Assembly (NCBI RefSeq): GCF_000019805.1
Contig: NC_010525.1
Location: 868,001 to 932,000 of the forward strand
Reading direction: 5' to 3'
DNA: 64,000 bases
Source: Pyrobaculum neutrophilum V24Sta
GTDB taxonomy: Archaea; Thermoproteota; Thermoprotei; Thermoproteales; Thermoproteaceae
In this document: positions 1 to 64,000 of the stretch, one piece after another
Layout: every line of letters starts with the position of its first letter
Position numbering within the stretch: position 1 is the first letter of the stretch
Position numbers and translations under genes: made by a program
The notes under the pieces: model-generated
What the model saw: the letters and a program-made list of their open reading frames with translations, nothing else
What the model was told of the DNA's origin: nothing
Databases searched by the model: none

Positions 1-1542
1 GACCTCGGCGTCAACCTCACGGCGAAGTACACCGCCCTGGGGGTGAGGTTTGTATACAACGGCACCCTCTACATCTACATACCCAGCTCCCTCCCCAACA
101 CCGAGGCGGTAGACGTGGCCCCCAACCTGGACGGCTCCTGGGCTAAGTTCGAGGCGGGGGCGGGCCGTTGCATGTTCGCCTACGTCCCCTTCCTCCTCGG
201 CAAAGGCCTCCAGCTTAGGCCCGCCGGCGGCGGCACCAGCTACTGGGAGCCGTACACGGCCGAGGCGGGTGGGAGGACCTACTACGTGTACGTCTTCAAG
301 CCGCCCTACGACTTTGTGGAGGATCCGCCCATCAAAGCCGTGGCCGTCCTCCTCGGCCCGCCGGCCAAAACCATCAGGGTGGGCCACTTCGAGGCCTTCG
401 TGGCCTCCTACACGGAGCTGGGCAACTGCGTCGTAGAGTCGCTGAAGAAGATGGATTTGTCGAAGTACGGGTTTATAACCACGGCCCGGGCTACGGCCGG
501 CGTGTCTAAGTCAGCTGTTGTGGAGGTAGTGGATGTGCTTGGGCGGCGGGTGTCTGTGAAGGCGCCTGTGTCTAGAGTTGTGGCTTTGGGGCCGGGGGCG
601 CTTAGGCTCGTGGTATATCTCAACGCCACAGACAAACTAGCCGGGATAGAAGAGATAGAGAAGAGGCCACCCCAAGGCAGAGACTACGGCTACATCCTCT
701 GGACAAAAAACCTCACCTCGCTTCCAGTGGTTGGGCGGGGTGGGCCTGGTAGCCCTGTTGACTACGAGAGGATACTATCTGTGAGACCGGACGTGATTAT
801 CATGTCGCCTTTTGTGGCCGACGCCCCCGACAAGATCCAGGAGAAAACTGGCATACCCGTGGTGGTTGTGTCGGCTTTTATCGACAGCGGCGAGGGCTGG
901 GTCAACTTCACTAGTTTGTACAAGTCTCTTAGGACCGTCGGCGTTTTGTTGGGTAGAGAGGAGAGGGCTGAGGAGCTGGTTAGATACATGGAGGATTTGA
1001 TCAAGGATCTCAAGAGGCGCACCGCCAACATAACCCAAAGGCCGAAGGTGTACGTAGGCGCAATCTCCGCCAGAGGCGGCCAGCCCTTTGAAGCGACTCA
1101 GTCGTACTTCCCGCCGCTGGTCTTGCTGAACACGCCGGGCGTCGCAGATAAATACGGAATAAAAGGGGTTGCTAAGATCGACTGGGAGGCGCTTCTGAAG
1201 GAGCAACCAGACGTAATCTTCATCGACTTGGGGAACTATATGTTTGTAGCGCAGGACTTTAACAAGAGCCGGGATAAGTACTGCTCTCTTAAGGCCTTTA
1301 GAGAGGGGAGGGTATACGGCATTTTGATGTACAACTGGTATGGAACCAACATCGCTACGCTTTTTGCTGATGCCTACTTTATGGGTAAGGTGCTTTATCC
1401 GGAGGCGTTTAGGGATGTGGATCCTGTGGCTAAGGCTGACGAGATCTATAGGGAGTTCCTCGGCGCGCCCCTCTACACGGCAGTAGCCAAGGATTTCAAA
1501 GGAGGATTTAGACAGCTGACGGAGTTCAAATGCGGGTCCTAA
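1..1542 (+). CDS. ABC transporter solute-binding protein, iron/siderophore type (5' partial)
   Basis: The frame is open from base 1, so the true start lies before the window; the GTG at 43 is only the first internal start codon. The last roughly 330 residues form a Peripla_BP_2 (BtuF/FepB-like) domain: it opens with VEVVDVLGRRVSVKAPVSRV, then has the typical ILSVRPDVIIMSP and a second lobe ending LFADAYFMGKVLYPEAF. About 170 visible residues precede this domain and are not recognised. Known role of the family: an exported protein that captures ferric siderophore, cobalamin or a metal complex for an ABC importer. No permease or ATPase follows in this window; the next gene is ModD-like, so metal or molybdate-type uptake is possible but inferred. 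Confidence 0.85.
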   Translation, partial: DLGVNLTAKYTALGVRFVYNGTLYIYIPSSLPNTEAVDVAPNLDGSWAKFEAGAGRCMFAYVPFLLGKGLQLRPAGGGTSYWEPYTAEAGGRTYYVYVFKPPYDFVEDPPIKAVAVLLGPPAKTIRVGHFEAFVASYTELGNCVVESLKKMDLSKYGFITTARATAGVSKSAVVEVVDVLGRRVSVKAPVSRVVALGPGALRLVVYLNATDKLAGIEEIEKRPPQGRDYGYILWTKNLTSLPVVGRGGPGSPVDYERILSVRPDVIIMSPFVADAPDKIQEKTGIPVVVVSAFIDSGEGWVNFTSLYKSLRTVGVLLGREERAEELVRYMEDLIKDLKRRTANITQRPKVYVGAISARGGQPFEATQSYFPPLVLLNTPGVADKYGIKGVAKIDWEALLKEQPDVIFIDLGNYMFVAQDFNKSRDKYCSLKAFREGRVYGILMYNWYGTNIATLFADAYFMGKVLYPEAFRDVDPVAKADEIYREFLGAPLYTAVAKDFKGGFRQLTEFKCGS

Positions 1543-1561
1543 GCCCACTAGTTTTTCTGGC

Positions 1562-2380
1562 ATGAAGAGCCGGCTGGAGGCTTGGCTTTTGGAGGATCTG
1601 GGGAGCTACGACTTGACTACTGAGGTTCTAGGCATCGGGGGTCTGAGGGGGGTTGCCCAGCTCTTCGCCAGGGAGGAGGCGGTGGTGGCTGGGTCTGAGG
1701 AGGCGGCTGAGGTGTACAAGCTGGCGGGTTGCGGGGAGGTGGAGGTGGTTAAGAGGAGCGGCCAGCTGGCGCGGAGGGGCGACGTCGTGTTGCGGGCGGT
1801 GGGGGAGGCCCGGTGTCTACACGCCGCCTGGAGGACGGCGCAGGAGGTCGTTGCTTGGGCCTCGGGGGTCGCCACGAAGACGAGGAGGCTGGTGGAGCTG
1901 GCGCGGCGGGTCAACCCAAGGGTCGTGGTGGCGGCTACGCGGAAGACGCCGCCCGGCCTAAGGGCCCTGTATCACAAGGCGGTGCTGGCGGGAGGGGGTA
2001 TGGTCCACAGGTGTTGCCTCTCCGACGGCGTACTCGTCTTTAGAAACCACCTGGTCTTCCTGGGGGAGGGGGCTCTGCAGAAGGCCGCAAAGGCGGTTGC
2101 GGTTAGGCCAGCCGGCGTGGAGGTGTCCACCGTCGAGGAGGCCGTTGAGGCGGCGAAGGCGGGTTTTAGCTATATCCAGCTGGAGCGGATGACCCCGGAG
2201 GAGGTGGCGGAGGCGGCGGCGAGGGTCAGGGCGGTGAACCCCCGCGTGGTGGTGGGGGCGTCGGGGGGCATAGACGAGCACAACATCGCATCTTATGCCC
2301 CACATGTGGACGTGGTGGTTACCTCTGCCCCGTACCGCGCGCCGCCTATAGACCTGGGGACTGAGATGGCACCTTTATAA
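1562..2380 (+). CDS. ModD/NadC-family phosphoribosyltransferase
   Basis: 272 aa, full length for the nicotinate/quinolinate phosphoribosyltransferase fold. Visible motifs are EDLGSYDLTT (residues 11-20), LHAAWRTAQEVVAWASGVAT (about 82-101), ATRKTPPGLRALYHKAV (about 124) and GGGMVHRCCLSDGVLVF, followed by the barrel segment EVSTVEEAVEAAKAG and a GASGGI phosphate loop. NadC converts quinolinate and PRPP to NaMN. The AREEAVVAGSEEA segment, the LHAAW segment and RNHLVFLG instead of KDNH look more like the ModD subgroup, which is often linked to molybdate transport genes and has no settled function. It starts 19 bases after a solute-binding protein gene, so co-transcription is likely. A true NadC role cannot be excluded. 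Confidence 0.75.
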   Translation: MKSRLEAWLLEDLGSYDLTTEVLGIGGLRGVAQLFAREEAVVAGSEEAAEVYKLAGCGEVEVVKRSGQLARRGDVVLRAVGEARCLHAAWRTAQEVVAWASGVATKTRRLVELARRVNPRVVVAATRKTPPGLRALYHKAVLAGGGMVHRCCLSDGVLVFRNHLVFLGEGALQKAAKAVAVRPAGVEVSTVEEAVEAAKAGFSYIQLERMTPEEVAEAAARVRAVNPRVVVGASGGIDEHNIASYAPHVDVVVTSAPYRAPPIDLGTEMAPL

Positions 2381-2400
2381 AGGGCCGCGCCGCGCCCCAC

Positions 2401-3650
2401 GTGATTACACACGCCGCCGCCCACGTGGTGGAGCGGTTCGTGGGGAGGTTGAGCAGATCGCCAGCAGACCCCCGGAGACACGCCGCCGCGTTGAGGAGGT
2501 TCGAAGGCCGGTTTGGGCTATATATCCACATCCCCTTCTGCAGATCCCTCTGTAGGTTCTGTAGCTTCGTTAGATACCCATACGACCCCGCCCTCTACAG
2601 GAGGTACAAGGCGGCCTTGGAGAAGGAGCTGCAGTTCCTGGCGGAGGCGGCCGAGGGGGCCAAGGTCGACGTCTTATACGTGGGCGGGGGCACCCCCACC
2701 GTCGACGTCTACGCCCTGGCCGAGATCCTTGAAGTGGCGAAGAGCCACTTCGGCAGGTTGGACATAAGCGTTGAGGCCAACCCCGCCGACGTCACAGACG
2801 AGTCCATCTCCGTGCTCAAGGAGGCGGGCGTGGAGAGGCTGAGCATCGGCCTACAGAGCCTCTACGACGCCAAACTCGCCGAGCTCGGCCGCAGGTCCCA
2901 CACGGCGGCGCAGGGGGCACAAGCTGCGAGGCTCGCCGCGGGGAGGTTCCCCACCGTAAACATAGACATGATCTGGGGCACGCGGCTGGACACCCCCGCC
3001 ACCTTGAGGAGAGAGGCCGCGCTGGCTCTATCCCTCGGCGTCGGCCAAGTCACCTTCTACCCCCTCATGCCGGCCCCCGGCCTCAGAAAAACGCTGAGAC
3101 AGAGGAGGGAGGGGCCCTGGCACCCCCAGGAGGAGGCCCTCTACGGCGCCGTCCTAGAGACAGCCTCAGAGCGGGGCTACCCCCCCCCGCCACCCCCTGG
3201 TGCTTCAGCCGAACCGCCGGCTTGATAGACGAATACGTGGTCGACCACGACGTCTACCTAGCCGCCGGGGCAAGCGCAATAGGCAGAAGCAACTGGTACA
3301 TCTACGTCAACAGCTTCGACCCAGCTAAATACGTGGACTACGTCGAACGCCACGGCCACGGAGCCGCCAGAGCCATGTACATAGCCCCCTGGGAAGACGC
3401 CCTGTACTACGCCTCCACAGCGCTGTTCGGCCTCAGGTGGTGCCCCAGGGAGGTGGAGAGGCGCTACGGCCCACTCGGCCAACTCATAAACGCCTCGGTG
3501 GCCCCCTACGCGAGGCTACACGGCCAGAGGAGAGGCCCCTGCTACAGGATCACAAGCCCCAAAGCCCTGTACGAAATACACAAAATGCAGAGAGGAATAT
3601 ACATGGGCCTCAACGCCCTGAGGGAGTGGGGTATGAAAACCCGCGCCTAG
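2401..3650 (+). pseudogene. HemN/HemW-like radical SAM protein, frameshifted at a C8 run
   Basis: Two adjacent frames make one protein. The first (2401-3225, GTG start, 20 bases after modD) holds the radical SAM cluster motif in HIPFCRSLCRFC (Cys about 47, 51, 54), YVGGGTPT and the barrel segment SIGLQS. The second (from about 3190 to 3650) continues with WCFSRTAG and the HemN C-terminal pattern AAGASAIGRSNWYIYVN. The break is at eight Cs (3181-3188): one extra C would restore a single frame of about 416 codons. Family role: oxygen-independent coproporphyrinogen oxidase or the heme chaperone HemW. The break could be a real slippage mutation or a base-calling error. Confidence 0.75.
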
Positions 3651-3654
3651 GGCC

Positions 3655-4762
3655 GATCTACGTAGCCGCGGTCTCGACGCCGAGACCTGGAGGCGGTACG
3701 AGGAGGCCTATGGGAGAGCTCTGGGGGACGTGGGGGAGGACGTGGCGGTCTTCGTGGTGCTCACAGGCGGGGCCGAGCCGGAGATCATGGAGAAGGCCCC
3801 TACAACGTCCTGGTGGCGTGGCCCCACTACAACTCCCTGCCCTCGGCCCTGGAGGCTTCGGCGGCGCTCCGGGAGCGGGGCCGCTTTGCATACGTGGTAG
3901 CTCTGGAGGACCTGCCGGACGAGCCCCCAGTGGAGAGGATAATGAAGGCGGTGAGGGCCGCCCACCTCCTCAAGAACCCCCTAGGCTCGCCCTAGTGGGG
4001 AGGCCCAACCCCTGGCTGGCGGCCTCCCACTTCGCCGGGAAGCCCGACGTGGTGATAGACGAGGAGGAGGTCTACAGGGAGAGCCTGGCGCTGGAGGCGA
4101 GGGAGGAGGCGGAGCGCCTCGCCGGGGGGCCCCACGGCGCCGAGGCCCTCGAGAGGCCGGCCGCCTACGCCAAAGCCCTCCTCCGGAGGGCCGCCGGCGT
4201 GGACGGCCTCACCCTGGGCTGCTGGTGCTTCGACTTCGCCGCCGTGGAGAAGAGGGGCTGGACCCCCTGCGTATCCCTCGCCCTCCTCAACGACTGGGGG
4301 CTAACGGCGGTGTGCGAGGGGGACATGAGAGCGCTGTACTCAGCCGCAGTCCTCAGCAAGATCTCCGGCAGACCCGCCTGGGCCGCCAACGTCAACTACG
4401 CAGGCCGCGGCCTCCTGATCCTCACCCACGACGGCCTGCCCCCCTCCATGGCCAGGAGGTACAGGATAAGGCCGCGCCTAGCCACCGGCGCACCAGCCGC
4501 CATAGAGGCGGAGGTGGAGCCCGGCAGACCCATAACCCTCCTCAGGGTGTCGGGAGACCTAAGGAGAGCCCTCCTCCTAAGAGGCACCACCGCCCAGGCC
4601 CCCCGCCTCGAGGCCTGCGCCGCCCAAATCGCCGTGGAGACCCCACAGGCGGAGGCCGTCCTGGCGGCGGGGCTCGGAAACCACCTCGCCTTCGTCCTAG
4701 ACGACGTCTACCACGAGACAAAGGCCTACCTACAGCACCTCGGCGTGCAGGTGGCCCCCTAG
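3655..4762 (+). pseudogene. L-fucose isomerase-like protein, several frameshifts
   Basis: Protein-like sequence passes through three frames: GPIYVAAVST, then AVFVVLTGGAEPEIMEKAP, then YNVLVAWPHYNSLPSALEA up to about 3980, then PRLALVGRPNPWLAASHF to the stop at 4762. Each change corresponds to one missing base; two sit in C runs (3797-3800 and 3977-3981), the first is near 3670-3690 and cannot be placed. The C-terminal part resembles the fucose/arabinose isomerase-like family: GCWCFDF, NDWGLTAVCEGDMRALYSA, SGRPAWAANVN, LILTHDGLP. It starts about where the radical SAM gene ends, suggesting an old operon. Substrate unknown. As given, no intact product can be made. Confidence 0.6.
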
Positions 4763-5484
4763 CCCCCGAGCGGCCTCTACGCCAAAGGCTCTCGGCAGGT
4801 GATACAAAGCGTTTCTCTCCCAGTGACGCATCCCGCGCTGGGTAATCCCCATCCGAACGCCTAGAAGGCACCCGTGTGTCTACAATAGGCTCCCATACCC
4901 CCCTCATAAAATCTGCGAGACGGCTTTCGTTCGGCGGCCAGCTGTGGCCGCCTCCTCAGCTCCGTAAAGCCCTCCCCCGTCACATCAAATCTCAAACAAA
5001 ATAGCCGTGTACCCAGCAGGTAGTTCCAGGATTTGGGCACGGCCACCACCCCCACTGCTCAAGCGACACTATATAGCCGTCCCCAGCCAACACGCCGCCG
5101 AGGCGCCTTACAACCGCGTCTCTATACAAGTGGCGGTTAAGACAATATGAAACTCCCGCCCCGCTCTCAACGCCTGGCAAATGCCGTAGCCGCAGTCGTA
5201 GACTGTTAAACCTGGTTGGCGATGTGCTACCCCCGTCCAAATGTAGAGCCTTTCCCGGCTTCTCGTTGGTAGGGGCCCGTAGCCTTGCCAGCTATGAATC
5301 TGGCGCCGCGGCGCATGGAGGAGCGGGTGTAGATAGACGTTCGATATCTCCTCGGAACTAAAGGTTCTCCTAACGGCGTGTAGAGACGCGGTGCCTATTA
5401 CTAAGGCGCACTTCTGTAGAAACACGCCGGGGCAGATCTGGACTTAGTCAATGTAACTATAGGTATTTGTCTAGGGCTTCTGTT
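4763..5484. other. Region of about 720 bases without a clear gene; possible decayed ORF on minus strand
   Basis: No intact recognisable gene. On the minus strand three overlapping open stretches (5425-5108, 5240-4992, 5055-4861) read like fragments of one protein in changing frames, for example RERLYIWTGVAHRQPGL, then VVRRLGGVLAGDGYIVSL, then WNYLLGTRLFCLRFDV. I recognise no family. It may be a decayed gene or chance open frames. Confidence 0.3.
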
Positions 5485-5530
5485 CAACACCTGTGGTAGT
5501 TTTTCAACGCGTGTTGGGTAATATTTTTCA
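5485..5530 (+). promoter_or_regulatory. Promoter and operator-like box of the pilin-like gene at 5552
   Basis: The box CAACGCGTGTTGGG (5505-5518) is an imperfect inverted repeat directly followed by an A/T stretch with TAATATTTTT (about 5519-5528) that fits a TATA element 24-33 nt before the ATG. A second imperfect copy, CAACACCTGTGG, lies at 5485-5496. The same box-plus-TATA layout recurs before 6301 and before the regulator gene that starts at 9400. Confidence 0.65.
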
Positions 5531-5551
5531 CGGGTCGAGAAAAAGCGACAC

Positions 5552-6061
5552 ATGAAGTCGACAATAACAATAGCGGCGCTGGCGATAGTGCTGGCGGTCG
5601 CGTTCGCAATATGGCAGGAAACAGCCACGATATCAGTAAACGCACAGACAGGATACCTAGACGCCGATTTCCAGAACGTTCAAGTGGACAGATCCCCCTA
5701 CGTGACGGCAGAGGCAAAGACCGCCGGCTCTGACGCTGGCAACGACGGGCCGCCCTCCCTAACTGTGACAGTTACAAATGCATACCCCGGCGCGTCTGTC
5801 ACAGTGTCCTTTGATGTGTACAACGACGGCACCATCCCGCTGAGGTTCAGGTGGACAGCGTGTACAATAAGCGGCGACACCGGCTATCTAAAAGTCTCCG
5901 GCATGCCAACTTCAGACACGACATTAGACCTCGGCGCTACACAAAAGGTGACGCTAACAATTACAGCGGCCGATAACGTGGAGGAGCAAAAGACATACTC
6001 ACTTACGATCCAGTGTCCCTACCAGCAGGCGGTGCCCGTAGCAAGTGGACCATCCCAGTGA
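5552..6061 (+). CDS. TasA/AbpA-like pilin subunit (archaeal bundling-pilus type)
   Basis: 169 aa. It starts with a signal peptide (hydrophobic residues about 5-22) followed by the SipW-type junction region ISVNAQTGYLDADFQNVQV. The mature part has the TasA/camelysin pattern: GNDGPPSLTVTVTNAYPG, then FDVYNDGTIPLRF, then a beta-rich tail with QKVTLTITA. Two Cys (ACTISG and IQCPY) could form a disulfide. In bacteria TasA forms biofilm fibres; in Pyrobaculum calidifontis a homologue (AbpA) forms bundling pili by donor-strand exchange. Assignment here rests on motif and layout, not on a search. A paralogue follows at 6301 and a T7 run follows the stop codon, so this gene probably has its own transcript. 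Confidence 0.7.
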   Translation: MKSTITIAALAIVLAVAFAIWQETATISVNAQTGYLDADFQNVQVDRSPYVTAEAKTAGSDAGNDGPPSLTVTVTNAYPGASVTVSFDVYNDGTIPLRFRWTACTISGDTGYLKVSGMPTSDTTLDLGATQKVTLTITAADNVEEQKTYSLTIQCPYQQAVPVASGPSQ

Positions 6062-6068
6062 AACTACC

Positions 6069-6075
6069 TTTTTTT
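6069..6075 (+). terminator. T-run terminator after the first pilin-like gene
   Basis: Seven Ts begin 8 bases after the stop codon, as expected for factor-independent archaeal termination. The following 225 bases have no gene until the promoter of the next pilin-like gene. Confidence 0.5.
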
Positions 6076-6251
6076 CCTCCACCGTCTTGGGACTCACGTT
6101 CTTTCCCCTCTCTTCAACCAGATCAGGTGGTTCTTTTTCCCGCTGTGGCGTCGGGCCGGGGACGTGAGCTAGGCACAGGAGGCGGATCCCCGCCGTGGAG
6201 TCCCAACGTCCTACACCCAGGTACGGGTCCGAAAACAGGTTGTGGTTTTGG

Positions 6252-6277
6252 AAACGGCTGTTGGCTCATGTTTATAC
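6252..6277 (+). promoter_or_regulatory. Promoter and operator-like box of the second pilin-like gene
   Basis: AAACGGCTGTTGGC (6252-6265) matches the box seen before 5552, with TC then ATGTTTATACC giving a TATA-like element (about 6268-6277) 24-33 nt before the ATG at 6301. Confidence 0.6.
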
Positions 6278-6300
6278 CTTAGCCCATTACAAAATTTTCT

Positions 6301-6867
6301 ATGAAGACTTTGTTTGTATTGGCGCCACTAATGGCTCTATTGGTGGCGTACTCGCTCTGGGGCGAAGCCGCCGCTGTTAGAGCTCCGGTGTCGACGGGCT
6401 ACATAGATATGGACTTTGTCGATGTCAAGATAACCCACCCCGCCACTGTCCCAGTGGGGGCCGGCCCCACCGTGGTTGAGCTAAACTACATGAAGATTAC
6501 AGTCGACGTAGGGGGGTCCGCCCCGGGCAACGACGGCCCACCAGTCCTCTATATAGATGTGAAAAACATGTACCCAGGGGCTAAAGTCACCGTGAATGGA
6601 TACCTCAGAAACGACGGGACTATCCCAGTACGCGTTGAAAAATGCAACTTCAGATCGATAGGCGGCGCGTTCGCGTTCAAGGATGTAGACCTAGATTTCG
6701 ATATCCAAGTCGACGTTGATGCCTTTAAAGGAGGCAACGCACCTCCGTTTACGCTAATGCCGGGCCAGAGTGCCTATGTGGTGGTCTACATAAGGGCGCG
6801 GAACGATGCTAGAGAGAGCGTCTCCGTGTCTGCCCAATTCACCTGCGACTATAGGCAGGCACCCTAG
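6301..6867 (+). CDS. TasA/AbpA-like pilin paralogue
   Basis: 188 aa, paralogous to the protein at 5552: signal peptide (about residues 3-17), the junction VSTGYIDMDFVDVKI, GNDGPPVLYIDVKNMYPG, GYLRNDGTIPVRVEKC and a C-terminal CDYRQAP that parallels CPYQQAV. It is about 20 residues longer, with an insertion before the GNDGPP motif and a longer loop after the central strand pair. It could be the second fibre subunit or a cap/adhesin variant of the same pilus. The next gene starts only 2 bases after the stop, so it is likely co-transcribed with the anchor protein and the signal peptidase. Confidence 0.7.
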   Translation: MKTLFVLAPLMALLVAYSLWGEAAAVRAPVSTGYIDMDFVDVKITHPATVPVGAGPTVVELNYMKITVDVGGSAPGNDGPPVLYIDVKNMYPGAKVTVNGYLRNDGTIPVRVEKCNFRSIGGAFAFKDVDLDFDIQVDVDAFKGGNAPPFTLMPGQSAYVVVYIRARNDARESVSVSAQFTCDYRQAP

Positions 6868-6869
6868 CC

Positions 6870-7649
6870 GTGGTTAAGTTGGTTTTCCTGTTGGTCTTGG
6901 CCGTTTTTACCTGGGCTTGGAGTGTTACAGTTATTTCCTACAGGGATTTTGAGGTATACAACGGCTCTCTTCTTTTGGCGGATGGGAAGGCGTATACCGC
7001 GGCTACGCTGGTGGTCCCGGGCGGCTGGCCTCTGAGGGTTGTCTCCGGCAACTTCTCGCTTCCTCTAGACGTCGTCAGCGATGTGGTGGTGGTTTTGGGG
7101 TCGCCGTCGGGTGGGTGCGACGTCTACCACTTCTACAGCATTGCCCAAGACGCGACGGCCGTCTTGGCGGTATGTAGCGAGAGAGTTGAGGCCGTGGTGT
7201 CGGCGGATGGGGGGAGGAGAGCGGTGGTTTTCCAGACTGGGGTCAACTACATAGTTCTGCCAGGGCGTAGCTCCATCCGGGTGGAGTCTTCCACAGCCCC
7301 CGTGAGGATCAGGGAGAGGGAGATCTACACAGCGCATCTCCCCGCGGTGGCCGGCGGGTCTTCGCTCTCGGGAGGACCTCCGGCTGTCTACAACACGTCG
7401 CTTCTATACGGCAGGATCTACAACCTCGCCGGCGAGCTAGCTGCGTTGAGAGAGAGCTGCAGTAGAGATTTGACGGCGCTTAGGAAGCGGGTTGACGAAC
7501 TGAGCGGGGAGGTCAACGCGCTTAAGGCCGAGAGAGATAGGCTTCTCGTGGTGGGGCCCAACGCCGTTGCTCTATACGCCGCCGTGGGGGCCGGAGTGGC
7601 GGCGGGGACGGCGGGGGTGTACCTCGCGGCGAAGAGACGTGGACGGTAG
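6870..7649 (+). CDS. Exported, membrane-anchored coiled-coil protein of the pilus cluster
   Basis: 259 aa, GTG start 2 bases after the preceding stop. N-terminal signal peptide (LVFLLVLAVFTWAW), a beta-rich external region of about 160 residues with two Cys (GGCDVYHF, LAVCSERV), a charged coiled coil (residues about 190-232) and one C-terminal membrane helix (AVALYAAVGAGVAAGTAGVYLA) ending in KRRGR. This topology puts the protein outside the cell with a C-terminal anchor. No known family recognised. Its place between pilin-like genes and a signal peptidase suggests a basal anchor or assembly factor, which is inference. Confidence 0.65.
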   Translation: MVKLVFLLVLAVFTWAWSVTVISYRDFEVYNGSLLLADGKAYTAATLVVPGGWPLRVVSGNFSLPLDVVSDVVVVLGSPSGGCDVYHFYSIAQDATAVLAVCSERVEAVVSADGGRRAVVFQTGVNYIVLPGRSSIRVESSTAPVRIREREIYTAHLPAVAGGSSLSGGPPAVYNTSLLYGRIYNLAGELAALRESCSRDLTALRKRVDELSGEVNALKAERDRLLVVGPNAVALYAAVGAGVAAGTAGVYLAAKRRGR

Positions 7650-8745
7650 ACACCTCTGGCTCGCCGTCCCGCTCCTCTCCCTCGCGCCCGCGTTTGTCAA
7701 GGTGGAGCTCTGGACCCTCGCGCCCGTCTGGGGCCTCTTGGCGCTCTACTTCTCCAGATACGTCTGGGGCGGGGGGCTGGCTTCTGGGCTGGCGCCGGCG
7801 GCCGCCTATATGGCCGTGTGGGCCGGGCTAGGCCTGGTCTTCGGGTTTGAGGCCAACCGGTATGGAGGTAGCCCCACGGCGACTCTGCTAAACGGCGTCT
7901 ACTTCGGGCTGGCGGCATTGGCAAGGGAGTTCGCCAGGTACGCGGCTCTCTCTCTGAGAGCCGAGGAGCTATACCTGCTCGGGCCTCCGAAGAGGCTCCT
8001 TTGGTCCCGGGGAGATCTGTGGACTGGCTTGGTCTCCACCGCTTTAGCCGTAGACGCCAGCTGGCTGTCGCCGTCGCCCCAGTGGGTAGGGCTCTCCCTA
8101 GTCCCCAGCCTGTCCATCTCCCACGCCTGTTCCCTCCTCCAGAGGAGGTACGGGCCCTTCGCCTCGCTCCCACTGGCGACAGTCTGGGGGGCTCTGCCCT
8201 ACGTGTCGCCGGCTGTCCCCAAATCGCCTTGGGTCCTCTACGGCCTAGTCCACCTTCTCCTACTGCTTGGGGTGATGGCCGAGGATGCGCCTAGGAGGGA
8301 CCTCATCCCGGCGGTTGGGGCGGTGGCACTCGCGGCGTTTTTAGTAGGGGCCTTTGGGGTAAGGCCTTTTGTCGTGGCCACAGGTAGCATGTCCCCCCTG
8401 TATCAGCCCGGCGATGTGGTTTTCGTGGTGCCCATCCGACACGCGGAGGTGGGGGACGTGGTTCTCTACAGAGCAGACTTCGGCTACGTGCTTCACAGGG
8501 TAATAGACGTGAGGGAGGTGGGCGGGAGGACCTACTACATCACCAAGGGAGACGCCAACCCCACACCAGACGCGAGGCCTGTGCCGCAGGAGGCCGTTCT
8601 CGGTAAGGCGGTTTTCAAGGTGCCCTACGTGGGGACGCCGGCTCTGTGGGCCAGGGATCCATCCAGCTGGCCGCTTCTTGCCGTTCTGCTGGCGGCGGCC
8701 GCCGGCCTGGAACACCTCTTGAAGACCCTCCTCAAGAGGAGCTAG
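7639..8745 (+). CDS. Multi-TM protein with C-terminal S26 signal peptidase domain (SipW-like)
   Basis: 368 aa from the GTG at 7639, which overlaps the previous stop by 11 bases; earlier TTG starts lie well inside that gene. The first about 235 residues are hydrophobic with several predicted membrane helices and no known domain. The last about 130 residues are an S26 signal peptidase of the archaeal/ER type: catalytic Ser in ATGSMSPLYQPGDVV (about residue 250), His in GYVLHRVIDV (His replaces the bacterial Lys), Asp in TKGDANPTPDARPV, then GKAVFKVPYVG and a final membrane helix. In Bacillus, SipW processes TasA; this enzyme is therefore the likely processing peptidase for the adjacent pilin-like proteins. 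Confidence 0.8.
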   Translation: MDGRHLWLAVPLLSLAPAFVKVELWTLAPVWGLLALYFSRYVWGGGLASGLAPAAAYMAVWAGLGLVFGFEANRYGGSPTATLLNGVYFGLAALAREFARYAALSLRAEELYLLGPPKRLLWSRGDLWTGLVSTALAVDASWLSPSPQWVGLSLVPSLSISHACSLLQRRYGPFASLPLATVWGALPYVSPAVPKSPWVLYGLVHLLLLLGVMAEDAPRRDLIPAVGAVALAAFLVGAFGVRPFVVATGSMSPLYQPGDVVFVVPIRHAEVGDVVLYRADFGYVLHRVIDVREVGGRTYYITKGDANPTPDARPVPQEAVLGKAVFKVPYVGTPALWARDPSSWPLLAVLLAAAAGLEHLLKTLLKRS

Positions 8746-9125
8746 CGGCAGCTACCTATGCCTTTTGTAAAGGTCAACGTGCCGTTGTCTGTGAACACGT
8801 AGGTCTGCCACTTACCCTCGCCGGGGGACAGGCGGACCCTCGCCTTGCCCTCCACCGGCCCGTGAGGTTCAAGACAGAGCGGAACCGTGGCGCGGCTTTC
8901 GATATATACATCAACCTTTGCCTTCTTACAACCGTATATAGTTACTGTGACTTTGTCGCCAGCAACCTCCACCGTTCCTTTACATTTTTTATCTAACTCG
9001 GCTTGTGCGATGTAGAAGCTCCAGCTCCCCGTCTTCGCGGTTGCCCTAAGCTCTGCCTGTTGATAGTAGTGCGCAACCACCAGAGAAAAGGCGAGGATGT
9101 ACAAGAGGAGCAACAACAGCCGCAT
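8742..9125 (-). CDS. Small exported protein of the pilus cluster
   Basis: 127 aa. Signal peptide MRLLLLLLYILAFSLVVAHYY, then a beta-rich domain with ATAKTGSWSFYIAQAEL, which echoes the start of the mature pilin-like proteins. Cys at DKKCKGT, YGCKKAK, PLCLEP and GSCR suggest two disulfides. It lies tail to tail with the signal peptidase gene (4-base overlap) and its start overlaps the stop of the regulator gene upstream by one base (TGATG), so both are one transcript. Function unknown; a minor subunit is a reasonable guess. Confidence 0.6.
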   Translation of the reverse strand: MRLLLLLLYILAFSLVVAHYYQQAELRATAKTGSWSFYIAQAELDKKCKGTVEVAGDKVTVTIYGCKKAKVDVYIESRATVPLCLEPHGPVEGKARVRLSPGEGKWQTYVFTDNGTLTFTKGIGSCR

Positions 9126-9400
9126 CAGTTTATCTCCAGCTCCTTAAGCCAGCTGTGCTGGCTACTTAACACAACTATCGTCACCTGGGCGCCGGCTTTA
9201 TGGATCTCCACAATCCCCTTCTGTTTAAGCTCATCTAGGTACTTGTAGAGACTCTTCGGCGTCACCCCAACGCGTCTCGCAAGCTCCCGCAACGTGTAGC
9301 CGTACCCCCTGCGCAGCTCCATAATAATCCTCCACTTCACATCGTCGCCGTAAATCCGCGCCATGAAGTTTATAAGGGCGCTACATTGATCCCGCTCCAT
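9125..9400 (-). CDS. Winged-helix transcriptional regulator of the pilus cluster
   Basis: 91 aa. A helix-turn-helix is clear in YTLRELARRVGVTPKSLYKYLDELKQKGIVEIHKAG (about residues 35-70), followed by the wing strand AQVTIVVL. The N-terminal RIYGDDVKWRIIMELRRG matches ArsR/MarR-like archaeal wHTH proteins. It is translationally coupled to the small exported protein after it. Its own promoter carries a perfect inverted repeat that recurs before both pilin-like genes, so it probably controls itself and the cluster. Confidence 0.75.
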   Translation of the reverse strand: MERDQCSALINFMARIYGDDVKWRIIMELRRGYGYTLRELARRVGVTPKSLYKYLDELKQKGIVEIHKAGAQVTIVVLSSQHSWLKELEIN

Positions 9401-9416
9401 AGATACTTATGACAAC

Positions 9417-9447
9417 TGATTTAAAAATTTAGCCCAACACCTGTTGG
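9417..9447 (-). promoter_or_regulatory. Promoter and operator of the wHTH regulator gene
   Basis: CCAACACCTGTTGG (9434-9447) is a perfect 6-2-6 inverted repeat. On the minus strand it reads CCAACAGGTGTTGGG and runs into a TATA region (CTAAATTTTTAAAT, about 9419-9432) 18-30 nt before the ATG at 9400. Spacing and sequence match the boxes at 5505 and 6252. The rest of the gap to 9694 shows nothing I can support. Confidence 0.65.
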
Positions 9448-9694
9448 CAATCCAAAGGGAAAAATAGAACTATGTAATTGACCACATTGCGGTGTACCCC
9501 GGCACTTGCACTGAAATAGATATATGAAGGGCTATTCAAGCACCAAACCGCTTCGCACAACAGGAGAACCCCAGGCGCAGACGCCGCCAAGCAGGGTAGC
9601 TACACAGCCGCCGAAACTGCCAATACGGCGATACGCACCGGGCCTCTACCACGCGCCCCGCGGATATCCCGCGGCGGGGCTTCTCCAAGGTCCC

Positions 9695-10060
9695 TTATCT
9701 GCAGGCGCCTACGGCTTCGCAGAGGACCTCGGCATCTCCAGCCAGGAGTACGCCGCTGGCGATCTCCTCGGCGAGCCTGGTGCCCGCCATCTTTCTGAGC
9801 TCCTCCACCGTGTAGACCCGGGGCTCTAGGTCGATGGGGAACGACGGGTCGAGGAAGTCCGGTATCCTGTCCATAGGCCTCCTCCCGTCTTCTCTCACCA
9901 CTATCACCACGTCGGCGTCTGAAAACGCCGTGTAGTCCCCCCTCGCCAGAGAGCCGATAAGAACCACCGCCAGGGCCCCCCGCTCCACAGCCCACCTAGC
10001 GTACCGGGAAAGCTCCCTAAACACCCTCTCCACATCTAGTCTGAAGAGCCTCACCGACAT
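9695..10060 (-). CDS. MNT-type minimal nucleotidyltransferase (antitoxin)
   Basis: 121 aa. The nucleotidyltransferase motif is intact: VVLIGSLARGDYTAFSDADVVIV (GS-x-R-G ... D-x-D/V), with a possible third acidic residue in PIDLEPRVY. The family forms two-gene modules with HEPN proteins in which MNT neutralises the HEPN ribonuclease, in studied cases by AMPylating or oligoadenylating it. Its start lies 44 bases inside the upstream HEPN gene, supporting tight coupling. Confidence 0.85.
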   Translation of the reverse strand: MSVRLFRLDVERVFRELSRYARWAVERGALAVVLIGSLARGDYTAFSDADVVIVVREDGRRPMDRIPDFLDPSFPIDLEPRVYTVEELRKMAGTRLAEEIASGVLLAGDAEVLCEAVGACR

Positions 10061-10427
10061 ATCTCACAATCCTCTCAGCGGCGTTGACGGCGCCCTCAGC
10101 GTCCCCCCTGGTGAAGTAGTCCATCGGAGCTCCCTCGGGGTGCGCGTTGGGGTATCTAGACGGTATGTAGAACTTGTCAAGCCCCTTCGCCTCATCGACG
10201 AGGTCGCCGGGCGGCTTGACGTGCGCCGGGAGGCCGGCCAGAAGCCTAGAGACGGAGTGGCCCCACGCCTCCACCCCCAGACATTGGTAGAGGGCCTTAA
10301 CCGCCTTCTCCGCGGCTTGATGCGCGGCGAAACACGCCCACTCGTAGTCTCCAAACTCCAGAGACCTCCTGGCGTGCTCCAGGTCGCGGAGGGCCTGCCT
10401 AAACCAGTCACGCGCCCTAGACACCAC
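10017..10427 (-). CDS. HEPN domain protein (toxin partner of MNT)
   Basis: 136 aa, GTG start. The HEPN pattern is RARDWFRQALRDLEHARRSL, then YEWACFAAHQAAEKAVKAL, then a late helix AVNAAERIVRYV. The candidate RNase motif R-x4-H is seen as RYPNAH (about residues 92-97). A TATA-like GTTTTTAATAG lies about 20-28 nt upstream on the minus strand (10446-10456). Known role of such pairs: toxin-antitoxin or abortive defence. Confidence 0.85.
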   Translation of the reverse strand: MVSRARDWFRQALRDLEHARRSLEFGDYEWACFAAHQAAEKAVKALYQCLGVEAWGHSVSRLLAGLPAHVKPPGDLVDEAKGLDKFYIPSRYPNAHPEGAPMDYFTRGDAEGAVNAAERIVRYVGEALQTRCGEGV

Positions 10428-10456
10428 ACAGCTATGTGCACACCGCTATTAAAAAC

Positions 10457-10747
10457 CTCATCGCTGTGTACAAACATCGACGAGATGCCTCCGAGTCCTC
10501 AAACAGACGGAAAGCTACTGCAACTCCTCAACGCCCTCCACCCCAGCTCCCTTCACGCGGAGCGCTTTATCCTCCCACCTCGACCAAGCCCCATCCAGAA
10601 GAGCCACTTCCCCAGCTCCACAACTCCTTAGAATTTGTAGACGTCAACCTAAACCGATGGTCGCGGTGTCAGAGGCGGCGGCCTCCGGAGCCGTCGGCGG
10701 AATGGATCTCGCCCCTAAAGGCTTATAAGGGGGGCGGCGGATTGGAC
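10457..10747 (+). promoter_or_regulatory. Intergenic region with TATA box for the gene at 10748
   Basis: No gene seen. CTTATAAG at 10722-10729 lies about 19-26 nt before the GTG at 10748, which supports a leaderless transcript from that codon rather than from earlier starts in the same frame. Confidence 0.4.
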
Positions 10748-11059
10748 GTGGCTGAGAACTTGATCGCGGCTGTTCTAGGCAAGGCCGCCGAGGAGGCCCT
10801 AGAGACCGCTGTGCAGGCCTATCTGCAGAAGAAGATCTCGAGGAAGGACTTCCAGACGGCCCTCCTCCTTGTCATCGTCAAGATGATGGGCGATATGAAC
10901 AAAAAGCTGGACATCGCAAACAAAAGGCTGGATGATGTGAATAGAAAGTTGGATGACATCAAGATGGACGTCGCCGCTATAAAAGAGAACATGGCCCGGG
11001 CCAGAGAAGAGCTGCTGAGAGTCAGGGAGAACATAGCAAGTGTAGGCATCCGAATATAG
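10748..11059 (+). CDS. Small coiled-coil protein
   Basis: 103 aa from GTG 10748, chosen for its TATA spacing; a TTG at 10742 is also possible. The first third is helical (ENLIAAVLGKAAEEALETAVQA), and residues about 50-98 form heptad repeats: KKLDIANKRLDDVNRKLDDI, then KENMARAREELLRVREN. No catalytic motif. Such proteins are common in accessory DNA of Thermoproteales and are often followed by coiled-coil nuclease-like genes, as here. Function unknown. Confidence 0.55.
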   Translation: MAENLIAAVLGKAAEEALETAVQAYLQKKISRKDFQTALLLVIVKMMGDMNKKLDIANKRLDDVNRKLDDIKMDVAAIKENMARAREELLRVRENIASVGIRI

Positions 11060-11581
11060 GTCTCGCCGGATCGGCCGATTGTATGCGAAACACTCCACGG
11101 CAAACACCGCAGTCAACACAAAAGGCGGCTAGACATGGGCGAGGACGTTCATCCAGCAATCTCCCACCTCCCAGTCGCTGGGCAGTCGTTGATGTAGCCT
11201 TGCTTCTCTTTTTTGTTGTGTAGGAGGTAATGATCAGTTTAACGACCCTGCAGTCCGGAGGTAGGGACTGGCCTTGTATGACCCCCTCCCTGCCCTAAAG
11301 GGCGAGGCTTGTAGTTTGCGTTGTCAAATCAGAGAGGAGACACCGGCTCAGAAGTTGCTGAGAGGGCGACGTCGGTAGACCCACGTAGAGCCTGTCCCCC
11401 TTCTCTGAATGCCAAGACGCCCTAGACTGCCGCCCCGTCGCGGCGGTGGAGCGGAGGAGGCCCTGGAAACTCCCCTCGGAGCCAAAGAGCGGCTAGCCGG
11501 GCATGCCGGCGGTGGGATAAGCACACCCCCCGCCCGGCGCGGCCGGGAGGCGCCCCCTCAGCCTGACGCCGAAGGGCCGTT
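11060..11581. other. Noncoding region with a hairpin resembling an IS200/IS605 right end
   Basis: No gene is supported in these 522 bases. At 11284-11307 a C-rich arm, the perfect stem GCCC-TAAA-GGGC (11292-11303) and GAGG resemble the structured 3' ends (omega-RNA/right end) of TnpB-type IS605 elements. No tnpB or tnpA reading frame is near, so this would be a solo end or chance hairpin. Confidence 0.3.
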
Positions 11582-12307
11582 GTGGAGTTGGAGAGGCGTG
11601 GATTTGTTTTTGAATTTCGGCTCGCCCAGCTAGACGTGGGTCTCGACCTGAAAAGGGAGCTCCTGAGGCTATTGAGGGAAGACGAGGAGTTTAGATACGC
11701 GGTGGTGGGGTTGCTGGGCATCGCGGACCTGAGGACGTCCCTGGACAGCCTAATCAAGGCCGTGGGCGAGCTGAGAGACGTCGTGGCTAAACACAGCGAG
11801 GAGATCGACAAGCTGAGGAGCGCAGTCGAAGAGCTGAGGAAGGCCGTGGAGGCGTTGACTGAGGACGTCAAGAGGCACAGCGAGGCCATACACGCCATGC
11901 AGAACAGCATCGAGAGGCTGACGTCGTCAGTGACGGCGCTTGGCTACCGCCATGGGCTGTTCACCGAGGAGGCCTTTAGGGAGTCCATCAGGTACCTGCT
12001 TGGCGACCTGCTCAAGATCTACCAAATCAAACGCTGGACTTACTACGACAGCGAGGGCTTCGTGTTCGGCCGCCCCTCGGTCATCGACGTCGACGTTCTC
12101 ATCAGAGACGGCGAGCACATCCTCGTCGGGTACAAGGCCGGCATCGACCGCGGAGACGTGGCCGAGCTATACAGAGAGGGCCTCCTCTACGAGAGAGTTA
12201 ACAAGGTGAGGCCCAGGCTCCTCATCGTAGGCCCGGCGATTAGGAAGAGGGCCCTCGAGCTGGCCAGAGAGCTGGGCGTCGAGGTAAGAGCCCCCGAGGT
12301 GGTGTAG
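11582..12307 (+). CDS. Coiled-coil protein with PD-(D/E)XK-like C-terminal domain (DUF3782-like)
   Basis: 241 aa, GTG start. Residues about 35-120 form a long coiled coil (LRDVVAKHSEEIDKLRSAVEE, then KRHSEAIHAMQNSIERL). The C-terminal domain runs GLFTEEAFRESIRYLL, then SVIDVDVLIRDGEHILVGYKAGIDRGDV and RPRLLIVGP, the layout of archaeal restriction-fold proteins in which a D is followed by E-x-K. Here the E-x-K position reads GYK, so the usual acidic residue is missing and the protein may not cut DNA. Role unknown; often found in accessory and defence regions. Confidence 0.65.
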   Translation: MELERRGFVFEFRLAQLDVGLDLKRELLRLLREDEEFRYAVVGLLGIADLRTSLDSLIKAVGELRDVVAKHSEEIDKLRSAVEELRKAVEALTEDVKRHSEAIHAMQNSIERLTSSVTALGYRHGLFTEEAFRESIRYLLGDLLKIYQIKRWTYYDSEGFVFGRPSVIDVDVLIRDGEHILVGYKAGIDRGDVAELYREGLLYERVNKVRPRLLIVGPAIRKRALELARELGVEVRAPEVV

Positions 12308-12683
12308 CACCCACAAGGCGGCCCCCAGCCGCGGCCCGCCGACGCGTCGACGCGTAAAACCCACCGCATGCCCACCGGGCCAACGCGGCGGAGGAGCCGC
12401 CGCCAACTGGGCCCCCCACGGCCAGGGGCGGCGCCAGCCGCCACGTCGAGCCGGCGGCGGCGGAGGGTGGGGGGACCGCCCTCTGCACTGGCGGCCCGTC
12501 GCAAGGCCAGGCCGGCCAAGCTGACGCAGGAGAACCCAGCCCGCTGGGGCACACGCAGGCGACGGGGCCCGCGGCGGAGGCGTTGAGTCGCTCCGCGGCG
12601 GCTTTTGCTAAAAGCGGCTGGGGGCCCACCGCGGCGGCCTGGAGCGCCGGGGAACAGTTAAAAGGCGGTGGGCGAAGGGTGGC
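12308..12683. other. GC-rich intergenic region with promoter for the MFS gene
   Basis: No gene supported; open frames here are byproducts of the very high GC content. AGTTAAAAGG (12656-12665) fits a TATA box about 19-28 nt before the GTG at 12684. Confidence 0.4.
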
Positions 12684-13833
12684 GTGCGGCGGCACATGGC
12701 GGCTCTAGGCCTAGAGAGGTTCTTGAGGAGCTTGGCCACGGGCTATCTGGCGGTCGTCGTGCCCCTCCATCTGAAGAGCTTGACGGGGAGCGCCTTTGCG
12801 GCGGGGGCGGCCGTCGCGGTGGCAGGCTTCATCTCTCTGGGCTCCTCTGTGCTCTACGCCGCGTTGGGCGACGTGGTGGGCCACGCCAGGGGTCTCGCCA
12901 TAAGCGAGACCGCCTTCGCCGCCGCGCTCCTCGTGTTGGGCGCCGCGAAAAACCCCTGGGCTATCGCCGTAGCTCTGGGACTCGGCGGCTTGGGCATGTT
13001 GGGCCCCGGCGCCGCCAGGGGTAGCTTCGCGCCCCTCGTCATGGCGCTGGTGAGGAGGAACGCCCGCGGCGCCCTCGAGAGGACGAGGGATCTGGGCGCC
13101 ATAAACTTCCTCTCCACCTCAGGCGGGATCGCCGGCTCGCTCCTCGCGGGGTTGCTGAACCTGCGGGAGGCCGTGGCGTTTTTCGCCGGCTCAGTCTCGG
13201 CGGCCGCCCTCCTCGTGCTACTCCTGCTGGGGCGCGGCGAGGCCCTGCGGCGCGTAAACCCCCTCGCTGGAGTCGCCAGGAGGGCCGACACCGTCCGGGT
13301 CTACTCCCTCAGCCAGCTCCTGGCGGGAGTAGGTGTGGGCCTCTCCAACCCCCCTACTCTCCCCGTGGATAAACGTCTACCTGGGGGTGGGCAGGGCCGC
13401 CATCGGCGCCATCTTCGCCGCGGGCAACCTAGCCTTCTCCACCGCCTCGCTCCTCGCCCACGCCCTCGTCAGAAGGCTCGGGATGGTCAAGGCCTCGGCC
13501 GTGAGCAGATTCGCCTCAGGCGCCCTGCTGGCCGCCCTCCCCCTGGCCCCCAACGGAGCCACATTCATCGCCCTCTACATGCTCTACAACGCCATGGTCG
13601 GCATAGGCGGAACGGCGCGCTCCTCCTACATCTCGGGCGCAGCGGCGGAGGGGAGCGAGGCCACCACCCCCGCGGTGGCCAACATACCCATGAGGATAAC
13701 GGCGACGCCCTCAGCCGCCCTAGCCGGATACCTCATAGAAGCGGACCCCGCCCTCTTGATGCCAATCGCAGCCGCCTTCACAGCAACCGCAGGCTACCTA
13801 CTCCTCAAACTAAGAGAAGAAGACGGAGCCTAG
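12684..13833 (+). pseudogene. MFS-type transporter, frameshifted at a C6 run
   Basis: Two frames join into one membrane protein of about 383 aa. The first half (12684 to about 13350, GTG start; ATG 12696 also possible) has hydrophobic helices and the MFS loop ALGDVVGHARG. The second (about 13349-13833) resumes with NPLLSPWINVYLGVGRAAIGA and continues with further helices. The shift lies at six Cs (13349-13354): five Cs would restore the frame. Family role: proton-coupled export or uptake of small molecules; substrate unknown. Either a true slippage mutation or a sequencing error. Confidence 0.7.
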
Positions 13834-14115
13834 CGACGACACGCCGCAGCCCCCTCCGCACTGAGGGAGGCCTCCGCATAACACGCCGGCGCCTCCGCAC
13901 GGCGCCCCCCAGCAGCCAAGGCGAGACTTAACGCGAGATATGGCAATATTCTCAGGAGACAGCAACCGCCGCGTCTACGCACGGAACCGGCTCACTCCGG
14001 CGGTAGATGGCCGGGTCTACGAGAGGCCGCCTAAGACGAGGCCTAGCTCCCTACCAAGTTGGCCCAAGGACAACAGCGCTCCATCGTGCTCCAAAAGCCC
14101 AGGCCTATGGCTAGC
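13834..14115. other. Intergenic region without a supported gene
   Basis: Nothing supported in about 280 bases between the MFS gene and the nuclease-like pseudogene that reads in the opposite direction. Confidence 0.4.
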
Positions 14116-14731
14116 CTACTGCCGAGGGCAACGCCCCCAAATGCCCCCAGGAATCAGCACTTGCATCCCATCTTCTCTCGCCAGCCAGATCTCGTACCCA
14201 CAGCTAGCCATTGCGTGCCCCCTCCTCCTAAACACGCGAACACACTCCTCACGATAGCCAAAAGCACCCACCTCACCCTCGACACGGCACCCCACACCCA
14301 CTCCCCAACCTGCCTCACCCACCCCCCTCCGCCAACCGCCTACTCGTAGTCACGCTCCCTCGGCCACCACCTCCGCAGGCCAATTCCAAAACTGCTGACG
14401 CACCGTCGCCTCACTCTTAGGCATACCCACACCCCTCCCCCCAACATCAGTAGGCACACCCCTCACTTCAACAACAAAAAGTCCCCCCTCTATACGCCAC
14501 AACCTCGGGCCCCAACCTGACCCCCAAAAACACCAACAAGTAGCCAGCCCCCACTAGAAACCTCCGCACAACCTCAATAACCTCATCCTCCCGAAACACA
14601 CACAACCCCCCAACCACCAAAGGCGATGTTAAAGCGCAACACCACCGGCCTAGAACACCCCCCAACACCCGCAAAAACCCAGACCCAACAGCGCCAACCA
14701 CGCCAACACACAAAACCACAACACACCACAA
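14116..14731 (-). pseudogene. Decayed PD-(D/E)XK nuclease-like protein
   Basis: On the minus strand a frame from 14731 reads REDEVIEVVRRFLVGAGYLL then RLGPEVVAYRGG. After a one-base shift at six Gs (plus-strand C6, 14483-14488) it continues LFVVEVRGVPTDVGG, then MPKSEATVRQQFWNWPAEVV, then meets an in-frame TGA (14352-14350) and continues VEGEVGAFGYREECVRVF to 14116. D/E-x(n)-VVEVRG is a restriction-endonuclease-like active-site pattern. One indel plus one stop codon mean no intact product. Exact family not recognised. Confidence 0.5.
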
Positions 14732-14742
14732 CTAGCGCCATA

Positions 14743-15096
14743 TCCCCTCTGCACTGAGTTCCAAGACCAGAGACCTAGATAACTGAAAGGAGATCTATAT
14801 AGACAACGGCGTTTAAAAATCGTCGTGCAACGAGCCCTTTCTTTTTGTAAAATCGTTCTACTCCTCCGCCGTTATACCTTTGTAAAGCGGAGATCCAATT
14901 TAAAAAACGGCGGACAGAAGTACGGCGGACGGCGACGCCGACAGTCAAACATCCGCTTTCAACTACCCCCAGCAGAAGCCAGCCGTGGGAAACAGACAAA
15001 CCCACCACTTAGCCAACACAAGAACACGCCGAAATAAACACAAAACCCACTAGAGAAAAACTTAAAAACCAACAAAAACAAAACCCAGAGGACCCG
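14743..15096 (+). promoter_or_regulatory. CRISPR leader
   Basis: This 354-base A/T-rich, gene-free stretch abuts the first repeat. It contains several TATA-like elements; the last, AAAAACTTAAAAACC (15056-15070), is suitably placed to start array transcription just before repeat 1. Polarity is supported by the degenerate last repeat base at the far end and by the T variants in the first two repeats. Confidence 0.75.
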
Positions 15097-17729
15097 GATT
15101 CTCAGATAGAGATTTGAAGTGCCCTTGGCCAGGTGGACGGCCCAACCCAAGACGAGTAGTGGGATTCTCAGATAGAGATTTGAAGTGACGGCGGGGTCAA
15201 CCGCCCGGGGATGTAGATTAGACGTGGCGATGATTCTCAGATAGAGATTTGAAGGCGAAACGGGGCGGCACTCGGCCGAGGACATACTCCGCGGAGTGAT
15301 TCTCAGATAGAGATTTGAAGGCCTCACAATTTCGGCCGCCTCTATACTTACACGCACACTTAACTGATTCTCAGATAGAGATTTGAAGGGTATTGGGTTA
15401 TATATGGGCCGTCAAGTTTGGTGCTGTATTTGGTGATTCTCAGATAGAGATTTGAAGGACGCCGGCCTGCCCGGGACGTATGCAATAGACTACTGGCGAT
15501 TCTCAGATAGAGATTTGAAGGCTTGGACGCGCAGAGGATCTACAGAAAGCTCCTCGAGTATGTCGAGATTCTCAGATAGAGATTTGAAGGATCATTCCCG
15601 TACACAAGGTCGGACAGCTTCAGTTGCTGCCCACCGCGATTCTCAGATAGAGATTTGAAGGCTGTTTTCACAGCTGTGATTTCCGGCGTCCGAAGGGGGG
15701 GATTCTCAGATAGAGATTTGAAGGTTGTAGTATATCGTGCCGGCCGACAGGCTGATTTGGGGCAGGGCCAGATTCTCAGATAGAGATTTGAAGGATTAGG
15801 GCATCGCCAACATACTTGAACACCTCGCGGTATTTAGTGATTCTCAGATAGAGATTTGAAGGGTAGAATACTACGTCGGTCGCGGGAGCTGTCGCTACGT
15901 TGATGGGATTCTCAGATAGAGATTTGAAGGTGTAGTCGGTGTAGGAGCCGCATGCGGTGCCCTGTATGACATGATTCTCAGATAGAGATTTGAAGGTTTA
16001 TTGTCTCCAGCCACGCGGCGTCTCTGTCACGCGTATTGACGGATTCTCAGATAGAGATTTGAAGGTCTATCGTTATGCCGTTTGCGTTATTGTAGTACAA
16101 CAGAACGCCGGGGATTCTCAGATAGAGATTTGAAGGCGCCACACGACGCTTCAAGAGCTACTGAGAGCGCTCTACGCCGATTCTCAGATAGAGATTTGAA
16201 GGATCCTCTGGCCAGGGATAAGCAGAAAAAGGGGGATTACAGATTCTCAGATAGAGATTTGAAGGCTTCGCGATCAGCTCCGCTATCGCCATTCTTATGA
16301 TCTCTCGATTCTCAGATAGAGATTTGAAGGAAACACGAAGAAAAAATACGAGGTCAACGAAAACGGTGAAATAGGATTCTCAGATAGAGATTTGAAGGCG
16401 TCGCCCAGCTTGAACTTTCTGTTGCAGACGTCCAACGATTCTCAGATAGAGATTTGAAGGCTAACACTGACAGTGCCTGTCGACAGATCGCGCCTGATTG
16501 CGACAGATTCTCAGATAGAGATTTGAAGGGTTTAGACTGTAGAATTCCTTTCCGCATAGCTGGCATTGCATGGATTCTCAGATAGAGATTTGAAGGGCCA
16601 GTGAAGGTAATCTATTTGACATCAGATGGACGATTCTCAGATAGAGATTTGAAGGTCGGACATTGTGGCAATGTGGGTTCGTGGTATCATAAGCGAAGAT
16701 TCTCAGATAGAGATTTGAAGGCGACAAGGTCGCGTTGGCGGTATCACTATTTAAACCCACGCAACAGGATTCTCAGATAGAGATTTGAAGGTTATATTGC
16801 GCCAGTTACTATTGGCGACAACTCTCCTCAACAGATTCTCAGATAGAGATTTGAAGGCTATCTTGGGTTTTACACGTGCGCCCGCGTTTGGATCCAATAT
16901 GTGATTCTCAGATAGAGATTTGAAGGTCTTGGTACACGGCGGTGGCAGGCAGTACTACGCCTTCAGATTCTCAGATAGAGATTTGAAGGATGATGGTCTC
17001 GCTCTTGGTGTACAGCCATATGACCAAGCCGGATTCTCAGATAGAGATTTGAAGGGTGGCGAGCTCTCTGAGAAGTAGAACGCGGAGGTGGGTCACGATT
17101 CTCAGATAGAGATTTGAAGGACGTCGACGTATGCAAGCAGGTTGTAACCGCCTAACGAATCAGATTCTCAGATAGAGATTTGAAGGCTAAACTTAAACGT
17201 GCTTGAGATCGTTGAGGTATGAGCTCGTGGAGATTCTCAGATAGAGATTTGAAGGTAGTAGACGTGTGTCGCAATTAGGCTCTGCGTCGCGTTTAGATTC
17301 TCAGATAGAGATTTGAAGGAGGAGGGATACAGACAGCTCATCCGGTACGTCGCAGAGAGGGAGGGATTCTCAGATAGAGATTTGAAGGGCCATACTCCGT
17401 GGCCTGCATAGCCGTGAGGAGGGAGCTGGCGGATTCTCAGATAGAGATTTGAAGGCATGATTGAGCGCAGCGAGAAGCTGTCCGACACCGCCGCCGCCAG
17501 ATTCTCAGATAGAGATTTGAAGGCGCCTTGCTGAGGTCGTACCAGTGCATAAGGCGCTCTGCGAGGCCGATTCTCAGATAGAGATTTGAAGGGTCGTCTA
17601 CCCGCCGCCCGACAAATACATCGCCGTGATCGGCACGATTCTCAGATAGAGATTTGAAGGTTCTACGACTTTGCGGACAAGCAGACGGTGTATGAATACA
17701 TGGAGAGATTCTCAGATAGAGATTTGAAG
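15097..17729 (+). CRISPR. CRISPR array, 40 repeats and 39 spacers, type I-A repeat
   Basis: The repeat begins GATTCTCAGATAG and ends AGATTTGAAG, 23 identical bases in all 40 copies, plus a 24th base. That base is T in repeats 1 and 2 (15120, 15186), G in repeats 3-39 and A after the last repeat (17730). Repeat starts are 59-71 nt apart, giving spacers of about 35-47 nt. The 3' TTTGAAG end is typical of crenarchaeal type I-A arrays whose leader lies upstream. Same direction as the cas operon that begins 84 bases after the last repeat. Spacer targets could not be searched. Confidence 0.98.
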
Positions 17730-17786
17730 ATTCGTCTTGGTGTGTGAACGCTGTGTGTTTGGGTATGGTGTTGGACGTTGGTAATG

Positions 17787-17795
17787 TTTAAATAG
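17787..17795 (+). promoter_or_regulatory. TATA box of the type I-A cas operon
   Basis: TTTAAATAG lies 19-27 nt before the ATG at 17814, so the operon should have a leaderless start separate from the array transcript. Confidence 0.6.
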
Positions 17796-17813
17796 TTGGT
17801 TTGATGTCTTTAT

Positions 17814-18161
17814 ATGGCTGGGAGGGGTGATAAGAGGGTGTCTATGGAGCCGTTGATTTATGTCTTGTCGTGTCTGGTGCGTGAGAAGTACTATGGCCCT
17901 CTTGACCGCCTTGCCCGCGTGGAGGATAGCGACGAGTTTTACGTCACGATGGCTATGGAGGCTGTCTACGACGCTTTGAGGTACTTTGGCACGTTGAAGG
18001 ACTGTGCCCGTCCGGAGGGGTTGGAGGAGGCGGTTCGCGCCTTTGCCGCGTTGGTTAAGAGGAGGCCGGCTGTGGCGAAGGAGGTGGCGTTTAAGGCGCT
18101 TGCGAAGGCGGTTGGCGGTGAGCGGCAGGTGGTGAAGGGGCAGGCGTCTGCGGCGAAGTAG
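17814..18161 (+). CDS. csa5: Type I-A Cascade small subunit Csa5 (Cas11a)
   Basis: 115 aa, all helical, beginning MAGRGDKRVSMEPLIYVLSC and containing VREKYYGPLDRLARVEDSDEF. The length, its place just before cas7 (next start 2 bases after the stop) and composition fit Csa5, the small subunit that lines the belly of archaeal Cascade and contacts crRNA-target duplexes. Identity is drawn mainly from operon position; the sequence of this subunit is poorly conserved. Confidence 0.8.
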   Translation: MAGRGDKRVSMEPLIYVLSCLVREKYYGPLDRLARVEDSDEFYVTMAMEAVYDALRYFGTLKDCARPEGLEEAVRAFAALVKRRPAVAKEVAFKALAKAVGGERQVVKGQASAAK

Positions 18162-18163
18162 CC

Positions 18164-19096
18164 ATGTTCGTCTCGTTCGCCTTCCGGTTCCGGGCGGAGG
18201 TCGAGGCCCTCAACATGGTCGAGACTATGGGGAACTACGCCAGGCACAGAACCGTCCCCGTCCTCATCCGCGAGGACGGCGGCTACCGCATCACGGCGGC
18301 TCCCGGCGTCTCGGGGCAGTCCGTCTCCTACGGCTACATGGCTGCGCTTGTCAAGCTTGCCGCGGGGAGGAGCCTGCCGGTCTGTGAGGAGTGTGCAAGC
18401 TATGAGAAGATCGGCGGCTTCTTCAAGCGTGCGGATAGAGTCGACATTGGGCACGACGAGAGGGTGAAGACCTGCGTCGTGGAGGACATCACGGGCTTCA
18501 TGGCGACGAAGGAGGCCGGCGGCGGCGAGAAGGGGTCTGTCGTCAAGAGGACGAGCGCGGTGATGTTCAGCTACATGCTTCCGGACACCTCCAGCGCGAG
18601 GGGTGTCGTCATGCCGCAGTTCCACGTCCGCTACAACCTCCAGAAGCCCGACACACAGAGACCGTTCACGGTCGAGAGCGGCACGGCCGTATACATTCAA
18701 GCTGTCGCGATAGATGTTATGAAAATTGGTAGGCTGGAAGACGGAGATGACGTGGACGACTGGCTTGAAAGGGCCGAGTTGGCCTTTGATGCGCTTAAGC
18801 TCCTCTACTCCGGCATGTTGTTCGGCGCGAAGAAGGCGCGGTATTTGCCTGCCTTTGAGGCTCTTGGCGGCGTCGCCGCCGTCGCAGACCCACACCCCTT
18901 CATGGTGTCTCCGCCGCGCTACGGCGACTACTGGGCCTTGAATAAAGCCCGCGTGGAGAAGATGAAGCCGCTGTACAGCACACTGGAGCTGTCGTGCTTT
19001 GACCGCGAGGGGATAACGTCATGCGACTCTGGCCTATCTACGTTGGAGGAGCTCATAGACTGGGCCAAGGAGCGGGTGCTTGAGTACTTCGAATGA
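18164..19096 (+). CDS. cas7: Type I-A Cas7 (Csa2), Cascade backbone
   Basis: 310 aa. RAMP fold starts MFVSFAFRFRAEVEALNMVETMGNYARHR, with VPVLIREDGGYRITAAPGVSGQSVSYGYMAAL, matching the DevR/Csa2 family. The central insertion has a Cys pair (PVCEECASYEKIGGFFKRADR). Multiple copies bind the crRNA spacer along the complex. Lies between csa5 and cas5a; its last codons overlap the cas5a start (ATGA, 4 bases), indicating coupled translation. Confidence 0.93.
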   Translation: MFVSFAFRFRAEVEALNMVETMGNYARHRTVPVLIREDGGYRITAAPGVSGQSVSYGYMAALVKLAAGRSLPVCEECASYEKIGGFFKRADRVDIGHDERVKTCVVEDITGFMATKEAGGGEKGSVVKRTSAVMFSYMLPDTSSARGVVMPQFHVRYNLQKPDTQRPFTVESGTAVYIQAVAIDVMKIGRLEDGDDVDDWLERAELAFDALKLLYSGMLFGAKKARYLPAFEALGGVAAVADPHPFMVSPPRYGDYWALNKARVEKMKPLYSTLELSCFDREGITSCDSGLSTLEELIDWAKERVLEYFE

Positions 19097-19875
19097 TGCT
19101 CGTAAAGTTGGATTTTTTCTCCCCCTTCGTCTCCAAGCCGGCCTTTCTTGAGCATGGAGCCGGCCCCCTCCTCCCGCCGCCTACCACTCTGCTGGGCGCC
19201 CTGGGCGCGGTTGCTGTGCGGCCGGAGGAGCGGTTCTACGCGCCCCGGGCCGACTTCGTCCTCTTCTGGGCGCCGCCGTATACCGAGGGGGTTGGGCTCT
19301 ACAGGCACTACACCCTTATGACTCAGAAGCGGACCAGACTGGAGAAGCTCCCCAAGGCCATAGAGGCGGTGCTTAAGGGCAGAGAAGACGAGGTGGTTGA
19401 GAGCGGGATGACTGCACGGAGCTTGATACAGAACTTTTTGGGGGTTGGGTCGCGGCGCGAGGTGTACTTCTGGGGCCCCGCCTACCTCTTGGTCTCGGGC
19501 GGCGAGGCCGAAAAACTGGCCCCGTATATATACCGGGTTGGGCAGAAGGAGGGGCTGATTGCGGCGACTCCCCTCCGGTTCGCGGTAGAGGATCTCGGGG
19601 CTAGGGAGGTGGAGACGCGCTTCTACATCCCGGCCGGCTGGGCTTCTGAATGCGTTGCGGTACCGTACTACGGCCAGGTGACGGCTCAGTGTAGAGAGGA
19701 GTACTTCTTTGACCCGCGCCTTGGGCTGAACGCGGAGAGGCAACCCTTCTACATCCCGCCGCCGATGGGCCACATCAAAGTGAGGCCGGCAAAGGGGTAC
19801 ACGGCAGTGAAAATCGTGCCGGAAGCCGGTAGTGACCTCTATGCCATACTGCCGCGGGGTTATGCCGAGGGCTAA
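19093..19875 (+). CDS. cas5a: Type I-A Cas5a
   Basis: 260 aa. Starts MMLVKLDFFSPFVSKPAFLEHGAGPLLPPPTTLLGALGA, the Cas5 N-terminal RAMP strand and PPTTLLGAL helix. Cas5 caps the 5' handle of crRNA in Cascade. Start at 19093 overlaps the cas7 stop; the stop at 19875 overlaps the cas8a start by 14 bases. Confidence 0.93.
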   Translation: MMLVKLDFFSPFVSKPAFLEHGAGPLLPPPTTLLGALGAVAVRPEERFYAPRADFVLFWAPPYTEGVGLYRHYTLMTQKRTRLEKLPKAIEAVLKGREDEVVESGMTARSLIQNFLGVGSRREVYFWGPAYLLVSGGEAEKLAPYIYRVGQKEGLIAATPLRFAVEDLGAREVETRFYIPAGWASECVAVPYYGQVTAQCREEYFFDPRLGLNAERQPFYIPPPMGHIKVRPAKGYTAVKIVPEAGSDLYAILPRGYAEG

Positions 19876-20785
19876 GAAAGGCAGATCCTCGGGCAAGTCT
19901 TCTGGCAAGGCAGGCGGCGTGCAGGTGAGAATTGATCTTCAGAGCGCGCCTCAGTTTGTCCACCTCTCTGCGGTGTACAAAGCCGGCCTCCTCTCTTACA
20001 TGGCCACCGGGGTCGAAATCTGGAGGTGGGATGACGTCGACCACTATGTCGAGGAGTACAACAGCTTCATCGCTTCTGTGTTTGAGAGGAGGGGGAGGAG
20101 GAGGGCCGACATCCAGAGTCTGCTCTTGGAGAGTAGGGATTTTGGGGCTTTGGAGAGTTTTTCGCAGAGCTCTGGGCTTTTGGAGAGTAAGGAGTTTATA
20201 CATCTTGATGGGCGGTTCTTTTATAAGGAGGCGAGGAAGGTGTTCGGGATCGCTAGGGCGGTTCTAAAGGTCGCTGATGCCTTCGATGGGTTCACTAGGG
20301 TGAGGATTGGAGAGAGGTGGTACCACGTCTTTGTAGACGTGGAAGACCGGACTGCGGCTGGGGATTTGTGGGGTGTCAACGAGAGGGTGTGGCGGCGTGC
20401 GTCTAACTTGGGCGGGCTTGCCCTCCTCCTGTACGCGGCTTCCCTCGTCGTGTTGAAGCTCGGCGGGGTTTCGGGGAGGCTTTTCGTCGGCGGAGGGAGC
20501 TACTACACGGCCACCGCACTGCCTGTGGAGGCGCTTTCTAGGATGCGCCGCGTTGCGCGGTTTTTCGTCGAGCTCGTGGAGTCGGGGTCGGACTACGTTG
20601 AGCCTGCCGCATCGGCCATCTGGAGCGCCATATCTCTCTCCGAGGTGTATGGAGAAGGCGGCGGGAGGTGGAGGGTCGCCGAGGACTGGGGGCGGCTCTA
20701 TCAAGTGGCGAGGAGTATGTTGGCCAGCAGGTGGCTGTCCGAGGGCGAGAGGAGGGCGCTTGACGCGCTCTTCGGCTATGCGTAG
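19862..20785 (+). CDS. cas8a2: Type I-A Cascade large subunit Cas8a2 (Csa4)
   Basis: 307 aa from ATG 19862 (MPRAKKGRSSGKSSGKAGG, a basic tail); a start at 19832 in the same frame would overlap cas5a more. The body begins RIDLQSAPQFVHLSAVYKAGLLSYM and includes EFIHLDGRFFYKEARK. Position between cas5a and cas3', and size, fit the Csa4/Cas8a2 subunit that recognises the PAM side of the target and recruits Cas3. Family sequence is divergent, so position carries much of the call. Confidence 0.85.
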   Translation: MPRAKKGRSSGKSSGKAGGVQVRIDLQSAPQFVHLSAVYKAGLLSYMATGVEIWRWDDVDHYVEEYNSFIASVFERRGRRRADIQSLLLESRDFGALESFSQSSGLLESKEFIHLDGRFFYKEARKVFGIARAVLKVADAFDGFTRVRIGERWYHVFVDVEDRTAAGDLWGVNERVWRRASNLGGLALLLYAASLVVLKLGGVSGRLFVGGGSYYTATALPVEALSRMRRVARFFVELVESGSDYVEPAASAIWSAISLSEVYGEGGGRWRVAEDWGRLYQVARSMLASRWLSEGERRALDALFGYA

Positions 20786-22253
20786 GGCGGTGGAGAGGGG
20801 GCTTGAGCTGGCGCGCGCGGGCGCTTCAAGGATTGTCTTGGAGCTTCCGACGGGATACGGGAAGACCTACGCCGCGCCGCTGTTTTACAAGGCTCTGAGG
20901 GAGGGGGGTCTCTGCAGTAAGGCGATCCACGTCATGCCCCTGAGGGCTCTCATTAGGAAGCAGATCGAGAGGTACGCCTCTGCCCACCCCGATATAAAGT
21001 TCGCGTATCAAGACGGCGACGTCCTCCTTCGGGATAGGTACGTGAAGGATCCGTACTTCCGCGAGGAGTACGTCCTCACGACGCTGGACTCCTTCATCCA
21101 CAACCTGGCGAAGGTCCCCGTCGCAGAGATGTGGAAGTTCTACAAGTCCGAGAGACCGTCGGTGAGGTACCACATACCCCTCGCCTACATCTACCCCTCG
21201 TGTGTCTTTCTAGACGAGGCGCATATGGCAGCTGGCTCCAGGAAAGAGCTCGCCGCAGTAAAGGCGGCTGTGAGGTTCCTCAAAGAGCTCGGCGTGCCCA
21301 CCGTCGTCATGTCGGCAACTCTTGGCGAGTGGAAGAGGGATGTATTCAAGGGCTTTAGGTTTGTGTCGCTTGGGGAGAGGGATGAGGAGAGGGGCGGCGA
21401 CGTCAAAGTCGCCGATCCGGAGTTCGAACGGCGGATGTCGAACGTAGCGTACAAGGTGGGGAGGGTTGACAATATAGAGGAGGTGGCGAGGCGTAAGGCG
21501 GAGGAGGGGAAGAGGGTGCTCGTGATAGTTAACGACGTCTGCAGAGTCCAGCGCCTTTCCGAGACGTTGGGGGCGCCGGCGGTGCACTCCCTCATGACGC
21601 GGAGAGACCGCGAGAGGGCTGAGCGCGAGCTTGATAAGGCTCAGATTGTGGTGGGTACAGACGCGATTGGGGCCGGCGTCGACGTAGACTTCGACGTGTT
21701 GATAACCGAAGCCGACGAGGTGGAGCGGGTCGCGCAACGGGTGGGGCGCGTCTGTAGAAACAGGGAGAGCTGCGTAGGCGAGATATACTTCGTCGGCGAG
21801 GTCGATGAGGAGCTCCTCAAGGTCAAGAACTGGCGCCTCCCGCACAAGCCGGACAGCTACCTACGCCTCCTCCGAGGGGAGGCCGAGGTAGACGAGAAAC
21901 ACTTCTGGTTTCTGGGAACCGTCATGAAGGAGGAAGTGGTGGATACACACAACTTGAGGGAAAAGTTGCTGGAGGAGGGCGGCTCCTTCGTCCGCCACGC
22001 CCTGCTGGAGGCGGAGGTGGGGGAGGGGCCCGAGGAGTCCTTCACAGTTTCGCTGGACAGGCTGGGACAGCTGGAGTTTGAGGTGTATGTTGGAGAGAGG
22101 CGGATTGAGCCGCCCCGTAGCTACGGAGATAGGGAATTGATGGAGTGGCTTCTTGACGTCGTCGATGAGTACGGCGATGTGCCGAGGATCCGCGTTGTGA
22201 AATACAGAGAGGGGCTTGGGGCTGTGCTCAAGAAGTGTGGAGAGGGGGTATGA
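20778..22253 (+). CDS. cas3: CRISPR-associated helicase Cas3' (split Cas3, helicase part)
   Basis: 491 aa from ATG 20778 (MRRAVERGLELARAGASR), overlapping the cas8a2 stop by 8 bases. SF2 helicase motifs in order: LELPTGYGKT (about 22-31), VFLDEAH (about 144), VMSATLG (about 177), VGTDAIGAGVDVDFD (about 292), QRVGRVCR (about 319). It lacks the HD nuclease, which is the next gene. Role: ATP-driven unwinding of target DNA. Confidence 0.95.
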   Translation: MRRAVERGLELARAGASRIVLELPTGYGKTYAAPLFYKALREGGLCSKAIHVMPLRALIRKQIERYASAHPDIKFAYQDGDVLLRDRYVKDPYFREEYVLTTLDSFIHNLAKVPVAEMWKFYKSERPSVRYHIPLAYIYPSCVFLDEAHMAAGSRKELAAVKAAVRFLKELGVPTVVMSATLGEWKRDVFKGFRFVSLGERDEERGGDVKVADPEFERRMSNVAYKVGRVDNIEEVARRKAEEGKRVLVIVNDVCRVQRLSETLGAPAVHSLMTRRDRERAERELDKAQIVVGTDAIGAGVDVDFDVLITEADEVERVAQRVGRVCRNRESCVGEIYFVGEVDEELLKVKNWRLPHKPDSYLRLLRGEAEVDEKHFWFLGTVMKEEVVDTHNLREKLLEEGGSFVRHALLEAEVGEGPEESFTVSLDRLGQLEFEVYVGERRIEPPRSYGDRELMEWLLDVVDEYGDVPRIRVVKYREGLGAVLKKCGEGV

Positions 22254-22819
22254 CGTGTCTCGCGGGCCCTGGAGAGCCCCTCGAACTGCATCTGGAGGAG
22301 GTCGCGTCGTGTATGGCGGCGAGGGGGAGGTGGCTGGTGCCTAAGCTGGCGCGGGTTCTCGGCGTAGAGGAGGCGCTGGCTAGAGACTTAATTGTGTTCG
22401 TGGGCTATGCACATGACGTTGGGAAGGCGGACAGGGAGTACGAGGGCGCGGATAGGTACTTCCCGCACCACGAGGCTAAGTCCGCCGCGGCTGTGTACAA
22501 AGCGCTTGACAGCGCCGATTGGAGGATCAGAAGGCTTGCAGTGTACGCCGTCGCTAGGCACCACTACTCCTTCAAGAAGCCCCAGGGGTTGGGCAAGGTG
22601 ACATTTCAGCCGAGGTGCACAGTTGCAGTCAGCTGGAGGCCGGAGACCGAGCTCTTCCGCAAGGCGCTTGGCCTTCTGTTCCGCGGCGTCGAAGACGACA
22701 TTTACAACGCGGCGGTGAGTCGCGACTTCCTAAAAGACTCGCTCAAGTATGCCGGGATGGCTCTTCTCGGCCTTCTCAACGACTGCGACTACGAGGTGGC
22801 GTCGAGAAACAGGAGATGA
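22250..22819 (+). CDS. cas3'': CRISPR-associated HD nuclease Cas3''
   Basis: 189 aa from ATG 22250, overlapping the helicase stop by 4 bases (ATGA). HD motifs are visible: AHDVGKAD (about 54-61), HHEAKSAAA (about 74), ARHHYSF (about 102), and a late LNDCDYEVA. This metal-dependent nuclease degrades target DNA with the Cas3' helicase. Separate helicase and nuclease genes are usual for type I-A. Confidence 0.93.
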   Translation: MTCLAGPGEPLELHLEEVASCMAARGRWLVPKLARVLGVEEALARDLIVFVGYAHDVGKADREYEGADRYFPHHEAKSAAAVYKALDSADWRIRRLAVYAVARHHYSFKKPQGLGKVTFQPRCTVAVSWRPETELFRKALGLLFRGVEDDIYNAAVSRDFLKDSLKYAGMALLGLLNDCDYEVASRNRR

Positions 22820-23565
22820 TATTCAGGGTGGCGCTGAGGGGCTACGCGCTGGATCCCCTGGCGCTCGCCGGCTGGACGCCCCGCCTTGTGCACGGCCTGC
22901 TGGCCTCGCGCGGAATCAAGCCTCTGTCTATCTGGCCGCCCATTGTCCAGGGGAGGCCTGTGTGGGGACGGCCCGCGGCCTATCCGCCGGGGGTGCAAGT
23001 GGAGGTGGTCTACGTGGCGCGGGAGCCGCCGGCCGAGAAGCCGGACATCGTGGCGCTGGGCAGAGCCCGTGTGGCCGTCGAAGACGTCGCCGTGCGCTGG
23101 TTTGAGCCGAAAGACATCGGGGCGAACCGCCTCGTTCTTGAAACCGTAACGCCTGTGCAGTTCGCCGTTAAGACCAGGGAGAGGAAGAGGGCTAAGCTGG
23201 CGTATATACCGGAGCCGCTCCGCGTCTTCAAGTGGCTTGTCATAACGGCGTATAAGCTCGGGCTCGCCGAGAAGCTAGATGTCAAGTTCATCCGCTGGGT
23301 CTACGAATACGTCGACCTCGCCGACCTTCGGTGCCACAGGCCCAGTTGCGTGGTGAAGGTAAAGTACGACGGAAGGAGGTCGCTCTACGGCTTCTACGGC
23401 GTTGCGAAGTACGTCGTCCAAGACGACAGATACATGGACAAGCTCTCGTACTATGTTTCACTTGCCAACTTTCTGGGCTTGGGCAAGAGCCGCGGGGTTG
23501 GGCTAGGCGCCGTGCAATTCGGAGTAGCCGTAGGAGACAGCCGAGGGTCCCACGGAAAGAGCTGA
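22816..23565 (+). CDS. cas6: CRISPR RNA-processing endonuclease Cas6
   Basis: 249 aa from ATG 22816, overlapping the previous stop by 4 bases. The C-terminal glycine-rich loop GLGKSRGVGLGAVQFG (about 220-235) is the Cas6 signature; TVTPVQFAVKTRERKRAKLAY lies mid-protein. Cas6 cuts pre-crRNA inside each repeat, leaving an 8-nt 5' handle. Last gene of the cas operon; 138 bases without a gene follow. Confidence 0.9.
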   Translation: MIFRVALRGYALDPLALAGWTPRLVHGLLASRGIKPLSIWPPIVQGRPVWGRPAAYPPGVQVEVVYVAREPPAEKPDIVALGRARVAVEDVAVRWFEPKDIGANRLVLETVTPVQFAVKTRERKRAKLAYIPEPLRVFKWLVITAYKLGLAEKLDVKFIRWVYEYVDLADLRCHRPSCVVKVKYDGRRSLYGFYGVAKYVVQDDRYMDKLSYYVSLANFLGLGKSRGVGLGAVQFGVAVGDSRGSHGKS

Positions 23566-23703
23566 GTCATCGCCTATTAGACCGCTTATCGCACACAGAG
23601 CTTGGTCGGCGTCATGAGCGCTCTACGATGAAAGGTGGCGCTGACGGCGTTACCCAACGCGGAATGTCAAATCGGATAGCATGTGGAACAGACTTTTGCC
23701 GTA

Positions 23704-24609
23704 TTAAGCAGTAAAATGTCTGTCCCTTGGGGGCGCGAAGCAGCGTCTGCACTTTTCGCATGTCGTATTTACGCCTAGCTCGTTTGGGCAGATGTACTGG
23801 CTGTATTTCTCCAGGGCTTGTCTCAGCTGTGGGAGTCTTCTGTGTTCTAGGAATATGATGAGCCTCTTGCCGTTTTGGGCGGCCCACTTAGCCAGGGCTT
23901 CTATCGCGGGGATCTGGCCCCTTGCGTCTTCGCCAGCGGCTAGATAGGTGATGTGGTCGAAGTAGGCGCCGTATTTCTCATAGGCCTTGTAGTTGGCCCC
24001 GTCTAGAGACATGAGGACTACCAGGTTGGGCGGCCGCTCTGGCGACGCCGCCACAATGGGGAACGACCGCGTGTAGAGGTAGAACGTCACGTGGAGGAAG
24101 TCGGACGCCAGCTTCTTGAGGTAGCCCCAGTACCAGTCTGAGAATACGTCTCCGCCCACGTGGAACCTAATAATTCTCGCACCCCTATAGTCCACGACGA
24201 AGCGGGTCCAGTCTCTAAGCCAGCTGTAGCCCTCCCTCACGACGTGGATGAAGTTGATGTACTCCCTCAGGAGGTGCAGTGGGTTGTACCTGGCGATGTT
24301 TATGTCGTAGCAAACCAGCCCCCTCCCGCGGTAGAGCCCGGCGGACCCCGGCCTCCCGCAGAAGGTGGCGTAGGGGCAAGTCAGAACCGGCGGGAGGTCG
24401 AATGTCCATATCCTCCCCACCTTCCTATTGCCGGGGACATACGGCATTTTGGGCACCGGCACGCCCCCCGAGATCCTCCTCTGGATTTGGACCAGTTGGG
24501 CGAGCTCCAGCTCGGAGCGGGGCGGCCTGTAGGCCCCACCTCTGTAGAGCTCCCAGGCAAGCTCCCTCAACGTCCGTCCGCCGATGCGTCTGTCAAACAA
24601 CGTTAACAT
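23704..24609 (-). CDS. GP88-family protein (phage gene product 88-like)
   Basis: 301 aa. Pattern of the GP88 domain known from mycobacteriophages and plasmids: FDLPPVLTCPYATFC (Cys 78 and 84), VCYDINIARY (Cys 100), IRFHVGGDVFSDWYW (about 147-161), HVTFYLYTRSFPIV, NLVVLMSLDG. The tail holds four more Cys (274, 284, 287, 290; CEKCRRC), so a bound metal or Fe-S cluster is likely. The family's function is unknown. It is divergent from the EVE-McrB gene with only 28 bases between the two starts, so each promoter must overlap the other gene. Confidence 0.6.
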   Translation of the reverse strand: MLTLFDRRIGGRTLRELAWELYRGGAYRPPRSELELAQLVQIQRRISGGVPVPKMPYVPGNRKVGRIWTFDLPPVLTCPYATFCGRPGSAGLYRGRGLVCYDINIARYNPLHLLREYINFIHVVREGYSWLRDWTRFVVDYRGARIIRFHVGGDVFSDWYWGYLKKLASDFLHVTFYLYTRSFPIVAASPERPPNLVVLMSLDGANYKAYEKYGAYFDHITYLAAGEDARGQIPAIEALAKWAAQNGKRLIIFLEHRRLPQLRQALEKYSQYICPNELGVNTTCEKCRRCFAPPRDRHFTA

Positions 24610-24637
24610 ATAATAACAGCGGTTTAATAGCTACTTA

Positions 24638-26062
24638 ATGAGTGCTTCTCAGGGGCGATGTTATGTCATATTAGGATCTCCTGAGAATTGGCATTATGCA
24701 ATCTCGGAAATATCAAAAGAGAACGAATTAACCCCTAAATACTCTGGTGAATGCAATCCACAATGCCTAAGGGTGTTAAGAGAGAAAAAGAAAAATGGAA
24801 AAATTCTATGGGCATTTCCTAACGTGGAAGATTATGAAGACTTAAAAAATAATATTGAGAAATATAATGAAATATACGTGTTAGCTGTATCTACTGCCAG
24901 GTTTGGTAAAACGACACCAGCGGAAGATATGAAAAACGCGGAGGTGTATCTTTCGAAAATTGTGGCTCTTGGTAAGGTGACGAAAGACGACCTTGTAGGT
25001 GGATGTAGTTGTCAATACTGGCCCAATAAAGATAATAATTGGTATTATAAGTTTTTTATCGAGGTCTTGGCGTATTTAGACGCTCAGAACGGGAGAGACG
25101 GCTTTATACTGAAAGGCTTTCAGCCTGGGTCGCTTAAAGAGGTTGATTGCAGACTTCTGTTTAATATCCTCGATTTAGCGATAAAAAGCGGTATCTATAA
25201 GGTTCCAAGATGTAGAGAGGAGAGCGATGTCAAACTTTTTAAAAAAGCTATTGACGAGCTTAAGGGGCAGTTTCCGACAGTGGCTAAAGTGGTAGAGAAG
25301 GTGGGGGCGGCGCTGTACGCCGGCAACGTGTTGCTTGTTGGTCCGCCGGGGGTGGGGAAGACGACGTTGGCGGTGGAGTTTGCTAAGAGGCTGACGGGGG
25401 GCGACTATATCTTGGCTACTGCGAACGCGCTGTGGTTTAGGCGCGACGTGATCGGAGGGGAGACCATAAGGGAGGGCTCCGTCGTCTGGAAGAGCGGCTT
25501 GTTGATTAGGGCGTACAACAGGGCCGCCAGAAACTGCGGGAGGCCCCTTCTCCTCATAATCGACGAGATAAATAGGGCGGATGCAGACAAGGCCTTTGGC
25601 GAGTTCTTCTCTATCTTCAGATCGCCGAGTCCCGAAGACTGGGAAATACCCAAGACGCTGGTGGAGGAGGTCGAGGGATACGGCGATAAGGCCGACGAGG
25701 AGGCGAGGGCCTTCCTGCGGAACTATAGAGAGATGGGTGACGCCCCCCTCAAGAGGATCAGGGTGTTAGCCACGATGAACACGCGCGACGTTAGAAACCT
25801 GTTTCTGCTGGGGGAGGCCCTCTTGAGGAGATTTACCGTCGTGAAATTTGACGTAAGTGGGAGCGTTTTCAAGACAGATGAAGATCTCTACAGCGCATAT
25901 CAGAACATGAATAGAGCTGGCGACATTCCGCCCAGCGCGTTGATTCACGCCGAGAGGCTTAGAGGCGCCTACAAGGCCTTGGGTTTCGCCGAGCCGCGTG
26001 CTGAAGAGCTGATCGAGATGTCGTCTGGGGGATTTGCCCTGAGGAGGAGGCGCAGGGCGTAG
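24638..26062 (+). CDS. mcrB: EVE-McrB: modified-base reader fused to McrB-type AAA+ GTPase
   Basis: 474 aa. Residues 1 to about 180 look like an EVE/PUA-like reader: CYVILGSPENWHYAI, ILWAFPNVEDY, IYVLAVSTARFGKT, VYLSKIVALGKVTKDDLVGG. The McrB ATPase follows: Walker A VGPPGVGKTT (about 235), Walker B LLIIDEINRADADKAFGE (about 307), sensor ATMNTRDVRNLFLLGEALLRRF. EVE domains bind modified cytosine; McrB translocates on DNA and activates the McrC nuclease, so the pair should cut modified phage DNA. The first about 620 bases are strikingly A/T-rich and the rest GC-rich, suggesting a recent domain fusion or transfer. McrC follows 3 bases after the stop. Confidence 0.85.
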   Translation: MSASQGRCYVILGSPENWHYAISEISKENELTPKYSGECNPQCLRVLREKKKNGKILWAFPNVEDYEDLKNNIEKYNEIYVLAVSTARFGKTTPAEDMKNAEVYLSKIVALGKVTKDDLVGGCSCQYWPNKDNNWYYKFFIEVLAYLDAQNGRDGFILKGFQPGSLKEVDCRLLFNILDLAIKSGIYKVPRCREESDVKLFKKAIDELKGQFPTVAKVVEKVGAALYAGNVLLVGPPGVGKTTLAVEFAKRLTGGDYILATANALWFRRDVIGGETIREGSVVWKSGLLIRAYNRAARNCGRPLLLIIDEINRADADKAFGEFFSIFRSPSPEDWEIPKTLVEEVEGYGDKADEEARAFLRNYREMGDAPLKRIRVLATMNTRDVRNLFLLGEALLRRFTVVKFDVSGSVFKTDEDLYSAYQNMNRAGDIPPSALIHAERLRGAYKALGFAEPRAEELIEMSSGGFALRRRRRA

Positions 26063-26065
26063 CCC

Positions 26066-27220
26066 GTGGGTTCCGCCGAGTGGCGGCGTAGAGATAGGCG
26101 TTTGCTGGAGCTGGCGGCGCGTTGGTATGTAAAACACTACGTCGGGGGGAGAAATATAATGAAGCTCCTGGGCTTGTCGGAGGATGAGAGATATGGGGTG
26201 GCCTCTGCGTTGCTGGCCGAGTTTGTAAATGCGATGACGGTAGTGGTGAAGGCTGCGCTTAGGGACCTCTTGGTTTATAGGGAATTTGCTGTCGTATACG
26301 GCGACGAGATCTTCGGCGCCTTAGACGTGGGGAGGACCGTGGCTGTTCTGCCTGCGGGGGTGTACGCCTCGTTGACGTACCTCCCCTCGCTTCAAGCGCC
26401 TGAGTATGGGATACTGCGGCGCATGGCCTTGAAAGTATCGAAGTGGGGGAGGGAGGCCGCCGTCGACGAGGAGATGAGGAAGGACGCCGAGAGGCTGAGG
26501 CGGATCGCCAAGAGGTTGCCTAAGGCATATGGCAGAGCGGCAGTGGACGTAAGAGAGGGGCCGCCTTGGCTGAGACAGGGCTGGGCTATCTACAGAGCCG
26601 CCAAGGCGCTTGTGGAGGGGGAGGTATACGTGGGGGAGAGGAGGGGCGTTGGAAAGGCGTTGAAGTTCGTCAACTGGCGCCTATACGAGATGTACATAGC
26701 TATGCTCGTGTTGGAGGCCCTACGGCGCTTGGGTTGGAGGACGGTGGGGGTAGACGCGGAGAAACGCGCCGTCTTAGTCGAAAGGGACGGTAAAACGCTG
26801 GCGGTGTATCTTAACAGAGCGTTGCCGCACCACTCCATAATAGAGGAGGTCGCCGGGGACGAGGTGAGGGGGAGGCCGGATTTAACTGTCGCAAACGCCG
26901 ATGTGAAAGCCGTGGTGGAGTGCAAATACTCAGACAGGCCGGGCTACATCGCAAGAGGCCGCTTCCAAGTGATGACATATATGTGTGAATATAGTGCGAA
27001 AATTGGGATATTGGTATATCCAGCCGCGTCGGAGGAAGAGGCCGAGGATGAAGAAGAGGAGGCGGCAGTTAGATGGGCAAACAGCGGCAAGCCGATCCGT
27101 ATGAAGGACGGCCGCGCCATATACCCCCTGAGGATAGACCCGGCTTATGGAGCTACCGCGGATGAGGCCAGGGAAAAACACATCGGCGAGGTGATGAGGT
27201 TGCTGGAGAGGTCATTATAA
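26066..27220 (+). CDS. mcrC: McrC-like restriction endonuclease subunit
   Basis: 384 aa, GTG start 3 bases after mcrB. N-terminal region WRRRDRRLLELAARWYVKHY, then helical EDERYGVASALLAEFVNAM. The nuclease core is PD-(D/E)XK: RGRPDLTVANADVKAVVECKYSD (Asp about 271, Glu about 284, Lys about 286), then GRFQVMTYMCEY with the conserved Gln/Tyr. McrC is the cutting subunit driven by McrB. The pairing and spacing support one transcription unit with EVE-McrB. Confidence 0.85.
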   Translation: MGSAEWRRRDRRLLELAARWYVKHYVGGRNIMKLLGLSEDERYGVASALLAEFVNAMTVVVKAALRDLLVYREFAVVYGDEIFGALDVGRTVAVLPAGVYASLTYLPSLQAPEYGILRRMALKVSKWGREAAVDEEMRKDAERLRRIAKRLPKAYGRAAVDVREGPPWLRQGWAIYRAAKALVEGEVYVGERRGVGKALKFVNWRLYEMYIAMLVLEALRRLGWRTVGVDAEKRAVLVERDGKTLAVYLNRALPHHSIIEEVAGDEVRGRPDLTVANADVKAVVECKYSDRPGYIARGRFQVMTYMCEYSAKIGILVYPAASEEEAEDEEEEAAVRWANSGKPIRMKDGRAIYPLRIDPAYGATADEAREKHIGEVMRLLERSL

Positions 27221-27232
27221 GATTTATATATC
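27221..27232 (+). promoter_or_regulatory. TATA box for the gene at 27248
   Basis: GATTTATATATC lies 16-27 nt before the ATG at 27248. Confidence 0.5.
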
Positions 27233-27247
27233 TATGTAGTACTTTCC

Positions 27248-27592
27248 ATGGATCTGCTTAGGGTTGGGGTGGCTCTGGTGGGGGTGGCGCTTCTCATCAT
27301 CGCGCTGGTGGCCCTGGCCTTTTATCTTGATGTGCGGGGGAGGGTGGGGGGTCCGCAGGTGCCTTTTTCGGCGTTCTGCTATGAGGGGTACGTGGTGGTA
27401 TCCGCCTACGTGGATCTGCGTAATGTGACTGTGGCTGATGGGTCGGGGAGGGTGCTCTGCGCCTTCGACTTCTTGAGGGCTGGGTCGGAGAGGGTGTGTA
27501 GGGTGGGGAACGGGACTGTTGCCGTGGTGGAGGCGGGGGGCTACAGCAGGGTGGTGGTGTGTCCCGGGCCGCCCCGGCCGGTAAGAGATTAA
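27248..27592 (+). CDS. Small membrane-anchored protein
   Basis: 114 aa. One long N-terminal membrane helix (LVGVALLIIALVALAFYL) then an outside domain of about 80 residues with two Cys pairs in similar settings (AFCYEG, RVLCAFDF, RVCRVG, VVCPGP). No known family. Preceded by a good TATA box; followed after 21 bases by another small gene. Confidence 0.6.
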   Translation: MDLLRVGVALVGVALLIIALVALAFYLDVRGRVGGPQVPFSAFCYEGYVVVSAYVDLRNVTVADGSGRVLCAFDFLRAGSERVCRVGNGTVAVVEAGGYSRVVVCPGPPRPVRD

Positions 27593-27613
27593 AGCCCCCC
27601 TCTTCTCCCCCCT

Positions 27614-27817
27614 ATGCTTAGGGTGGAGAGGCAGGGCCCCGTGGCTAGGCTGGTCTACTCGGCGGGGGGGAGGGAGGCGGTGGCGGTGGGCCCCATGTCC
27701 GACCTCCCGACCCTCCTCGGGCTCTTCGTGGCGCAGATGGCTAGGGAGGGCTTCACAGCCGAGGACATCTGCTCCGCCCTGAGGAAGGCCCTGGAAGAGC
27801 TGGGACGGCCTTCTTAG
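27614..27817 (+). CDS. Small hypothetical protein
   Basis: 67 aa: LRVERQGPVARLVYSAGGREAV is beta-like, then a helical half MSDLPTLLGLFVAQMAREGF and EDICSALRKALEELGRPS. Codon use is like the neighbours. No family recognised. It follows the small membrane protein in the same direction. Confidence 0.5.
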   Translation: MLRVERQGPVARLVYSAGGREAVAVGPMSDLPTLLGLFVAQMAREGFTAEDICSALRKALEELGRPS

Positions 27818-27985
27818 TGATCGAGAGAAATCCTGTATTTTTTCGCAGGTGGGCTTACGGCGGCGAGCGGCGGCGTGGGGACTTTGTCCCGACGGGGGTT
27901 GGAGGAGGGTACAGTCCGGTCTCCATGGCCTGGGCTGGGGCGGAGGCGTGGGCGAGAGGAGGGTGGCGTGGGTGAAAAAGGGGGG

Positions 27986-29881
27986 TTATCTTTCTCCGTA
28001 TACCCTGGTTCCGCCGGTTTCTGCCTTCTTTTTGCCTGTTTTGGCGAGGGCCGCCAGTAGCGCGGCGCCGACCGCGGCTATTGCGATTAGCACGGCGGCT
28101 TCAGTGGGGAATGGGGCTGGCGCCGGAGCTGCGGTGGGGGTTGGCGTGCGGGTGGGGGTGGGCGTAGGTGTTGGAGAGGTGGCCGTCGGGGTGGTTGGGG
28201 GTGGTGTAGTTGGCGTGGGCGTTGGTGTTTTACTTGGCGTGGGGCTTGGGGTTGGGGTGGCTGTGGGTGTCGGGGTGGGTGTCGGCGTAGTTGTTGGCGG
28301 CTGCGTGGTTTGGCCTATCTGTACTGTTGTGGGTTGGCCTCCTGGGGCTTGTATCTGTAGTGTGGTTGGCTTGTCGTATCTGAATCTGTATTGGTATACC
28401 GGCTGCTCTCCTGGGTAGGAGGCGAGTATCTTCTTGCCGTCTACCGTTAGGAAGGGTATGCCGACGTTGGGGTCCTCTGCCTTTATCGTGACTGTCACCA
28501 CGTCGCCGGGGGTGGGGGACCTGGGCATTATCTTTTCTACCGATAGGGTGGGGGCTGGGGCGTAGTCTCCGATGGCTATCCAGATGGGCTTGCCTGCTGT
28601 AGAGATGTAGTACCGCGTGTATTTGGCTAGTGGGTGTTTCTTCGCTTCTACTAGCTGGGCTGTGCCGTTTAGGGCTTTGAGGCCTTGGTACTGGCCGGGT
28701 AGGTCTATGGCTATTGTGCCGGGGAGGAGGTCGCTGTCGGCGTATATCTGGGCGGCTTTGGCGCCTTGGGCCACGACGGCGTAGTTTTTGTAGGTGAGGG
28801 TTTCTGGGTTTATCTGGACGCGGCCGTCTGGGTAGACGACGTAGGTTCTAAAGCCGTGGGAGGTGTCCACAGACCCTCCCAACGTCCTGGTGGTGACGAA
28901 GTAGGTGCCGTTTATGACCACGGTGGAGTTGCCGGGGTGTACGTGGCCGGCCATCACCAGGGCTACTCTGTACCTAATCGTTAGGTTGAGGAACCTCTCG
29001 TAGGTGGGGCGGTTGTAGAGGTAGCTGGTGTAGACGATGTAGTAGTTCCTCCTCCCGGTGGGGTCTCTGCTGAGTCTGTCTATGTCCTGGGGGCCGCGGT
29101 AGATCTCGGCGACGTAGGCGTCGCGTATGTAGAAGGGCGGGTGGTGTATTAGGACTATCTTCACCTTGTCTGGGTAGCGCCTCAGGACGTCTCCGTAGAA
29201 CTTGACCTGCTCCTCTGTTAGATAGCCGTCGTGGCCGCTGTCTAGGCCGATTATTAGGTAGGGCCCGACGACTCTGTACCAGTAGGGGGGCCCCACATAC
29301 CTCCTGTAGTTATTGAGGGGGTCGTCGCCGGCGTGGTCGTGGTTCCCCGGCACGGCGAAGATGGGCTTTGTAATTGTGGAGGTGTATCTGACCAGCAGGG
29401 CGTACTGCCAGGGCTGGCCTCCCACGTCTGCGAGGTCGCCGGTGAGGAACACGACGTCGTAGGGGCTGGAGCTGGCGTAGAGAGCGGCGTGGGTTAGGCG
29501 GTATATGGAGGCCATGTCTAGCTCAACTCCCACGTGTATGTCGGTGAGCTGGATTATCCTAAGGGGCCCCGTCACGTTGCCGACCCAGACGGCCTTGGGC
29601 TCGTATATCTCACCGCCGTTGATTACGAGGTCGTAGAGGCCGGGGGGGACGTCCGCCGGGACGCGAGCCGTGATGACGGCTCCAGAGGCGTTGAAGCTGA
29701 GCTCCAGCGGCTTCTCCACGCCGGGGGCGGCTAGGGCTACGCTTTTCACAGCGGTTGGCGCATCCAGCGTGATGTTGAAGGCGCCGCCGGGGGTTACGTA
29801 GGCGGGGACGGCCCACCTGGGGTCGACGATGGAGGCGGCTAGGGCGAGGGCCGCGGCGAGGAGGAGGTACAGCTGCCTCAT
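27986..29881 (-). CDS. Secreted, anchored metallophosphoesterase
   Basis: 631 aa. Signal peptide (MRQLYLLLAAALALAASIVD), a beta domain (about 25-105), then a calcineurin-like phosphoesterase with all metal motifs: QLTDIHVG (about 112), FLTGDLADVGG, AVPGNHDHAGDD, VLIHHPPF, MAGHVHPGNS. After a second beta region comes a long Thr/Pro-rich linker (PTPTPTATPTPSPTPSKTP and similar), a membrane helix (AAVLIAIAAVGAALLAALA) and a basic tail. So the enzyme works outside the cell on a stalk; substrate unknown. Its start overlaps the stop of the upstream anchored protein by 4 bases. Confidence 0.85.
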   Translation of the reverse strand: MRQLYLLLAAALALAASIVDPRWAVPAYVTPGGAFNITLDAPTAVKSVALAAPGVEKPLELSFNASGAVITARVPADVPPGLYDLVINGGEIYEPKAVWVGNVTGPLRIIQLTDIHVGVELDMASIYRLTHAALYASSSPYDVVFLTGDLADVGGQPWQYALLVRYTSTITKPIFAVPGNHDHAGDDPLNNYRRYVGPPYWYRVVGPYLIIGLDSGHDGYLTEEQVKFYGDVLRRYPDKVKIVLIHHPPFYIRDAYVAEIYRGPQDIDRLSRDPTGRRNYYIVYTSYLYNRPTYERFLNLTIRYRVALVMAGHVHPGNSTVVINGTYFVTTRTLGGSVDTSHGFRTYVVYPDGRVQINPETLTYKNYAVVAQGAKAAQIYADSDLLPGTIAIDLPGQYQGLKALNGTAQLVEAKKHPLAKYTRYYISTAGKPIWIAIGDYAPAPTLSVEKIMPRSPTPGDVVTVTIKAEDPNVGIPFLTVDGKKILASYPGEQPVYQYRFRYDKPTTLQIQAPGGQPTTVQIGQTTQPPTTTPTPTPTPTATPTPSPTPSKTPTPTPTTPPPTTPTATSPTPTPTPTRTPTPTAAPAPAPFPTEAAVLIAIAAVGAALLAALAKTGKKKAETGGTRVYGER

Positions 29882-31155
29882 CTCCTGCGTATGGCGAGGG
29901 CGGCTGCGGCTATGGCGAAGATCAAGGCTAGGGCTGTGCCGACGAAGGCGGTGGTCTTGGCGTTGTTGGCCTCGGCCACGGCGGCGTTGAGCTGCTGAGT
30001 GAGCTGGTCCACCTTCTGGCTGAGCTCAGCCACCTGGCCGCCCACGGCGTCTACCTTGGCGGAGACCTGCGAGACGGCTGTTTTAACGGCGGAGACCTCG
30101 TTTTGCAAAGAGGCGGCGGTGTTCTTCAGCGCGGCGGCGTCGGACGCGATCTGTGCCATCTGGCGGGCTTGGTAGACCATCGTGGTGAGCTCTCTGTAGT
30201 TGCCGGTGGCCCACAGGAGGATGTTTCTGAGGAACCTAGGCCCGTCTAGCTGGACTCTGTAGTAGACCGGGGCGACCATGGGCTCGTAGCCGCCGTATGG
30301 CGTCTCGCCGGAGAGGATGAGCACGCTTCCGCTTGGCATAATCTCGGCGGCCATCAGGGCAAAGACGCCGCGGTCGCCCGCCTTGTGGGCCTTCCCGTCT
30401 CTGCCTTTGCCGTCGGCGGAGGTCCTGTGCTCAACTATGGCCCCCTTCTCCGTGGTTCTCACTATCACATATATGTTGCCGTAGGCCTTCTGCGCCTCTG
30501 GGCTTGTGGCGGGGACCCACCTCCCGTCGGGCAGCACCACCGCGATTGCCCCGGGGCCGTGGAGGAGGACGCGCTGGGCGAGGAAGCCGAGGAAGGCCAG
30601 CTGAGGCGGCGGGTCAACGACGCCTACCACCCTGTAGGCAGCCCCCGCGTTCTGCTGGGGGTCCTCCACCGAGACGTAGTCGGCTCTGATGTGGGCGCCG
30701 AGGTACTCAGCTACGTCGTTGCAGGCGGCTTGCGACTCCTCCGAGCCCTGGGCTGGGTAGTCGGAGTCGGCGGCGCACCACAGCACTCTCCCGCCGGAGT
30801 CGAACCACTTCTTTAAGGCGGCTAGCTCCGCCTCGCTGAGGGGCTTAGGCGGCTGCCCGAGGACGATTACCTTAAACTGGGACAGGTCGACCGTCGAGAG
30901 GTCTCCCCGTATTATGACGGCCGCCTTGGTGGCGTTTAGCTTAGTCAGGGTGGGGTCGAGCTTGGCGTCTGGCGGGACGAGGACGTACAGCCTAGCGAAG
31001 TCCGTAATCGCCAGGGGGTTTGCCGTGGAGTTTACCCAGAGGTCGAGCCCCTTCGTGGCTTCGCCGTGTGACACGTCTACCAAAACTGGGACGTACAGCT
31101 GTTGGGCGGCGGCGAGGGCCGCCGCTAGGAGGAACGCGGCTACCTTTGGGTTCAT
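29878..31155 (-). CDS. Secreted GATase1-like/DUF4350-like protein with coiled coil and anchor
   Basis: 425 aa. Signal peptide (MNPKVAAFLLAAALAAAQQ). The next about 300 residues look like a Rossmann/GATase1-like sensor domain: FKVIVLGQPPKPLSEAELAALKKWFDSGGRVLW, ending SVLILSGETPYGG and FLRNILLWATGN. A coiled coil (about 325-400; VSAVKTAVSQVSAKVDAVGG, then LSQKVDQLTQQLNAAVAE) and a final membrane helix ending in IRRR follow. Cotranscribed with the phosphoesterase (ATGA overlap), so the two probably act together at the envelope. Confidence 0.75.
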   Translation of the reverse strand: MNPKVAAFLLAAALAAAQQLYVPVLVDVSHGEATKGLDLWVNSTANPLAITDFARLYVLVPPDAKLDPTLTKLNATKAAVIIRGDLSTVDLSQFKVIVLGQPPKPLSEAELAALKKWFDSGGRVLWCAADSDYPAQGSEESQAACNDVAEYLGAHIRADYVSVEDPQQNAGAAYRVVGVVDPPPQLAFLGFLAQRVLLHGPGAIAVVLPDGRWVPATSPEAQKAYGNIYVIVRTTEKGAIVEHRTSADGKGRDGKAHKAGDRGVFALMAAEIMPSGSVLILSGETPYGGYEPMVAPVYYRVQLDGPRFLRNILLWATGNYRELTTMVYQARQMAQIASDAAALKNTAASLQNEVSAVKTAVSQVSAKVDAVGGQVAELSQKVDQLTQQLNAAVAEANNAKTTAFVGTALALIFAIAAAALAIRRR

Positions 31156-31218
31156 GTGTGTGATGTATCCTGTCTTTTAAAGCTTGATGCGTATGAACAT
31201 GAGCGCGGGGGGCAAACC

Positions 31219-31225
31219 TTTTTAA
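31219..31225 (+). promoter_or_regulatory. TATA box for the gene at 31245
   Basis: The element CTTTTTA lies 20-26 nt before the ATG at 31245. Confidence 0.45.
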
Positions 31226-31244
31226 CCACCGCGCCTGCTGACAC

Positions 31245-32735
31245 ATGCGTAGGGGTCTAGCTCTGGGGATAGCAGCCGTGGTGGCGGTGGCCATAATAGC
31301 CGCCCTATTCGCGGCGCAGCAACAACAGGCGCCTGCGGCGTCTCCCCCTCCTCCCACGGCCTCGACGCCTGCGACCGGCACGGTGACCTCCACGCCGACG
31401 ACCACGGCGGCGTCTCCCACGCCTACGGCGACTTCTCCGGAGGTCTGCACCACGTTGGTGGTCATAACTAGGCACCCCACCGACATCCTAGACGCGGCGA
31501 GGGCCCTCTTTCTACAGAGCGACGTGGCGAAGAGATACGGCGTTAGAGACGTGGTGTTTAAGCCGGTCCCCGCCGCGCAGTGGAGGGCCTTGATCCAGGC
31601 AGGCCAGGCGGACGTGGCGTGGGGAGGGGGGCCGACGCTCTTCGACTCGCTGTATAAAGACGGCCTGCTCCTGCCGCTGGAGGGGGACGAGGTGAAGAGC
31701 GCGCTGGCCCAGATACCCAAGACCATCGCGGGGATGCCCATGATGCGCGTTGGGCCAGACGGCAAGGTCTACTGGGTGGCCTGGGCGGTGTCCAGCTTCG
31801 GCATCACCATAAACACGCAGGTTCTCAAGGACCTCGGCCTCCCCGAGCCGAGGAGCTGGGCAGACCTCGCCTCGTTTGAGTACGGGAAGGCCGTGCTGAG
31901 GGGTACCCCGGCCGCCGGCCTTTCGTCGCTGACTAAGTCCACCAGCAACACGAGGATCGCCGAGATCATCCTCCAGGCCTACGGCTGGGACGAGGGGTGG
32001 AGGGTGATCACTCTCACGGCAGCCAACGGCAGGATATACGGCGGTAGCGAGGCCGTAAGAGACGCCGTGATCGCCGGCGAGATAGGCGCCGGGTGGACCA
32101 TCGACTTCTTCGGCTACACGGCCCAGCTCCAGAACCCGGCGACGAGGTACGTCGTGCCCAACGACACCTCCGTCAACGGGGACCCCATCGCCGTGGTGAA
32201 GGGCACAAGGTGCCGCCAGGCGGCCGAGGCCTTCGTGGCCTGGGTCATCACCCAGGGTCAGGTGGTGGTGTTTGACCCCAAGGTGAACAGGATGCCGGTC
32301 AACCCCAGCGCCTTCGACACGCCCGAGGGCAAGAAGAGGGCCGACCTAAAGGCCGTCTACGACTACATGCTCCACCTCAGGACTATAAACTTCAACGACA
32401 CCCTGGCCCTCGCCACCGAGAACGTGGTGATGTACTACTTCGACGCGGCGGTGACGGACAACGCCCAGCTCCTCCAGGACGCCTGGGCCAAGCTGGTCAA
32501 GGCCTACCTCGGCGGGAGGATAGACAGAGCCAAGGCCGTGGAGCTGGCCCGGCGCCTGGGCGAGCCCGTCACCTTCAAGGACCCCGACACCGGCCAGATG
32601 GTCAAGCTGACGCTGGAGTACGCCATGAAGATCAACGACAAGCTCAAGGACCCGGCCTACCGCGACAAGATCTACGCCGCGTGGAGGGAGGCCGCCAGGG
32701 AGAAGTACAGGGAGGTGGCATCCCAAATCCCCTAG
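31245..32735 (+). CDS. ABC transporter solute-binding protein, iron/AfuA-FbpA type
   Basis: 496 aa. N-terminal membrane helix (LALGIAAVVAVAIIAALFA), a Thr/Ser/Pro linker (about 37-68), then an extracellular binding protein: CTTLVVITRHPTDILDAARAL, DVAWGGGPTLFDSL, WVAWAVSSFGITINTQVL, GEIGAGWTIDFFGY. The family binds ferric iron or similar anions/cations. The matching permease and ATPase lie convergently just beyond its stop, so the transporter is encoded by two facing transcripts. Confidence 0.85.
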   Translation: MRRGLALGIAAVVAVAIIAALFAAQQQQAPAASPPPPTASTPATGTVTSTPTTTAASPTPTATSPEVCTTLVVITRHPTDILDAARALFLQSDVAKRYGVRDVVFKPVPAAQWRALIQAGQADVAWGGGPTLFDSLYKDGLLLPLEGDEVKSALAQIPKTIAGMPMMRVGPDGKVYWVAWAVSSFGITINTQVLKDLGLPEPRSWADLASFEYGKAVLRGTPAAGLSSLTKSTSNTRIAEIILQAYGWDEGWRVITLTAANGRIYGGSEAVRDAVIAGEIGAGWTIDFFGYTAQLQNPATRYVVPNDTSVNGDPIAVVKGTRCRQAAEAFVAWVITQGQVVVFDPKVNRMPVNPSAFDTPEGKKRADLKAVYDYMLHLRTINFNDTLALATENVVMYYFDAAVTDNAQLLQDAWAKLVKAYLGGRIDRAKAVELARRLGEPVTFKDPDTGQMVKLTLEYAMKINDKLKDPAYRDKIYAAWREAAREKYREVASQIP

Positions 32736-32749
32736 TTTTTCAATTCCCG

Positions 32750-34552
32750 TCATAGGACGAAGCCGTATCTTGTCTTGAGCACCTTTGTGGTTAGGGCTAT
32801 GGCGGCGGCTTGTATCAACACGAGGACGAGGCCTAGGGTGGCGGCTTCCTGAACGCCGTAGAGGCCGCTTTCGAACCTCTCCCGCATGAAGGCTGTTATG
32901 GGCATGGCGGTGTCTTGCCCCACGCCTTTGAGGGCGCCGAGGGTGATGCTGAGGGATACCTCGCTGGTGACGTAGACGAAGCCTATCAGCGCCCCGCTGA
33001 GTATGTTGGTCTTGAGGAGGGGCACCAGTATCCTCCTCAGGACGCCTAGGTAGCCGTCGCTGAGGTTCATGGCCACCTCCTCCATGGAGGGGTGGATCTG
33101 CTGGAGCCCGGCGTATATGCTCCTGACTACGAAGGGGAGCTTCCTGACGGAGTAGCCCACGATTAGGTAGAGCTCTGGGTGGCGGAGGGGGTCGAGGGCT
33201 TGGGCGAGGGCCGGCGCCGCGGGCTTGAGAGCGGCGGTGAGGTGGAGGGAGGTGAGGAAGTAGGCGTAGGCCACCACGAGGCCGGGTATGGCTATGGGCA
33301 TGGTGGCCAGGGCGTCTAGGGCGTCGGCGGCGGGGCCTCGGGATCTTGCGGCCGCCAGGGCGATCAGCAGCCCCACCGCCACCATCACGAGGGTGGCCGC
33401 AACGCCGTAGTACACCGTGTTCGCCACGCCGCGGAGGAAGAGGGGGTTCTGGAAGACCTCGGCCAGCCTCTCGGCGGCGTTTTGGAGGGAGAGGCCCTCT
33501 GGGAGGGGCGTGGTGGCCCACCTCTCGGCGAAGACCAGGGCAAGCGCCCCGAGGAGGGGGGCGGCGGCTGTGAGGACGAGGGGGAAGGCGACTAGGTATA
33601 TGGCGGCTTTGCCCAGGGGGCCCGGCCTGTAGACCCTCGGCCTAAGTTGCCTGATCAACATGGCGTACTGCCTCAGCCCGACGTATTTCCTCACGGCGAG
33701 GAAGGCCGTCGTCGAAATGGCGAGGAGGATCAGGGCGAGGAAGGCCGCGGCTGGGCTTATCTGCCCCTGGACCTGGTCTAGGAATTTGGAGTAGACCTGG
33801 TACGAGAGGAGCTTCCGGGCGGCTGGGTCGTCCTGGAATATTATGGGGGCCGCCACGTCGTCTATGGCGAAGATGAAGACGAGGACGAAGGCGGCGGCGA
33901 GGCCCGGCGTGGAGAGGGGGAGCACCACGTCGCGGACAGCCCGCCGCTCGTCTGCGCCTAGGTTCGCCGCCACCTCCTCCAGCGTCGGGTCCACCCGGGC
34001 CAGGGCGGCGTAGATGTTTAAGTAGGCGATGGGGAGATACATCAGGGCTTGTACGACGGCCACGGCGGCTAGGCCCGACACCTCCACCCGCAGGGGGAGG
34101 AGGGAGCCGAGCGCCCAGTTTAGCGTGCCCCAGCGTGGGTCCAGAAACTTCCTCACGACGTAGGCCGTGGCGAAGGGCATAACTATGAGGGGGAGGGTGG
34201 CCAGGAGGCCCAGCGCGGTTCTGCCGGGGAAGACGTATTTGGCGAGGACGTAGGCGAGGGCGAAGCCCAGGGCCGTGTCGGCGGCGGCTACGGCGAGGGC
34301 AACCCAGAGGCTGTTCAAGATAACGCCGAGGTCGGGGCCCCGGATGACGAGGGTTGGGGGGTCCGTCGGCCTGACGTAGACCGCCTGGGCGAAGGCCTCG
34401 GGGGAGAGGTTTAGGTAGAAGGGGTCGGCGATGGAGGTGTAGACCTGGCCTATGCCCGCCAGCACCTGCCAGAAGATGAAGACGAGGGGGGCCGCGAGGA
34501 AGAGGCCTAGGTAGGCGTAGCCAGCCGCCGCGGAGAGCTTCACCAGCCTCAT
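32750..34552 (-). CDS. ABC transporter permease, FbpB type (two fused permease domains)
   Basis: 600 aa with about 12 membrane helices in two homologous halves. Each half has the cytoplasmic EAA loop that contacts the ATPase: LEEVAANLGADERRAVRDVV and MEEVAMNLSDGYLGVLRRIL. Fused BPD_transp_1 domains are typical of FbpB/AfuB iron permeases. It begins 4 bases inside the end of the ATPase gene upstream and ends 14 bases from the stop of the facing binding-protein gene, with a T-run (32736-32740) between. Confidence 0.88.
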   Translation of the reverse strand: MRLVKLSAAAGYAYLGLFLAAPLVFIFWQVLAGIGQVYTSIADPFYLNLSPEAFAQAVYVRPTDPPTLVIRGPDLGVILNSLWVALAVAAADTALGFALAYVLAKYVFPGRTALGLLATLPLIVMPFATAYVVRKFLDPRWGTLNWALGSLLPLRVEVSGLAAVAVVQALMYLPIAYLNIYAALARVDPTLEEVAANLGADERRAVRDVVLPLSTPGLAAAFVLVFIFAIDDVAAPIIFQDDPAARKLLSYQVYSKFLDQVQGQISPAAAFLALILLAISTTAFLAVRKYVGLRQYAMLIRQLRPRVYRPGPLGKAAIYLVAFPLVLTAAAPLLGALALVFAERWATTPLPEGLSLQNAAERLAEVFQNPLFLRGVANTVYYGVAATLVMVAVGLLIALAAARSRGPAADALDALATMPIAIPGLVVAYAYFLTSLHLTAALKPAAPALAQALDPLRHPELYLIVGYSVRKLPFVVRSIYAGLQQIHPSMEEVAMNLSDGYLGVLRRILVPLLKTNILSGALIGFVYVTSEVSLSITLGALKGVGQDTAMPITAFMRERFESGLYGVQEAATLGLVLVLIQAAAIALTTKVLKTRYGFVL

Positions 34553-35592
34553 GGCTTAAACGCCCAGGCCCTCGCCACCTCCACCCGCACCTCCTCGCCC
34601 GGCCGCGCCTCGGGCCTCGGCCCCTCGGCCTTGAGCACAGCCCCGCCGCACCTCAGGGTGGTCTGGTAGTGCCTCCCCAGGAAGACCACGTCCTCTACTG
34701 TGCACCTCACCCCGCCGGCGCCCAGCCTAACGTCCTCCGGCCTCACCACCACCTCCACGGGGTCCCCCGGCGCGGCCCCCTGGGGGGTCCTGGCCACGAG
34801 GGGGAAGCCGACGTCTACCACGGCCTCGCCGCCCTTGACCTCGGCCACGCGGCCCCTCAGCAGGTTGGAGCGGCCTAGGAAGGTGGCGACGAAGAGGTGG
34901 GCGGGGCTGTGGTATATCTCCTCGGGGGTCCCCACCTGGAGTATCCTGCCGGCGTTCATGACCGCGATCCGGTCGGCCACGGCCATGGCCTCCTCCTGGT
35001 CGTGCGTCACGTATAGTGTGGTTATGGAGAGCCTCTTGGCGACCCTCCTCACCTCCTCCCTCAGCTCGAGCCTAAGCTTGGCGTCTAGGTTGGCCAGAGG
35101 CTCGTCGAGGAGGAGCACCGCCGGCTGGACCACCAGCGCCCTCGCCAGCGCGACCCTCTGTTGCTGGCCTCCAGACAGCTGGTAGGGCCTTCTGTCTCCC
35201 AACTCGGCGAGGCCCACGAGGCCGAGGGCCTCCTCCACGCGCCTCCTTATCTCGCCCTCCGTGAGGCCGAGCCTCCTCTTCCTCAGCCTCAGGCCGTAGG
35301 CCACGTTTTCGAAGACGGTCATGTGGGGCCACAGGGCCCAGGTCTGGGGGACGATGGCGGTGTTTCTCTCCTGCGTCGGTAGACGCGTCACATCTCTACC
35401 GTCGAAGTAGATCCTCCCCGAGGTGGGCTCCTCCAGCCCCGCCACCAGGCGGAGGAGGGTGGTCTTCCCGCAGCCCGACGGCCCCAAGACGGCGAGGATC
35501 TCCCCGTGGCCGATGGAGAGGTCGACGCCGTCTACCGCGGCTACCCTGCCGTCGAAAACTTTGCTAAGGCGCTCCACCTTGACCTCTGTCAC
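34549..35592 (-). CDS. ABC transporter ATP-binding protein, FbpC/PotA type
   Basis: 347 aa. Walker A GPSGCGKTT (about 34-42), Q-loop AIVPQTWALWPHMTVFEN, signature LSGGQQQRVALARAL, Walker B LLLDEPLANLD, H-loop VTHDQEEAMAVADRI, then a TOBE regulatory domain (LRGRVAEVKGGEAVVDVGF, VVVRPEDV). Powers the FbpB-like permease whose gene overlaps it by 4 bases. The minus-strand TATA ATTTAAATAG (35611-35620) lies 19-28 nt upstream of the ATG. Confidence 0.92.
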   Translation of the reverse strand: MTEVKVERLSKVFDGRVAAVDGVDLSIGHGEILAVLGPSGCGKTTLLRLVAGLEEPTSGRIYFDGRDVTRLPTQERNTAIVPQTWALWPHMTVFENVAYGLRLRKRRLGLTEGEIRRRVEEALGLVGLAELGDRRPYQLSGGQQQRVALARALVVQPAVLLLDEPLANLDAKLRLELREEVRRVAKRLSITTLYVTHDQEEAMAVADRIAVMNAGRILQVGTPEEIYHSPAHLFVATFLGRSNLLRGRVAEVKGGEAVVDVGFPLVARTPQGAAPGDPVEVVVRPEDVRLGAGGVRCTVEDVVFLGRHYQTTLRCGGAVLKAEGPRPEARPGEEVRVEVARAWAFKP

Positions 35593-35627
35593 GTCTACAA
35601 ATTCCGCCCTCTATTTAAATTGAAAAA

Positions 35628-35637
35628 GTATATAAAC
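35628..35637 (+). promoter_or_regulatory. TATA box of the aIF2 gamma gene
   Basis: GTATATAAAC lies 19-28 nt before the ATG at 35656. A separate element at 35611-35620 serves the divergent transporter ATPase gene. Confidence 0.6.
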
Positions 35638-35655
35638 GGTGCCGTAGGTGGCGCC

Positions 35656-36891
35656 ATGGCCTTTGTCTACCCAGACGCCATAGTCTCCACCGCGGGGCAT
35701 GTGGACCACGGCAAGACCCAGACCGCCTACGCCCTCTCGGGGGTGTGGGTTATGAAACACAGCGAGGAGATCAAGAAGGCCATGACGATAAAGCTGGGCT
35801 ACGCCCAGGTGGGGATCTACGACTGCGGCGGCGAGTACTACTACACAGACGGCATCTTGGCCAACGGGAGGTGCCCCGACGGGTCGGAGCCTAAGCTGGT
35901 GCGGAGGATATCTCTCCTCGACGTGCCGGGCCACGAGGTGCTGGTGGCCACCATGGTGTCGGGCGCGGCGGTGGTAGACGGCGCGGTGTTGGTGGTGGAC
36001 GCCTCGCAGCCAGCCCCCCAGCCCCAGACGGTGGAGCACTTCGCAGTGTTGGACATAATCGGCGTGAGGCGGCTTGTGGTGGCTCAGAACAAGATCGATC
36101 TGATCCCCAGGGAGAAGGCGCTGGAGAACTACCAGCAGATCCGGAAGTTCCTAGCAGGCACCTGGGCCGAGGGGGCCAAGGTGGTGCCCATCTCGGCCCT
36201 CCACAGGGTCAACATAGACGTCCTCGCCACCTACATAGCCAAGTCGGTGCCCCCCAGGGAGGCGGAGCTGGGGAGGCCGCCCAGGTTCTCGGTCCTCAGA
36301 AGCTTCAACGTCAACCCCCCGGGGACGCCGCCGGAGAAGCTCAGAGGCGGCGTCCTAGGCGGCACCCTCCTCCAGGGTGTGCTGAGGGTGGGGGACGAGA
36401 TAGAGGTTAGGCCGGGGCTGAAGGTGGACAAGCCCAAGCCCGGCTACCAGCCCATTAGGACGAAGGTGCTGAGCATCGAATACAGCGGGGTGAAGGTGGA
36501 CGAGGCGAGGCCCGGAGGCCTCGTGGGCGTGATGACCGGCCTAGACCCGGCCCTCGCCAAGGCTGACGCCCTGGCGGGGGCGGTGGCGGGGGCGCCCGGC
36601 ACTTTGCCGCCTGTCTGGACCGCGATCGAGGTGGAGGCGAAGCCCATACCCAGGTCGGCCGAGGGGAGGGGGGAGCCGTTTAAGCAGGGGGAGGTGGCGC
36701 TGGTGGCCGTGGGGCCCGCCACGGTCTTCGGCGTTGTGCAGGCGGTTAAGAAGGACGTGGTCACCCTGGCGCTTAAGAAGGCCGTCTGCGCGGAGCAGGG
36801 CTCCAAGGTGGTCCTCATTAGGCAGGTGAAGAACAGGTGGATAGTGACGCACTACGGCGTGTTGAAGGGCGGCACCGCCGTCCTCGAATAG
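35656..36891 (+). CDS. eif2g: Translation initiation factor aIF2 subunit gamma
   Basis: 411 aa from ATG 35656, chosen because it follows the TATA at leaderless spacing and matches the family start. GTPase motifs: GHVDHGKT (14-21), DVPGHE (about 95), NKIDL (about 149), SALH (about 183), then two beta-barrel domains. The gamma subunit binds GTP and Met-tRNAi and delivers it to the ribosome. The usual zinc knuckle with four Cys is reduced: only YDCGGEYY and NGRCPDG are seen in that loop, two Cys in all. Confidence 0.95.
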   Translation: MAFVYPDAIVSTAGHVDHGKTQTAYALSGVWVMKHSEEIKKAMTIKLGYAQVGIYDCGGEYYYTDGILANGRCPDGSEPKLVRRISLLDVPGHEVLVATMVSGAAVVDGAVLVVDASQPAPQPQTVEHFAVLDIIGVRRLVVAQNKIDLIPREKALENYQQIRKFLAGTWAEGAKVVPISALHRVNIDVLATYIAKSVPPREAELGRPPRFSVLRSFNVNPPGTPPEKLRGGVLGGTLLQGVLRVGDEIEVRPGLKVDKPKPGYQPIRTKVLSIEYSGVKVDEARPGGLVGVMTGLDPALAKADALAGAVAGAPGTLPPVWTAIEVEAKPIPRSAEGRGEPFKQGEVALVAVGPATVFGVVQAVKKDVVTLALKKAVCAEQGSKVVLIRQVKNRWIVTHYGVLKGGTAVLE

Positions 36892-36984
36892 GGCTCAGCC
36901 CGCGGAATAGATCTCACGGGTCAATAGGGGGCAAGTCGTCCTCATCGCCGTAGGGACTTAAATCTATGTATTTGAATCTTCTCC

Positions 36985-37458
36985 GTGTGTCTAACTGGGG
37001 TAGGCTACGCCGGAGGGCCCGGCTGGGCGGCCGTGGGGGTTCTGCTGAGGGGCAGAGAGGTGCTGTTAATTAGGCGGGTGGAGAGAGATGGGGACCCCTG
37101 GTCTGGCCACGTGGCGTTCCCCGGCGGGATGTGGAGGCCGGGGGAGGACCTCCTGGGGACGGCCGTCAGGGAGGTCGAGGAGGAGGTGTCTGTACGGGCG
37201 ACGGACGCGGCGGGGGCCCTCCCACCGCTTTCCCCGGGCAACGCGCCCTGGCTTAAGGTCGTCCCGTTTATATTCACAGGGTGGGCCGGGGAGCCGAGGC
37301 CAAACCCGAGGGAGGTCGGAGAGGCCCGCTGGGTCGGCGTAGACGAGCTTAGAGAGACCGTCTGGAGGGGGCACGCCGCCTTTGAAGCGGGGGGTTGGAT
37401 CATCTGGGGCCTCACCTACAGGATACTGAAAAGGCTTATCGACTGCGGCCTGCTCTAG
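36985..37458 (+). CDS. Nudix hydrolase, CoA-pyrophosphatase-like
   Basis: 157 aa, GTG start. The motif WSGHVAFPGG just before the Nudix box is typical of CoA/NADH pyrophosphatases (UPF0035 extension). Nudix box: GGMWRPGEDLLGTAVREVEEE, with the usual final Gly replaced by Val (EEEVSV). The likely reaction is cleavage of CoA to phosphopantetheine and 3',5'-ADP, though substrate is inferred. Ends at the base before the facing permease gene ends. Confidence 0.75.
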   Translation: MCLTGVGYAGGPGWAAVGVLLRGREVLLIRRVERDGDPWSGHVAFPGGMWRPGEDLLGTAVREVEEEVSVRATDAAGALPPLSPGNAPWLKVVPFIFTGWAGEPRPNPREVGEARWVGVDELRETVWRGHAAFEAGGWIIWGLTYRILKRLIDCGLL

Positions 37459-38580
37459 CTATTCATGCCGCAGAGCGTCGACGACGTTGAGCCTGCCGGC
37501 TCTGTAGGCGGGCGGGAGCACGCCGAGGATGTTGGCGCCGATCACCACAGCGGCGGCGGTCCCAACGGCAACTGGCGATATGGCCAGCTTGAGGTATAGG
37601 CCGGGGCCCAGCGATATTAGAATAGCCGAGGCCGCGGCCAACACGGGAAGCGCCGCGAGCACGCCTATCCCCACCACTATGAGGGTCTCCAGCAGTAGCA
37701 TGGCTATGACGTGTCTCCTCTTGAACCCCACCGCGCGCATGATGCCTATCTCCCTAGTCCTCAGGAGGATGGATATTGTGGCGGTGTCGTAGAGCCACAG
37801 GGCGGTGATCAACGTGCTGATGCCCGCCAGCGCCCCCAGGCCCACCTGTACAACAGAGACCAGCTGGCCGATCTGCCTAGCCAGAGTTTGAGGCGTGATC
37901 ACCACGGCGTCTGGGAAGTAGGGCCTCAGCGCCTGGGCCAGCGCCTCGGCGGCCTGGGGGCTCCTGGCCGCTACGTAGAGGATGGTGTACCTCCTCTCCG
38001 GGTACAGGGCGCTGTCTGCCAACACGTCTGCGGCCCCGATGAAGCCCGTCGACTCGAAGACGCCCGCCGCCACCACCTCGACGGCGCTTCCGTCGCTTCT
38101 CGTCAGCGTCATTGGGGACCCCGGCGCCGCCGGCCTATCGCCGGCCATACGAACGCGGCTATTTACCATCACCAGGGGCCCTCCGACGTAGAGCTGGCCG
38201 CCTCTCAAGGCCTCCTTGGGCAGGAGGAGGCCTAGGTACTGAGGCGGTATGTAGTACACCGTCACGGCGCGCTCCGTCCCGTCCGGCATCCTGAGTTTTC
38301 CAAAGTCCTGTGCTATGGGTATCACCACCCCCTCCTTCGCCACAGCCGCGGCAGTGGCCACGTCCGCCTCCGTGAAGTAGCCCCCCTGGGCCATAACCCA
38401 CACCGTGTTTAGGCCCAGCTGCTGGAAGGCCGACTCCACGGCCGACCTCGCCATCTCCCCCACAGACAGCGCCACGGCCAGCGCCAAGAAGGCCACGAAG
38501 ACGCCCGTGGCCGCAAGTGCCGACCTCCCCGCCCTCTCTCTGACCGACTGCCAAGCCAGCCTAGCGAGGTCTGGCAACAC
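37459..38580 (-). CDS. ABC transporter permease, MacB/FtsX type
   Basis: 373 aa. N-terminal membrane helix (SALAATGVFVAFLALAVALSV), an external MacB-PCD-like domain of about 200 residues, and three C-terminal membrane helices with the conserved loop LRTREIGIMRAVGFKRRHVIAMLLLET. Such permeases extrude lipoproteins or peptides or transmit force to a surface partner. Its start overlaps the stop of the secreted CARDB-like protein gene by 20 bases. No matching ATPase is next to it. Confidence 0.8.
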   Translation of the reverse strand: MLPDLARLAWQSVRERAGRSALAATGVFVAFLALAVALSVGEMARSAVESAFQQLGLNTVWVMAQGGYFTEADVATAAAVAKEGVVIPIAQDFGKLRMPDGTERAVTVYYIPPQYLGLLLPKEALRGGQLYVGGPLVMVNSRVRMAGDRPAAPGSPMTLTRSDGSAVEVVAAGVFESTGFIGAADVLADSALYPERRYTILYVAARSPQAAEALAQALRPYFPDAVVITPQTLARQIGQLVSVVQVGLGALAGISTLITALWLYDTATISILLRTREIGIMRAVGFKRRHVIAMLLLETLIVVGIGVLAALPVLAAASAILISLGPGLYLKLAISPVAVGTAAAVVIGANILGVLPPAYRAGRLNVVDALRHE

Positions 38581-40552
38581 GCCCCCTCCACAAGCCGACA
38601 GCCACCACCGCGGCTCCCAGCGCTATGAGCGCCGCCAGGACGAGCCACGTCTGTTCCGACACGCCGCTCTGCTGAGGCGGCGTGGCGGCAGGCGGCGCGC
38701 TGGCGTTGACGTGGAGAGCCACGGAGCTTCGCGCCGCGTAGGACCTCCCCAAGACGTCTCTGTAGACAGCCGTGATGGTGATATTGCGCGGCCCCGCCCC
38801 GTCGGCCACCAGGGTGAAGACCGCGTCTTTGCTCCCCTGCGGCTGTATCGCCCCCAACGGGGGCGGGGGTCTTACGACCCTCGCGCCTGTTACATTTACA
38901 ACGACGTCTCTCGCCTCGACCCCGCCCGCGTTGAAGAGCCTAACTGCCAGGTAGAACGGCTCCCCCGCCGTAGGCGTCTCCGGCACCACCGAGGTCTGTA
39001 TGTAGAGCTGCGGCCTCTGGAGCGCCACTAGGTAGAGAGTCCCGCTGTATTCGCCAGAAACCCCCGAGGCCAGGGTGTAGGCGGCTCTGTAGCCAACTGC
39101 CACGTTCCCCACCACATCTGCGGGGATCTGTATGGGTAGCTCCACGGCCCCTCCCTGGGGCCCCAGGCGGAACGTGGCCTCTGGAAACACGGCCCCAGAG
39201 ACGGGGTAGAGGGTGACCGCGAGGTAGGACATGTTTACCCTAGGCCTCACCACCACCTTCACCACGTGGCTACCGCCGGCCGCCACCTCCCGCGGCTCTA
39301 CGTAAACCTCCAGAGGCGCCTTCTGCGACGCCACGAGCGCCACCGAGCTTCTCGCGGTGTAGCCCCCGGCGGACACGGCCACGTCGATGGTGACTACGCC
39401 CGAGGTGGGGATGAGGAGAAGGTCGACTCTCGTCGTGCCGTTTCCCGAAAATCTGACGGGCGTCCCCGTGAGAGAGGCCGCGCCGTCGACGGACAGCTCC
39501 CCCACGTAGGGCCCGGGTGCCGTCACGTAGATAGACACCCTGTTGACGTCTCCAGCCGTCAAAACGCCCGGCTGTACAGTGACGTTGAGGGGAAACGGCG
39601 AAATTGGGTATACGGGTAGCTGCAGCTCTGCTTTGTCCACCGCCCCCGTGTCCAGCTGGACGGTCACGGGGACTGAGGCGTAGCCGCCCGCGGCGCAGAC
39701 GGTAGTGTACACCACGCCGCGCCCCCCGGCCAGCGGTGCGGACCCGTCGGGCACATACACCGTGCCGTTGAGGGGGATGGGGTAGGAAACCGAGATGCGC
39801 ACCCTCCCGCACCCCCCGGCCGGAAGCCACTGGGGGGACGCCTCCAGCCTGGGGGCTGGCCTCGGCTGTACAGAAAGAGGCACCTGCCTAGAGACGGCGA
39901 CCTCCCTCCCCAGGGCGTCCCTAGCCTTGACCGTGACCACAAGCGACGCCGAGTAGTCCAGCGGCGCCACGTCTAAATACGCCGTGAGGTTGCCGACGTC
40001 GCCGTAGTACCCCCCGGGGCTGTAGAGCCTTGCGCCAGCCGCCGAAACCTCCACCACGCCCATGTAGCGGTAGCTGTCCCAAACCCTAAGCAGAACCCTC
40101 CCCCTGGCCCCCAGATAGAGGGAGCCCACCGCCTCCGCCTGGGGGGACGGGTAGTTGGGCACCTCCACCTCTAGGTAGTCCACCCACTCCACGCCGTCAG
40201 TTAAAGCCCCCGACTTATACCTATACCTCGACTTAAAAACAACGGAGCAGCCCTCCCTCCGCCCCAGCCCGTCGGCCCTGACCTTCAACACGGCCTCAAA
40301 CACGCCGGGGCCAGCCGACGGTGCCTTATAGGGCTCCGCCTTGAGGCCGCACCCAGCGAGGGAGATGGAGACGTCCACGTGTTGGTCGGCGAGGTAGTAA
40401 GACAGCTTGAGCAGACCGACGTCGCCGGGGTACTTCGGCACGTCGACCCACTGGCCCCCGAGGAAGAGCCGCTCCACGGCCGGCTGAAAAGCCACAGCCT
40501 GGCCCAGGGCTAGGAAGGCGGCCGCCAGCAGGACCAGGGCCCCCCTAGGCAC
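38561..40552 (-). CDS. Secreted CARDB/S-layer-like surface protein
   Basis: 663 aa. Signal peptide (ALVLLAAAFLALGQAVAF), many beta-sandwich repeats with NG/VTV patterns, the last resembling CARDB: IQTSVVPETPTAGEPFYLAV, RLFNAGGVEARDVVVNVTG, and a C-terminal membrane helix (TWLVLAALIALGAAVVAVGLW). It should be held at the outer face of the membrane. Archaeal operons of this kind pair a COG1361-like surface protein with a MacB/FtsX permease, as here. Overlaps neighbours on both sides (8 and 20 bases). Confidence 0.75.
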   Translation of the reverse strand: MPRGALVLLAAAFLALGQAVAFQPAVERLFLGGQWVDVPKYPGDVGLLKLSYYLADQHVDVSISLAGCGLKAEPYKAPSAGPGVFEAVLKVRADGLGRREGCSVVFKSRYRYKSGALTDGVEWVDYLEVEVPNYPSPQAEAVGSLYLGARGRVLLRVWDSYRYMGVVEVSAAGARLYSPGGYYGDVGNLTAYLDVAPLDYSASLVVTVKARDALGREVAVSRQVPLSVQPRPAPRLEASPQWLPAGGCGRVRISVSYPIPLNGTVYVPDGSAPLAGGRGVVYTTVCAAGGYASVPVTVQLDTGAVDKAELQLPVYPISPFPLNVTVQPGVLTAGDVNRVSIYVTAPGPYVGELSVDGAASLTGTPVRFSGNGTTRVDLLLIPTSGVVTIDVAVSAGGYTARSSVALVASQKAPLEVYVEPREVAAGGSHVVKVVVRPRVNMSYLAVTLYPVSGAVFPEATFRLGPQGGAVELPIQIPADVVGNVAVGYRAAYTLASGVSGEYSGTLYLVALQRPQLYIQTSVVPETPTAGEPFYLAVRLFNAGGVEARDVVVNVTGARVVRPPPPLGAIQPQGSKDAVFTLVADGAGPRNITITAVYRDVLGRSYAARSSVALHVNASAPPAATPPQQSGVSEQTWLVLAALIALGAAVVAVGLWRGRVARPR

Positions 40553-41024
40553 GGCTCTTACGTTCCAGTAGCCAGGCTAGGAAGATGGGCCCGGCTAAAT
40601 TCAGCGCCCATATTGCATATAGATACGCCGCGGGCGGAGTCGGCGCGCCGGGTGGAGGAGGAACCGCCAGGCTAGGCGCGGCGGAGATTAGTAGAAGCGC
40701 CACGCCGAAGAGGGCGCCCTTCGCGTACCAGGGCATCCTCAGCCGCTCCCACAAGAGGGCCATCACAACGCCGACGATTAGGTATATGATTATGCTACCT
40801 ACTACCCCGCTCACAATCGTCGCAAGCGGCAGGATCTGAACATACAACTGCGCCGCCTGGCGGGCTGTCCCCGGCGGAGCCCTCTGCGCGATCGCCTCGC
40901 GGTATATATAGTCGGCCAGCTGATTTTTTATAGCGTCGATCCCGAAGTAGCCGACAATTCCCGTGGCGAGGCCGACTATGAGCCCCGCCACAAGGCCCCA
41001 CTTGGCGCCCGTGGAGAGCTTCAT
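40545..41024 (-). CDS. Hypothetical membrane protein
   Basis: 159 aa with four membrane helices: WGLVAGLIVGLATGIVGYFG, IVSGVVGSIIIYLIVGVVMALL, GALFGVALLLISAAPSLAV, LYAIWALNLAGPIFLAWLL. No known family. First or second gene of the operon with the surface protein and the permease; overlaps the surface-protein start by 8 bases. Confidence 0.65.
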   Translation of the reverse strand: MKLSTGAKWGLVAGLIVGLATGIVGYFGIDAIKNQLADYIYREAIAQRAPPGTARQAAQLYVQILPLATIVSGVVGSIIIYLIVGVVMALLWERLRMPWYAKGALFGVALLLISAAPSLAVPPPPGAPTPPAAYLYAIWALNLAGPIFLAWLLERKSRA

Positions 41025-41042
41025 ACGTCAGCAGGCGCCTGT

Positions 41043-41327
41043 TTATATAACCTTTGCCAGCTGCACCACGCCGTTGTAGACGGCGGCGCTGTGCCAGAGG
41101 GCTAGGGCGAGGGCGGCGTAGTCTAGCCAGGGGTAGCGCCTCCTCCTCAGGGCTAGGTACAGCACGCCGGCGTTTTTGCCGGCCGCCACCAGCCATATAG
41201 ACTCGGGGTGGTGGTTCACGAACCGCAGCATCACCTCGTAGGCGCCTAGGTGGCCCACGGCTATGTAGGTGAGGAGGGCGTCGAAGTATATGAGGAGGGC
41301 CAGCGCGGCGTAGACCAGCGGCCGCAT
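41043..41327 (-). CDS. Small membrane protein (DUF5658-like)
   Basis: 94 aa with three hydrophobic helices: VYAALALLIYFDALLTYIAV, IWLVAAGKNAGVLYLAL, YAALALALWHSAAVYNGV. The pattern D-x-x-x-T in the first helix and N in the middle loop fit the DUF5658 type. It likely begins the operon running down to the permease; 18 bases separate it from the next gene. It shares one central TATA with the divergent TYW1 gene. Confidence 0.6.
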   Translation of the reverse strand: MRPLVYAALALLIYFDALLTYIAVGHLGAYEVMLRFVNHHPESIWLVAAGKNAGVLYLALRRRRYPWLDYAALALALWHSAAVYNGVVQLAKVI

Positions 41328-41343
41328 ATGCTCCTCCAGAAGA

Positions 41344-41353
41344 GTATTTATAT
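41344..41353. promoter_or_regulatory. Shared bidirectional TATA between 41327(-) and 41372(+)
   Basis: GTATTTATAT sits in the middle of the 44 bases between two divergent start codons, 16-25 and 19-28 nt from them, which fits leaderless initiation in both directions. No second A/T-rich element is present in the gap. Confidence 0.55.
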
Positions 41354-41371
41354 TGGTATCGGGGTTGGCAC

Positions 41372-42427
41372 GTGTCCTGCGAGGCGGAGGCCCTTGGGAG
41401 GTACCACCTGCTGGAGGGGCCCAGGATAAAGATCAGGGCGTCGGCGGCCCGGGCGCTGATAGAGCGGCACTACGGCGTGGCGGGCCACGCCACAGTAGAG
41501 CTCTGCAAGTGGACTAAGGAGGCGCTGGAGACCGGCAGATCTTGCTACAAGGTGAAGTTCTACAACGCCCCCGCCGGCGGGTCCCACAGATGCGTCGAGA
41601 TGAGCCCCGTGGGGCTGGTCTGTAGCAACCGCTGCGTCTACTGCTGGAGGCCCACCGAGGAGTTCGACGCGTTTCAACTGGAGGAGGCCTTCTACATGGA
41701 GCCGGAGGAGATCGTGAGGGGGGTCCTGGAGGAGAGGAGGCGGCTCCTCTCCGGCTACTGGGGCCACCCACAGGGGAGGAGGAGGGTTAGGGAGGCCCTC
41801 GAGCCGACCCACTGGGCCATCTCCCTCTCGGGGGAGCCCACCATGTACCCCAAGCTCCCCCAGCTGATAAAGCTTGTGAAGTCCCTCCCCTCTACGAAGT
41901 CGGTCTTCCTCGTCACCAACGGCCAGCACCCCGAGATGCTGAGGCGGCTCGTAGAGGAGGACGCCCTCCCCACCCAGCTGTACCTCTCCACCAACGCCCC
42001 CAACAGAGAGCTGTACTACCTAATAAACGTCCCCGTCTACCGCCGCGAGGACGCCTGGGAGAGGTGGCTGGAGTCGCTGGACATCCTCGCCAAGGTGCCC
42101 ACCAGAACCGTCCTCAGGATTACCCTCATCCGCTCTCTGAACTACGACGGGAGGTACATACCAGAGTTCGCCCAGATAGTCAAGAGGGGCAACCCCCACT
42201 TCGTGGAGGTCAAGAGCTACATGCACCTCGGCCACTCCACCCAGAGGCTGAGAAGGGAGGACATGCTGAGCCACCAGGAGGTGAGGGAGTGGGCGTTTAA
42301 GCTCCTGGCGGAGCTCGAGAAGATAGGCGCCAGGTTTAGATACATGGACGAAGACGAGGCGAGCCGCATCGTCGTGATCCAGAACATGGACCGGTACGTC
42401 GACAGGTGGATCGTCCCGCCTAGGTGA
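41372..42427 (+). CDS. taw1: tRNA 4-demethylwyosine synthase (TYW1, radical SAM)
   Basis: 351 aa, GTG start. Radical SAM motif CSNRCVYCW (Cys about 88, 92, 95), with FYNAPAGGSHRCVEMSP before it (the extra TYW1 Cys among C-x cysteines) and HWAISLSGEPTMYPKLPQL, VFLVTNGQHPEML, FVEVKSYMHLGHST after. The enzyme joins pyruvate carbons to m1G37 of tRNA-Phe to make 4-demethylwyosine, first committed step of wyosine synthesis in archaea. Its 3' end overlaps the facing resolvase-like gene by 8 bases. Confidence 0.93.
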   Translation: MSCEAEALGRYHLLEGPRIKIRASAARALIERHYGVAGHATVELCKWTKEALETGRSCYKVKFYNAPAGGSHRCVEMSPVGLVCSNRCVYCWRPTEEFDAFQLEEAFYMEPEEIVRGVLEERRRLLSGYWGHPQGRRRVREALEPTHWAISLSGEPTMYPKLPQLIKLVKSLPSTKSVFLVTNGQHPEMLRRLVEEDALPTQLYLSTNAPNRELYYLINVPVYRREDAWERWLESLDILAKVPTRTVLRITLIRSLNYDGRYIPEFAQIVKRGNPHFVEVKSYMHLGHSTQRLRREDMLSHQEVREWAFKLLAELEKIGARFRYMDEDEASRIVVIQNMDRYVDRWIVPPR

Positions 42428-43067
42428 CGTCTATCCTGTAGGGCGGCTCCTCCCTCAGGTGAAGCACCTCGAACCTCACCCTCTTGGCCTCGACGGCCCT
42501 CCTGACCTGGCGCTCGGCGTCGTTCAACGCGGCGGTTTTCCCCGTCTTCACCTCTATAAACACCACCTCCTCCACCTGCCCCCGGCTCAGCCCCCTAAAC
42601 GCCACGTAGTCCACCGGGCTCCCAATGAAGCGGAGGTCCTTCGGCTCGATCCCATATCTCTCGAAAAGGTAGAGCGGCGCCAGCTGCTCCCCCACTCTGC
42701 CCAGGATCGTTGAGGCGCTTCTCTCGACGGCGTCGCGCCTTATCTCCTCCTCCCGCCTCTTCACCTCCAGCTCCAGCTGCTGTCTATACTGCTCCTCCAT
42801 CTGCTTTTTGGCGGCCTCCAGCTGCGCCTCGTACTGGGCCTGGAGCTGGCGGAGGTCCGACGCGCGCCACTCCTCGTACATCCTCCTAGCCGCCTCAGCC
42901 GCGGCGGCCTGCACAGAGGACTGAAGCTTCGCCAGCTCCAGCTCCAGAGCCTTGGCGCGCCCCTCGGCGGCGGAAAGAGCGCGCCTCAGAGCCTGCACGC
43001 TCCTCCAAAGCCACGCCGCGGTTAGGGAGAGCGCCAGGAGAGCCGCGAGTAGAACAACCTCCACCAT
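42420..43067 (-). CDS. Membrane-anchored coiled-coil Holliday-junction-resolvase-related endonuclease
   Basis: 215 aa. N-terminal membrane helix (VEVVLLAALLALSLTAAWLW), a coiled coil from about 25 to 115, then a restriction-fold domain: ILGRVGEQLAPLYLFERYGI, FIGSPVDYVAFRGL, EEVVFIEVKTGKTAALNDAER, QVRRAVEAKRVRFEVL. Asp in SPVDYV and Glu/Lys in IEVKTGK are the catalytic set. This matches the Endonuc_Holl family, related to archaeal Hjc but with an unusual membrane anchor; exact substrate unknown. Confidence 0.8.
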   Translation of the reverse strand: MVEVVLLAALLALSLTAAWLWRSVQALRRALSAAEGRAKALELELAKLQSSVQAAAAEAARRMYEEWRASDLRQLQAQYEAQLEAAKKQMEEQYRQQLELEVKRREEEIRRDAVERSASTILGRVGEQLAPLYLFERYGIEPKDLRFIGSPVDYVAFRGLSRGQVEEVVFIEVKTGKTAALNDAERQVRRAVEAKRVRFEVLHLREEPPYRIDVT

Positions 43068-43082
43068 GCCGCAAGAGGCGAG

Positions 43083-43700
43083 GTGGAATTAAAGCTTATT
43101 TTTCGGGGGGCTGGCGGAGATGTGGTGGGGGTTGAAGCTCTGGGGAGGGGGTTCCTCCTACTGTCTCTGTCCACCGCGTCGACGCTCGCGGGCTTCGCGG
43201 CTGGCGTGGCAGGCGCTGTCCCGGCCGCGGCGGCCTTCTTCACAGCCGCTGTCGTCCTCGCCCTCGCGGCGCTGGCTCTGTACCTCAGGCGCGGCTTCGC
43301 CGAGCTTAAAGCCGTCGACTCCGGCTTCGCCCTTAGCCACCTGGGCGTCAAGCTGATGCTCTACAGCTTGGCGGCCATCGGCGCGTCGATCGCCATCTCG
43401 GGGGCGTATCAGGGCGATCCGCCGACGCTCTCCAGAGACCTCAACACGCCTAGGGGAGCCGCGGGCTTGGCGGCTCTAGCTCTGCTACTGGCCAGCCTAC
43501 CCCTTGGGTTAGCCGGCTACGCGCTCGTCTTCATACTGGGGGCGCTGAGGCTCTACGACAGATTTAAAGACAGGAGAATGCTGGCGGCCGGTCTCCTCTA
43601 CGCGGCGGACATAGCCGCGCTGGCCATAAAGGCGGGCGGGGCGCTTACGCTCGCCGGCCACCTCATCATGTATCTAGCGCTAAGGAGGCGCAAGCCATGA
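43083..43700 (+). CDS. DUF973-like multi-pass membrane protein
   Basis: 205 aa, GTG start 15 bases from the divergent resolvase-like start. Five or so membrane helices (FLLLSLSTASTLAGFAAGV, AAAAFFTAAVVLALAALAL, LMLYSLAAIGASIAISGAY, ALALLLASLPLGLAGYALVF, AADIAALAIKAGGALTLAGH). Layout and the GFALSHLGVKL segment resemble DUF973, a crenarchaeal family of unknown function. Confidence 0.65.
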   Translation: MELKLIFRGAGGDVVGVEALGRGFLLLSLSTASTLAGFAAGVAGAVPAAAAFFTAAVVLALAALALYLRRGFAELKAVDSGFALSHLGVKLMLYSLAAIGASIAISGAYQGDPPTLSRDLNTPRGAAGLAALALLLASLPLGLAGYALVFILGALRLYDRFKDRRMLAAGLLYAADIAALAIKAGGALTLAGHLIMYLALRRRKP

Positions 43701-43962
43701 GACCCGGCCTCGTGGAGGCACTCACCGAGAGAGTAGGGGAGCACCCCCAGAGCTTCGCCCAGTGCGTGAGGGCGGTAGTGGAGAGGTAGGGCGGCGAGGT
43801 CTCCGTCTTCCTCTTCGGCTCAAGGGCCGCCGGGACGCACGGCGCGGCATACTGGTGTGGCCTCCCACTACGGGGGCTACTTCGACACGGCGGCTGAGCT
43901 CAGAGGTCTCCGCCGGGGCGCCCCCGTCGACATAGTCCTCTGCTCGGGGGGCTCGCGGTAGG
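43697..43962 (+). pseudogene. Decayed MNT-type nucleotidyltransferase
   Basis: ATG overlaps the DUF973-like stop by 4 bases. MRPGLVEALTERVGEHPQ leads to an in-frame TAG (43787-43789), then GGEVSVFLFGSRAAGTH with the GS-x-A/R-G core of the MNT family, then the frame is lost; a second frame shows RGAPVDIVLC like the acidic strand. No HEPN partner remains next to it. Confidence 0.6.
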
Positions 43963-44054
43963 CCACGTCAGATGCGGTGGGGTGCAGAGCTATACACGAC
44001 GGCTTGGGGCTGGGTCTTTGCGAAGGAAATAAATAGGGCCTCCCACGGTGGGCT

Positions 44055-44474
44055 GTGGAATACGACGAGGTGTCGGCGGGCGCCGTGGTGTTCCACAGGT
44101 CGGAGGGGGCGGTGGAGTACCTCCTCCTCCACTACCCCGCGGGCCACTGGGACTTCCCCAAGGGCAACGTGGAGCCGGGGGAGACGCCGGAGCAGACGGC
44201 GCTGAGGGAGATAAGGGAGGAGACGGGGCTGGAGGTGGTGCTCATCCCGGGCTTTATGGAGGAGGTGGAGTACGTCTACGCCAGAGGGGGGAGGAGGGTG
44301 AGGAAGAAGGTCATATTCTTCCTGGCGGAGGCCAAGACGAAGGAGGTCAAGCTGAGCTGGGAGCACACGGGCTACGTCTGGCTCCCCTTCGACAAAGCCC
44401 TGGCGAGGGCGACCTACGAGACGACCAGGCGCGTCCTTGCCAAGGCGCACCGCCACGTAAAACATGGCGTGTAG
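44055..44474 (+). CDS. Nudix hydrolase, diadenosine polyphosphatase (MutT/Ap4A) type
   Basis: 139 aa, GTG start. The family start [31 protein letters not shown] and a perfect Nudix box ([20 protein letters not shown] then TGL, about 38-60) are visible. Archaeal Ap4A pyrophosphohydrolases remove stress-linked dinucleotides or damaged nucleotides. Stands alone after the decayed MNT gene. Confidence 0.85.
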
Positions 44475-44585
44475 ATTAGCCGAGACGCCACCTCTCCCAA
44501 TGCCGTGGTAGGCACTCCTCAAGCAGCCCGCGGTGGCAACGCGGAGACATTTGCAGGTTCCGCTACTTCGGTAAGACCAAAAAGT

Positions 44586-44594
44586 CTTAAATAA
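44586..44594 (+). promoter_or_regulatory. TATA box of the ABC exporter operon
   Basis: TTAAATAAT lies 17-25 nt before the GTG at 44611. Confidence 0.45.
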
Positions 44595-44610
44595 TTTCCC
44601 TTCGAGGTAT

Positions 44611-45324
44611 GTGGGCTGCATCAAGGCTGAGGAGCTTGTCAAGAGGTTCGGCTCAGTTGTGGCCCTCGGCGGAGTGAGCTTCGAGGTGGGGTGCGGTGAG
44701 TCGGTGGCCCTCCTCGGCCCCAACGGCGCCGGCAAGTCCACGACTCTCAGAATCCTCGCCGGTCTCCTTAAGCCGGACGCGGGGAGGGCGGCCGTCTGTG
44801 GGCACGACGTCCAGGCCAGGCCTAGGGAGGCCAAGGCATGCCTCGGCTTTCTGCCCGAGGACGCTGTGCCCTTCCTAAACCTAACTGTCAGAGAGAACCT
44901 CCAGTATATGGCCGTGCTCCGGGGTCTCCCCGAATCGGCTGTGGACGAGGCGCTTAAGCTCCTCGGCATAGAGGAGCTTGCGGACAGGTCGGCTGGCTCG
45001 CTCTCAAGGGGCAATAGGCAGAGGCTGGCCATCGCGCTGGCGGTGATGCACAGGCCGAAGGTACTCCTCCTCGACGAGCCTCTGAACTACCTCGACATCC
45101 CCGCGCAGCAGGACGCCATCAAGCTCTTCCAGTCTCTGAAGTCCTCCGGGTCTGCCATACTCGTCTCGACGCATATAATGTCGGTGGCAGAGAGGCTCGC
45201 GGACAAAGCCCTAGTAATAAACAGGGGGAGGATAGTCTGGCAGGGGCCGATGGAGGAGCTTAGGGAGAGGGCGGCGGACGCAGGCGAGAGGATAGAGGAC
45301 GTGGTGGCCCGCCTGATGAGATGA
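44611..45324 (+). CDS. ABC exporter ATP-binding protein
   Basis: 237 aa, GTG start. Walker A GPNGAGKST (about 36-44), signature SLSRGNRQRLAIALA, Walker B LLLDEPLNYLDIP, H-loop VSTHIMSVAERLADKALVI. The signature reads SRGNRQR rather than SGGQ. Drives the multi-TM permease encoded next (4-base overlap). Substrate unknown. Confidence 0.9.
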   Translation: MGCIKAEELVKRFGSVVALGGVSFEVGCGESVALLGPNGAGKSTTLRILAGLLKPDAGRAAVCGHDVQARPREAKACLGFLPEDAVPFLNLTVRENLQYMAVLRGLPESAVDEALKLLGIEELADRSAGSLSRGNRQRLAIALAVMHRPKVLLLDEPLNYLDIPAQQDAIKLFQSLKSSGSAILVSTHIMSVAERLADKALVINRGRIVWQGPMEELRERAADAGERIEDVVARLMR

Positions 45325-46796
45325 GGTTCCTCAAACTGGTGTACTATCAAGTGAAGCAGTTGTACTCCAAGTGGTTCCCGATCGTCTACGCCGTGATAGC
45401 GGCAAGCGTTCTATTACCTTATCTGGCCTTTCATTCGACTGCGGGGGAGGCCGCGCAACAACCCCCTATGGGCAGGTACATACCGCTGGCGGTGATGGCT
45501 TTGTTCACCCTTGTTGTGACAATAGGCGGAACATTCGCCGTTGCAAAGCAAGACGTAGACTTCACCTTCGCTGCTCCGATCGACCCCAAACAGATATTTT
45601 TAGCGAGGGTCATAGCCCAGGCCCTCATCAAAATCGGATTTCTATTGCTCGTTACATTGCCACTCTCCTCGCTGGAGGGGCCCTACGATGTAGCCCTCTA
45701 TCTGGCCACTCTGTGGTCGTCAGGCCTCCTGTTTAGCGCCGCGGAGTTGAGCGCGCTCCTCTCGGGGAAGGTCCAGCGCTTCCTCTACATCGGCGTCCCC
45801 ATAGCCTTAATCGCGCTGTTGTTCATAGACCCTCAGATCACCCCCCTCTACGGCCTCTTCCGCCCATCGCCCCTCAGAGCCCTTGAGGCGGTCGCCTTGG
45901 CTACGGCGTATCTGGCGGCCGCGCCCTACAAGAGGGTCGAGGAGCTGTCCACGAACGTCTACGGCGTGCTCACCTGGACGCCCCAGCCGCGCATAATTGA
46001 GAGACCCTCGGCCCTCCCCCACACCCTCTGGGGAGTGATCTGGCACACATCCGTCGGGTCGACTGTGAACATACGCCTTAAAACGCCTGGCAGCGTTACG
46101 ACCGTCCGGCAGACTAGGACGAACGTCTTCAAGTCCTCTCTGCCCATAGTGGCGGCAGTAGCCGCAGTATACACATTCATCGTCCTACACGTGAGCGGGA
46201 CCGACGAGGTAGAGTTTACGTCCATCGTTGGCTTTTTGCTCCTCTTTAATGGCTTCACCTCCGGCTTCACAACGCTGATGGCCGAGAGGCTCTGGATAAG
46301 TTTGGCGGCGGATCCCATAAGGTATTTACGCTACAGAATGGCCGCCAGAACGATCATAGCGGCCGTGTTGTACGCGCCCTGGGCCGCGGCGTTTTTGATC
46401 CAGAGCGCGGTCTTTCCGCCGTCCGTCTTTTTGGATGTCGCCCTGGCGTCGGCCGTATTGGTTCTGCCCAGCGCCACTTGGCTTCTGGCCTCCGTAAAGC
46501 CGCCTCCGCAGATCAGGGAGCTGGGCGTAGTTCAGGCGCCGCAGAGGCTCTCGCTCTGGAACCTCCTACAGGTCCTCGCGGCGTCCCTCTACATCTCCTT
46601 TGCCCTGTTTCCCTACGCGCTGGCGGTTGTTGCTTACTTCCTCAAGCTGGAGTTCCTCTGGCAGATAGCCCTGATAGACGCGGCCGTCGTGCTGTCCCTC
46701 TCGGCGGCCTTCTTCTACGTCGTGGTTTTGTCCGAGAGGGGGGCTCCGCTGTGGAGCTGGGCTGTGAGCAAGCTGTCGGAGAACGGCTACGTGTGA
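45321..46796 (+). CDS. ABC-2 type exporter permease
   Basis: 491 aa, ATG overlapping the ATPase stop. Roughly twelve membrane helices, for example IPLAVMALFTLVVTIGGTFAV, ALIKIGFLLLVTLPLSSL, VYTFIVLHVSG, LLQVLAASLYISFALFPYAL; a soluble loop lies at about 220-260. Resembles large archaeal ABC-2 permeases without a close named family. Ends 10 bases inside the facing PaREP1 gene. Confidence 0.75.
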   Translation: MRFLKLVYYQVKQLYSKWFPIVYAVIAASVLLPYLAFHSTAGEAAQQPPMGRYIPLAVMALFTLVVTIGGTFAVAKQDVDFTFAAPIDPKQIFLARVIAQALIKIGFLLLVTLPLSSLEGPYDVALYLATLWSSGLLFSAAELSALLSGKVQRFLYIGVPIALIALLFIDPQITPLYGLFRPSPLRALEAVALATAYLAAAPYKRVEELSTNVYGVLTWTPQPRIIERPSALPHTLWGVIWHTSVGSTVNIRLKTPGSVTTVRQTRTNVFKSSLPIVAAVAAVYTFIVLHVSGTDEVEFTSIVGFLLLFNGFTSGFTTLMAERLWISLAADPIRYLRYRMAARTIIAAVLYAPWAAAFLIQSAVFPPSVFLDVALASAVLVLPSATWLLASVKPPPQIRELGVVQAPQRLSLWNLLQVLAASLYISFALFPYALAVVAYFLKLEFLWQIALIDAAVVLSLSAAFFYVVVLSERGAPLWSWAVSKLSENGYV

Positions 46797-47287
46797 GAGC
46801 TCCGTAGCAGGGCCCTAGCCGTCTCCAGGAGCTTCTCTATCTGCGGCGCGGCGGCTTTGACGTGTTCTACAGCCAACGCGGCCTCGTGGACGTGTAGGTC
46901 GTACGCCACGCTCCAGCCGATGTTGATCTGGGGCTGGTTCAACACGGCGCTGAGGGTCTTCGCCGCTCTGGCCAGGAGCTTAGTCCGCCACCTCCCCTCT
47001 CTCCTCGCCTCAGCCGCCTCCGGAGTCTTGAACCACGTAGCCAGAGCCTTTACGCACTCCTCAGCGGCTTTATACAGCTTCTCGCTTGCCTGCACGGGGT
47101 CGCCCCTCTCGACGTACTGCACGGCCTCGGCGTAGAGCCTCTCTGCCAGCCTAACCCTCTCAGCCGCCTCCTCAGGCGGATCCAGTTCAGACAGCAACTT
47201 GTCTAAAACCTCGGCCTCTACGTCAACGCCGCGTCTAGACAGCAGTTCGTAGACCGGCTTCGGGATCTTGATTTCTACAAACTCCAC
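46787..47287 (-). CDS. PaREP1-family HEPN-like protein
   Basis: 166 aa. N-terminal helical region VEIKIPKPVYELLSRRGVDVE resembles an antitoxin-type tail, then the PaREP1/HEPN core ERLYAEAVQYVERGDPVQASEKLYKAAEECVKALATWF and DLHVHEAALAVEHVKAAAPQIEKLLETARAL. The family was named from Pyrobaculum aerophilum and is nearly confined to Thermoproteales. Possible RNase or toxin-antitoxin part, not shown. TATA ATTTATAAAC on the minus strand (47302-47311) is 15-24 nt upstream. Confidence 0.8.
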   Translation of the reverse strand: MEFVEIKIPKPVYELLSRRGVDVEAEVLDKLLSELDPPEEAAERVRLAERLYAEAVQYVERGDPVQASEKLYKAAEECVKALATWFKTPEAAEARREGRWRTKLLARAAKTLSAVLNQPQINIGWSVAYDLHVHEAALAVEHVKAAAPQIEKLLETARALLRSSHT

Positions 47288-47319
47288 GTTTCATGCCACG
47301 GGTTTATAAATAAAACGCC

Positions 47320-47610
47320 GTGACACAACCTCTGCAGGGTTGTCTGAGTACAAACGGAAGCCCCGCCCTTCGTTTTGCCCTCGCCAGAGCGTTTATTAGA
47401 GAGCTTGAGGCTCTCCTCCCGGCGGCTAGGGTTGGGGAGGTGGCGTTAAGCGTGGAGCTCAAGCACCGGGTGGTGGTGGGAGGCTTCGTGGCGGGGCGAG
47501 GGATATTCCTAGGCCAACGCCTCGTCAACTGCTCCGGAAACCAACGCCTCCTAGACGCCGCCACGGGACTACTCATAACGGCAACGGGCTTCGTCTATCT
47601 CTTGATGTAG
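47320..47610 (+). CDS. Small hypothetical protein
   Basis: 96 aa, GTG start. FALARAFIRELEALLPAARVGEVALSVELKHRVVVGG then RGIFLGQRLVNCSGNQRLLDAATGLLITATGF. The AT box at 47302-47311 is too close (9-18 nt) for a leaderless start from 47320, so the start is uncertain. No family recognised; codon use looks coding. Confidence 0.45.
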   Translation: MTQPLQGCLSTNGSPALRFALARAFIRELEALLPAARVGEVALSVELKHRVVVGGFVAGRGIFLGQRLVNCSGNQRLLDAATGLLITATGFVYLLM

Positions 47611-47981
47611 GCGTATCTGAGAGGTAGCGGCATTTCGAACTGTGACGGTAGAGGTTTGAAGGACTTTCACCGACTTTGTCAGGTGGAGACGGGGCGATGA
47701 CGACTCCGAAGATTCTCTCCTGTAGTTCTGCGGCCCGGGTTGCGCATTATGCAATTTGTCTCCATCCCTACGGTCGCCGGTGAGGTTCGCGAACTGAATA
47801 TGTCTTTGTGACGATAACGCCACGGTTGGCTGTCTTCCGGCGACAAAGTTATCGATCAAAGCCATGTGGCTGAGCCGGCTGTTGCAAAAATACGTTGCGC
47901 CCCGCCCGAGGACCCCGGCGCCACCGCGCCCCCAGGCGGGGCTCTCGGCCGGGGGAGGGGCGCCCCCTCCTCCCACCCGCC
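47611..47981. other. Intergenic region without a supported gene
   Basis: About 370 bases between a small gene and the facing DUF234 ATPase gene. No convincing reading frame, RNA gene or repeat seen; the second half is a GC-rich stretch with C and G runs. Confidence 0.35.
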
Positions 47982-49331
47982 CTATATGTTTTTCAGCTTC
48001 TGGATTAGGGTCTGGAGGTCTATGAGGTCGGCCTCCTCGGCGCCCCGCGCGAACTCCCTGGCGAATATGGCGTATTTTACCCGCCAGCCGGGGGGCACCA
48101 GCGCCTGGGCGGCGGCTCTCAGCTTCGGCAGTATCTGGGCCGGGTCGGCGCGGCCCCACTTGGCCTCGGCCAGGACGGCCAGCCTCTCCTCTTCGTTTCT
48201 GGCGAAGGCGTCCACCTCCACATGGACGCGCCTACCCCCGGACCTCACGGCCACCACCTCCCTCGTGGCTTTGGGGACCGGGTAGAGGTGGGGGATGACG
48301 TCTCGCACCAGCGCCTCGAAGGCCCAGGGGTAGAAGTCCTCCAGGGCGGCGGCGGCCTCGTCGGCCAGCCTGTGCTCCGGCGTCGTCTCCCTCCTGCGGT
48401 AGATGGCCCTCAGCCAGAAGGCGTAGAACCTGTCCCTCAGCTCGTAGTAGGTCCTCCTGCCCCTCCTGCGCTCTAGGACGTGTAAGACGTCGGTGAGCTC
48501 GTGCATGTAGGGGGGGAGGGATGTGGCCTTCACCCCGGCGTGTGAGGCGATCTGCTCCAGCTTGGTGGCGCCCCCAGCCACAGCGTCTAATATGGCGAGG
48601 TGGGTTCTGTACTGCCCCCCGAGCGACTCGGCGAGGACTCTCTCCACCTCGTCGCGGAGGGGCGCCCCCTCGCCCGCCACCAGCGCCCTCACGGCCTCCT
48701 CGGCTGTCCTCACCCCCCACCTCTCGGCCAGCCTGTAGTAGTAGGGGACGCCGCCGAAGAGGAGGTACAGCCTAAGGGCCTCCTCCCCCGACACGCCCAT
48801 GTCCCCCAGCCACTGGAAGACGGCAGAGGGGGGTAGCTCTCCCAGCTCCAGCACCAGGTCGGCTCTTCCGAAGAGGGGCGAGCCCGACTCGGCCACGAGC
48901 CTCTTCACCATCCCCACCACAGACCCCGTCACTATGAAGGACGGCTTCTCCCGTCTGACGTCCCACATCTTCTGCAGTATGTACGGGACCTCAGGAGCCG
49001 CCTCCAGAAACCACTGGAACTCGTCGAAGGCCACCACGTACCCCCTCAGGCTGAAGAGGGCGTCGAACAGCTCCTCCCAGCTCTGGAATCTAACGTAGGG
49101 GGGGAGGCCGGCCGCCCTTTTGACGGCCTCTCCGTACTCCTCCAGGAGGAGCCTAGGGGGCTTCCTGGGGTTGACGAAGAGGTAGAGGTGGGGCCTCCCC
49201 TCTAGGAACTTGAGCACGAGGGCCGTCTTGCCGATCCTCCTCCTGCCGTATACCACCGCCAGGAAGGGCTCCCTCAAGCGCCTAAGGAGAGACAGCTCCC
49301 TCTCCCGGCCGTAGATCCTTATTACGTCCAT
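47982..49331 (-). CDS. Archaeal ATPase with DUF234 nuclease-like domain
   Basis: 449 aa from ATG 49331 (MDVIRIYGRERELSLLRRL). A first ATG at 49346 is in frame, but the TATA TTTTAAACC (minus strand, 49352-49360) is 21-29 nt from 49331, so the second ATG is preferred. ATPase motifs: VVYGRRRIGKTALV, YVVAFDEFQWF, FIVTGSVVGM. Then a winged helix (ATKLEQIASHAGVKATSLPPYMHEL) and DUF234: HVEVDAFARNEEERLAVLAEAKWGRADPAQI (D...E-x-K). The family is common in archaeal mobile or accessory DNA; function unknown. Confidence 0.88.
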   Translation of the reverse strand: MDVIRIYGRERELSLLRRLREPFLAVVYGRRRIGKTALVLKFLEGRPHLYLFVNPRKPPRLLLEEYGEAVKRAAGLPPYVRFQSWEELFDALFSLRGYVVAFDEFQWFLEAAPEVPYILQKMWDVRREKPSFIVTGSVVGMVKRLVAESGSPLFGRADLVLELGELPPSAVFQWLGDMGVSGEEALRLYLLFGGVPYYYRLAERWGVRTAEEAVRALVAGEGAPLRDEVERVLAESLGGQYRTHLAILDAVAGGATKLEQIASHAGVKATSLPPYMHELTDVLHVLERRRGRRTYYELRDRFYAFWLRAIYRRRETTPEHRLADEAAAALEDFYPWAFEALVRDVIPHLYPVPKATREVVAVRSGGRRVHVEVDAFARNEEERLAVLAEAKWGRADPAQILPKLRAAAQALVPPGWRVKYAIFAREFARGAEEADLIDLQTLIQKLKNI

Positions 49332-49346
49332 AATAATTACAGACAT

Positions 49347-49594
49347 AATACGGTTTAAAAATCAATGCGGCGTGGGCTCTTCCACACCTCGCCGGAAAAT
49401 TCCGCCTTTGGCGCCGGCGGTTAACGTGGGCGTCCACGCTGTGAAGGACGGCACTAGGAGGCGCCCCGGCCGGGCCTGGGGCAGTCCGGCGCCGGCTGAG
49501 GCGCAGGCGGGGGGGGGGGGGGAATGCCGCCTGGCGTGGCTGAAAACCGTCGGTGCCGCTGGTGACGAGCGGTCCAGAGGGGGAAAAGGGGGGT
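49347..49594. other. Intergenic region with a G14 tract
   Basis: Fourteen consecutive Gs (49509-49522) lie between the end of a secreted-protein gene and the start of the DUF234 ATPase gene, about 178 bases upstream of that start. No gene seen here. Confidence 0.7.
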
Positions 49595-50905
49595 TTAGGA
49601 GAGTATCTTCGCGAGGGCCTGGGCTACCGCCTCCGGCATGGGCAACGTGGCTGTTACGTTCACCGGCCGTAGCTTGCCGTCGGCTACGGCGAAGACGACG
49701 ATGTTGACCCTCCTGTTGGCTAGGTCGGGCACTATGCCCTTTACCGTCCTCTGGGAGAGCCAATGTGCGGTCTTGTCGTCCAGCGCCGTGGCGAGGAGGT
49801 TTGTGGCCCTCAGCACGAAGGCGTGGAGCAACACGTCGCCTGTGTAGTTGGCGGAGGCCAGCGCCGCGAGGACGCCCCTCGTGGCTTGGGATATGGCGTA
49901 GCTGGGCATATCTCCGCCGAAGGCGATGAACACGGCGTCTGGCCTATACTCGGCTATCTCCCTGGCGAGGGCTGCGCCGTCGCCTGTGTACACGATGATG
50001 CGGGTGGAGTTGGCCCTGGAGCTGGCGAAGGCCGCGCCCGTCAACGCGGCGCAGGCGGGGTCGGTGCCCGTGACTATGGCCACTCTGCCGTATCCCTTAA
50101 ACAGCACGCCGCCGGCCACTCTCCCCACGGCGGACCTCAGAAACAGCGAGTCCGAGTCTGTGTACCTCCTGACGGCCTCGCCCGTCCTCCTGTCGGCCAC
50201 CAACACGGGCGCCAGCGCGCCCGTCGTCACGTTTAGCCTAGACACCGTCACGTGGGTGGCGTTGGCCGACACCACATACACAGGCCTCGCCTTGACCCAG
50301 CTGGAGATCCTCGTGTCGTTGAGGACGGTCTTGAAACTGTCAGTCGCGGCGAAGGCCCTCCCGTTCACCACCAGCGCCCCCGTGAAGTTGGTCTTCGCGA
50401 GAGCCGCCAGGAAGTCCCTCATGGATTTATCCGCCACAGCCGGCGTCTCCTCCCCGCCGAAGGCTAGAAACACGGCGGCCGCCCCGGCGGCCCTAGCCGC
50501 GGAGGCCTCGGGCGATGTGGCGTTGTACAGCACCAGATACCCCCTGGAGTAGCTGGGCAGAGCGGCGAGCGACGCAGATGCGAGGGCGCTGCAGAGGACG
50601 TTTGGCTGAGTCGCCACCGCCACGGTGGGGAACTGGCTGAGGAAGTACCGGCCCACCAGCGACCCCACCGACCTCCTAAGCTCCACGTCCGCCGCGGACA
50701 GCCTGGGGGCCGGAGGCGCGACGGTCGTGGTCTGCACCACCGTCTGGGTGACTGTCTGGACGGAGGTCTGCGTCACCACCGAAGTCTGCGTTACCGTCGA
50801 AACCACCGTCGTGGGGGCGGGCTTGGGGGCGGCGTAACCCCCAAGCAGCGCGCCCACCGCTATCCCTATTATCAGCGCCACCGCCGTAATTATTCCCGAC
50901 TTCAT
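49595..50905 (-). CDS. Exported Thr/Val-linker protein with periplasmic-binding-like repeats
   Basis: 436 aa from ATG 50905. N-terminal helix (IITAVALIIGIAVGALLGGYAA) without a clear cleavage site, a linker rich in TVVQT/TQTSV (about 30-65), then a domain with two similar halves: FPTVAVATQPNVLCSALASASLAALPSY...AVFLAFGGEETPAVADKS and VAIVTGTDPACAALTGAAFA...AVFIAFGGDMPSYAIS. It looks like a surface-held substrate-binding or cell-wall-binding-2-like repeat protein. Family not certain. It shares one central TATA with the divergent methyltransferase gene. Confidence 0.65.
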   Translation of the reverse strand: MKSGIITAVALIIGIAVGALLGGYAAPKPAPTTVVSTVTQTSVVTQTSVQTVTQTVVQTTTVAPPAPRLSAADVELRRSVGSLVGRYFLSQFPTVAVATQPNVLCSALASASLAALPSYSRGYLVLYNATSPEASAARAAGAAAVFLAFGGEETPAVADKSMRDFLAALAKTNFTGALVVNGRAFAATDSFKTVLNDTRISSWVKARPVYVVSANATHVTVSRLNVTTGALAPVLVADRRTGEAVRRYTDSDSLFLRSAVGRVAGGVLFKGYGRVAIVTGTDPACAALTGAAFASSRANSTRIIVYTGDGAALAREIAEYRPDAVFIAFGGDMPSYAISQATRGVLAALASANYTGDVLLHAFVLRATNLLATALDDKTAHWLSQRTVKGIVPDLANRRVNIVVFAVADGKLRPVNVTATLPMPEAVAQALAKILS

Positions 50906-50925
50906 AGAAGCTGTTTCGATTTCCG

Positions 50926-50936
50926 TTTTTAAGCTA
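50926..50936. promoter_or_regulatory. Shared bidirectional TATA between 50905(-) and 50949(+)
   Basis: TTTTTAAGCTA lies midway in the 43 bases between two divergent starts, with about 20 nt to each. Read from the minus strand it gives GCTTAAAAA, read from the plus strand TTTTTAAGC, both fair TATA boxes. Confidence 0.5.
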
Positions 50937-50948
50937 AAAAACCCCGGC

Positions 50949-51569
50949 GTGCTCCATACAGTGCCCCCGCGGAGCAAGAAGGAGCTGGAGATTTTCGTCG
51001 AGTCCATCCCCGCCTTCGAGAAGCCGAAGCTGAGGCTGGAGCAGTACCCCACAGACGCGGCGGTGGTGGCGGCCGCCGTCTGGGACGCCCACATGAGGGG
51101 CCTCCTAGACGACGTCCTGGACTTGGGCTGCGGGACGGGGAGGTTCGCCCTGGCGGCCGCGGCCATGGGCGCCCGCCGCGTCCTATGCCTAGACGTGGAC
51201 CCGGAGGCCCTCGCCGCGGCGAAGAAAGCCGCAGAGAGCCGCGGGCTGGAGTCGGTGGACTTCCTCGCGGCGGCCGCCCCCGCCCTGCCCCTGGCCAGGA
51301 GGTTCAAGACGGCCTTCCAGAACCCTCCCTTCGGCATATGGAGCGGCAGGGGGACAGACATCGCCTTCCTACACGCCGCGGCGGAGCACGCGGAGGTTGT
51401 CTACACCATACACAAGCTCCCCACCCTGGACTACGTCAGGGAGGCCGCGGCGAGGCTGGGGAGGAGGCTGGAGGTGCTGGAGAGGGCCGTCTTGAACATA
51501 AAGCCCACCTACAGGCACCACAGAAAGAGGATACACAAGGTGGAGGTCTTCCTAGCCCTCGTCTACTGA
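50949..51569 (+). CDS. METTL5-like RNA/DNA N6-adenine methyltransferase
   Basis: 206 aa, GTG start (GTG 50961 is an alternative). [20 protein letters not shown] is the METTL5 family motif; SAM loop [16 protein letters not shown]; catalytic [17 protein letters not shown]; then [13 protein letters not shown]. The eukaryotic relative methylates an adenosine in 18S rRNA; the archaeal target is inferred to be 16S rRNA. Ends 7 bases inside the facing TrpB2 gene. Confidence 0.9.
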
Positions 51570-52924
51570 CGGAGAAGGGCCTTAGCTCTGGCGATGTTCG
51601 CCATAATCTCCTCCGCAGTCGGCTCCACGTCCTGCAGAACCCCCCTCATGTACTCGTCGTAAGCCGCCAGATCCAGGAGGCCGTGGCCCGACATGTTGAA
51701 GAGGATCGTGACGGGCCTCCCCTCCCTCTTGGCCTGCAGAGCCAGCTCCACGGCGGCTTTCACGGCGTGGGCCGACTCGGGCGCAGGCACCACCCCCTCC
51801 GCCTGGGCGAACAGCCTCGCCGCCTCGAAAACCTCCCTCTGCCTGTAGGCCACCGCGGAGACCTCCCCCTCCGCCACGAGCAGGGAGAGGGTGGGCGCGC
51901 AGCCGTGGTACCTCAGACCACCCGCGTGTATGGGAGGCGGCTTGTAGCCGTGGCCCACGGAGTACATCTTGATCAAGGGCGTCAAGCCGGCCGTGTCCCC
52001 CAGGTCGTATATGTACTCCCCCCTGGTCAAGGTGGGGACCGCCACGGGCTCCACCGCCACGAACTTCACATCCCTCTCGGCCTTCCCCACCCTCTTCTCG
52101 TGGTAGAAAGGCCAGAAGAGGCCCGAGAAGGAGCTGCCGCCTCCGCAGGCCCCCACCACGTAGTCTGGGTAGTCGCCGAAGTACCTGATCTGCTCAGCCG
52201 CCTCGAGGCCTATAACCGTCTGGTGGATAAGTACGTGGTTGAGGACCGAGCCGAGGACGTACTTCGCCCCCGTCTTCACGGCGTCTTCCACAGCCTCCGA
52301 GATGGCTATCCCCAGCGACCCCGGGTGGTTGGGGTCCTCGGCCAGGAACCTCCTCCCGGCCTCGGTCCTGTCGCTGGGGCTGGGCACCACCTCCGCCCCC
52401 CACAGCTCCATGAGGACCCTCCTGTAGGGCTTCTGGCCGTAGGACGCCCTGACCATGTAGACGGTGGCCTTCACGCCGAATAGAGAGGCGGCGAAGGCCA
52501 CCGAGGAGCCCCACTGCCCCGCCCCAGTCTCGGTGGTGACCCTCCCCGCCCCCTCCTTCGATACGTAGTACAGCTGGGCCACCGCCGTGTTCGGCTTGTG
52601 GCTCCCCGGCGGCGAAACCCCCTCGAACTTGTAGTAGATCCTCGCCGGCGTCTTGAGGAGCTCCTCCAGCCTCCTCGCCCTCAGAAGCGGCGTCGGCCGC
52701 CAGAGGAGGTACACGTCTCTCACGGGGGGCGGCACCGGGATCCACCTCTCCTGGGAGAACTCCTGCCTAACCAGCTCCCTCGCAAACAACACCTCGAACT
52801 CCTCCGGCCTCACCGGCTCGCCGTTAGGCTTAAGATACGGCGGCAGGGGCTTGGGCAGATCGGGGACGATGTTGTACCACCGGCGGGGGACCATCCACTC
52901 CTCCTGCGGAGCCCTCACGCCCAT
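51563..52924 (-). CDS. trpB2: Tryptophan synthase beta chain, TrpB2 type
   Basis: 453 aa from ATG 52924, preferred over a TTG at 52939 because of TATA spacing. TrpB2 features: long N-terminal region [37 protein letters not shown] lysine in [21 protein letters not shown], phosphate loop [11 protein letters not shown], late [15 protein letters not shown]. Makes tryptophan from indole and serine; TrpB2 enzymes may act without the alpha subunit and salvage indole. No other trp genes nearby. Confidence 0.95.
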
Positions 52925-52940
52925 ACTGCAACGTAACAAC

Positions 52941-52952
52941 CTTTTTATAAAT
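52941..52952. promoter_or_regulatory. Shared bidirectional TATA between 52924(-) and 52969(+)
   Basis: CTTTTTATAAAT occupies the centre of the 44 bases between the TrpB2 and SPFH start codons, 16-27 and 17-28 nt away. It is nearly symmetric, and no other A/T-rich element is available. Confidence 0.6.
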
Positions 52953-52968
52953 GTGGCCCCCGGGGGCC

Positions 52969-53973
52969 ATGGCGTACATCCCCGTGGAGGTGGGGAGGCC
53001 CCCCAAGATCCCCAAGAGGGCGGCCGCCGCCTTCGCCGTAGCCTCGGTGGCCCTAGTCGCCGCGGCGGTTGTCCTCGCCCTCTCCGTCTACACCCTGCCG
53101 GCGGGGGTGGTGGCAGTGGTGGTGGACCCCGTCTCTGGGACCATAAGCAAGCCCGTCATCGGGCCGGCCCTGGGCTTCAAAGCGCCTTGGGCCTACGTCA
53201 TAAAGGACACCTACGCCATCGAGGTGATAGAGTTTGTCCAGAGGGAGAGGGCGTCGGGCCGCTGGACTTTCACAGCCCCGGAGGTCCTCACTAAAGACGG
53301 CGTGACGGTGACGGTGGAGATGGTGATTAGGTACAGGATAAAGCCCGAGCGCTTCGACGAAATCGTCAAGAAGTTCCCCGCGGTGGACTACGACGACAAG
53401 GTGCTGGTGCCCAAGGCGAGGCAGCTCATCCGCGACGTCATCTCGAAGGTGTCGCTGGACTACCTAATAGAGAACAGAGATGTGATAGCTAAACAGATAG
53501 AGCAACAGTACAGGGAGGCCATAGAGAGGGACCCCGCGGTGGCTGGGCTGGTGGACGTGCTCGACGTAAACGTCCTCAACTTCATCCTACCCCAGCAGGT
53601 CACAGACGCCATCAATAGGAAGGTTGCGGCGCAACAAGACGCCATAAGGGCCCAGTTCGAGAGACAGAGGGTGGAGGAGCTGGCCAGGGCGAACTACACC
53701 AGGACCGTCCTCGCCGCCTTGGCAGAGGCCAACGCCACCGTAGCCCGCGCCCGGGCCCAAGCCATGCAGATCACGCTGGTGGCGAACGCCACCAGAGGCG
53801 CCATAGAGATGATCATCAGAGCCGCAGGCGCCAACGCCACAGAGGCCGCGCGCCTCGCCGAGCTCTACCTCTACCTAAGCGGCCTCAAGGAGGTGGCCCA
53901 GGCCGGCAACGTCCAGATAGTCGCAATCTCGGGCGGGGGGGCCCAGATAGTGCCGGTGGTGCCCATAAGATGA
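52969..53973 (+). CDS. SPFH/Band 7 (stomatin/prohibitin-like) membrane protein
   Basis: 334 aa from ATG 52969; an ATG at 52951 overlaps the TATA and is unlikely. One N-terminal membrane helix ([20 protein letters not shown]), SPFH domain ([59 protein letters not shown]), then a helical Ala/Arg/Glu-rich segment with [22 protein letters not shown] that drives oligomerisation. Such proteins form membrane microdomain rings, often with proteases. Its stop overlaps the start of the next gene by 4 bases. Confidence 0.88.
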
Positions 53974-54302
53974 GGTACCTGCTGGCGGCCATCGCCGTAG
54001 CCGCCTTCGCTGCATCCCTCTCCATAGCCTTCCCCAGGCTAGCCCCCCTGGTCCTCCGCATATCCGCCATCGCGCTGTTGGCCATAGCCGCTTTGTGGCT
54101 CATCGAGTATATAGCCGCGAGGCCGCCGCCCCTCGCCCAGAGGATACTCAAGACCCTAAGGGCGAGAGGCCCCCTAACCGCCGGAGAGCTGGCAAGGGAG
54201 CTAAACGCCGACCCGACGGAGGTGGCGGAGGCCCTCCAGTACCTTCTGGAGAAGGGGCTTGTGAGGAGGTACAGAGTGGGGGAGGAGGAGTATTTCGAGT
54301 GA
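53970..54302 (+). CDS. Membrane-anchored winged-helix protein
   Basis: 110 aa. Two membrane helices (LLAAIAVAAFAASLSIAF, LRISAIALLAIAALWLIEYI), then a soluble wHTH: RILKTLRARGPLTAGELARELNADPTEVAEALQYLLEKGLVRRYRVG. Coupled to the SPFH gene by a 4-base overlap, so a partner of the ring protein, perhaps a membrane-held regulator. Function unknown. Confidence 0.7.
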   Translation: MRYLLAAIAVAAFAASLSIAFPRLAPLVLRISAIALLAIAALWLIEYIAARPPPLAQRILKTLRARGPLTAGELARELNADPTEVAEALQYLLEKGLVRRYRVGEEEYFE

Positions 54303-54307
54303 AAAAA

Positions 54308-54850
54308 TCAGGCTATTTTTAGAGACGCCGTCCCGTTGTACACGGAGGCCCCCGGCTCTCCGAGCGTCTTCACCACCGCCCAGTAGCTCCCTTCTCTATA
54401 CCGTAGGTAGATCAGCTCCCTCCCCGTGTAGATCCTCAGCTCAGCCCCGTACGGCCCCACGTGGCCGTAAACCGACTTGGCCGTGTAGGTGCCGTCCCCC
54501 AGCTTAACCACGCCCGAGCCATACACCACTGCGCCGTAGGGAGACGAGGCGTTCCTGTTCACCACGTCCACCGCCAGAGACGCCTCAACGCCGGCCCCCG
54601 AGATGGTCAGCTGCCGCGTCGTGGAGTACAGAGTGGCGTTCAGCCAGCCGCCGCCCCGGCGGGCCGCCGGGAGATGGCTCACGTGCCCCGGAGGGCCGGG
54701 GTGGTGCCCGTAGTACGTAGGCGGGTAGTGCGCTGGCTCATACCCTGGGCCCCAGCGAGCTGGGTATGCGGAGCCCCAGTGTCCTGCGTAGGCCAGCGCG
54801 GCGGCCGCCAGGACAGCCGCCACGATCCCCACCGTCAGTAGCTTTTTCAT
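54308..54850 (-). CDS. Exported His/Tyr/Pro-rich protein
   Basis: 180 aa. Signal peptide (MKKLLTVGIVAAVLAAAALAYA), a Tyr/His/Pro/Gly-rich segment (about 23-60; HYPPTYYGHHPGPPGHVSHL) and a beta domain with N-glycosylation-type NAT, NGT sites. The His-rich stretch could bind metal. No family recognised. Convergent with the membrane wHTH gene, only 5 bases apart. Confidence 0.6.
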   Translation of the reverse strand: MKKLLTVGIVAAVLAAAALAYAGHWGSAYPARWGPGYEPAHYPPTYYGHHPGPPGHVSHLPAARRGGGWLNATLYSTTRQLTISGAGVEASLAVDVVNRNASSPYGAVVYGSGVVKLGDGTYTAKSVYGHVGPYGAELRIYTGRELIYLRYREGSYWAVVKTLGEPGASVYNGTASLKIA

Positions 54851-54907
54851 GGGCGGGTCCGGCCCCCCTCCTTATAAGGGAAACTCACCTGTGGAGAGTG
54901 GGGAACT

Positions 54908-54916
54908 GTTATATAC
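54908..54916 (+). promoter_or_regulatory. TATA box of the signal peptidase gene
   Basis: GTTATATAC lies 20-28 nt before GTG 54936 and is inside the longest open frame, arguing for the downstream start. Confidence 0.5.
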
Positions 54917-54935
54917 CGGGGGGTTTGAAGCCGCC

Positions 54936-55475
54936 GTGAGGGGGTGGGCTAGGGAGCTTCTGTGGTTCGTGGCCATCGTCGTGGCTCTTGTGGCCTACTC
55001 GGCGGCGGCGGGGGTGGCCTGGCCCATAGCGGTGGTGTCGTCGTACTCCATGGAGCCCACGCTGAGGGTCGGCGACTTCGTCTTCCTCACCGGCGCCAGC
55101 TGCAAGAGCGCGTCGCCGGGGGATATCGTGGTCTACGTGGCCAGGAACCCGCTGTGGGCCGGGAGTTGGATCATCCACAGGGTCTACCAGAAGCTCACCG
55201 ACGTGGGGTGCGGCCTGGTGACCTGGGGCGACAACAACCCAGCCCCCGACCAGCAGGCGGGGGAGCCCCTGGTGACCAACAACATAATTGGGAAGGTGCT
55301 CTTCACGGTGCCCTACGTGGGGGTGTTCCCCCTCGTGGTGAGGCCCCAGGGGGTTGGCGGCGAGGCCATGGCGGCTTGGCTGGGGAGGCTGGCGCTCTTC
55401 TCGGCGGCGGTCTACCTCTTCTACCTCTACTTCAGAGAGCCCAGGCGGGGTAGGAGGAGGAGAAAAGCTATATAG
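54936..55475 (+). CDS. sec11: Signal peptidase I (S26, archaeal type)
   Basis: 179 aa from GTG 54936. Membrane helix (ELLWFVAIVVALVAYSAAAGV), catalytic Ser in VVSSYSMEPTLRVGDFVFLTG, His in GSWIIHRVYQK, Asp in VTWGDNNPAPDQQ, then GKVLFTVPYVGVFPL and a second helix with a basic tail. This should be the housekeeping leader peptidase for Sec substrates; the fused enzyme at 7639 looks specialised. A longer frame opens at 54849 but would overlap the divergent start. Confidence 0.88.
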   Translation: MRGWARELLWFVAIVVALVAYSAAAGVAWPIAVVSSYSMEPTLRVGDFVFLTGASCKSASPGDIVVYVARNPLWAGSWIIHRVYQKLTDVGCGLVTWGDNNPAPDQQAGEPLVTNNIIGKVLFTVPYVGVFPLVVRPQGVGGEAMAAWLGRLALFSAAVYLFYLYFREPRRGRRRRKAI

Positions 55476-55493
55476 CCAGATAGATCGGCTTTC

Positions 55494-56447
55494 GTGGAGG
55501 CGGTAAAGGCGGAGGGGCTCGTGAAGAGGTACGGCGACGTTGTGGCCCTAGACGGCGTGTCCTTCTCCGTCGGCAGGGGGGAGGTCTTCGGCCTCCTCGG
55601 CCCAAACGGCGCTGGGAAAACCACCACGATAAAGATCCTCACAGGCTTGACCAAGCCAACGGCGGGCAGGGCCTGGGTCGCCGGCTTCGACGTCGTGGAG
55701 CAGGGGCTGGAGGTCAAGAGGAGGATCGGCTGGATATCCTCGGAGGTCATCCTAGACGACGACCTCACGGCTTGGGAGAACCTGGAGATCCAGGCCAGGC
55801 TCATGGGGGTGAGGGGGTGGAGGGAGAGGGCGGCCGAGCTACTGAAGGCCTTCGGGATATATGAGGCGGCGGGGAGGCCCGTAGGCAAGTTCTCGACGGG
55901 CATGAGGAAGAGGCTGGAGGTGGCCATGGCCCTCCTCCACGGCCCCGAGGTCCTCTTCATGGACGAGCCCACCGTCGGCCTAGACGTGGGGGCCCGCCTC
56001 GGCTTCTGGGAGGTGGTTAGGCAGATAAACAGGGAGTTCGGCGTAACCGTCCTCCTCACGACGCACTACATGGAGGAGGCCGAGTCCCTGTGCCGCAGGA
56101 TAGCCATCCTCAACAGGGGGAGGATAGCGGCGCTGGGGGCGCCCGACGAGCTCAAGGCGAAATACGGCGTAGACGTCATAGAGCTGGAGGTGCCGGGGCC
56201 CGTGGACCTCGCCAAGCTCAGCCGCTTTGGCGAAGCCGCGGCGGCGGACGGCAAGGTGGTGGTCAAGGTGGCCAACGCCGAGGAGGTGCTGGCCGACGTG
56301 GTCAAGGCGGTGGAGGGGGTCAAGGCCGTGCGGGTGAGGAAGACCAGCCTCGAGACCGTCTTCATAAACCTGACGGGGGCCACCTTCGAGGGGGAGCACA
56401 TAGACGTGAAAAAGCTATATATGAAGATCCGCCGGGCCAGGAGATGA
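55494..56447 (+). CDS. ABC exporter ATP-binding protein, DrrA type
   Basis: 317 aa, GTG start. Walker A GPNGAGKTTT (about 38-47), signature KFSTGMRKRLEVAMALLHG, Walker B VLFMDEPTVGLDVGARLGFW, H-loop LLTTHYMEEAESLCRRI, and the DrrA-type C-terminal domain LKAKYGVDVIELEVPGPVDL. Energises drug, lipid or polymer export together with the next gene (4-base overlap). Confidence 0.92.
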   Translation: MEAVKAEGLVKRYGDVVALDGVSFSVGRGEVFGLLGPNGAGKTTTIKILTGLTKPTAGRAWVAGFDVVEQGLEVKRRIGWISSEVILDDDLTAWENLEIQARLMGVRGWRERAAELLKAFGIYEAAGRPVGKFSTGMRKRLEVAMALLHGPEVLFMDEPTVGLDVGARLGFWEVVRQINREFGVTVLLTTHYMEEAESLCRRIAILNRGRIAALGAPDELKAKYGVDVIELEVPGPVDLAKLSRFGEAAAADGKVVVKVANAEEVLADVVKAVEGVKAVRVRKTSLETVFINLTGATFEGEHIDVKKLYMKIRRARR

Positions 56448-57214
56448 TCTCCCCCCTCTACGCCCTCTACAAGAGGGAGGTCCTCCGCCTCCTCAGGAGC
56501 AGATACATGTGGCTCATGGTGGCGGCCCAGCCCATCCTCTGGGTGGTCTTCTTCGGCAACAGCCTGGCGGGCCTCCCCCGGGGCTTCCTCGCCCAGTACT
56601 TCGGCGTTGAGAACTACCTGGCCTACATGATACCCGGCATGGCCTCCATAGTCATGCTCACCACCGGCATGTTCGCCTCCATGAGCCTAGTCTTCGACAA
56701 GAGGGTGGGGTACCTAAGGAGGGTCCTGGTGACCCCCACCCCCAAAACCGCCGTCTTCCTCGCCAAGGCCCTAGGCGCCGCCACCCGCGGCCTCCTCACG
56801 ATACCCGTCATACTGGCGGTCGGCGCCGCCTTCGGCGTGAGGTACAACATAAACCCAGCCGCCCTAGCCCTCTGGGCCGCCGCACTAGCCGCCGCAGGCA
56901 TGGGCTTCGCCGCCCTCTTCACAGCCCTCTCGGTAAACACCACAGACGTCCACGCCCCCGGCGTAATAAGCAACTTCATCACCATGCCCCTCATGTTCAC
57001 CTCCAGCGCCCTATTCCCACGCCAGTTCTTCCCAGACTGGCTAAAGGCCATAAGCGAGGTGAATCCCCTTACATACCTCACAGAGCTCGGCCGCGAGGCC
57101 CTCGTATACGGCGCCCCCCCAAGCCCCACAGCCGCCCTAGCCACAGCCGCCTTCGCCGCCGCCACCCTAACCGCCGGCGTCATAGCAGTAGAGAAGTGGC
57201 TCAACGCAGATTAA
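56444..57214 (+). CDS. ABC-2 type exporter permease, DrrB type
   Basis: 256 aa from ATG 56444 in the frame that follows the ATPase. Six membrane helices; the ABC-2 pattern RSRYMWLMVAAQPILWVVFFG, MIPGMASIVMLTTGMFASMSLVFDKRVGYLRRVLVTPTP, PLMFTSSALFPRQFFPDWLKAISEVNPLTYLTELGR is clear. Substrate unknown. Confidence 0.9.
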   Translation: MISPLYALYKREVLRLLRSRYMWLMVAAQPILWVVFFGNSLAGLPRGFLAQYFGVENYLAYMIPGMASIVMLTTGMFASMSLVFDKRVGYLRRVLVTPTPKTAVFLAKALGAATRGLLTIPVILAVGAAFGVRYNINPAALALWAAALAAAGMGFAALFTALSVNTTDVHAPGVISNFITMPLMFTSSALFPRQFFPDWLKAISEVNPLTYLTELGREALVYGAPPSPTAALATAAFAAATLTAGVIAVEKWLNAD

Positions 57215-57563
57215 CACCACACAAGTCGCTGACCACAACACAGTAGGCTGGCTCGCAGCCAGGGTCAGGATACGCAGACCTGGTCCTCAGACACCTCTCG
57301 GTCTTCTCCACCACAAGCCTCACCCCCACCCAACGCCCCACAGACCCCACGCCTATGCACACCACGTATCTCCCCCCGTAGACGTTTTCGCCGAACGTGA
57401 CCGCATTACGGGCCGCCTCCTCTCCCAACAGCGCCGAAAGAACCTTCCTAATGCAGTCGGGCGTTAGGAAGAGGCGTTTAGATAGATAATCCCAGAGGTG
57501 CCGGTGATGTCCCCTGCCTTCGATGTGTGCTATGTCAACCTCGTGGCGGCATCCTGATCCCAT
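57201..57563 (-). CDS. Hypothetical protein
   Basis: 120 aa. HLWDYLSKRLFLTPDCIRKVLSALLGEEAARNAVTFG then strands GGRYVVCIGVGSVGRWVGVRLVVEKTERCL and AYCVVVSDLCG. No known family. Its start lies 29 bases inside the gene upstream and its 3' end overlaps the exporter permease by 14 bases, so it may be a short accessory gene of the small operon at 57.5-58.3 kb. Confidence 0.4.
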   Translation of the reverse strand: MGSGCRHEVDIAHIEGRGHHRHLWDYLSKRLFLTPDCIRKVLSALLGEEAARNAVTFGENVYGGRYVVCIGVGSVGRWVGVRLVVEKTERCLRTRSAYPDPGCEPAYCVVVSDLCGVNLR

Positions 57564-57939
57564 AACTCCATACCACGTTTACACAGGGTCTGCCTAATCT
57601 GTCGGAGGCTCCCACCCCCACGAAGACTCTGTCGACCTCTATATACGCCTCCAGCACAGTCCCGTCCTCTCCTCTGACCAATACGCGCCCAATCTGCTTA
57701 TCTTCAAGCGGCACCGGCCTTAGGGGAATTTCCTGCGAACAGAGGAGGCCAGAGTAGACCCTCCTCTCCGCCTCCACCGCCGTCTTCATGACAAGCCCGA
57801 CGTTGTAGCCCTCGCCCACCCTCTGGATCTCTGCCACAATCGGTATAAGCCTCACCGCCACTCTGCCAAACTCCGGAGTTTCAAAAACCGCAACGGCCGG
57901 CTTATACTCCACTATAGAGGCCTCTACCGCCTCTACCAT
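57535..57939 (-). CDS. Hypothetical protein
   Basis: 134 aa, beta-rich: VEYKPAVAVFETPEFGRVAVRLIPIVAEIQRVGEGYNVGLVMKTAVEAE then PVPLEDKQIGRVLVRGEDGTVLEAYIEVDRVFVGVG. Family not recognised; possibly a DUF2286-like archaeal protein. Its start overlaps the upstream DUF2283-like stop by 7 bases. Confidence 0.5.
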   Translation of the reverse strand: MVEAVEASIVEYKPAVAVFETPEFGRVAVRLIPIVAEIQRVGEGYNVGLVMKTAVEAERRVYSGLLCSQEIPLRPVPLEDKQIGRVLVRGEDGTVLEAYIEVDRVFVGVGASDRLGRPCVNVVWSYGIRMPPRG

Positions 57940-58256
57940 CTAGCTCTTTGAAGCGCCTCGCGCCCCTTCTCCGAGTAGAACTTCAGAAACTCAACCTCCA
58001 AGTTGTAGATCCTCCCGTCCCCATCTAGGTAGACCACAACCTCGGCGAGGCCGGCGACAGTCGCCGCAGGCGGCTCCTCCCAACGCCTAATTATCAAGGT
58101 GTCGCCCACAATCCTGACCTCCGGCTGCGGCGCCGCGCGCGGAGCCGCCGCCGGCTCGTAGTTAGAGGACCAGTAGAAGTCACGCGTCTGGTATATGTCC
58201 GCGTCCAGGTTGCTCACCACGTACACAGACAGAGAGATAGGCCCATTTATCAACAT
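57933..58256 (-). CDS. Small DUF2283-like protein
   Basis: 107 aa from ATG 58256. ISLSVYVVSNLDADIYQTRDFYWSS, then RIVGDTLIIRRWEEP and AEVVVYLDGDGRIYNLEVEFLKFYSEKGREAL. The DGDGRIYNLEV strand is like DUF2283, a small family of unknown function. First gene of a three-gene minus-strand group. Confidence 0.5.
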   Translation of the reverse strand: MLINGPISLSVYVVSNLDADIYQTRDFYWSSNYEPAAAPRAAPQPEVRIVGDTLIIRRWEEPPAATVAGLAEVVVYLDGDGRIYNLEVEFLKFYSEKGREALQRARW

Positions 58257-58329
58257 TTCTCCCCACCTGGCCGAGGCGGGCCTGGGGAGGGGGTGGGGAC
58301 GCCGCGTGTGGGCCGGCCCCGCCGGCAAC

Positions 58330-58339
58330 GTTTTTATGG
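58330..58339 (+). promoter_or_regulatory. TATA box of the superoxide dismutase gene
   Basis: The element GTTTTTATGG lies 19-28 nt before the ATG at 58358. Confidence 0.55.
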
Positions 58340-58357
58340 TGTAGTCGGGTTCGTGCC

Positions 58358-58993
58358 ATGGCTTCGGTTAAGAAATACACGCTTCCCAACCTGCCCTATG
58401 CCTACAACGCCCTGGAGCCCTACATCGCCGAGGAGATAATGAGGCTCCACCACCAGAAGCACCACCAGGGCTACGTCAACGGCGCAAACGCCGCCCTCGA
58501 GAAGCTGGAGAAGTTTAGGAAGGGCGAGGCCCAGATAGACATAAGGGCCGTCCTCAGAGACCTCTCCTTCCACCTCAACGGCCACATACTGCACTCCATC
58601 TTCTGGCCCAACATGGCGCCCCCGGGCAAGGGCGGCGGCAAGCCGGGCGGCAAGACCGCCGACCTCATAAACAAGTTCTTCGGGAGCTTCGAGAAGTTCA
58701 AGGAGGAGTTCAGCCTCGCCGCCAAAAACGTGGAGGGCGTCGGCTGGGCCATTCTGGTATACGAGCCAGACCAGGAGCAGCTCCTGGTGCTACAGGTGGA
58801 GAAGCACAACCTCATGCACGCCGCAGACGCCCAGGTCCTCCTGGCTCTAGACGTCTGGGAGCACGCCTACTACCTCCAGTACAAGAACGACCGCGGTAGC
58901 TACGTGGACAACTGGTGGAACGTGGTGAACTGGGACGACGTGGAGAGGCGCCTCCAGAAGGCCTTAAACGGGCAGATCGCCCTAAAGATTTAA
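58358..58993 (+). CDS. sod: Fe/Mn superoxide dismutase
   Basis: 211 aa. Metal ligands are visible: His 31 in RLHHQKHHQGYVNG, His in ILHSIFWPNM, Asp and His in LALDVWEHAYYLQYKNDR. Converts superoxide to oxygen and peroxide. Length and all signatures match the family; Pyrobaculum enzymes of this kind accept Fe or Mn. Preceded by a strong TATA; followed by the SWIM-domain gene. Confidence 0.97.
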   Translation: MASVKKYTLPNLPYAYNALEPYIAEEIMRLHHQKHHQGYVNGANAALEKLEKFRKGEAQIDIRAVLRDLSFHLNGHILHSIFWPNMAPPGKGGGKPGGKTADLINKFFGSFEKFKEEFSLAAKNVEGVGWAILVYEPDQEQLLVLQVEKHNLMHAADAQVLLALDVWEHAYYLQYKNDRGSYVDNWWNVVNWDDVERRLQKALNGQIALKI

Positions 58994-59016
58994 AAACAGC
59001 CCCCCTTTTCAAAGCC

Positions 59017-59520
59017 ATCGACCCCCTAGACCGCGCCATAAGAGACCTCATCCGGCGCAACCCCGCCAAGGGCCCCACCTGGCTCAGGCGGGCCCTAGCC
59101 CGCCTCGGCGACGTGGCGGAGGCCGGGGGGCTCTACCTAGTCGCCGGGAGGCCCGAGCTGGGCGACTGGAAGCCCCAGTACCAGGTCTGGTACTCCTCGG
59201 CCGAGGGGAGGTGGCTCTGCTCCTGCGGCCGCCGCAGCTGCACCCACATAGCCGCCGTCCAGCTGTACATAGCCTACAGGAGGGCCCTCGACAGCGGCCT
59301 CTACATCGCCGAGGCCGAGGTGGAGTGCCCCGGGAGGCTGGAGGCAGACGGCCTCCTCTACGCGAGGCCCACGCCGCGGGGCTACCGCATCCTCGTCATA
59401 TCCCGCAGGAGACTTATACGGGTGAGGTGCGGAGGCCACCTCCTCCTGGAGCTATACGGCGAGAGGGTCCCCGCCGCCGCGGCGGAGGACGCGGCGAGGA
59501 GGTATGGAGGCCAGAGGTAG
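59017..59520 (+). CDS. SWIM zinc-finger protein
   Basis: About 167 aa. The SWIM motif is clear: WLCSCGRRSCTHIAAVQLYIAY (C-x-C-x(n)-C-x-H). SWIM domains bind zinc, and DNA or proteins. The start is unclear: protein-like sequence begins around IDPLDRAIRDLIRRNP, yet no ATG, GTG or TTG lies in frame between the SOD stop and GTG 59112. The AT box GATTTAAAAA (58987-58996) lies 21-30 nt before the ATC at 59017, given here as a possible start. GTG 58915, inside the SOD gene, is another option. Overlaps the next gene by 17 bases. Confidence 0.7.
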   Translation: MDPLDRAIRDLIRRNPAKGPTWLRRALARLGDVAEAGGLYLVAGRPELGDWKPQYQVWYSSAEGRWLCSCGRRSCTHIAAVQLYIAYRRALDSGLYIAEAEVECPGRLEADGLLYARPTPRGYRILVISRRRLIRVRCGGHLLLELYGERVPAAAAEDAARRYGGQR

Positions 59521-59914
59521 GAAAGGCCGCTTCCGCCTAGAGCCCGACGCCCCCCAGCGCTACCGCAGGATCTACGTCGACCTCTTCTCCATCGCCGCCG
59601 CCCTCTCCAGCCCCGAGGAGGTCTTCCGCTCCGCCGCCGAGTCCGGCCTAGACGCCGTCTTCGTCCTAGACGCCTGGTCAGAGACCCACCTCCCCCTAGC
59701 CAGGAGGTACATGGAGCTGTGCAGGCGGTACAACCTCGACTGCAGACTCGCCGAGAGGGGCCCCGCCGAGCTGTACGCCGTCGAGCTCTGCGAGGCCGAG
59801 TGCGGCCGCGGCTGCGCGGTGGTGACGAGGGACTACGACGCCGCGAAGGCGGCCGCCACATGCGCCGTCTTGATACAGAGAGGCGGCAGGTTCTACAGAG
59901 CAACGTATATATAG
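59504..59914 (+). CDS. Hypothetical protein, possibly PIN-like
   Basis: 136 aa. RRIYVDLFSIAAALSSPEEVFRSAAE then LDAVFVLDAWSETHLPLARRYMELCRRYNLDC and CAVVTRDYDAAKAAATCAVLIQ. The alternating strands and helices with lone acidic residues recall a PIN-like or Rossmann nuclease fold, but no family is certain. Coupled to the SWIM gene by a 17-base overlap. Confidence 0.55.
   Translation: MEARGRKGRFRLEPDAPQRYRRIYVDLFSIAAALSSPEEVFRSAAESGLDAVFVLDAWSETHLPLARRYMELCRRYNLDCRLAERGPAELYAVELCEAECGRGCAVVTRDYDAAKAAATCAVLIQRGGRFYRATYI
59904..59914 (+). promoter_or_regulatory. TATA box of the gene at 59935
   Basis: The element ACGTATATATA overlaps the end of the preceding gene and lies 21-31 nt before GTG 59935. 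Confidence 0.5.
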
Positions 59915-59934
59915 AGACGGCCCGGGGGGAAGAC

Positions 59935-60354
59935 GTGGATCTCCCAGAAATCGGCGAGCTGGAGCTGGAGAACCCCGACCTATCCGCCGCCGGCCCCGCC
60001 GAATACACCGTCAACTTTGGCAGACCCTGCAGAGTAGCCGCCAACGTCAGACTAGACGCCCTCTCCTTCACCTGGCCCCGCATAAGAGCCAAAGCCCTCG
60101 CCGCCGTCTACAAATGCGGAGACCTCTGGCCGCACCTAGACGTGGAGATGAAAGCCACCACCTACGGAAAAACCATAGTAATCCTCGTCGACACGGTAGC
60201 CCGCCACGCCGAGCCAGACGCCGAAGTCGCCCCACTAGAGCGGGGACTCCTCTGGAACTACGCCGCCAAGGTAGGCGCCGCCGCCCTATGCAAAACCCTA
60301 AAAGAGATACTCCACATAGACACAAGCTGCAAAACCTACACAAGACTAGAGTAG
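59935..60354 (+). CDS. Hypothetical protein
   Basis: 139 aa from GTG 59935, chosen for TATA spacing. DLPEIGELELENPDL, then GRPCRVAANVRLDALSFTWPRIRAKALAAVYKCGDLWPHLDVEMKATTYGKTIVILVDTVA and AKVGAAALCKTLKEILHI. Four Cys (RPC, YKC, LCK, SCK). No family recognised. Ends 9 bases inside the facing surface-protein gene. Confidence 0.55.
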   Translation: MDLPEIGELELENPDLSAAGPAEYTVNFGRPCRVAANVRLDALSFTWPRIRAKALAAVYKCGDLWPHLDVEMKATTYGKTIVILVDTVARHAEPDAEVAPLERGLLWNYAAKVGAAALCKTLKEILHIDTSCKTYTRLE

Positions 60355-62646
60355 CCGCCGAAGCAACAACACCACAGCAGCCAAACCCACCAGCGTGTAT
60401 GGGCTGACGGGCCAGGCGGAGAGCGCCGGAGTGCAGAGGCGGTCTGTCTCGGCCTCCACGTGTGCCCTCCCCGCCAGGTCGGCGCCGGCTCTCACGCCGC
60501 AGAGCTCCACAGAGGCCGCCGGGTTGGGGACGCCCAGCACATCTCTAAACTCGTACGTGTAGGAGGCGAGGAACCTCGGCCTGTAGACGCCGGGGTGCAA
60601 CACGGCGACGTCCTCCAGCGGTCTGTAGACCACCCCACCCACCGCGGTCGAGTTCAGCTTCACAACGGAGCCCGCGTCGGCCCACCCGCTCCACTCCTCG
60701 ACGCCCTCCACGCGGACGTAGTACTGCCTCCTCCCGTACGCCACAGACACGTTCTTCGGCCCGTCCACCACGACAGACGCGGGGGATGGGCCTACTAGGC
60801 GCGTGCCGTTGCCGAGGTCGAGGACGTCGGAGAAAGTCAGCACGGCGCCCCTCGGCGTCCAGCCCGCGGTTTTGTTGACGGGCGTTTCGACGGAGACCCA
60901 GTAGTGGACTTCGGCGTAGCTTGCCTCAAGCGTCGCCGGCTTTACGACGCGCCAGCTCCTCTCCCCAGTCCCGTTTACGCGGAGGCCGGAGAACATGGTG
61001 CCGTTGCCCACCACCCACGGATCCGCCAGCGTCACGTTGAAGAGGGCCCCCTCGTCAACCCACGCCGCGGTGGAGTTAGCCGGCGCCGCCAGGCGCACTA
61101 GATACTGCCTCCTGTACCTTGGCTCGACGGTAGTCGGCCTCGCGACTACGACCTCCGCAGGCGCCGTGGGGACGTACCGGGTGCCGTTGGACAGCTCGAT
61201 GGTGGGTAGCCTAAGCACGCCGGGGGGCGCCCAGGTGGCGTTTACGCCGGCGGGCGTCTTAACCACGACGCGGTAGAGGCGCTGTGATACGGGCACTACG
61301 ACGTCCACGGGCTCTCTCACATCTACTTTTACCTCGGCGGTGACCGCCCGCGTGCCGTTGCCGAGGTCTACCGTGAGTGGGGGGAGGTGGGCTGTGGAGT
61401 TGGCCTCCGCGACGGCGAGGAGGGCGGAGCCGTTTGGCAGTATGAAGCGCACCGGGTATCTGGTGCAGGCTATGGAGACCGGCCCCAGCACCTGGACGGA
61501 GCCGCCGATCCGCCTATACGCTCCGGACAGAACAACGTCGCCGTAGGGGCAGTACCTCCCCCTCAGCCAGCCTAGGTCGATCACCGCCATGTATGGGAGA
61601 GACGCCAGCCTGCCGTAGACCGACGCGCTGACGTCCGGCCGGACGTAGACGCGCCCACCCACATCTCTACCCGGAAGAACCGCGCTACCGTTTTCCCAAC
61701 TAAACGCCACGTGAGCAATGTAATGGGAACTAACAAGGTTGTAGAGAGCTATGCCTGTATAAGGTATGACGGCTTTTGGCGGAGCTACAAGGGTCTCGTT
61801 GCCGAGGTAGAGCTGGATTCTGCCTAAAGGCTCCTTCACCTTAAGGAATACATTTGAATACAGTATGGCGTATAACACATACATCTCGATGCGCTCTATC
61901 CTGTACGGCCCGATGTAGATGTAGCCTTTGATGTTGGAGAGCCACCACGTGCGGTTGCCGTCTACGTAGACCGTAAGGCCGTCCTGCCCCACTACGAGGG
62001 TTATGTTTCTAGGCGCTCTGTCGGGAGGCCGGCAGCTGTAGAAGACAAGGTCGTCCCAGATAGGGGCAAGATCGTAGCCCAAGCTCACAGCCCACCTATA
62101 CCACTCGGACTGAGAAGTTCTGTGATCCTCAAGGCAGAACTCCCTCCTCCCATCCGAATATATCCTGTAGCGGATAATCACGTTGTGCACCGTGGCGGTG
62201 TTGCCAGGCCCAGTCACGTTGTAAACAGACCCGGTAAAGTGCTTCAAGGTGCTCAGGTCTATTACCGGCCTGGAGTCGCTCTTGATCGGGATCCCCAGCA
62301 CGTAGTCGATGTACATCACATCTCGAACATACAGCGGCTCCACCTTACTCCATGGATCCTGCACTATGTCGAACAGAGCGACAGCTTTTGTAAAGCTGTA
62401 CTCGGAGACGCTCCCATTGGGCAGAGCAGTAATCACGATATAGCCTGGCATTATTTCGCCATACCAACCTTTTGCTTCAATAAACGCTTTTGCCCATTCC
62501 GATGCGCTTTCCGAGTAAGCCGTCGTCCCAACTATACATCTATATGGGTTGATGTCGCATTCGGCAGGCGTATAGTGTAGGGCATAGATCTGTTGTGCAT
62601 ACACCGCCAGAGCCGCCAGTAGCACCGCTATCAGCAATGCTCTCAT
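60346..62646 (-). CDS. Large secreted repeat surface protein with C-terminal anchor
   Basis: 766 aa. Signal peptide (MRALLIAVLLAALAVYAQ). Residues about 30-440 are a beta-rich unique region with several Cys (ECDINPYRC, SCRPP, RYCPYG). Residues about 455-690 hold four tandem repeats of about 55-60 residues. Each begins like YRVVVKTPAGVNATW or YLVRLAAPANSTAAW and ends like LSNGTRYVPTAPAEVVV or LGNGTRLVGPSPASVVV. A membrane helix (YTLVGLAAVVLLLRRLL) ends the protein. Many N-x-S/T sites suggest glycosylation. Likely envelope protein, function unknown. Confidence 0.75.
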   Translation of the reverse strand: MRALLIAVLLAALAVYAQQIYALHYTPAECDINPYRCIVGTTAYSESASEWAKAFIEAKGWYGEIMPGYIVITALPNGSVSEYSFTKAVALFDIVQDPWSKVEPLYVRDVMYIDYVLGIPIKSDSRPVIDLSTLKHFTGSVYNVTGPGNTATVHNVIIRYRIYSDGRREFCLEDHRTSQSEWYRWAVSLGYDLAPIWDDLVFYSCRPPDRAPRNITLVVGQDGLTVYVDGNRTWWLSNIKGYIYIGPYRIERIEMYVLYAILYSNVFLKVKEPLGRIQLYLGNETLVAPPKAVIPYTGIALYNLVSSHYIAHVAFSWENGSAVLPGRDVGGRVYVRPDVSASVYGRLASLPYMAVIDLGWLRGRYCPYGDVVLSGAYRRIGGSVQVLGPVSIACTRYPVRFILPNGSALLAVAEANSTAHLPPLTVDLGNGTRAVTAEVKVDVREPVDVVVPVSQRLYRVVVKTPAGVNATWAPPGVLRLPTIELSNGTRYVPTAPAEVVVARPTTVEPRYRRQYLVRLAAPANSTAAWVDEGALFNVTLADPWVVGNGTMFSGLRVNGTGERSWRVVKPATLEASYAEVHYWVSVETPVNKTAGWTPRGAVLTFSDVLDLGNGTRLVGPSPASVVVDGPKNVSVAYGRRQYYVRVEGVEEWSGWADAGSVVKLNSTAVGGVVYRPLEDVAVLHPGVYRPRFLASYTYEFRDVLGVPNPAASVELCGVRAGADLAGRAHVEAETDRLCTPALSAWPVSPYTLVGLAAVVLLLRRLL

Positions 62647-62678
62647 GGAAAAAATGGGGTTTGGATTGAAAAACCTAC

Positions 62679-64000
62679 TCAGCCGCCGCAGACGGTACTA
62701 CAGGCAAGATTATTTGGTGAACATTTTTCACACAACACACATCCCTTTGGCGATACATAGCTTGTCTGATAGTCGCAGTTTATTTTTCTGAATGGGTCGT
62801 ATACGGCTAGTTTTCCTTCTTTGACGAGTGTGGATGTGACGTAGTAGGTCGTGTAGGTGGTGGTGTCTTGTCCGCATCCGACTACTCTGACCGCTTTCAC
62901 CACCTCTACTGAGGCTTTCTGGGTGCCCGGCAGATCTCCTGGCTCAACTCTGGTGACGGAGCCGGTGCTGTTTATGGGTATGTAGCTGGGGACGCATATG
63001 TCTATCTTCTCCCCGGGGGCGCCGTAGATTAGCCCTGGGGTATTGCTTTTTGACCACTGTGCGAAGTAGTGGGCTTCTCCGTATATTGCGTCGTAGGAGA
63101 CCAGCTTATCTCCGAGGTGTAGGTAGAGGTCGCCTCTTGAGTATATGATTATTTCGACGGCGGTCGGTATTGTGTTATACCATCCGTCTACCGTGTAGCT
63201 CACTAGGCGGAAGCGCGCCCAGGTGTTGACTTTCGCGCGGAGTTTGTATACGTAGGCGCCTGTGGTGTCTACCTTGTAGAGGTACGGCGCGCTTGCGTAT
63301 GAGCCGCCGGTGTAGGTCGGCCCGTTGCCTATGCGTATTGAGATCGAGGCGTTGTTCCATGTGACCGTAACTGTGCCGACGCCTTGTATGTATATCTGGC
63401 CGGGGCTCTGCATGTACGTCTTCTGGAGGCCGGCGTCGTTGTACCAGTAGACGGCGGCGCCGGTGCCGTTTCTATACGCCGCTACTGAGTATATGACGAA
63501 GGGCGTAACTACGCCGAAGGCGCTGTCTTTAGCCTTGGGGCCCGCGGGCATGACGTAGAGTGTGAGGTCTATGTCGGCTGGCGCCGTGGGGGCGGGGAGC
63601 CCATCGAAGCGGACCCAGCCGCTCCAGGTGGTTACACCTTGTTTCAAGGCGATGGCTTTATCGCCGAATTTAACCGCGGCAGGCTTCGAGGCGATGGCTA
63701 CGTCGAAGCCCTGAGGCGCTTTCACGGTCGTGTCCGCCAGCTGGCCGCTGTATATGCGGACGTTGTTTATCCTGACGTCCAGCTGTGTGCCGTTTAAAAC
63801 AGCGACGAGGTAGACCCAGTGATATACGACCGAGCCGAGAAGCTGCACGTCCCCAGTCCACCCGCTGTACGTGCAAGACGCCCAAAATGGATAGGTATTC
63901 CATTGGTATGTGTACTCGCTTCTGCAGTTGCTACAGGGGAGGTCTCTGACGGTGGCTGTATCTCCAGGCTTTAGGACAAACAGCTGGGGGCCTGTAGGGT
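62679..64000 (-). CDS. DUF2341-like secreted surface protein (5' partial)
   Basis: The frame stays open from the stop at 62679 to the window end, so the start is outside; about 440 residues are visible. Sequence such as SGWVRFDGLPAPTAPADIDLTLYVMPAG and WARFRLVSYTVDGWYNTIPTAVEIIIYSRGDLYLHLGDKL looks like concanavalin-like/DUF2341 surface domains. The C-terminus is unusual: INCDYQTSYVSPKGCVLCEKCSPNNLACSTVCGG (given in part: CVLCEKC, CSTVC), six clustered Cys and no membrane anchor. Same direction as the repeat protein, 32 bases upstream of it. Confidence 0.65.
   Translation of the reverse strand, partial: PTGPQLFVLKPGDTATVRDLPCSNCRSEYTYQWNTYPFWASCTYSGWTGDVQLLGSVVYHWVYLVAVLNGTQLDVRINNVRIYSGQLADTTVKAPQGFDVAIASKPAAVKFGDKAIALKQGVTTWSGWVRFDGLPAPTAPADIDLTLYVMPAGPKAKDSAFGVVTPFVIYSVAAYRNGTGAAVYWYNDAGLQKTYMQSPGQIYIQGVGTVTVTWNNASISIRIGNGPTYTGGSYASAPYLYKVDTTGAYVYKLRAKVNTWARFRLVSYTVDGWYNTIPTAVEIIIYSRGDLYLHLGDKLVSYDAIYGEAHYFAQWSKSNTPGLIYGAPGEKIDICVPSYIPINSTGSVTRVEPGDLPGTQKASVEVVKAVRVVGCGQDTTTYTTYYVTSTLVKEGKLAVYDPFRKINCDYQTSYVSPKGCVLCEKCSPNNLACSTVCGG

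Follow-up and report, generated by a model that had tools for sequence, protein, structure and literature searches.

Donor-strand biofilm fibres have been seen in a few archaeal structures so far. The TasA–TapA–SipW system of Bacillus subtilis features a fibre subunit with an aromatic residue at P2′, a dedicated ER-type signal peptidase, and an accessory protein with a similar N-terminal strand, all of which have counterparts in the locus described here (PMC9674648, PMC10151520, PMC10269814). The aromatic P2′ residue—F in TasA—is cut poorly by the usual bacterial enzyme and is handled by the ER-type SipW (PMC10269814). The sipW–calY–capP–tasA system of Bacillus cereus resembles the locus in having two paralogous pilins, SipW, and a chaperone-like protein (PMC10151520, PMC13082335). 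Among archaea, AbpA of Pyrobaculum calidifontis comes from the same genus and belongs to the same general fibre type (cited in PMC9674648).

The locus at 5485–9447 lies in a window of 64,000 nucleotides, the whole stretch of DNA analysed (positions 868001–932000 of the 1,769,823-bp single-contig genome of Pyrobaculum neutrophilum V24Sta). It is likely to be a pilus operon of the TasA/archaeal-bundling-pilus type, on the AbpX-like branch, working by the mechanism proposed below, and it very probably encodes fibres related to those of the bacterial biofilm matrix. Directly supported are the homology to donor-strand fibres, the co-occurrence of the genes, the conservation of the junction, the paralogy of a small protein, and the operator geometry. 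A literature search found no experimental filament for P. neutrophilum. Six ORFs fill 5552–9400, with gene starts set by inspection, and a check of ORFs and translations located all of them where the initial annotation had placed them. The plus strand carries the pilins pil1 and pil2, an exported coiled-coil protein, and a long-form SipW-like signal peptidase; the minus strand carries a winged-helix (wHTH) regulator and a small exported protein. The peptidase gene likely starts at GTG 7639, overlapping the stop of the coiled-coil gene, and the wHTH stop codon shares one base with the start of the small-protein gene; both are therefore tight gene pairs. Unlike TasA–TapA–SipW, the window has a pair of pilins, a SipW of the long, membrane-fused form, an anchored protein as a separate part, and a regulator of the winged-helix type. 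All six genes are clustered in 3 of the 45 genomes of the order—the window genome, P. oguniense, and one other—with no further occurrence of the set among the 45. The cluster is not a product of chance, given that two other Pyrobaculum genomes have orthologues of all six genes in one place and that the pilins resemble a fibre subunit of solved structure. It is one version of a gene set found across Thermoproteota, here with its own anchor, minor subunit, and gene switch.

The proteins pil1 (5552–6061, plus strand, 169 aa) and pil2 (6301–6867, plus strand, 188 aa) are AbpX/TasA-like pilins. They had been described as paralogous exported proteins with shared motifs, and so they are: identity is 37%, with TGYLDADF and NDGTIP in pil1 and TGYIDMDF and NDGTIP in pil2. 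In pil1, the signal peptide is directly followed by the donor strand W21–G34 and then by a β-sandwich with YPGA and NDGTIP; its orthologues are 61% identical. A first search of genome contigs with pil1 alone gave no match and a second returned P. oguniense only. A 13-sequence pilin profile, run on 398 Thermoproteota genomes, found pilins in 44 of them, mostly as tandem pairs, and 36 loci were fetched for neighbourhood analysis. Phylum-wide, the W is conserved in 74 of 75 pilins and N-G-T-P in 69–74 of 75. In the tree, the six Pyrobaculum pilins of the window type group together (99/99; deep forks are weak) and hence stem from a duplication separate from those of other lineages. The apparently separate origin of the paralogue pairs in different lineages would suit an arrangement in which pil1 and pil2 form alternative filaments, specific to a phase or condition, rather than co-assembling, with the small protein acting as chaperone only; so would the promoter-like sequence of pil2 and its own operator-like site AAACGGCTGTTG (6252–6263), 37 nt before its ATG. 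This is possible though somewhat doubtful, as at least 32 of the 36 loci retain a tandem pilin pair and, in B. cereus, TasA and CalY reportedly co-assemble with CapP (PMC13082335). As a side observation, a related Pyrobaculum cluster in another genome (locus L014 of genome G003, 6487–12785) carries four pilins, one with an extra C-terminal domain (411 aa), together with two wHTH genes, a long SipW, DUF5305, and the same operator geometry.

AbpX of Pyrodictium abyssi (PDB 9sj2, 9rhp) is matched by pil1 alone at E = 2e-8 and by a nine-sequence pilin profile at E = 8e-19, and the similarity is significant over the mature domain. AbpX and the window pilins have in common the N-terminal donor strand (W..ET..TG) and the motifs YPGA and N.GTIP; they differ in that identity is about 30% and that the window pilins have two cysteines in common (C104 and C155 in pil1). 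In the 9rhp chain of AbpX, the N-terminal segment QWSETLSLSATISTG is re-attached at the C terminus behind a GGGG linker, which we infer to be the usual self-complementation of a donor-strand subunit and to mark the donor strand. The segment QWSETLSLSATISTG aligns with WQETATISVNAQTG of pil1 (W21–G34) and WGEAAAVRAPVSTG of pil2; by this alignment, the pilins carry an N-terminal donor strand right behind the signal peptide. The AF2 model of the pil1 monomer (pLDDT 82) features an all-β sandwich with a disordered N-terminal strand and low pLDDT at residues 21–28. Foldseek searches of the PDB with the models of pil1 and the small protein gave weak, generic β-sandwich matches only, and the structural comparison is therefore not counted as evidence. 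TasA is reached marginally by the nine-sequence profile (E = 0.61) and lost from larger profiles. AbpA, unlike AbpX, was retrieved from the PDB under that name by none of the pilin profiles, and a scan of other Pyrobaculum genomes with the pilin profile did not find it even at E = 10—an empty result that shows little. Given the strong AbpX match, the marginal one to TasA, and no retrieval of AbpA, the pilins are most accurately called "AbpX-like". Of the TasA/AbpA-like fold initially claimed, the family relation is upheld through the AbpX profile match, while the closest solved relative retrieved is AbpX, AbpA being missing from the matches of every profile, and TasA stays below threshold by sequence. 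That the paralogues build another donor-strand polymer, such as a cannula-like tube or a surface lattice, in place of bundling pili is unlikely: Pyrodictium cannulae reportedly also form by donor-strand complementation with calcium (PMC11952670), and the acidic GNDG and DxDFD stretches in pil1 and pil2 could bind metal, but CanA was returned by no profile search, and AbpX, a bundling fibre, is the only solved structure that the sequence searches matched.

The signal peptidase (7639–8745, plus strand) consists of 368 aa, in which a polytopic N-terminal domain—about 220 residues with several membrane helices—is fused to an ER-type S26B catalytic domain (S250, H286, D305, D311). The catalytic Ser, His, and Asp are invariant across seven genomes. 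The protein scores 91.5 bits against TIGR02228 (archaeal/ER-type), above the cut-off, and 55.9 bits against the SipW equivalog NF046067, below the curated cut-off of 190 bits; it is the longer archaeal form, predicted from its sequence to work in a SipW-like manner. An ER-type (Ser–His) signal peptidase thus adjoins the pilin genes, as in TasA-type systems. The mature pilins would carry W at P2′ of the predicted cleavage site, in parallel to F at P2′ of TasA. The co-occurrence of pilin homologues with the peptidase, on which the initial annotation depended, is borne out at two levels. Among the 81 genomes of the class, 7 have long-form SipW, each of them together with pilins, and 8 have pilins (Fisher p = 2e-9). 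Most genomes of the host's family have one ordinary signal peptidase, with an extra one only where there are pilins. Across the phylum, a SipW gene is present in 32 of the 36 fetched loci—in 26 of the 32 at most 250 nt from a pilin—and the remaining four end at a contig edge; SipW is near the pilins in 32 of 32 loci with enough flanking sequence, usually as the long form with a membrane-spanning N-terminal domain. Of the 32 peptidase ORFs, 3 (L138, L139, and L140) have a C-terminal match only or miss the start of the model, and two of these three lie close to the end of a contig.

The coiled-coil protein (6870–7649, plus strand, 259 aa) is exported, features a C-terminal transmembrane helix and a basic tail, and is proposed as membrane anchor. 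Its orthologues, 52–53% identical, are restricted to the two genomes that share the whole cluster. No similarity of this protein to the pilins was detected; a pilin-like strand was looked for and is not supported, and neither is a reading as divergent DUF5305 (hhalign probability 7–11%, E 0.003–0.005). Of the 36 fetched loci, 14 have a recognised DUF5305 and 12 a minor TasA-like protein; where no DUF5305 was recognised, there is often a different protein that has a single helix at either terminus, in some cases with B-repeat domains. Two genomes (G051 and G052) encode two pilins and SipW on one strand and the minor protein and DUF5305 on the other, an anatomy as in the window. The coiled-coil protein is a candidate replacement for DUF5305 as anchor. 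The expected co-occurrence of an anchor holds for the role, which recurs, and fails for the proteins, which are non-homologous (DUF5305, B-repeat proteins, and the coiled-coil protein).

The small exported protein (8742–9125, minus strand, 127 aa) bears the junction similar to that of the pilins for which it was first singled out, with a related KTGSW/ATVPL. In a profile comparison of mature parts (hhalign; signal peptide excluded, shuffled controls), it scored 28.2 against the pilins versus at most 18.4 in 100 shuffles, and the coiled-coil protein as negative control scored 12.6. The AF2 model is all-β at a pLDDT of 79. In a TasA-type system, it would correspond to the TapA-like accessory protein, as its strand segment and mature domain, compared with those of the pilins, resemble them. 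Judged by these similarities, the small protein is a distant pilin paralogue, a reduced pilin, and a candidate minor subunit (initiator or cap). No homology of CapP to the small protein or to the proposed anchor is known. The small protein occurs in the same three genomes as the coiled-coil protein, with one further weak match.

The wHTH regulator (9125–9400, minus strand, 91 aa) matches Pfam HTH_24 at E = 1e-7, and three other Pyrobaculum genomes have its orthologue within the same cluster, which makes four with the window genome. The palindrome CAACANNTGTTG precedes pil1 (twice), pil2, and the wHTH gene; the outer coordinates of the initial annotation, 5485 and 9447, coincide with copies of it. 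The pair upstream of the A+T-rich pil1 promoter, CAACACCTGTGG (5485–5496) and CAACGCGTGTTG (5505–5516), is spaced by 20 bp, with 9 of 10 matches each; the second site stops 35 nt short of the pil1 ATG, and the paired layout is also found in P. oguniense. The AAACGGCTGTTG site of pil2 is the top-scoring 18-mer of the 64-kb window with a matrix built only from two other genomes. The palindromic site CAACAGGTGTTG (9435–9446, minus-strand reading) lies 34 nt before the wHTH ATG, and nowhere else in the 1.77-Mb genome than at this promoter is there a perfect match to the 14-base form CCAACANNTGTTGG. In four Pyrobaculum genomes, CAACANNTGTTG stands 34–37 nt upstream of most cluster genes, often paired 20 bp apart: a copy ends 34–37 nt before the start codon in 13 of 16 units, a count that takes in the second pil1 site and two weaker matches of 7/10. 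As background, 7 of 199 ORF starts, cluster genes included, have an 8/10 site at this spacing. For eight promoters from P. oguniense and G009, which had no part in defining CAACANNTGTTG, the combined Fisher p is 9e-8. Outside Pyrobaculum, the promoters tested lack the operator; a motif match at 2002–2019 in the window lies inside ORF 1562–2380 and was dismissed.

In these short-leader promoters, the palindrome immediately precedes the A+T-rich TATA region, and the stretch just upstream of the TATA region is where archaeal activators usually bind. This layout suggests a dedicated activator. A winged-helix protein of about 200 aa adjoins the pilins in L118, L119, L122, L123, L125, and L126 (HTH_45 for the L123 copy); in many loci across the phylum, it is apparently a different regulator in the same place. 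The small-protein gene and the wHTH gene lie on the opposite strand and converge on the SipW gene, as they might if they were unrelated neighbours of the pilin–SipW pair, but this is very improbable: the small and coiled-coil proteins are found in the same three genomes, the small protein is pilin-like and its gene keeps its own operator where it stands apart from the wHTH gene, and wHTH orthologues accompany pilins in four Pyrobaculum genomes. The suggested search with TasA/camelysin profiles turned out negative, the pilins staying below the cut-off of Pfam PF12389 (14.4 versus 22.5 bits), which has no match in the host's own genome. A role of the pilins as camelysin-type metallopeptidases or secreted enzymes of another kind, instead of structural proteins, is hardly credible, as the weak Peptidase_M73 similarity (E = 0.035; E ≤ 1 for 7 of 13 family members) is sub-threshold, HExxH is absent, and the best match is a fibre subunit; camelysin peptidase activity was rejected on the ground that pil1 has no histidine at all.

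For a bundling pilus of the AbpX-like branch, we infer polymerisation as well as the anchor, cap, and activator roles. The pilins pil1 and pil2 would be exported by Sec and held by their signal peptides until the long-form SipW-like peptidase cuts just before the aromatic residue (W at P2′), which would free the N-terminal strand (W21–G34 in pil1). Once freed, the strand would fill the groove left open in the following subunit, so that one or both pilins would polymerise by donor-strand exchange. With its pilin strand segment and related β domain, the small protein is the probable initiator or cap, a role like that of TapA towards TasA; the coiled-coil protein, anchored through its C-terminal helix, probably tethers the base of the fibre to the membrane. 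All units are probably switched on by the wHTH protein, bound at CAACANNTGTTG immediately upstream of the TATA region. More speculatively, the polytopic domain fused to the signal peptidase may serve as assembly platform, coupling donor-strand release and polymerisation in one protein, and the base anchor may have been swapped several times among unrelated proteins (DUF5305, B-repeat, coiled-coil) in Thermoproteota. Long-form SipW, a minor pilin-like subunit, and exchangeable anchors are candidate parts for the processing, start, anchoring, and switching of archaeal fibres, to which Pyrobaculum adds a candidate switch, namely a regulator whose binding site is predicted. The link between the biofilm fibres of bacteria and archaea extends to the whole gene set, beyond the subunit alone.

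Some neighbouring genes also deserve mention. Beside the cluster, an NTP_transf_2 nucleotidyltransferase gene and a HEPN gene form an overlapping tandem (9695–10427, minus strand) with the layout of an MNT–HEPN toxin–antitoxin. Upstream of pil1 (4861–5425, minus strand), ORFs 5108–5425 and 4992–5240 overlap in different frames and are followed by 4861–5055, resembling one frame-broken gene. A radical-SAM (HemN-like) protein (2401–3650, plus strand) appears split into the overlapping frames 2401–3225 and 3222–3650, which suggests a frameshift or a sequencing error. The ORF of an MFS-like transporter (12684–13931, plus strand) has a second half that reads as non-membrane sequence rich in proline and arginine, suggesting a frameshift near 13300.
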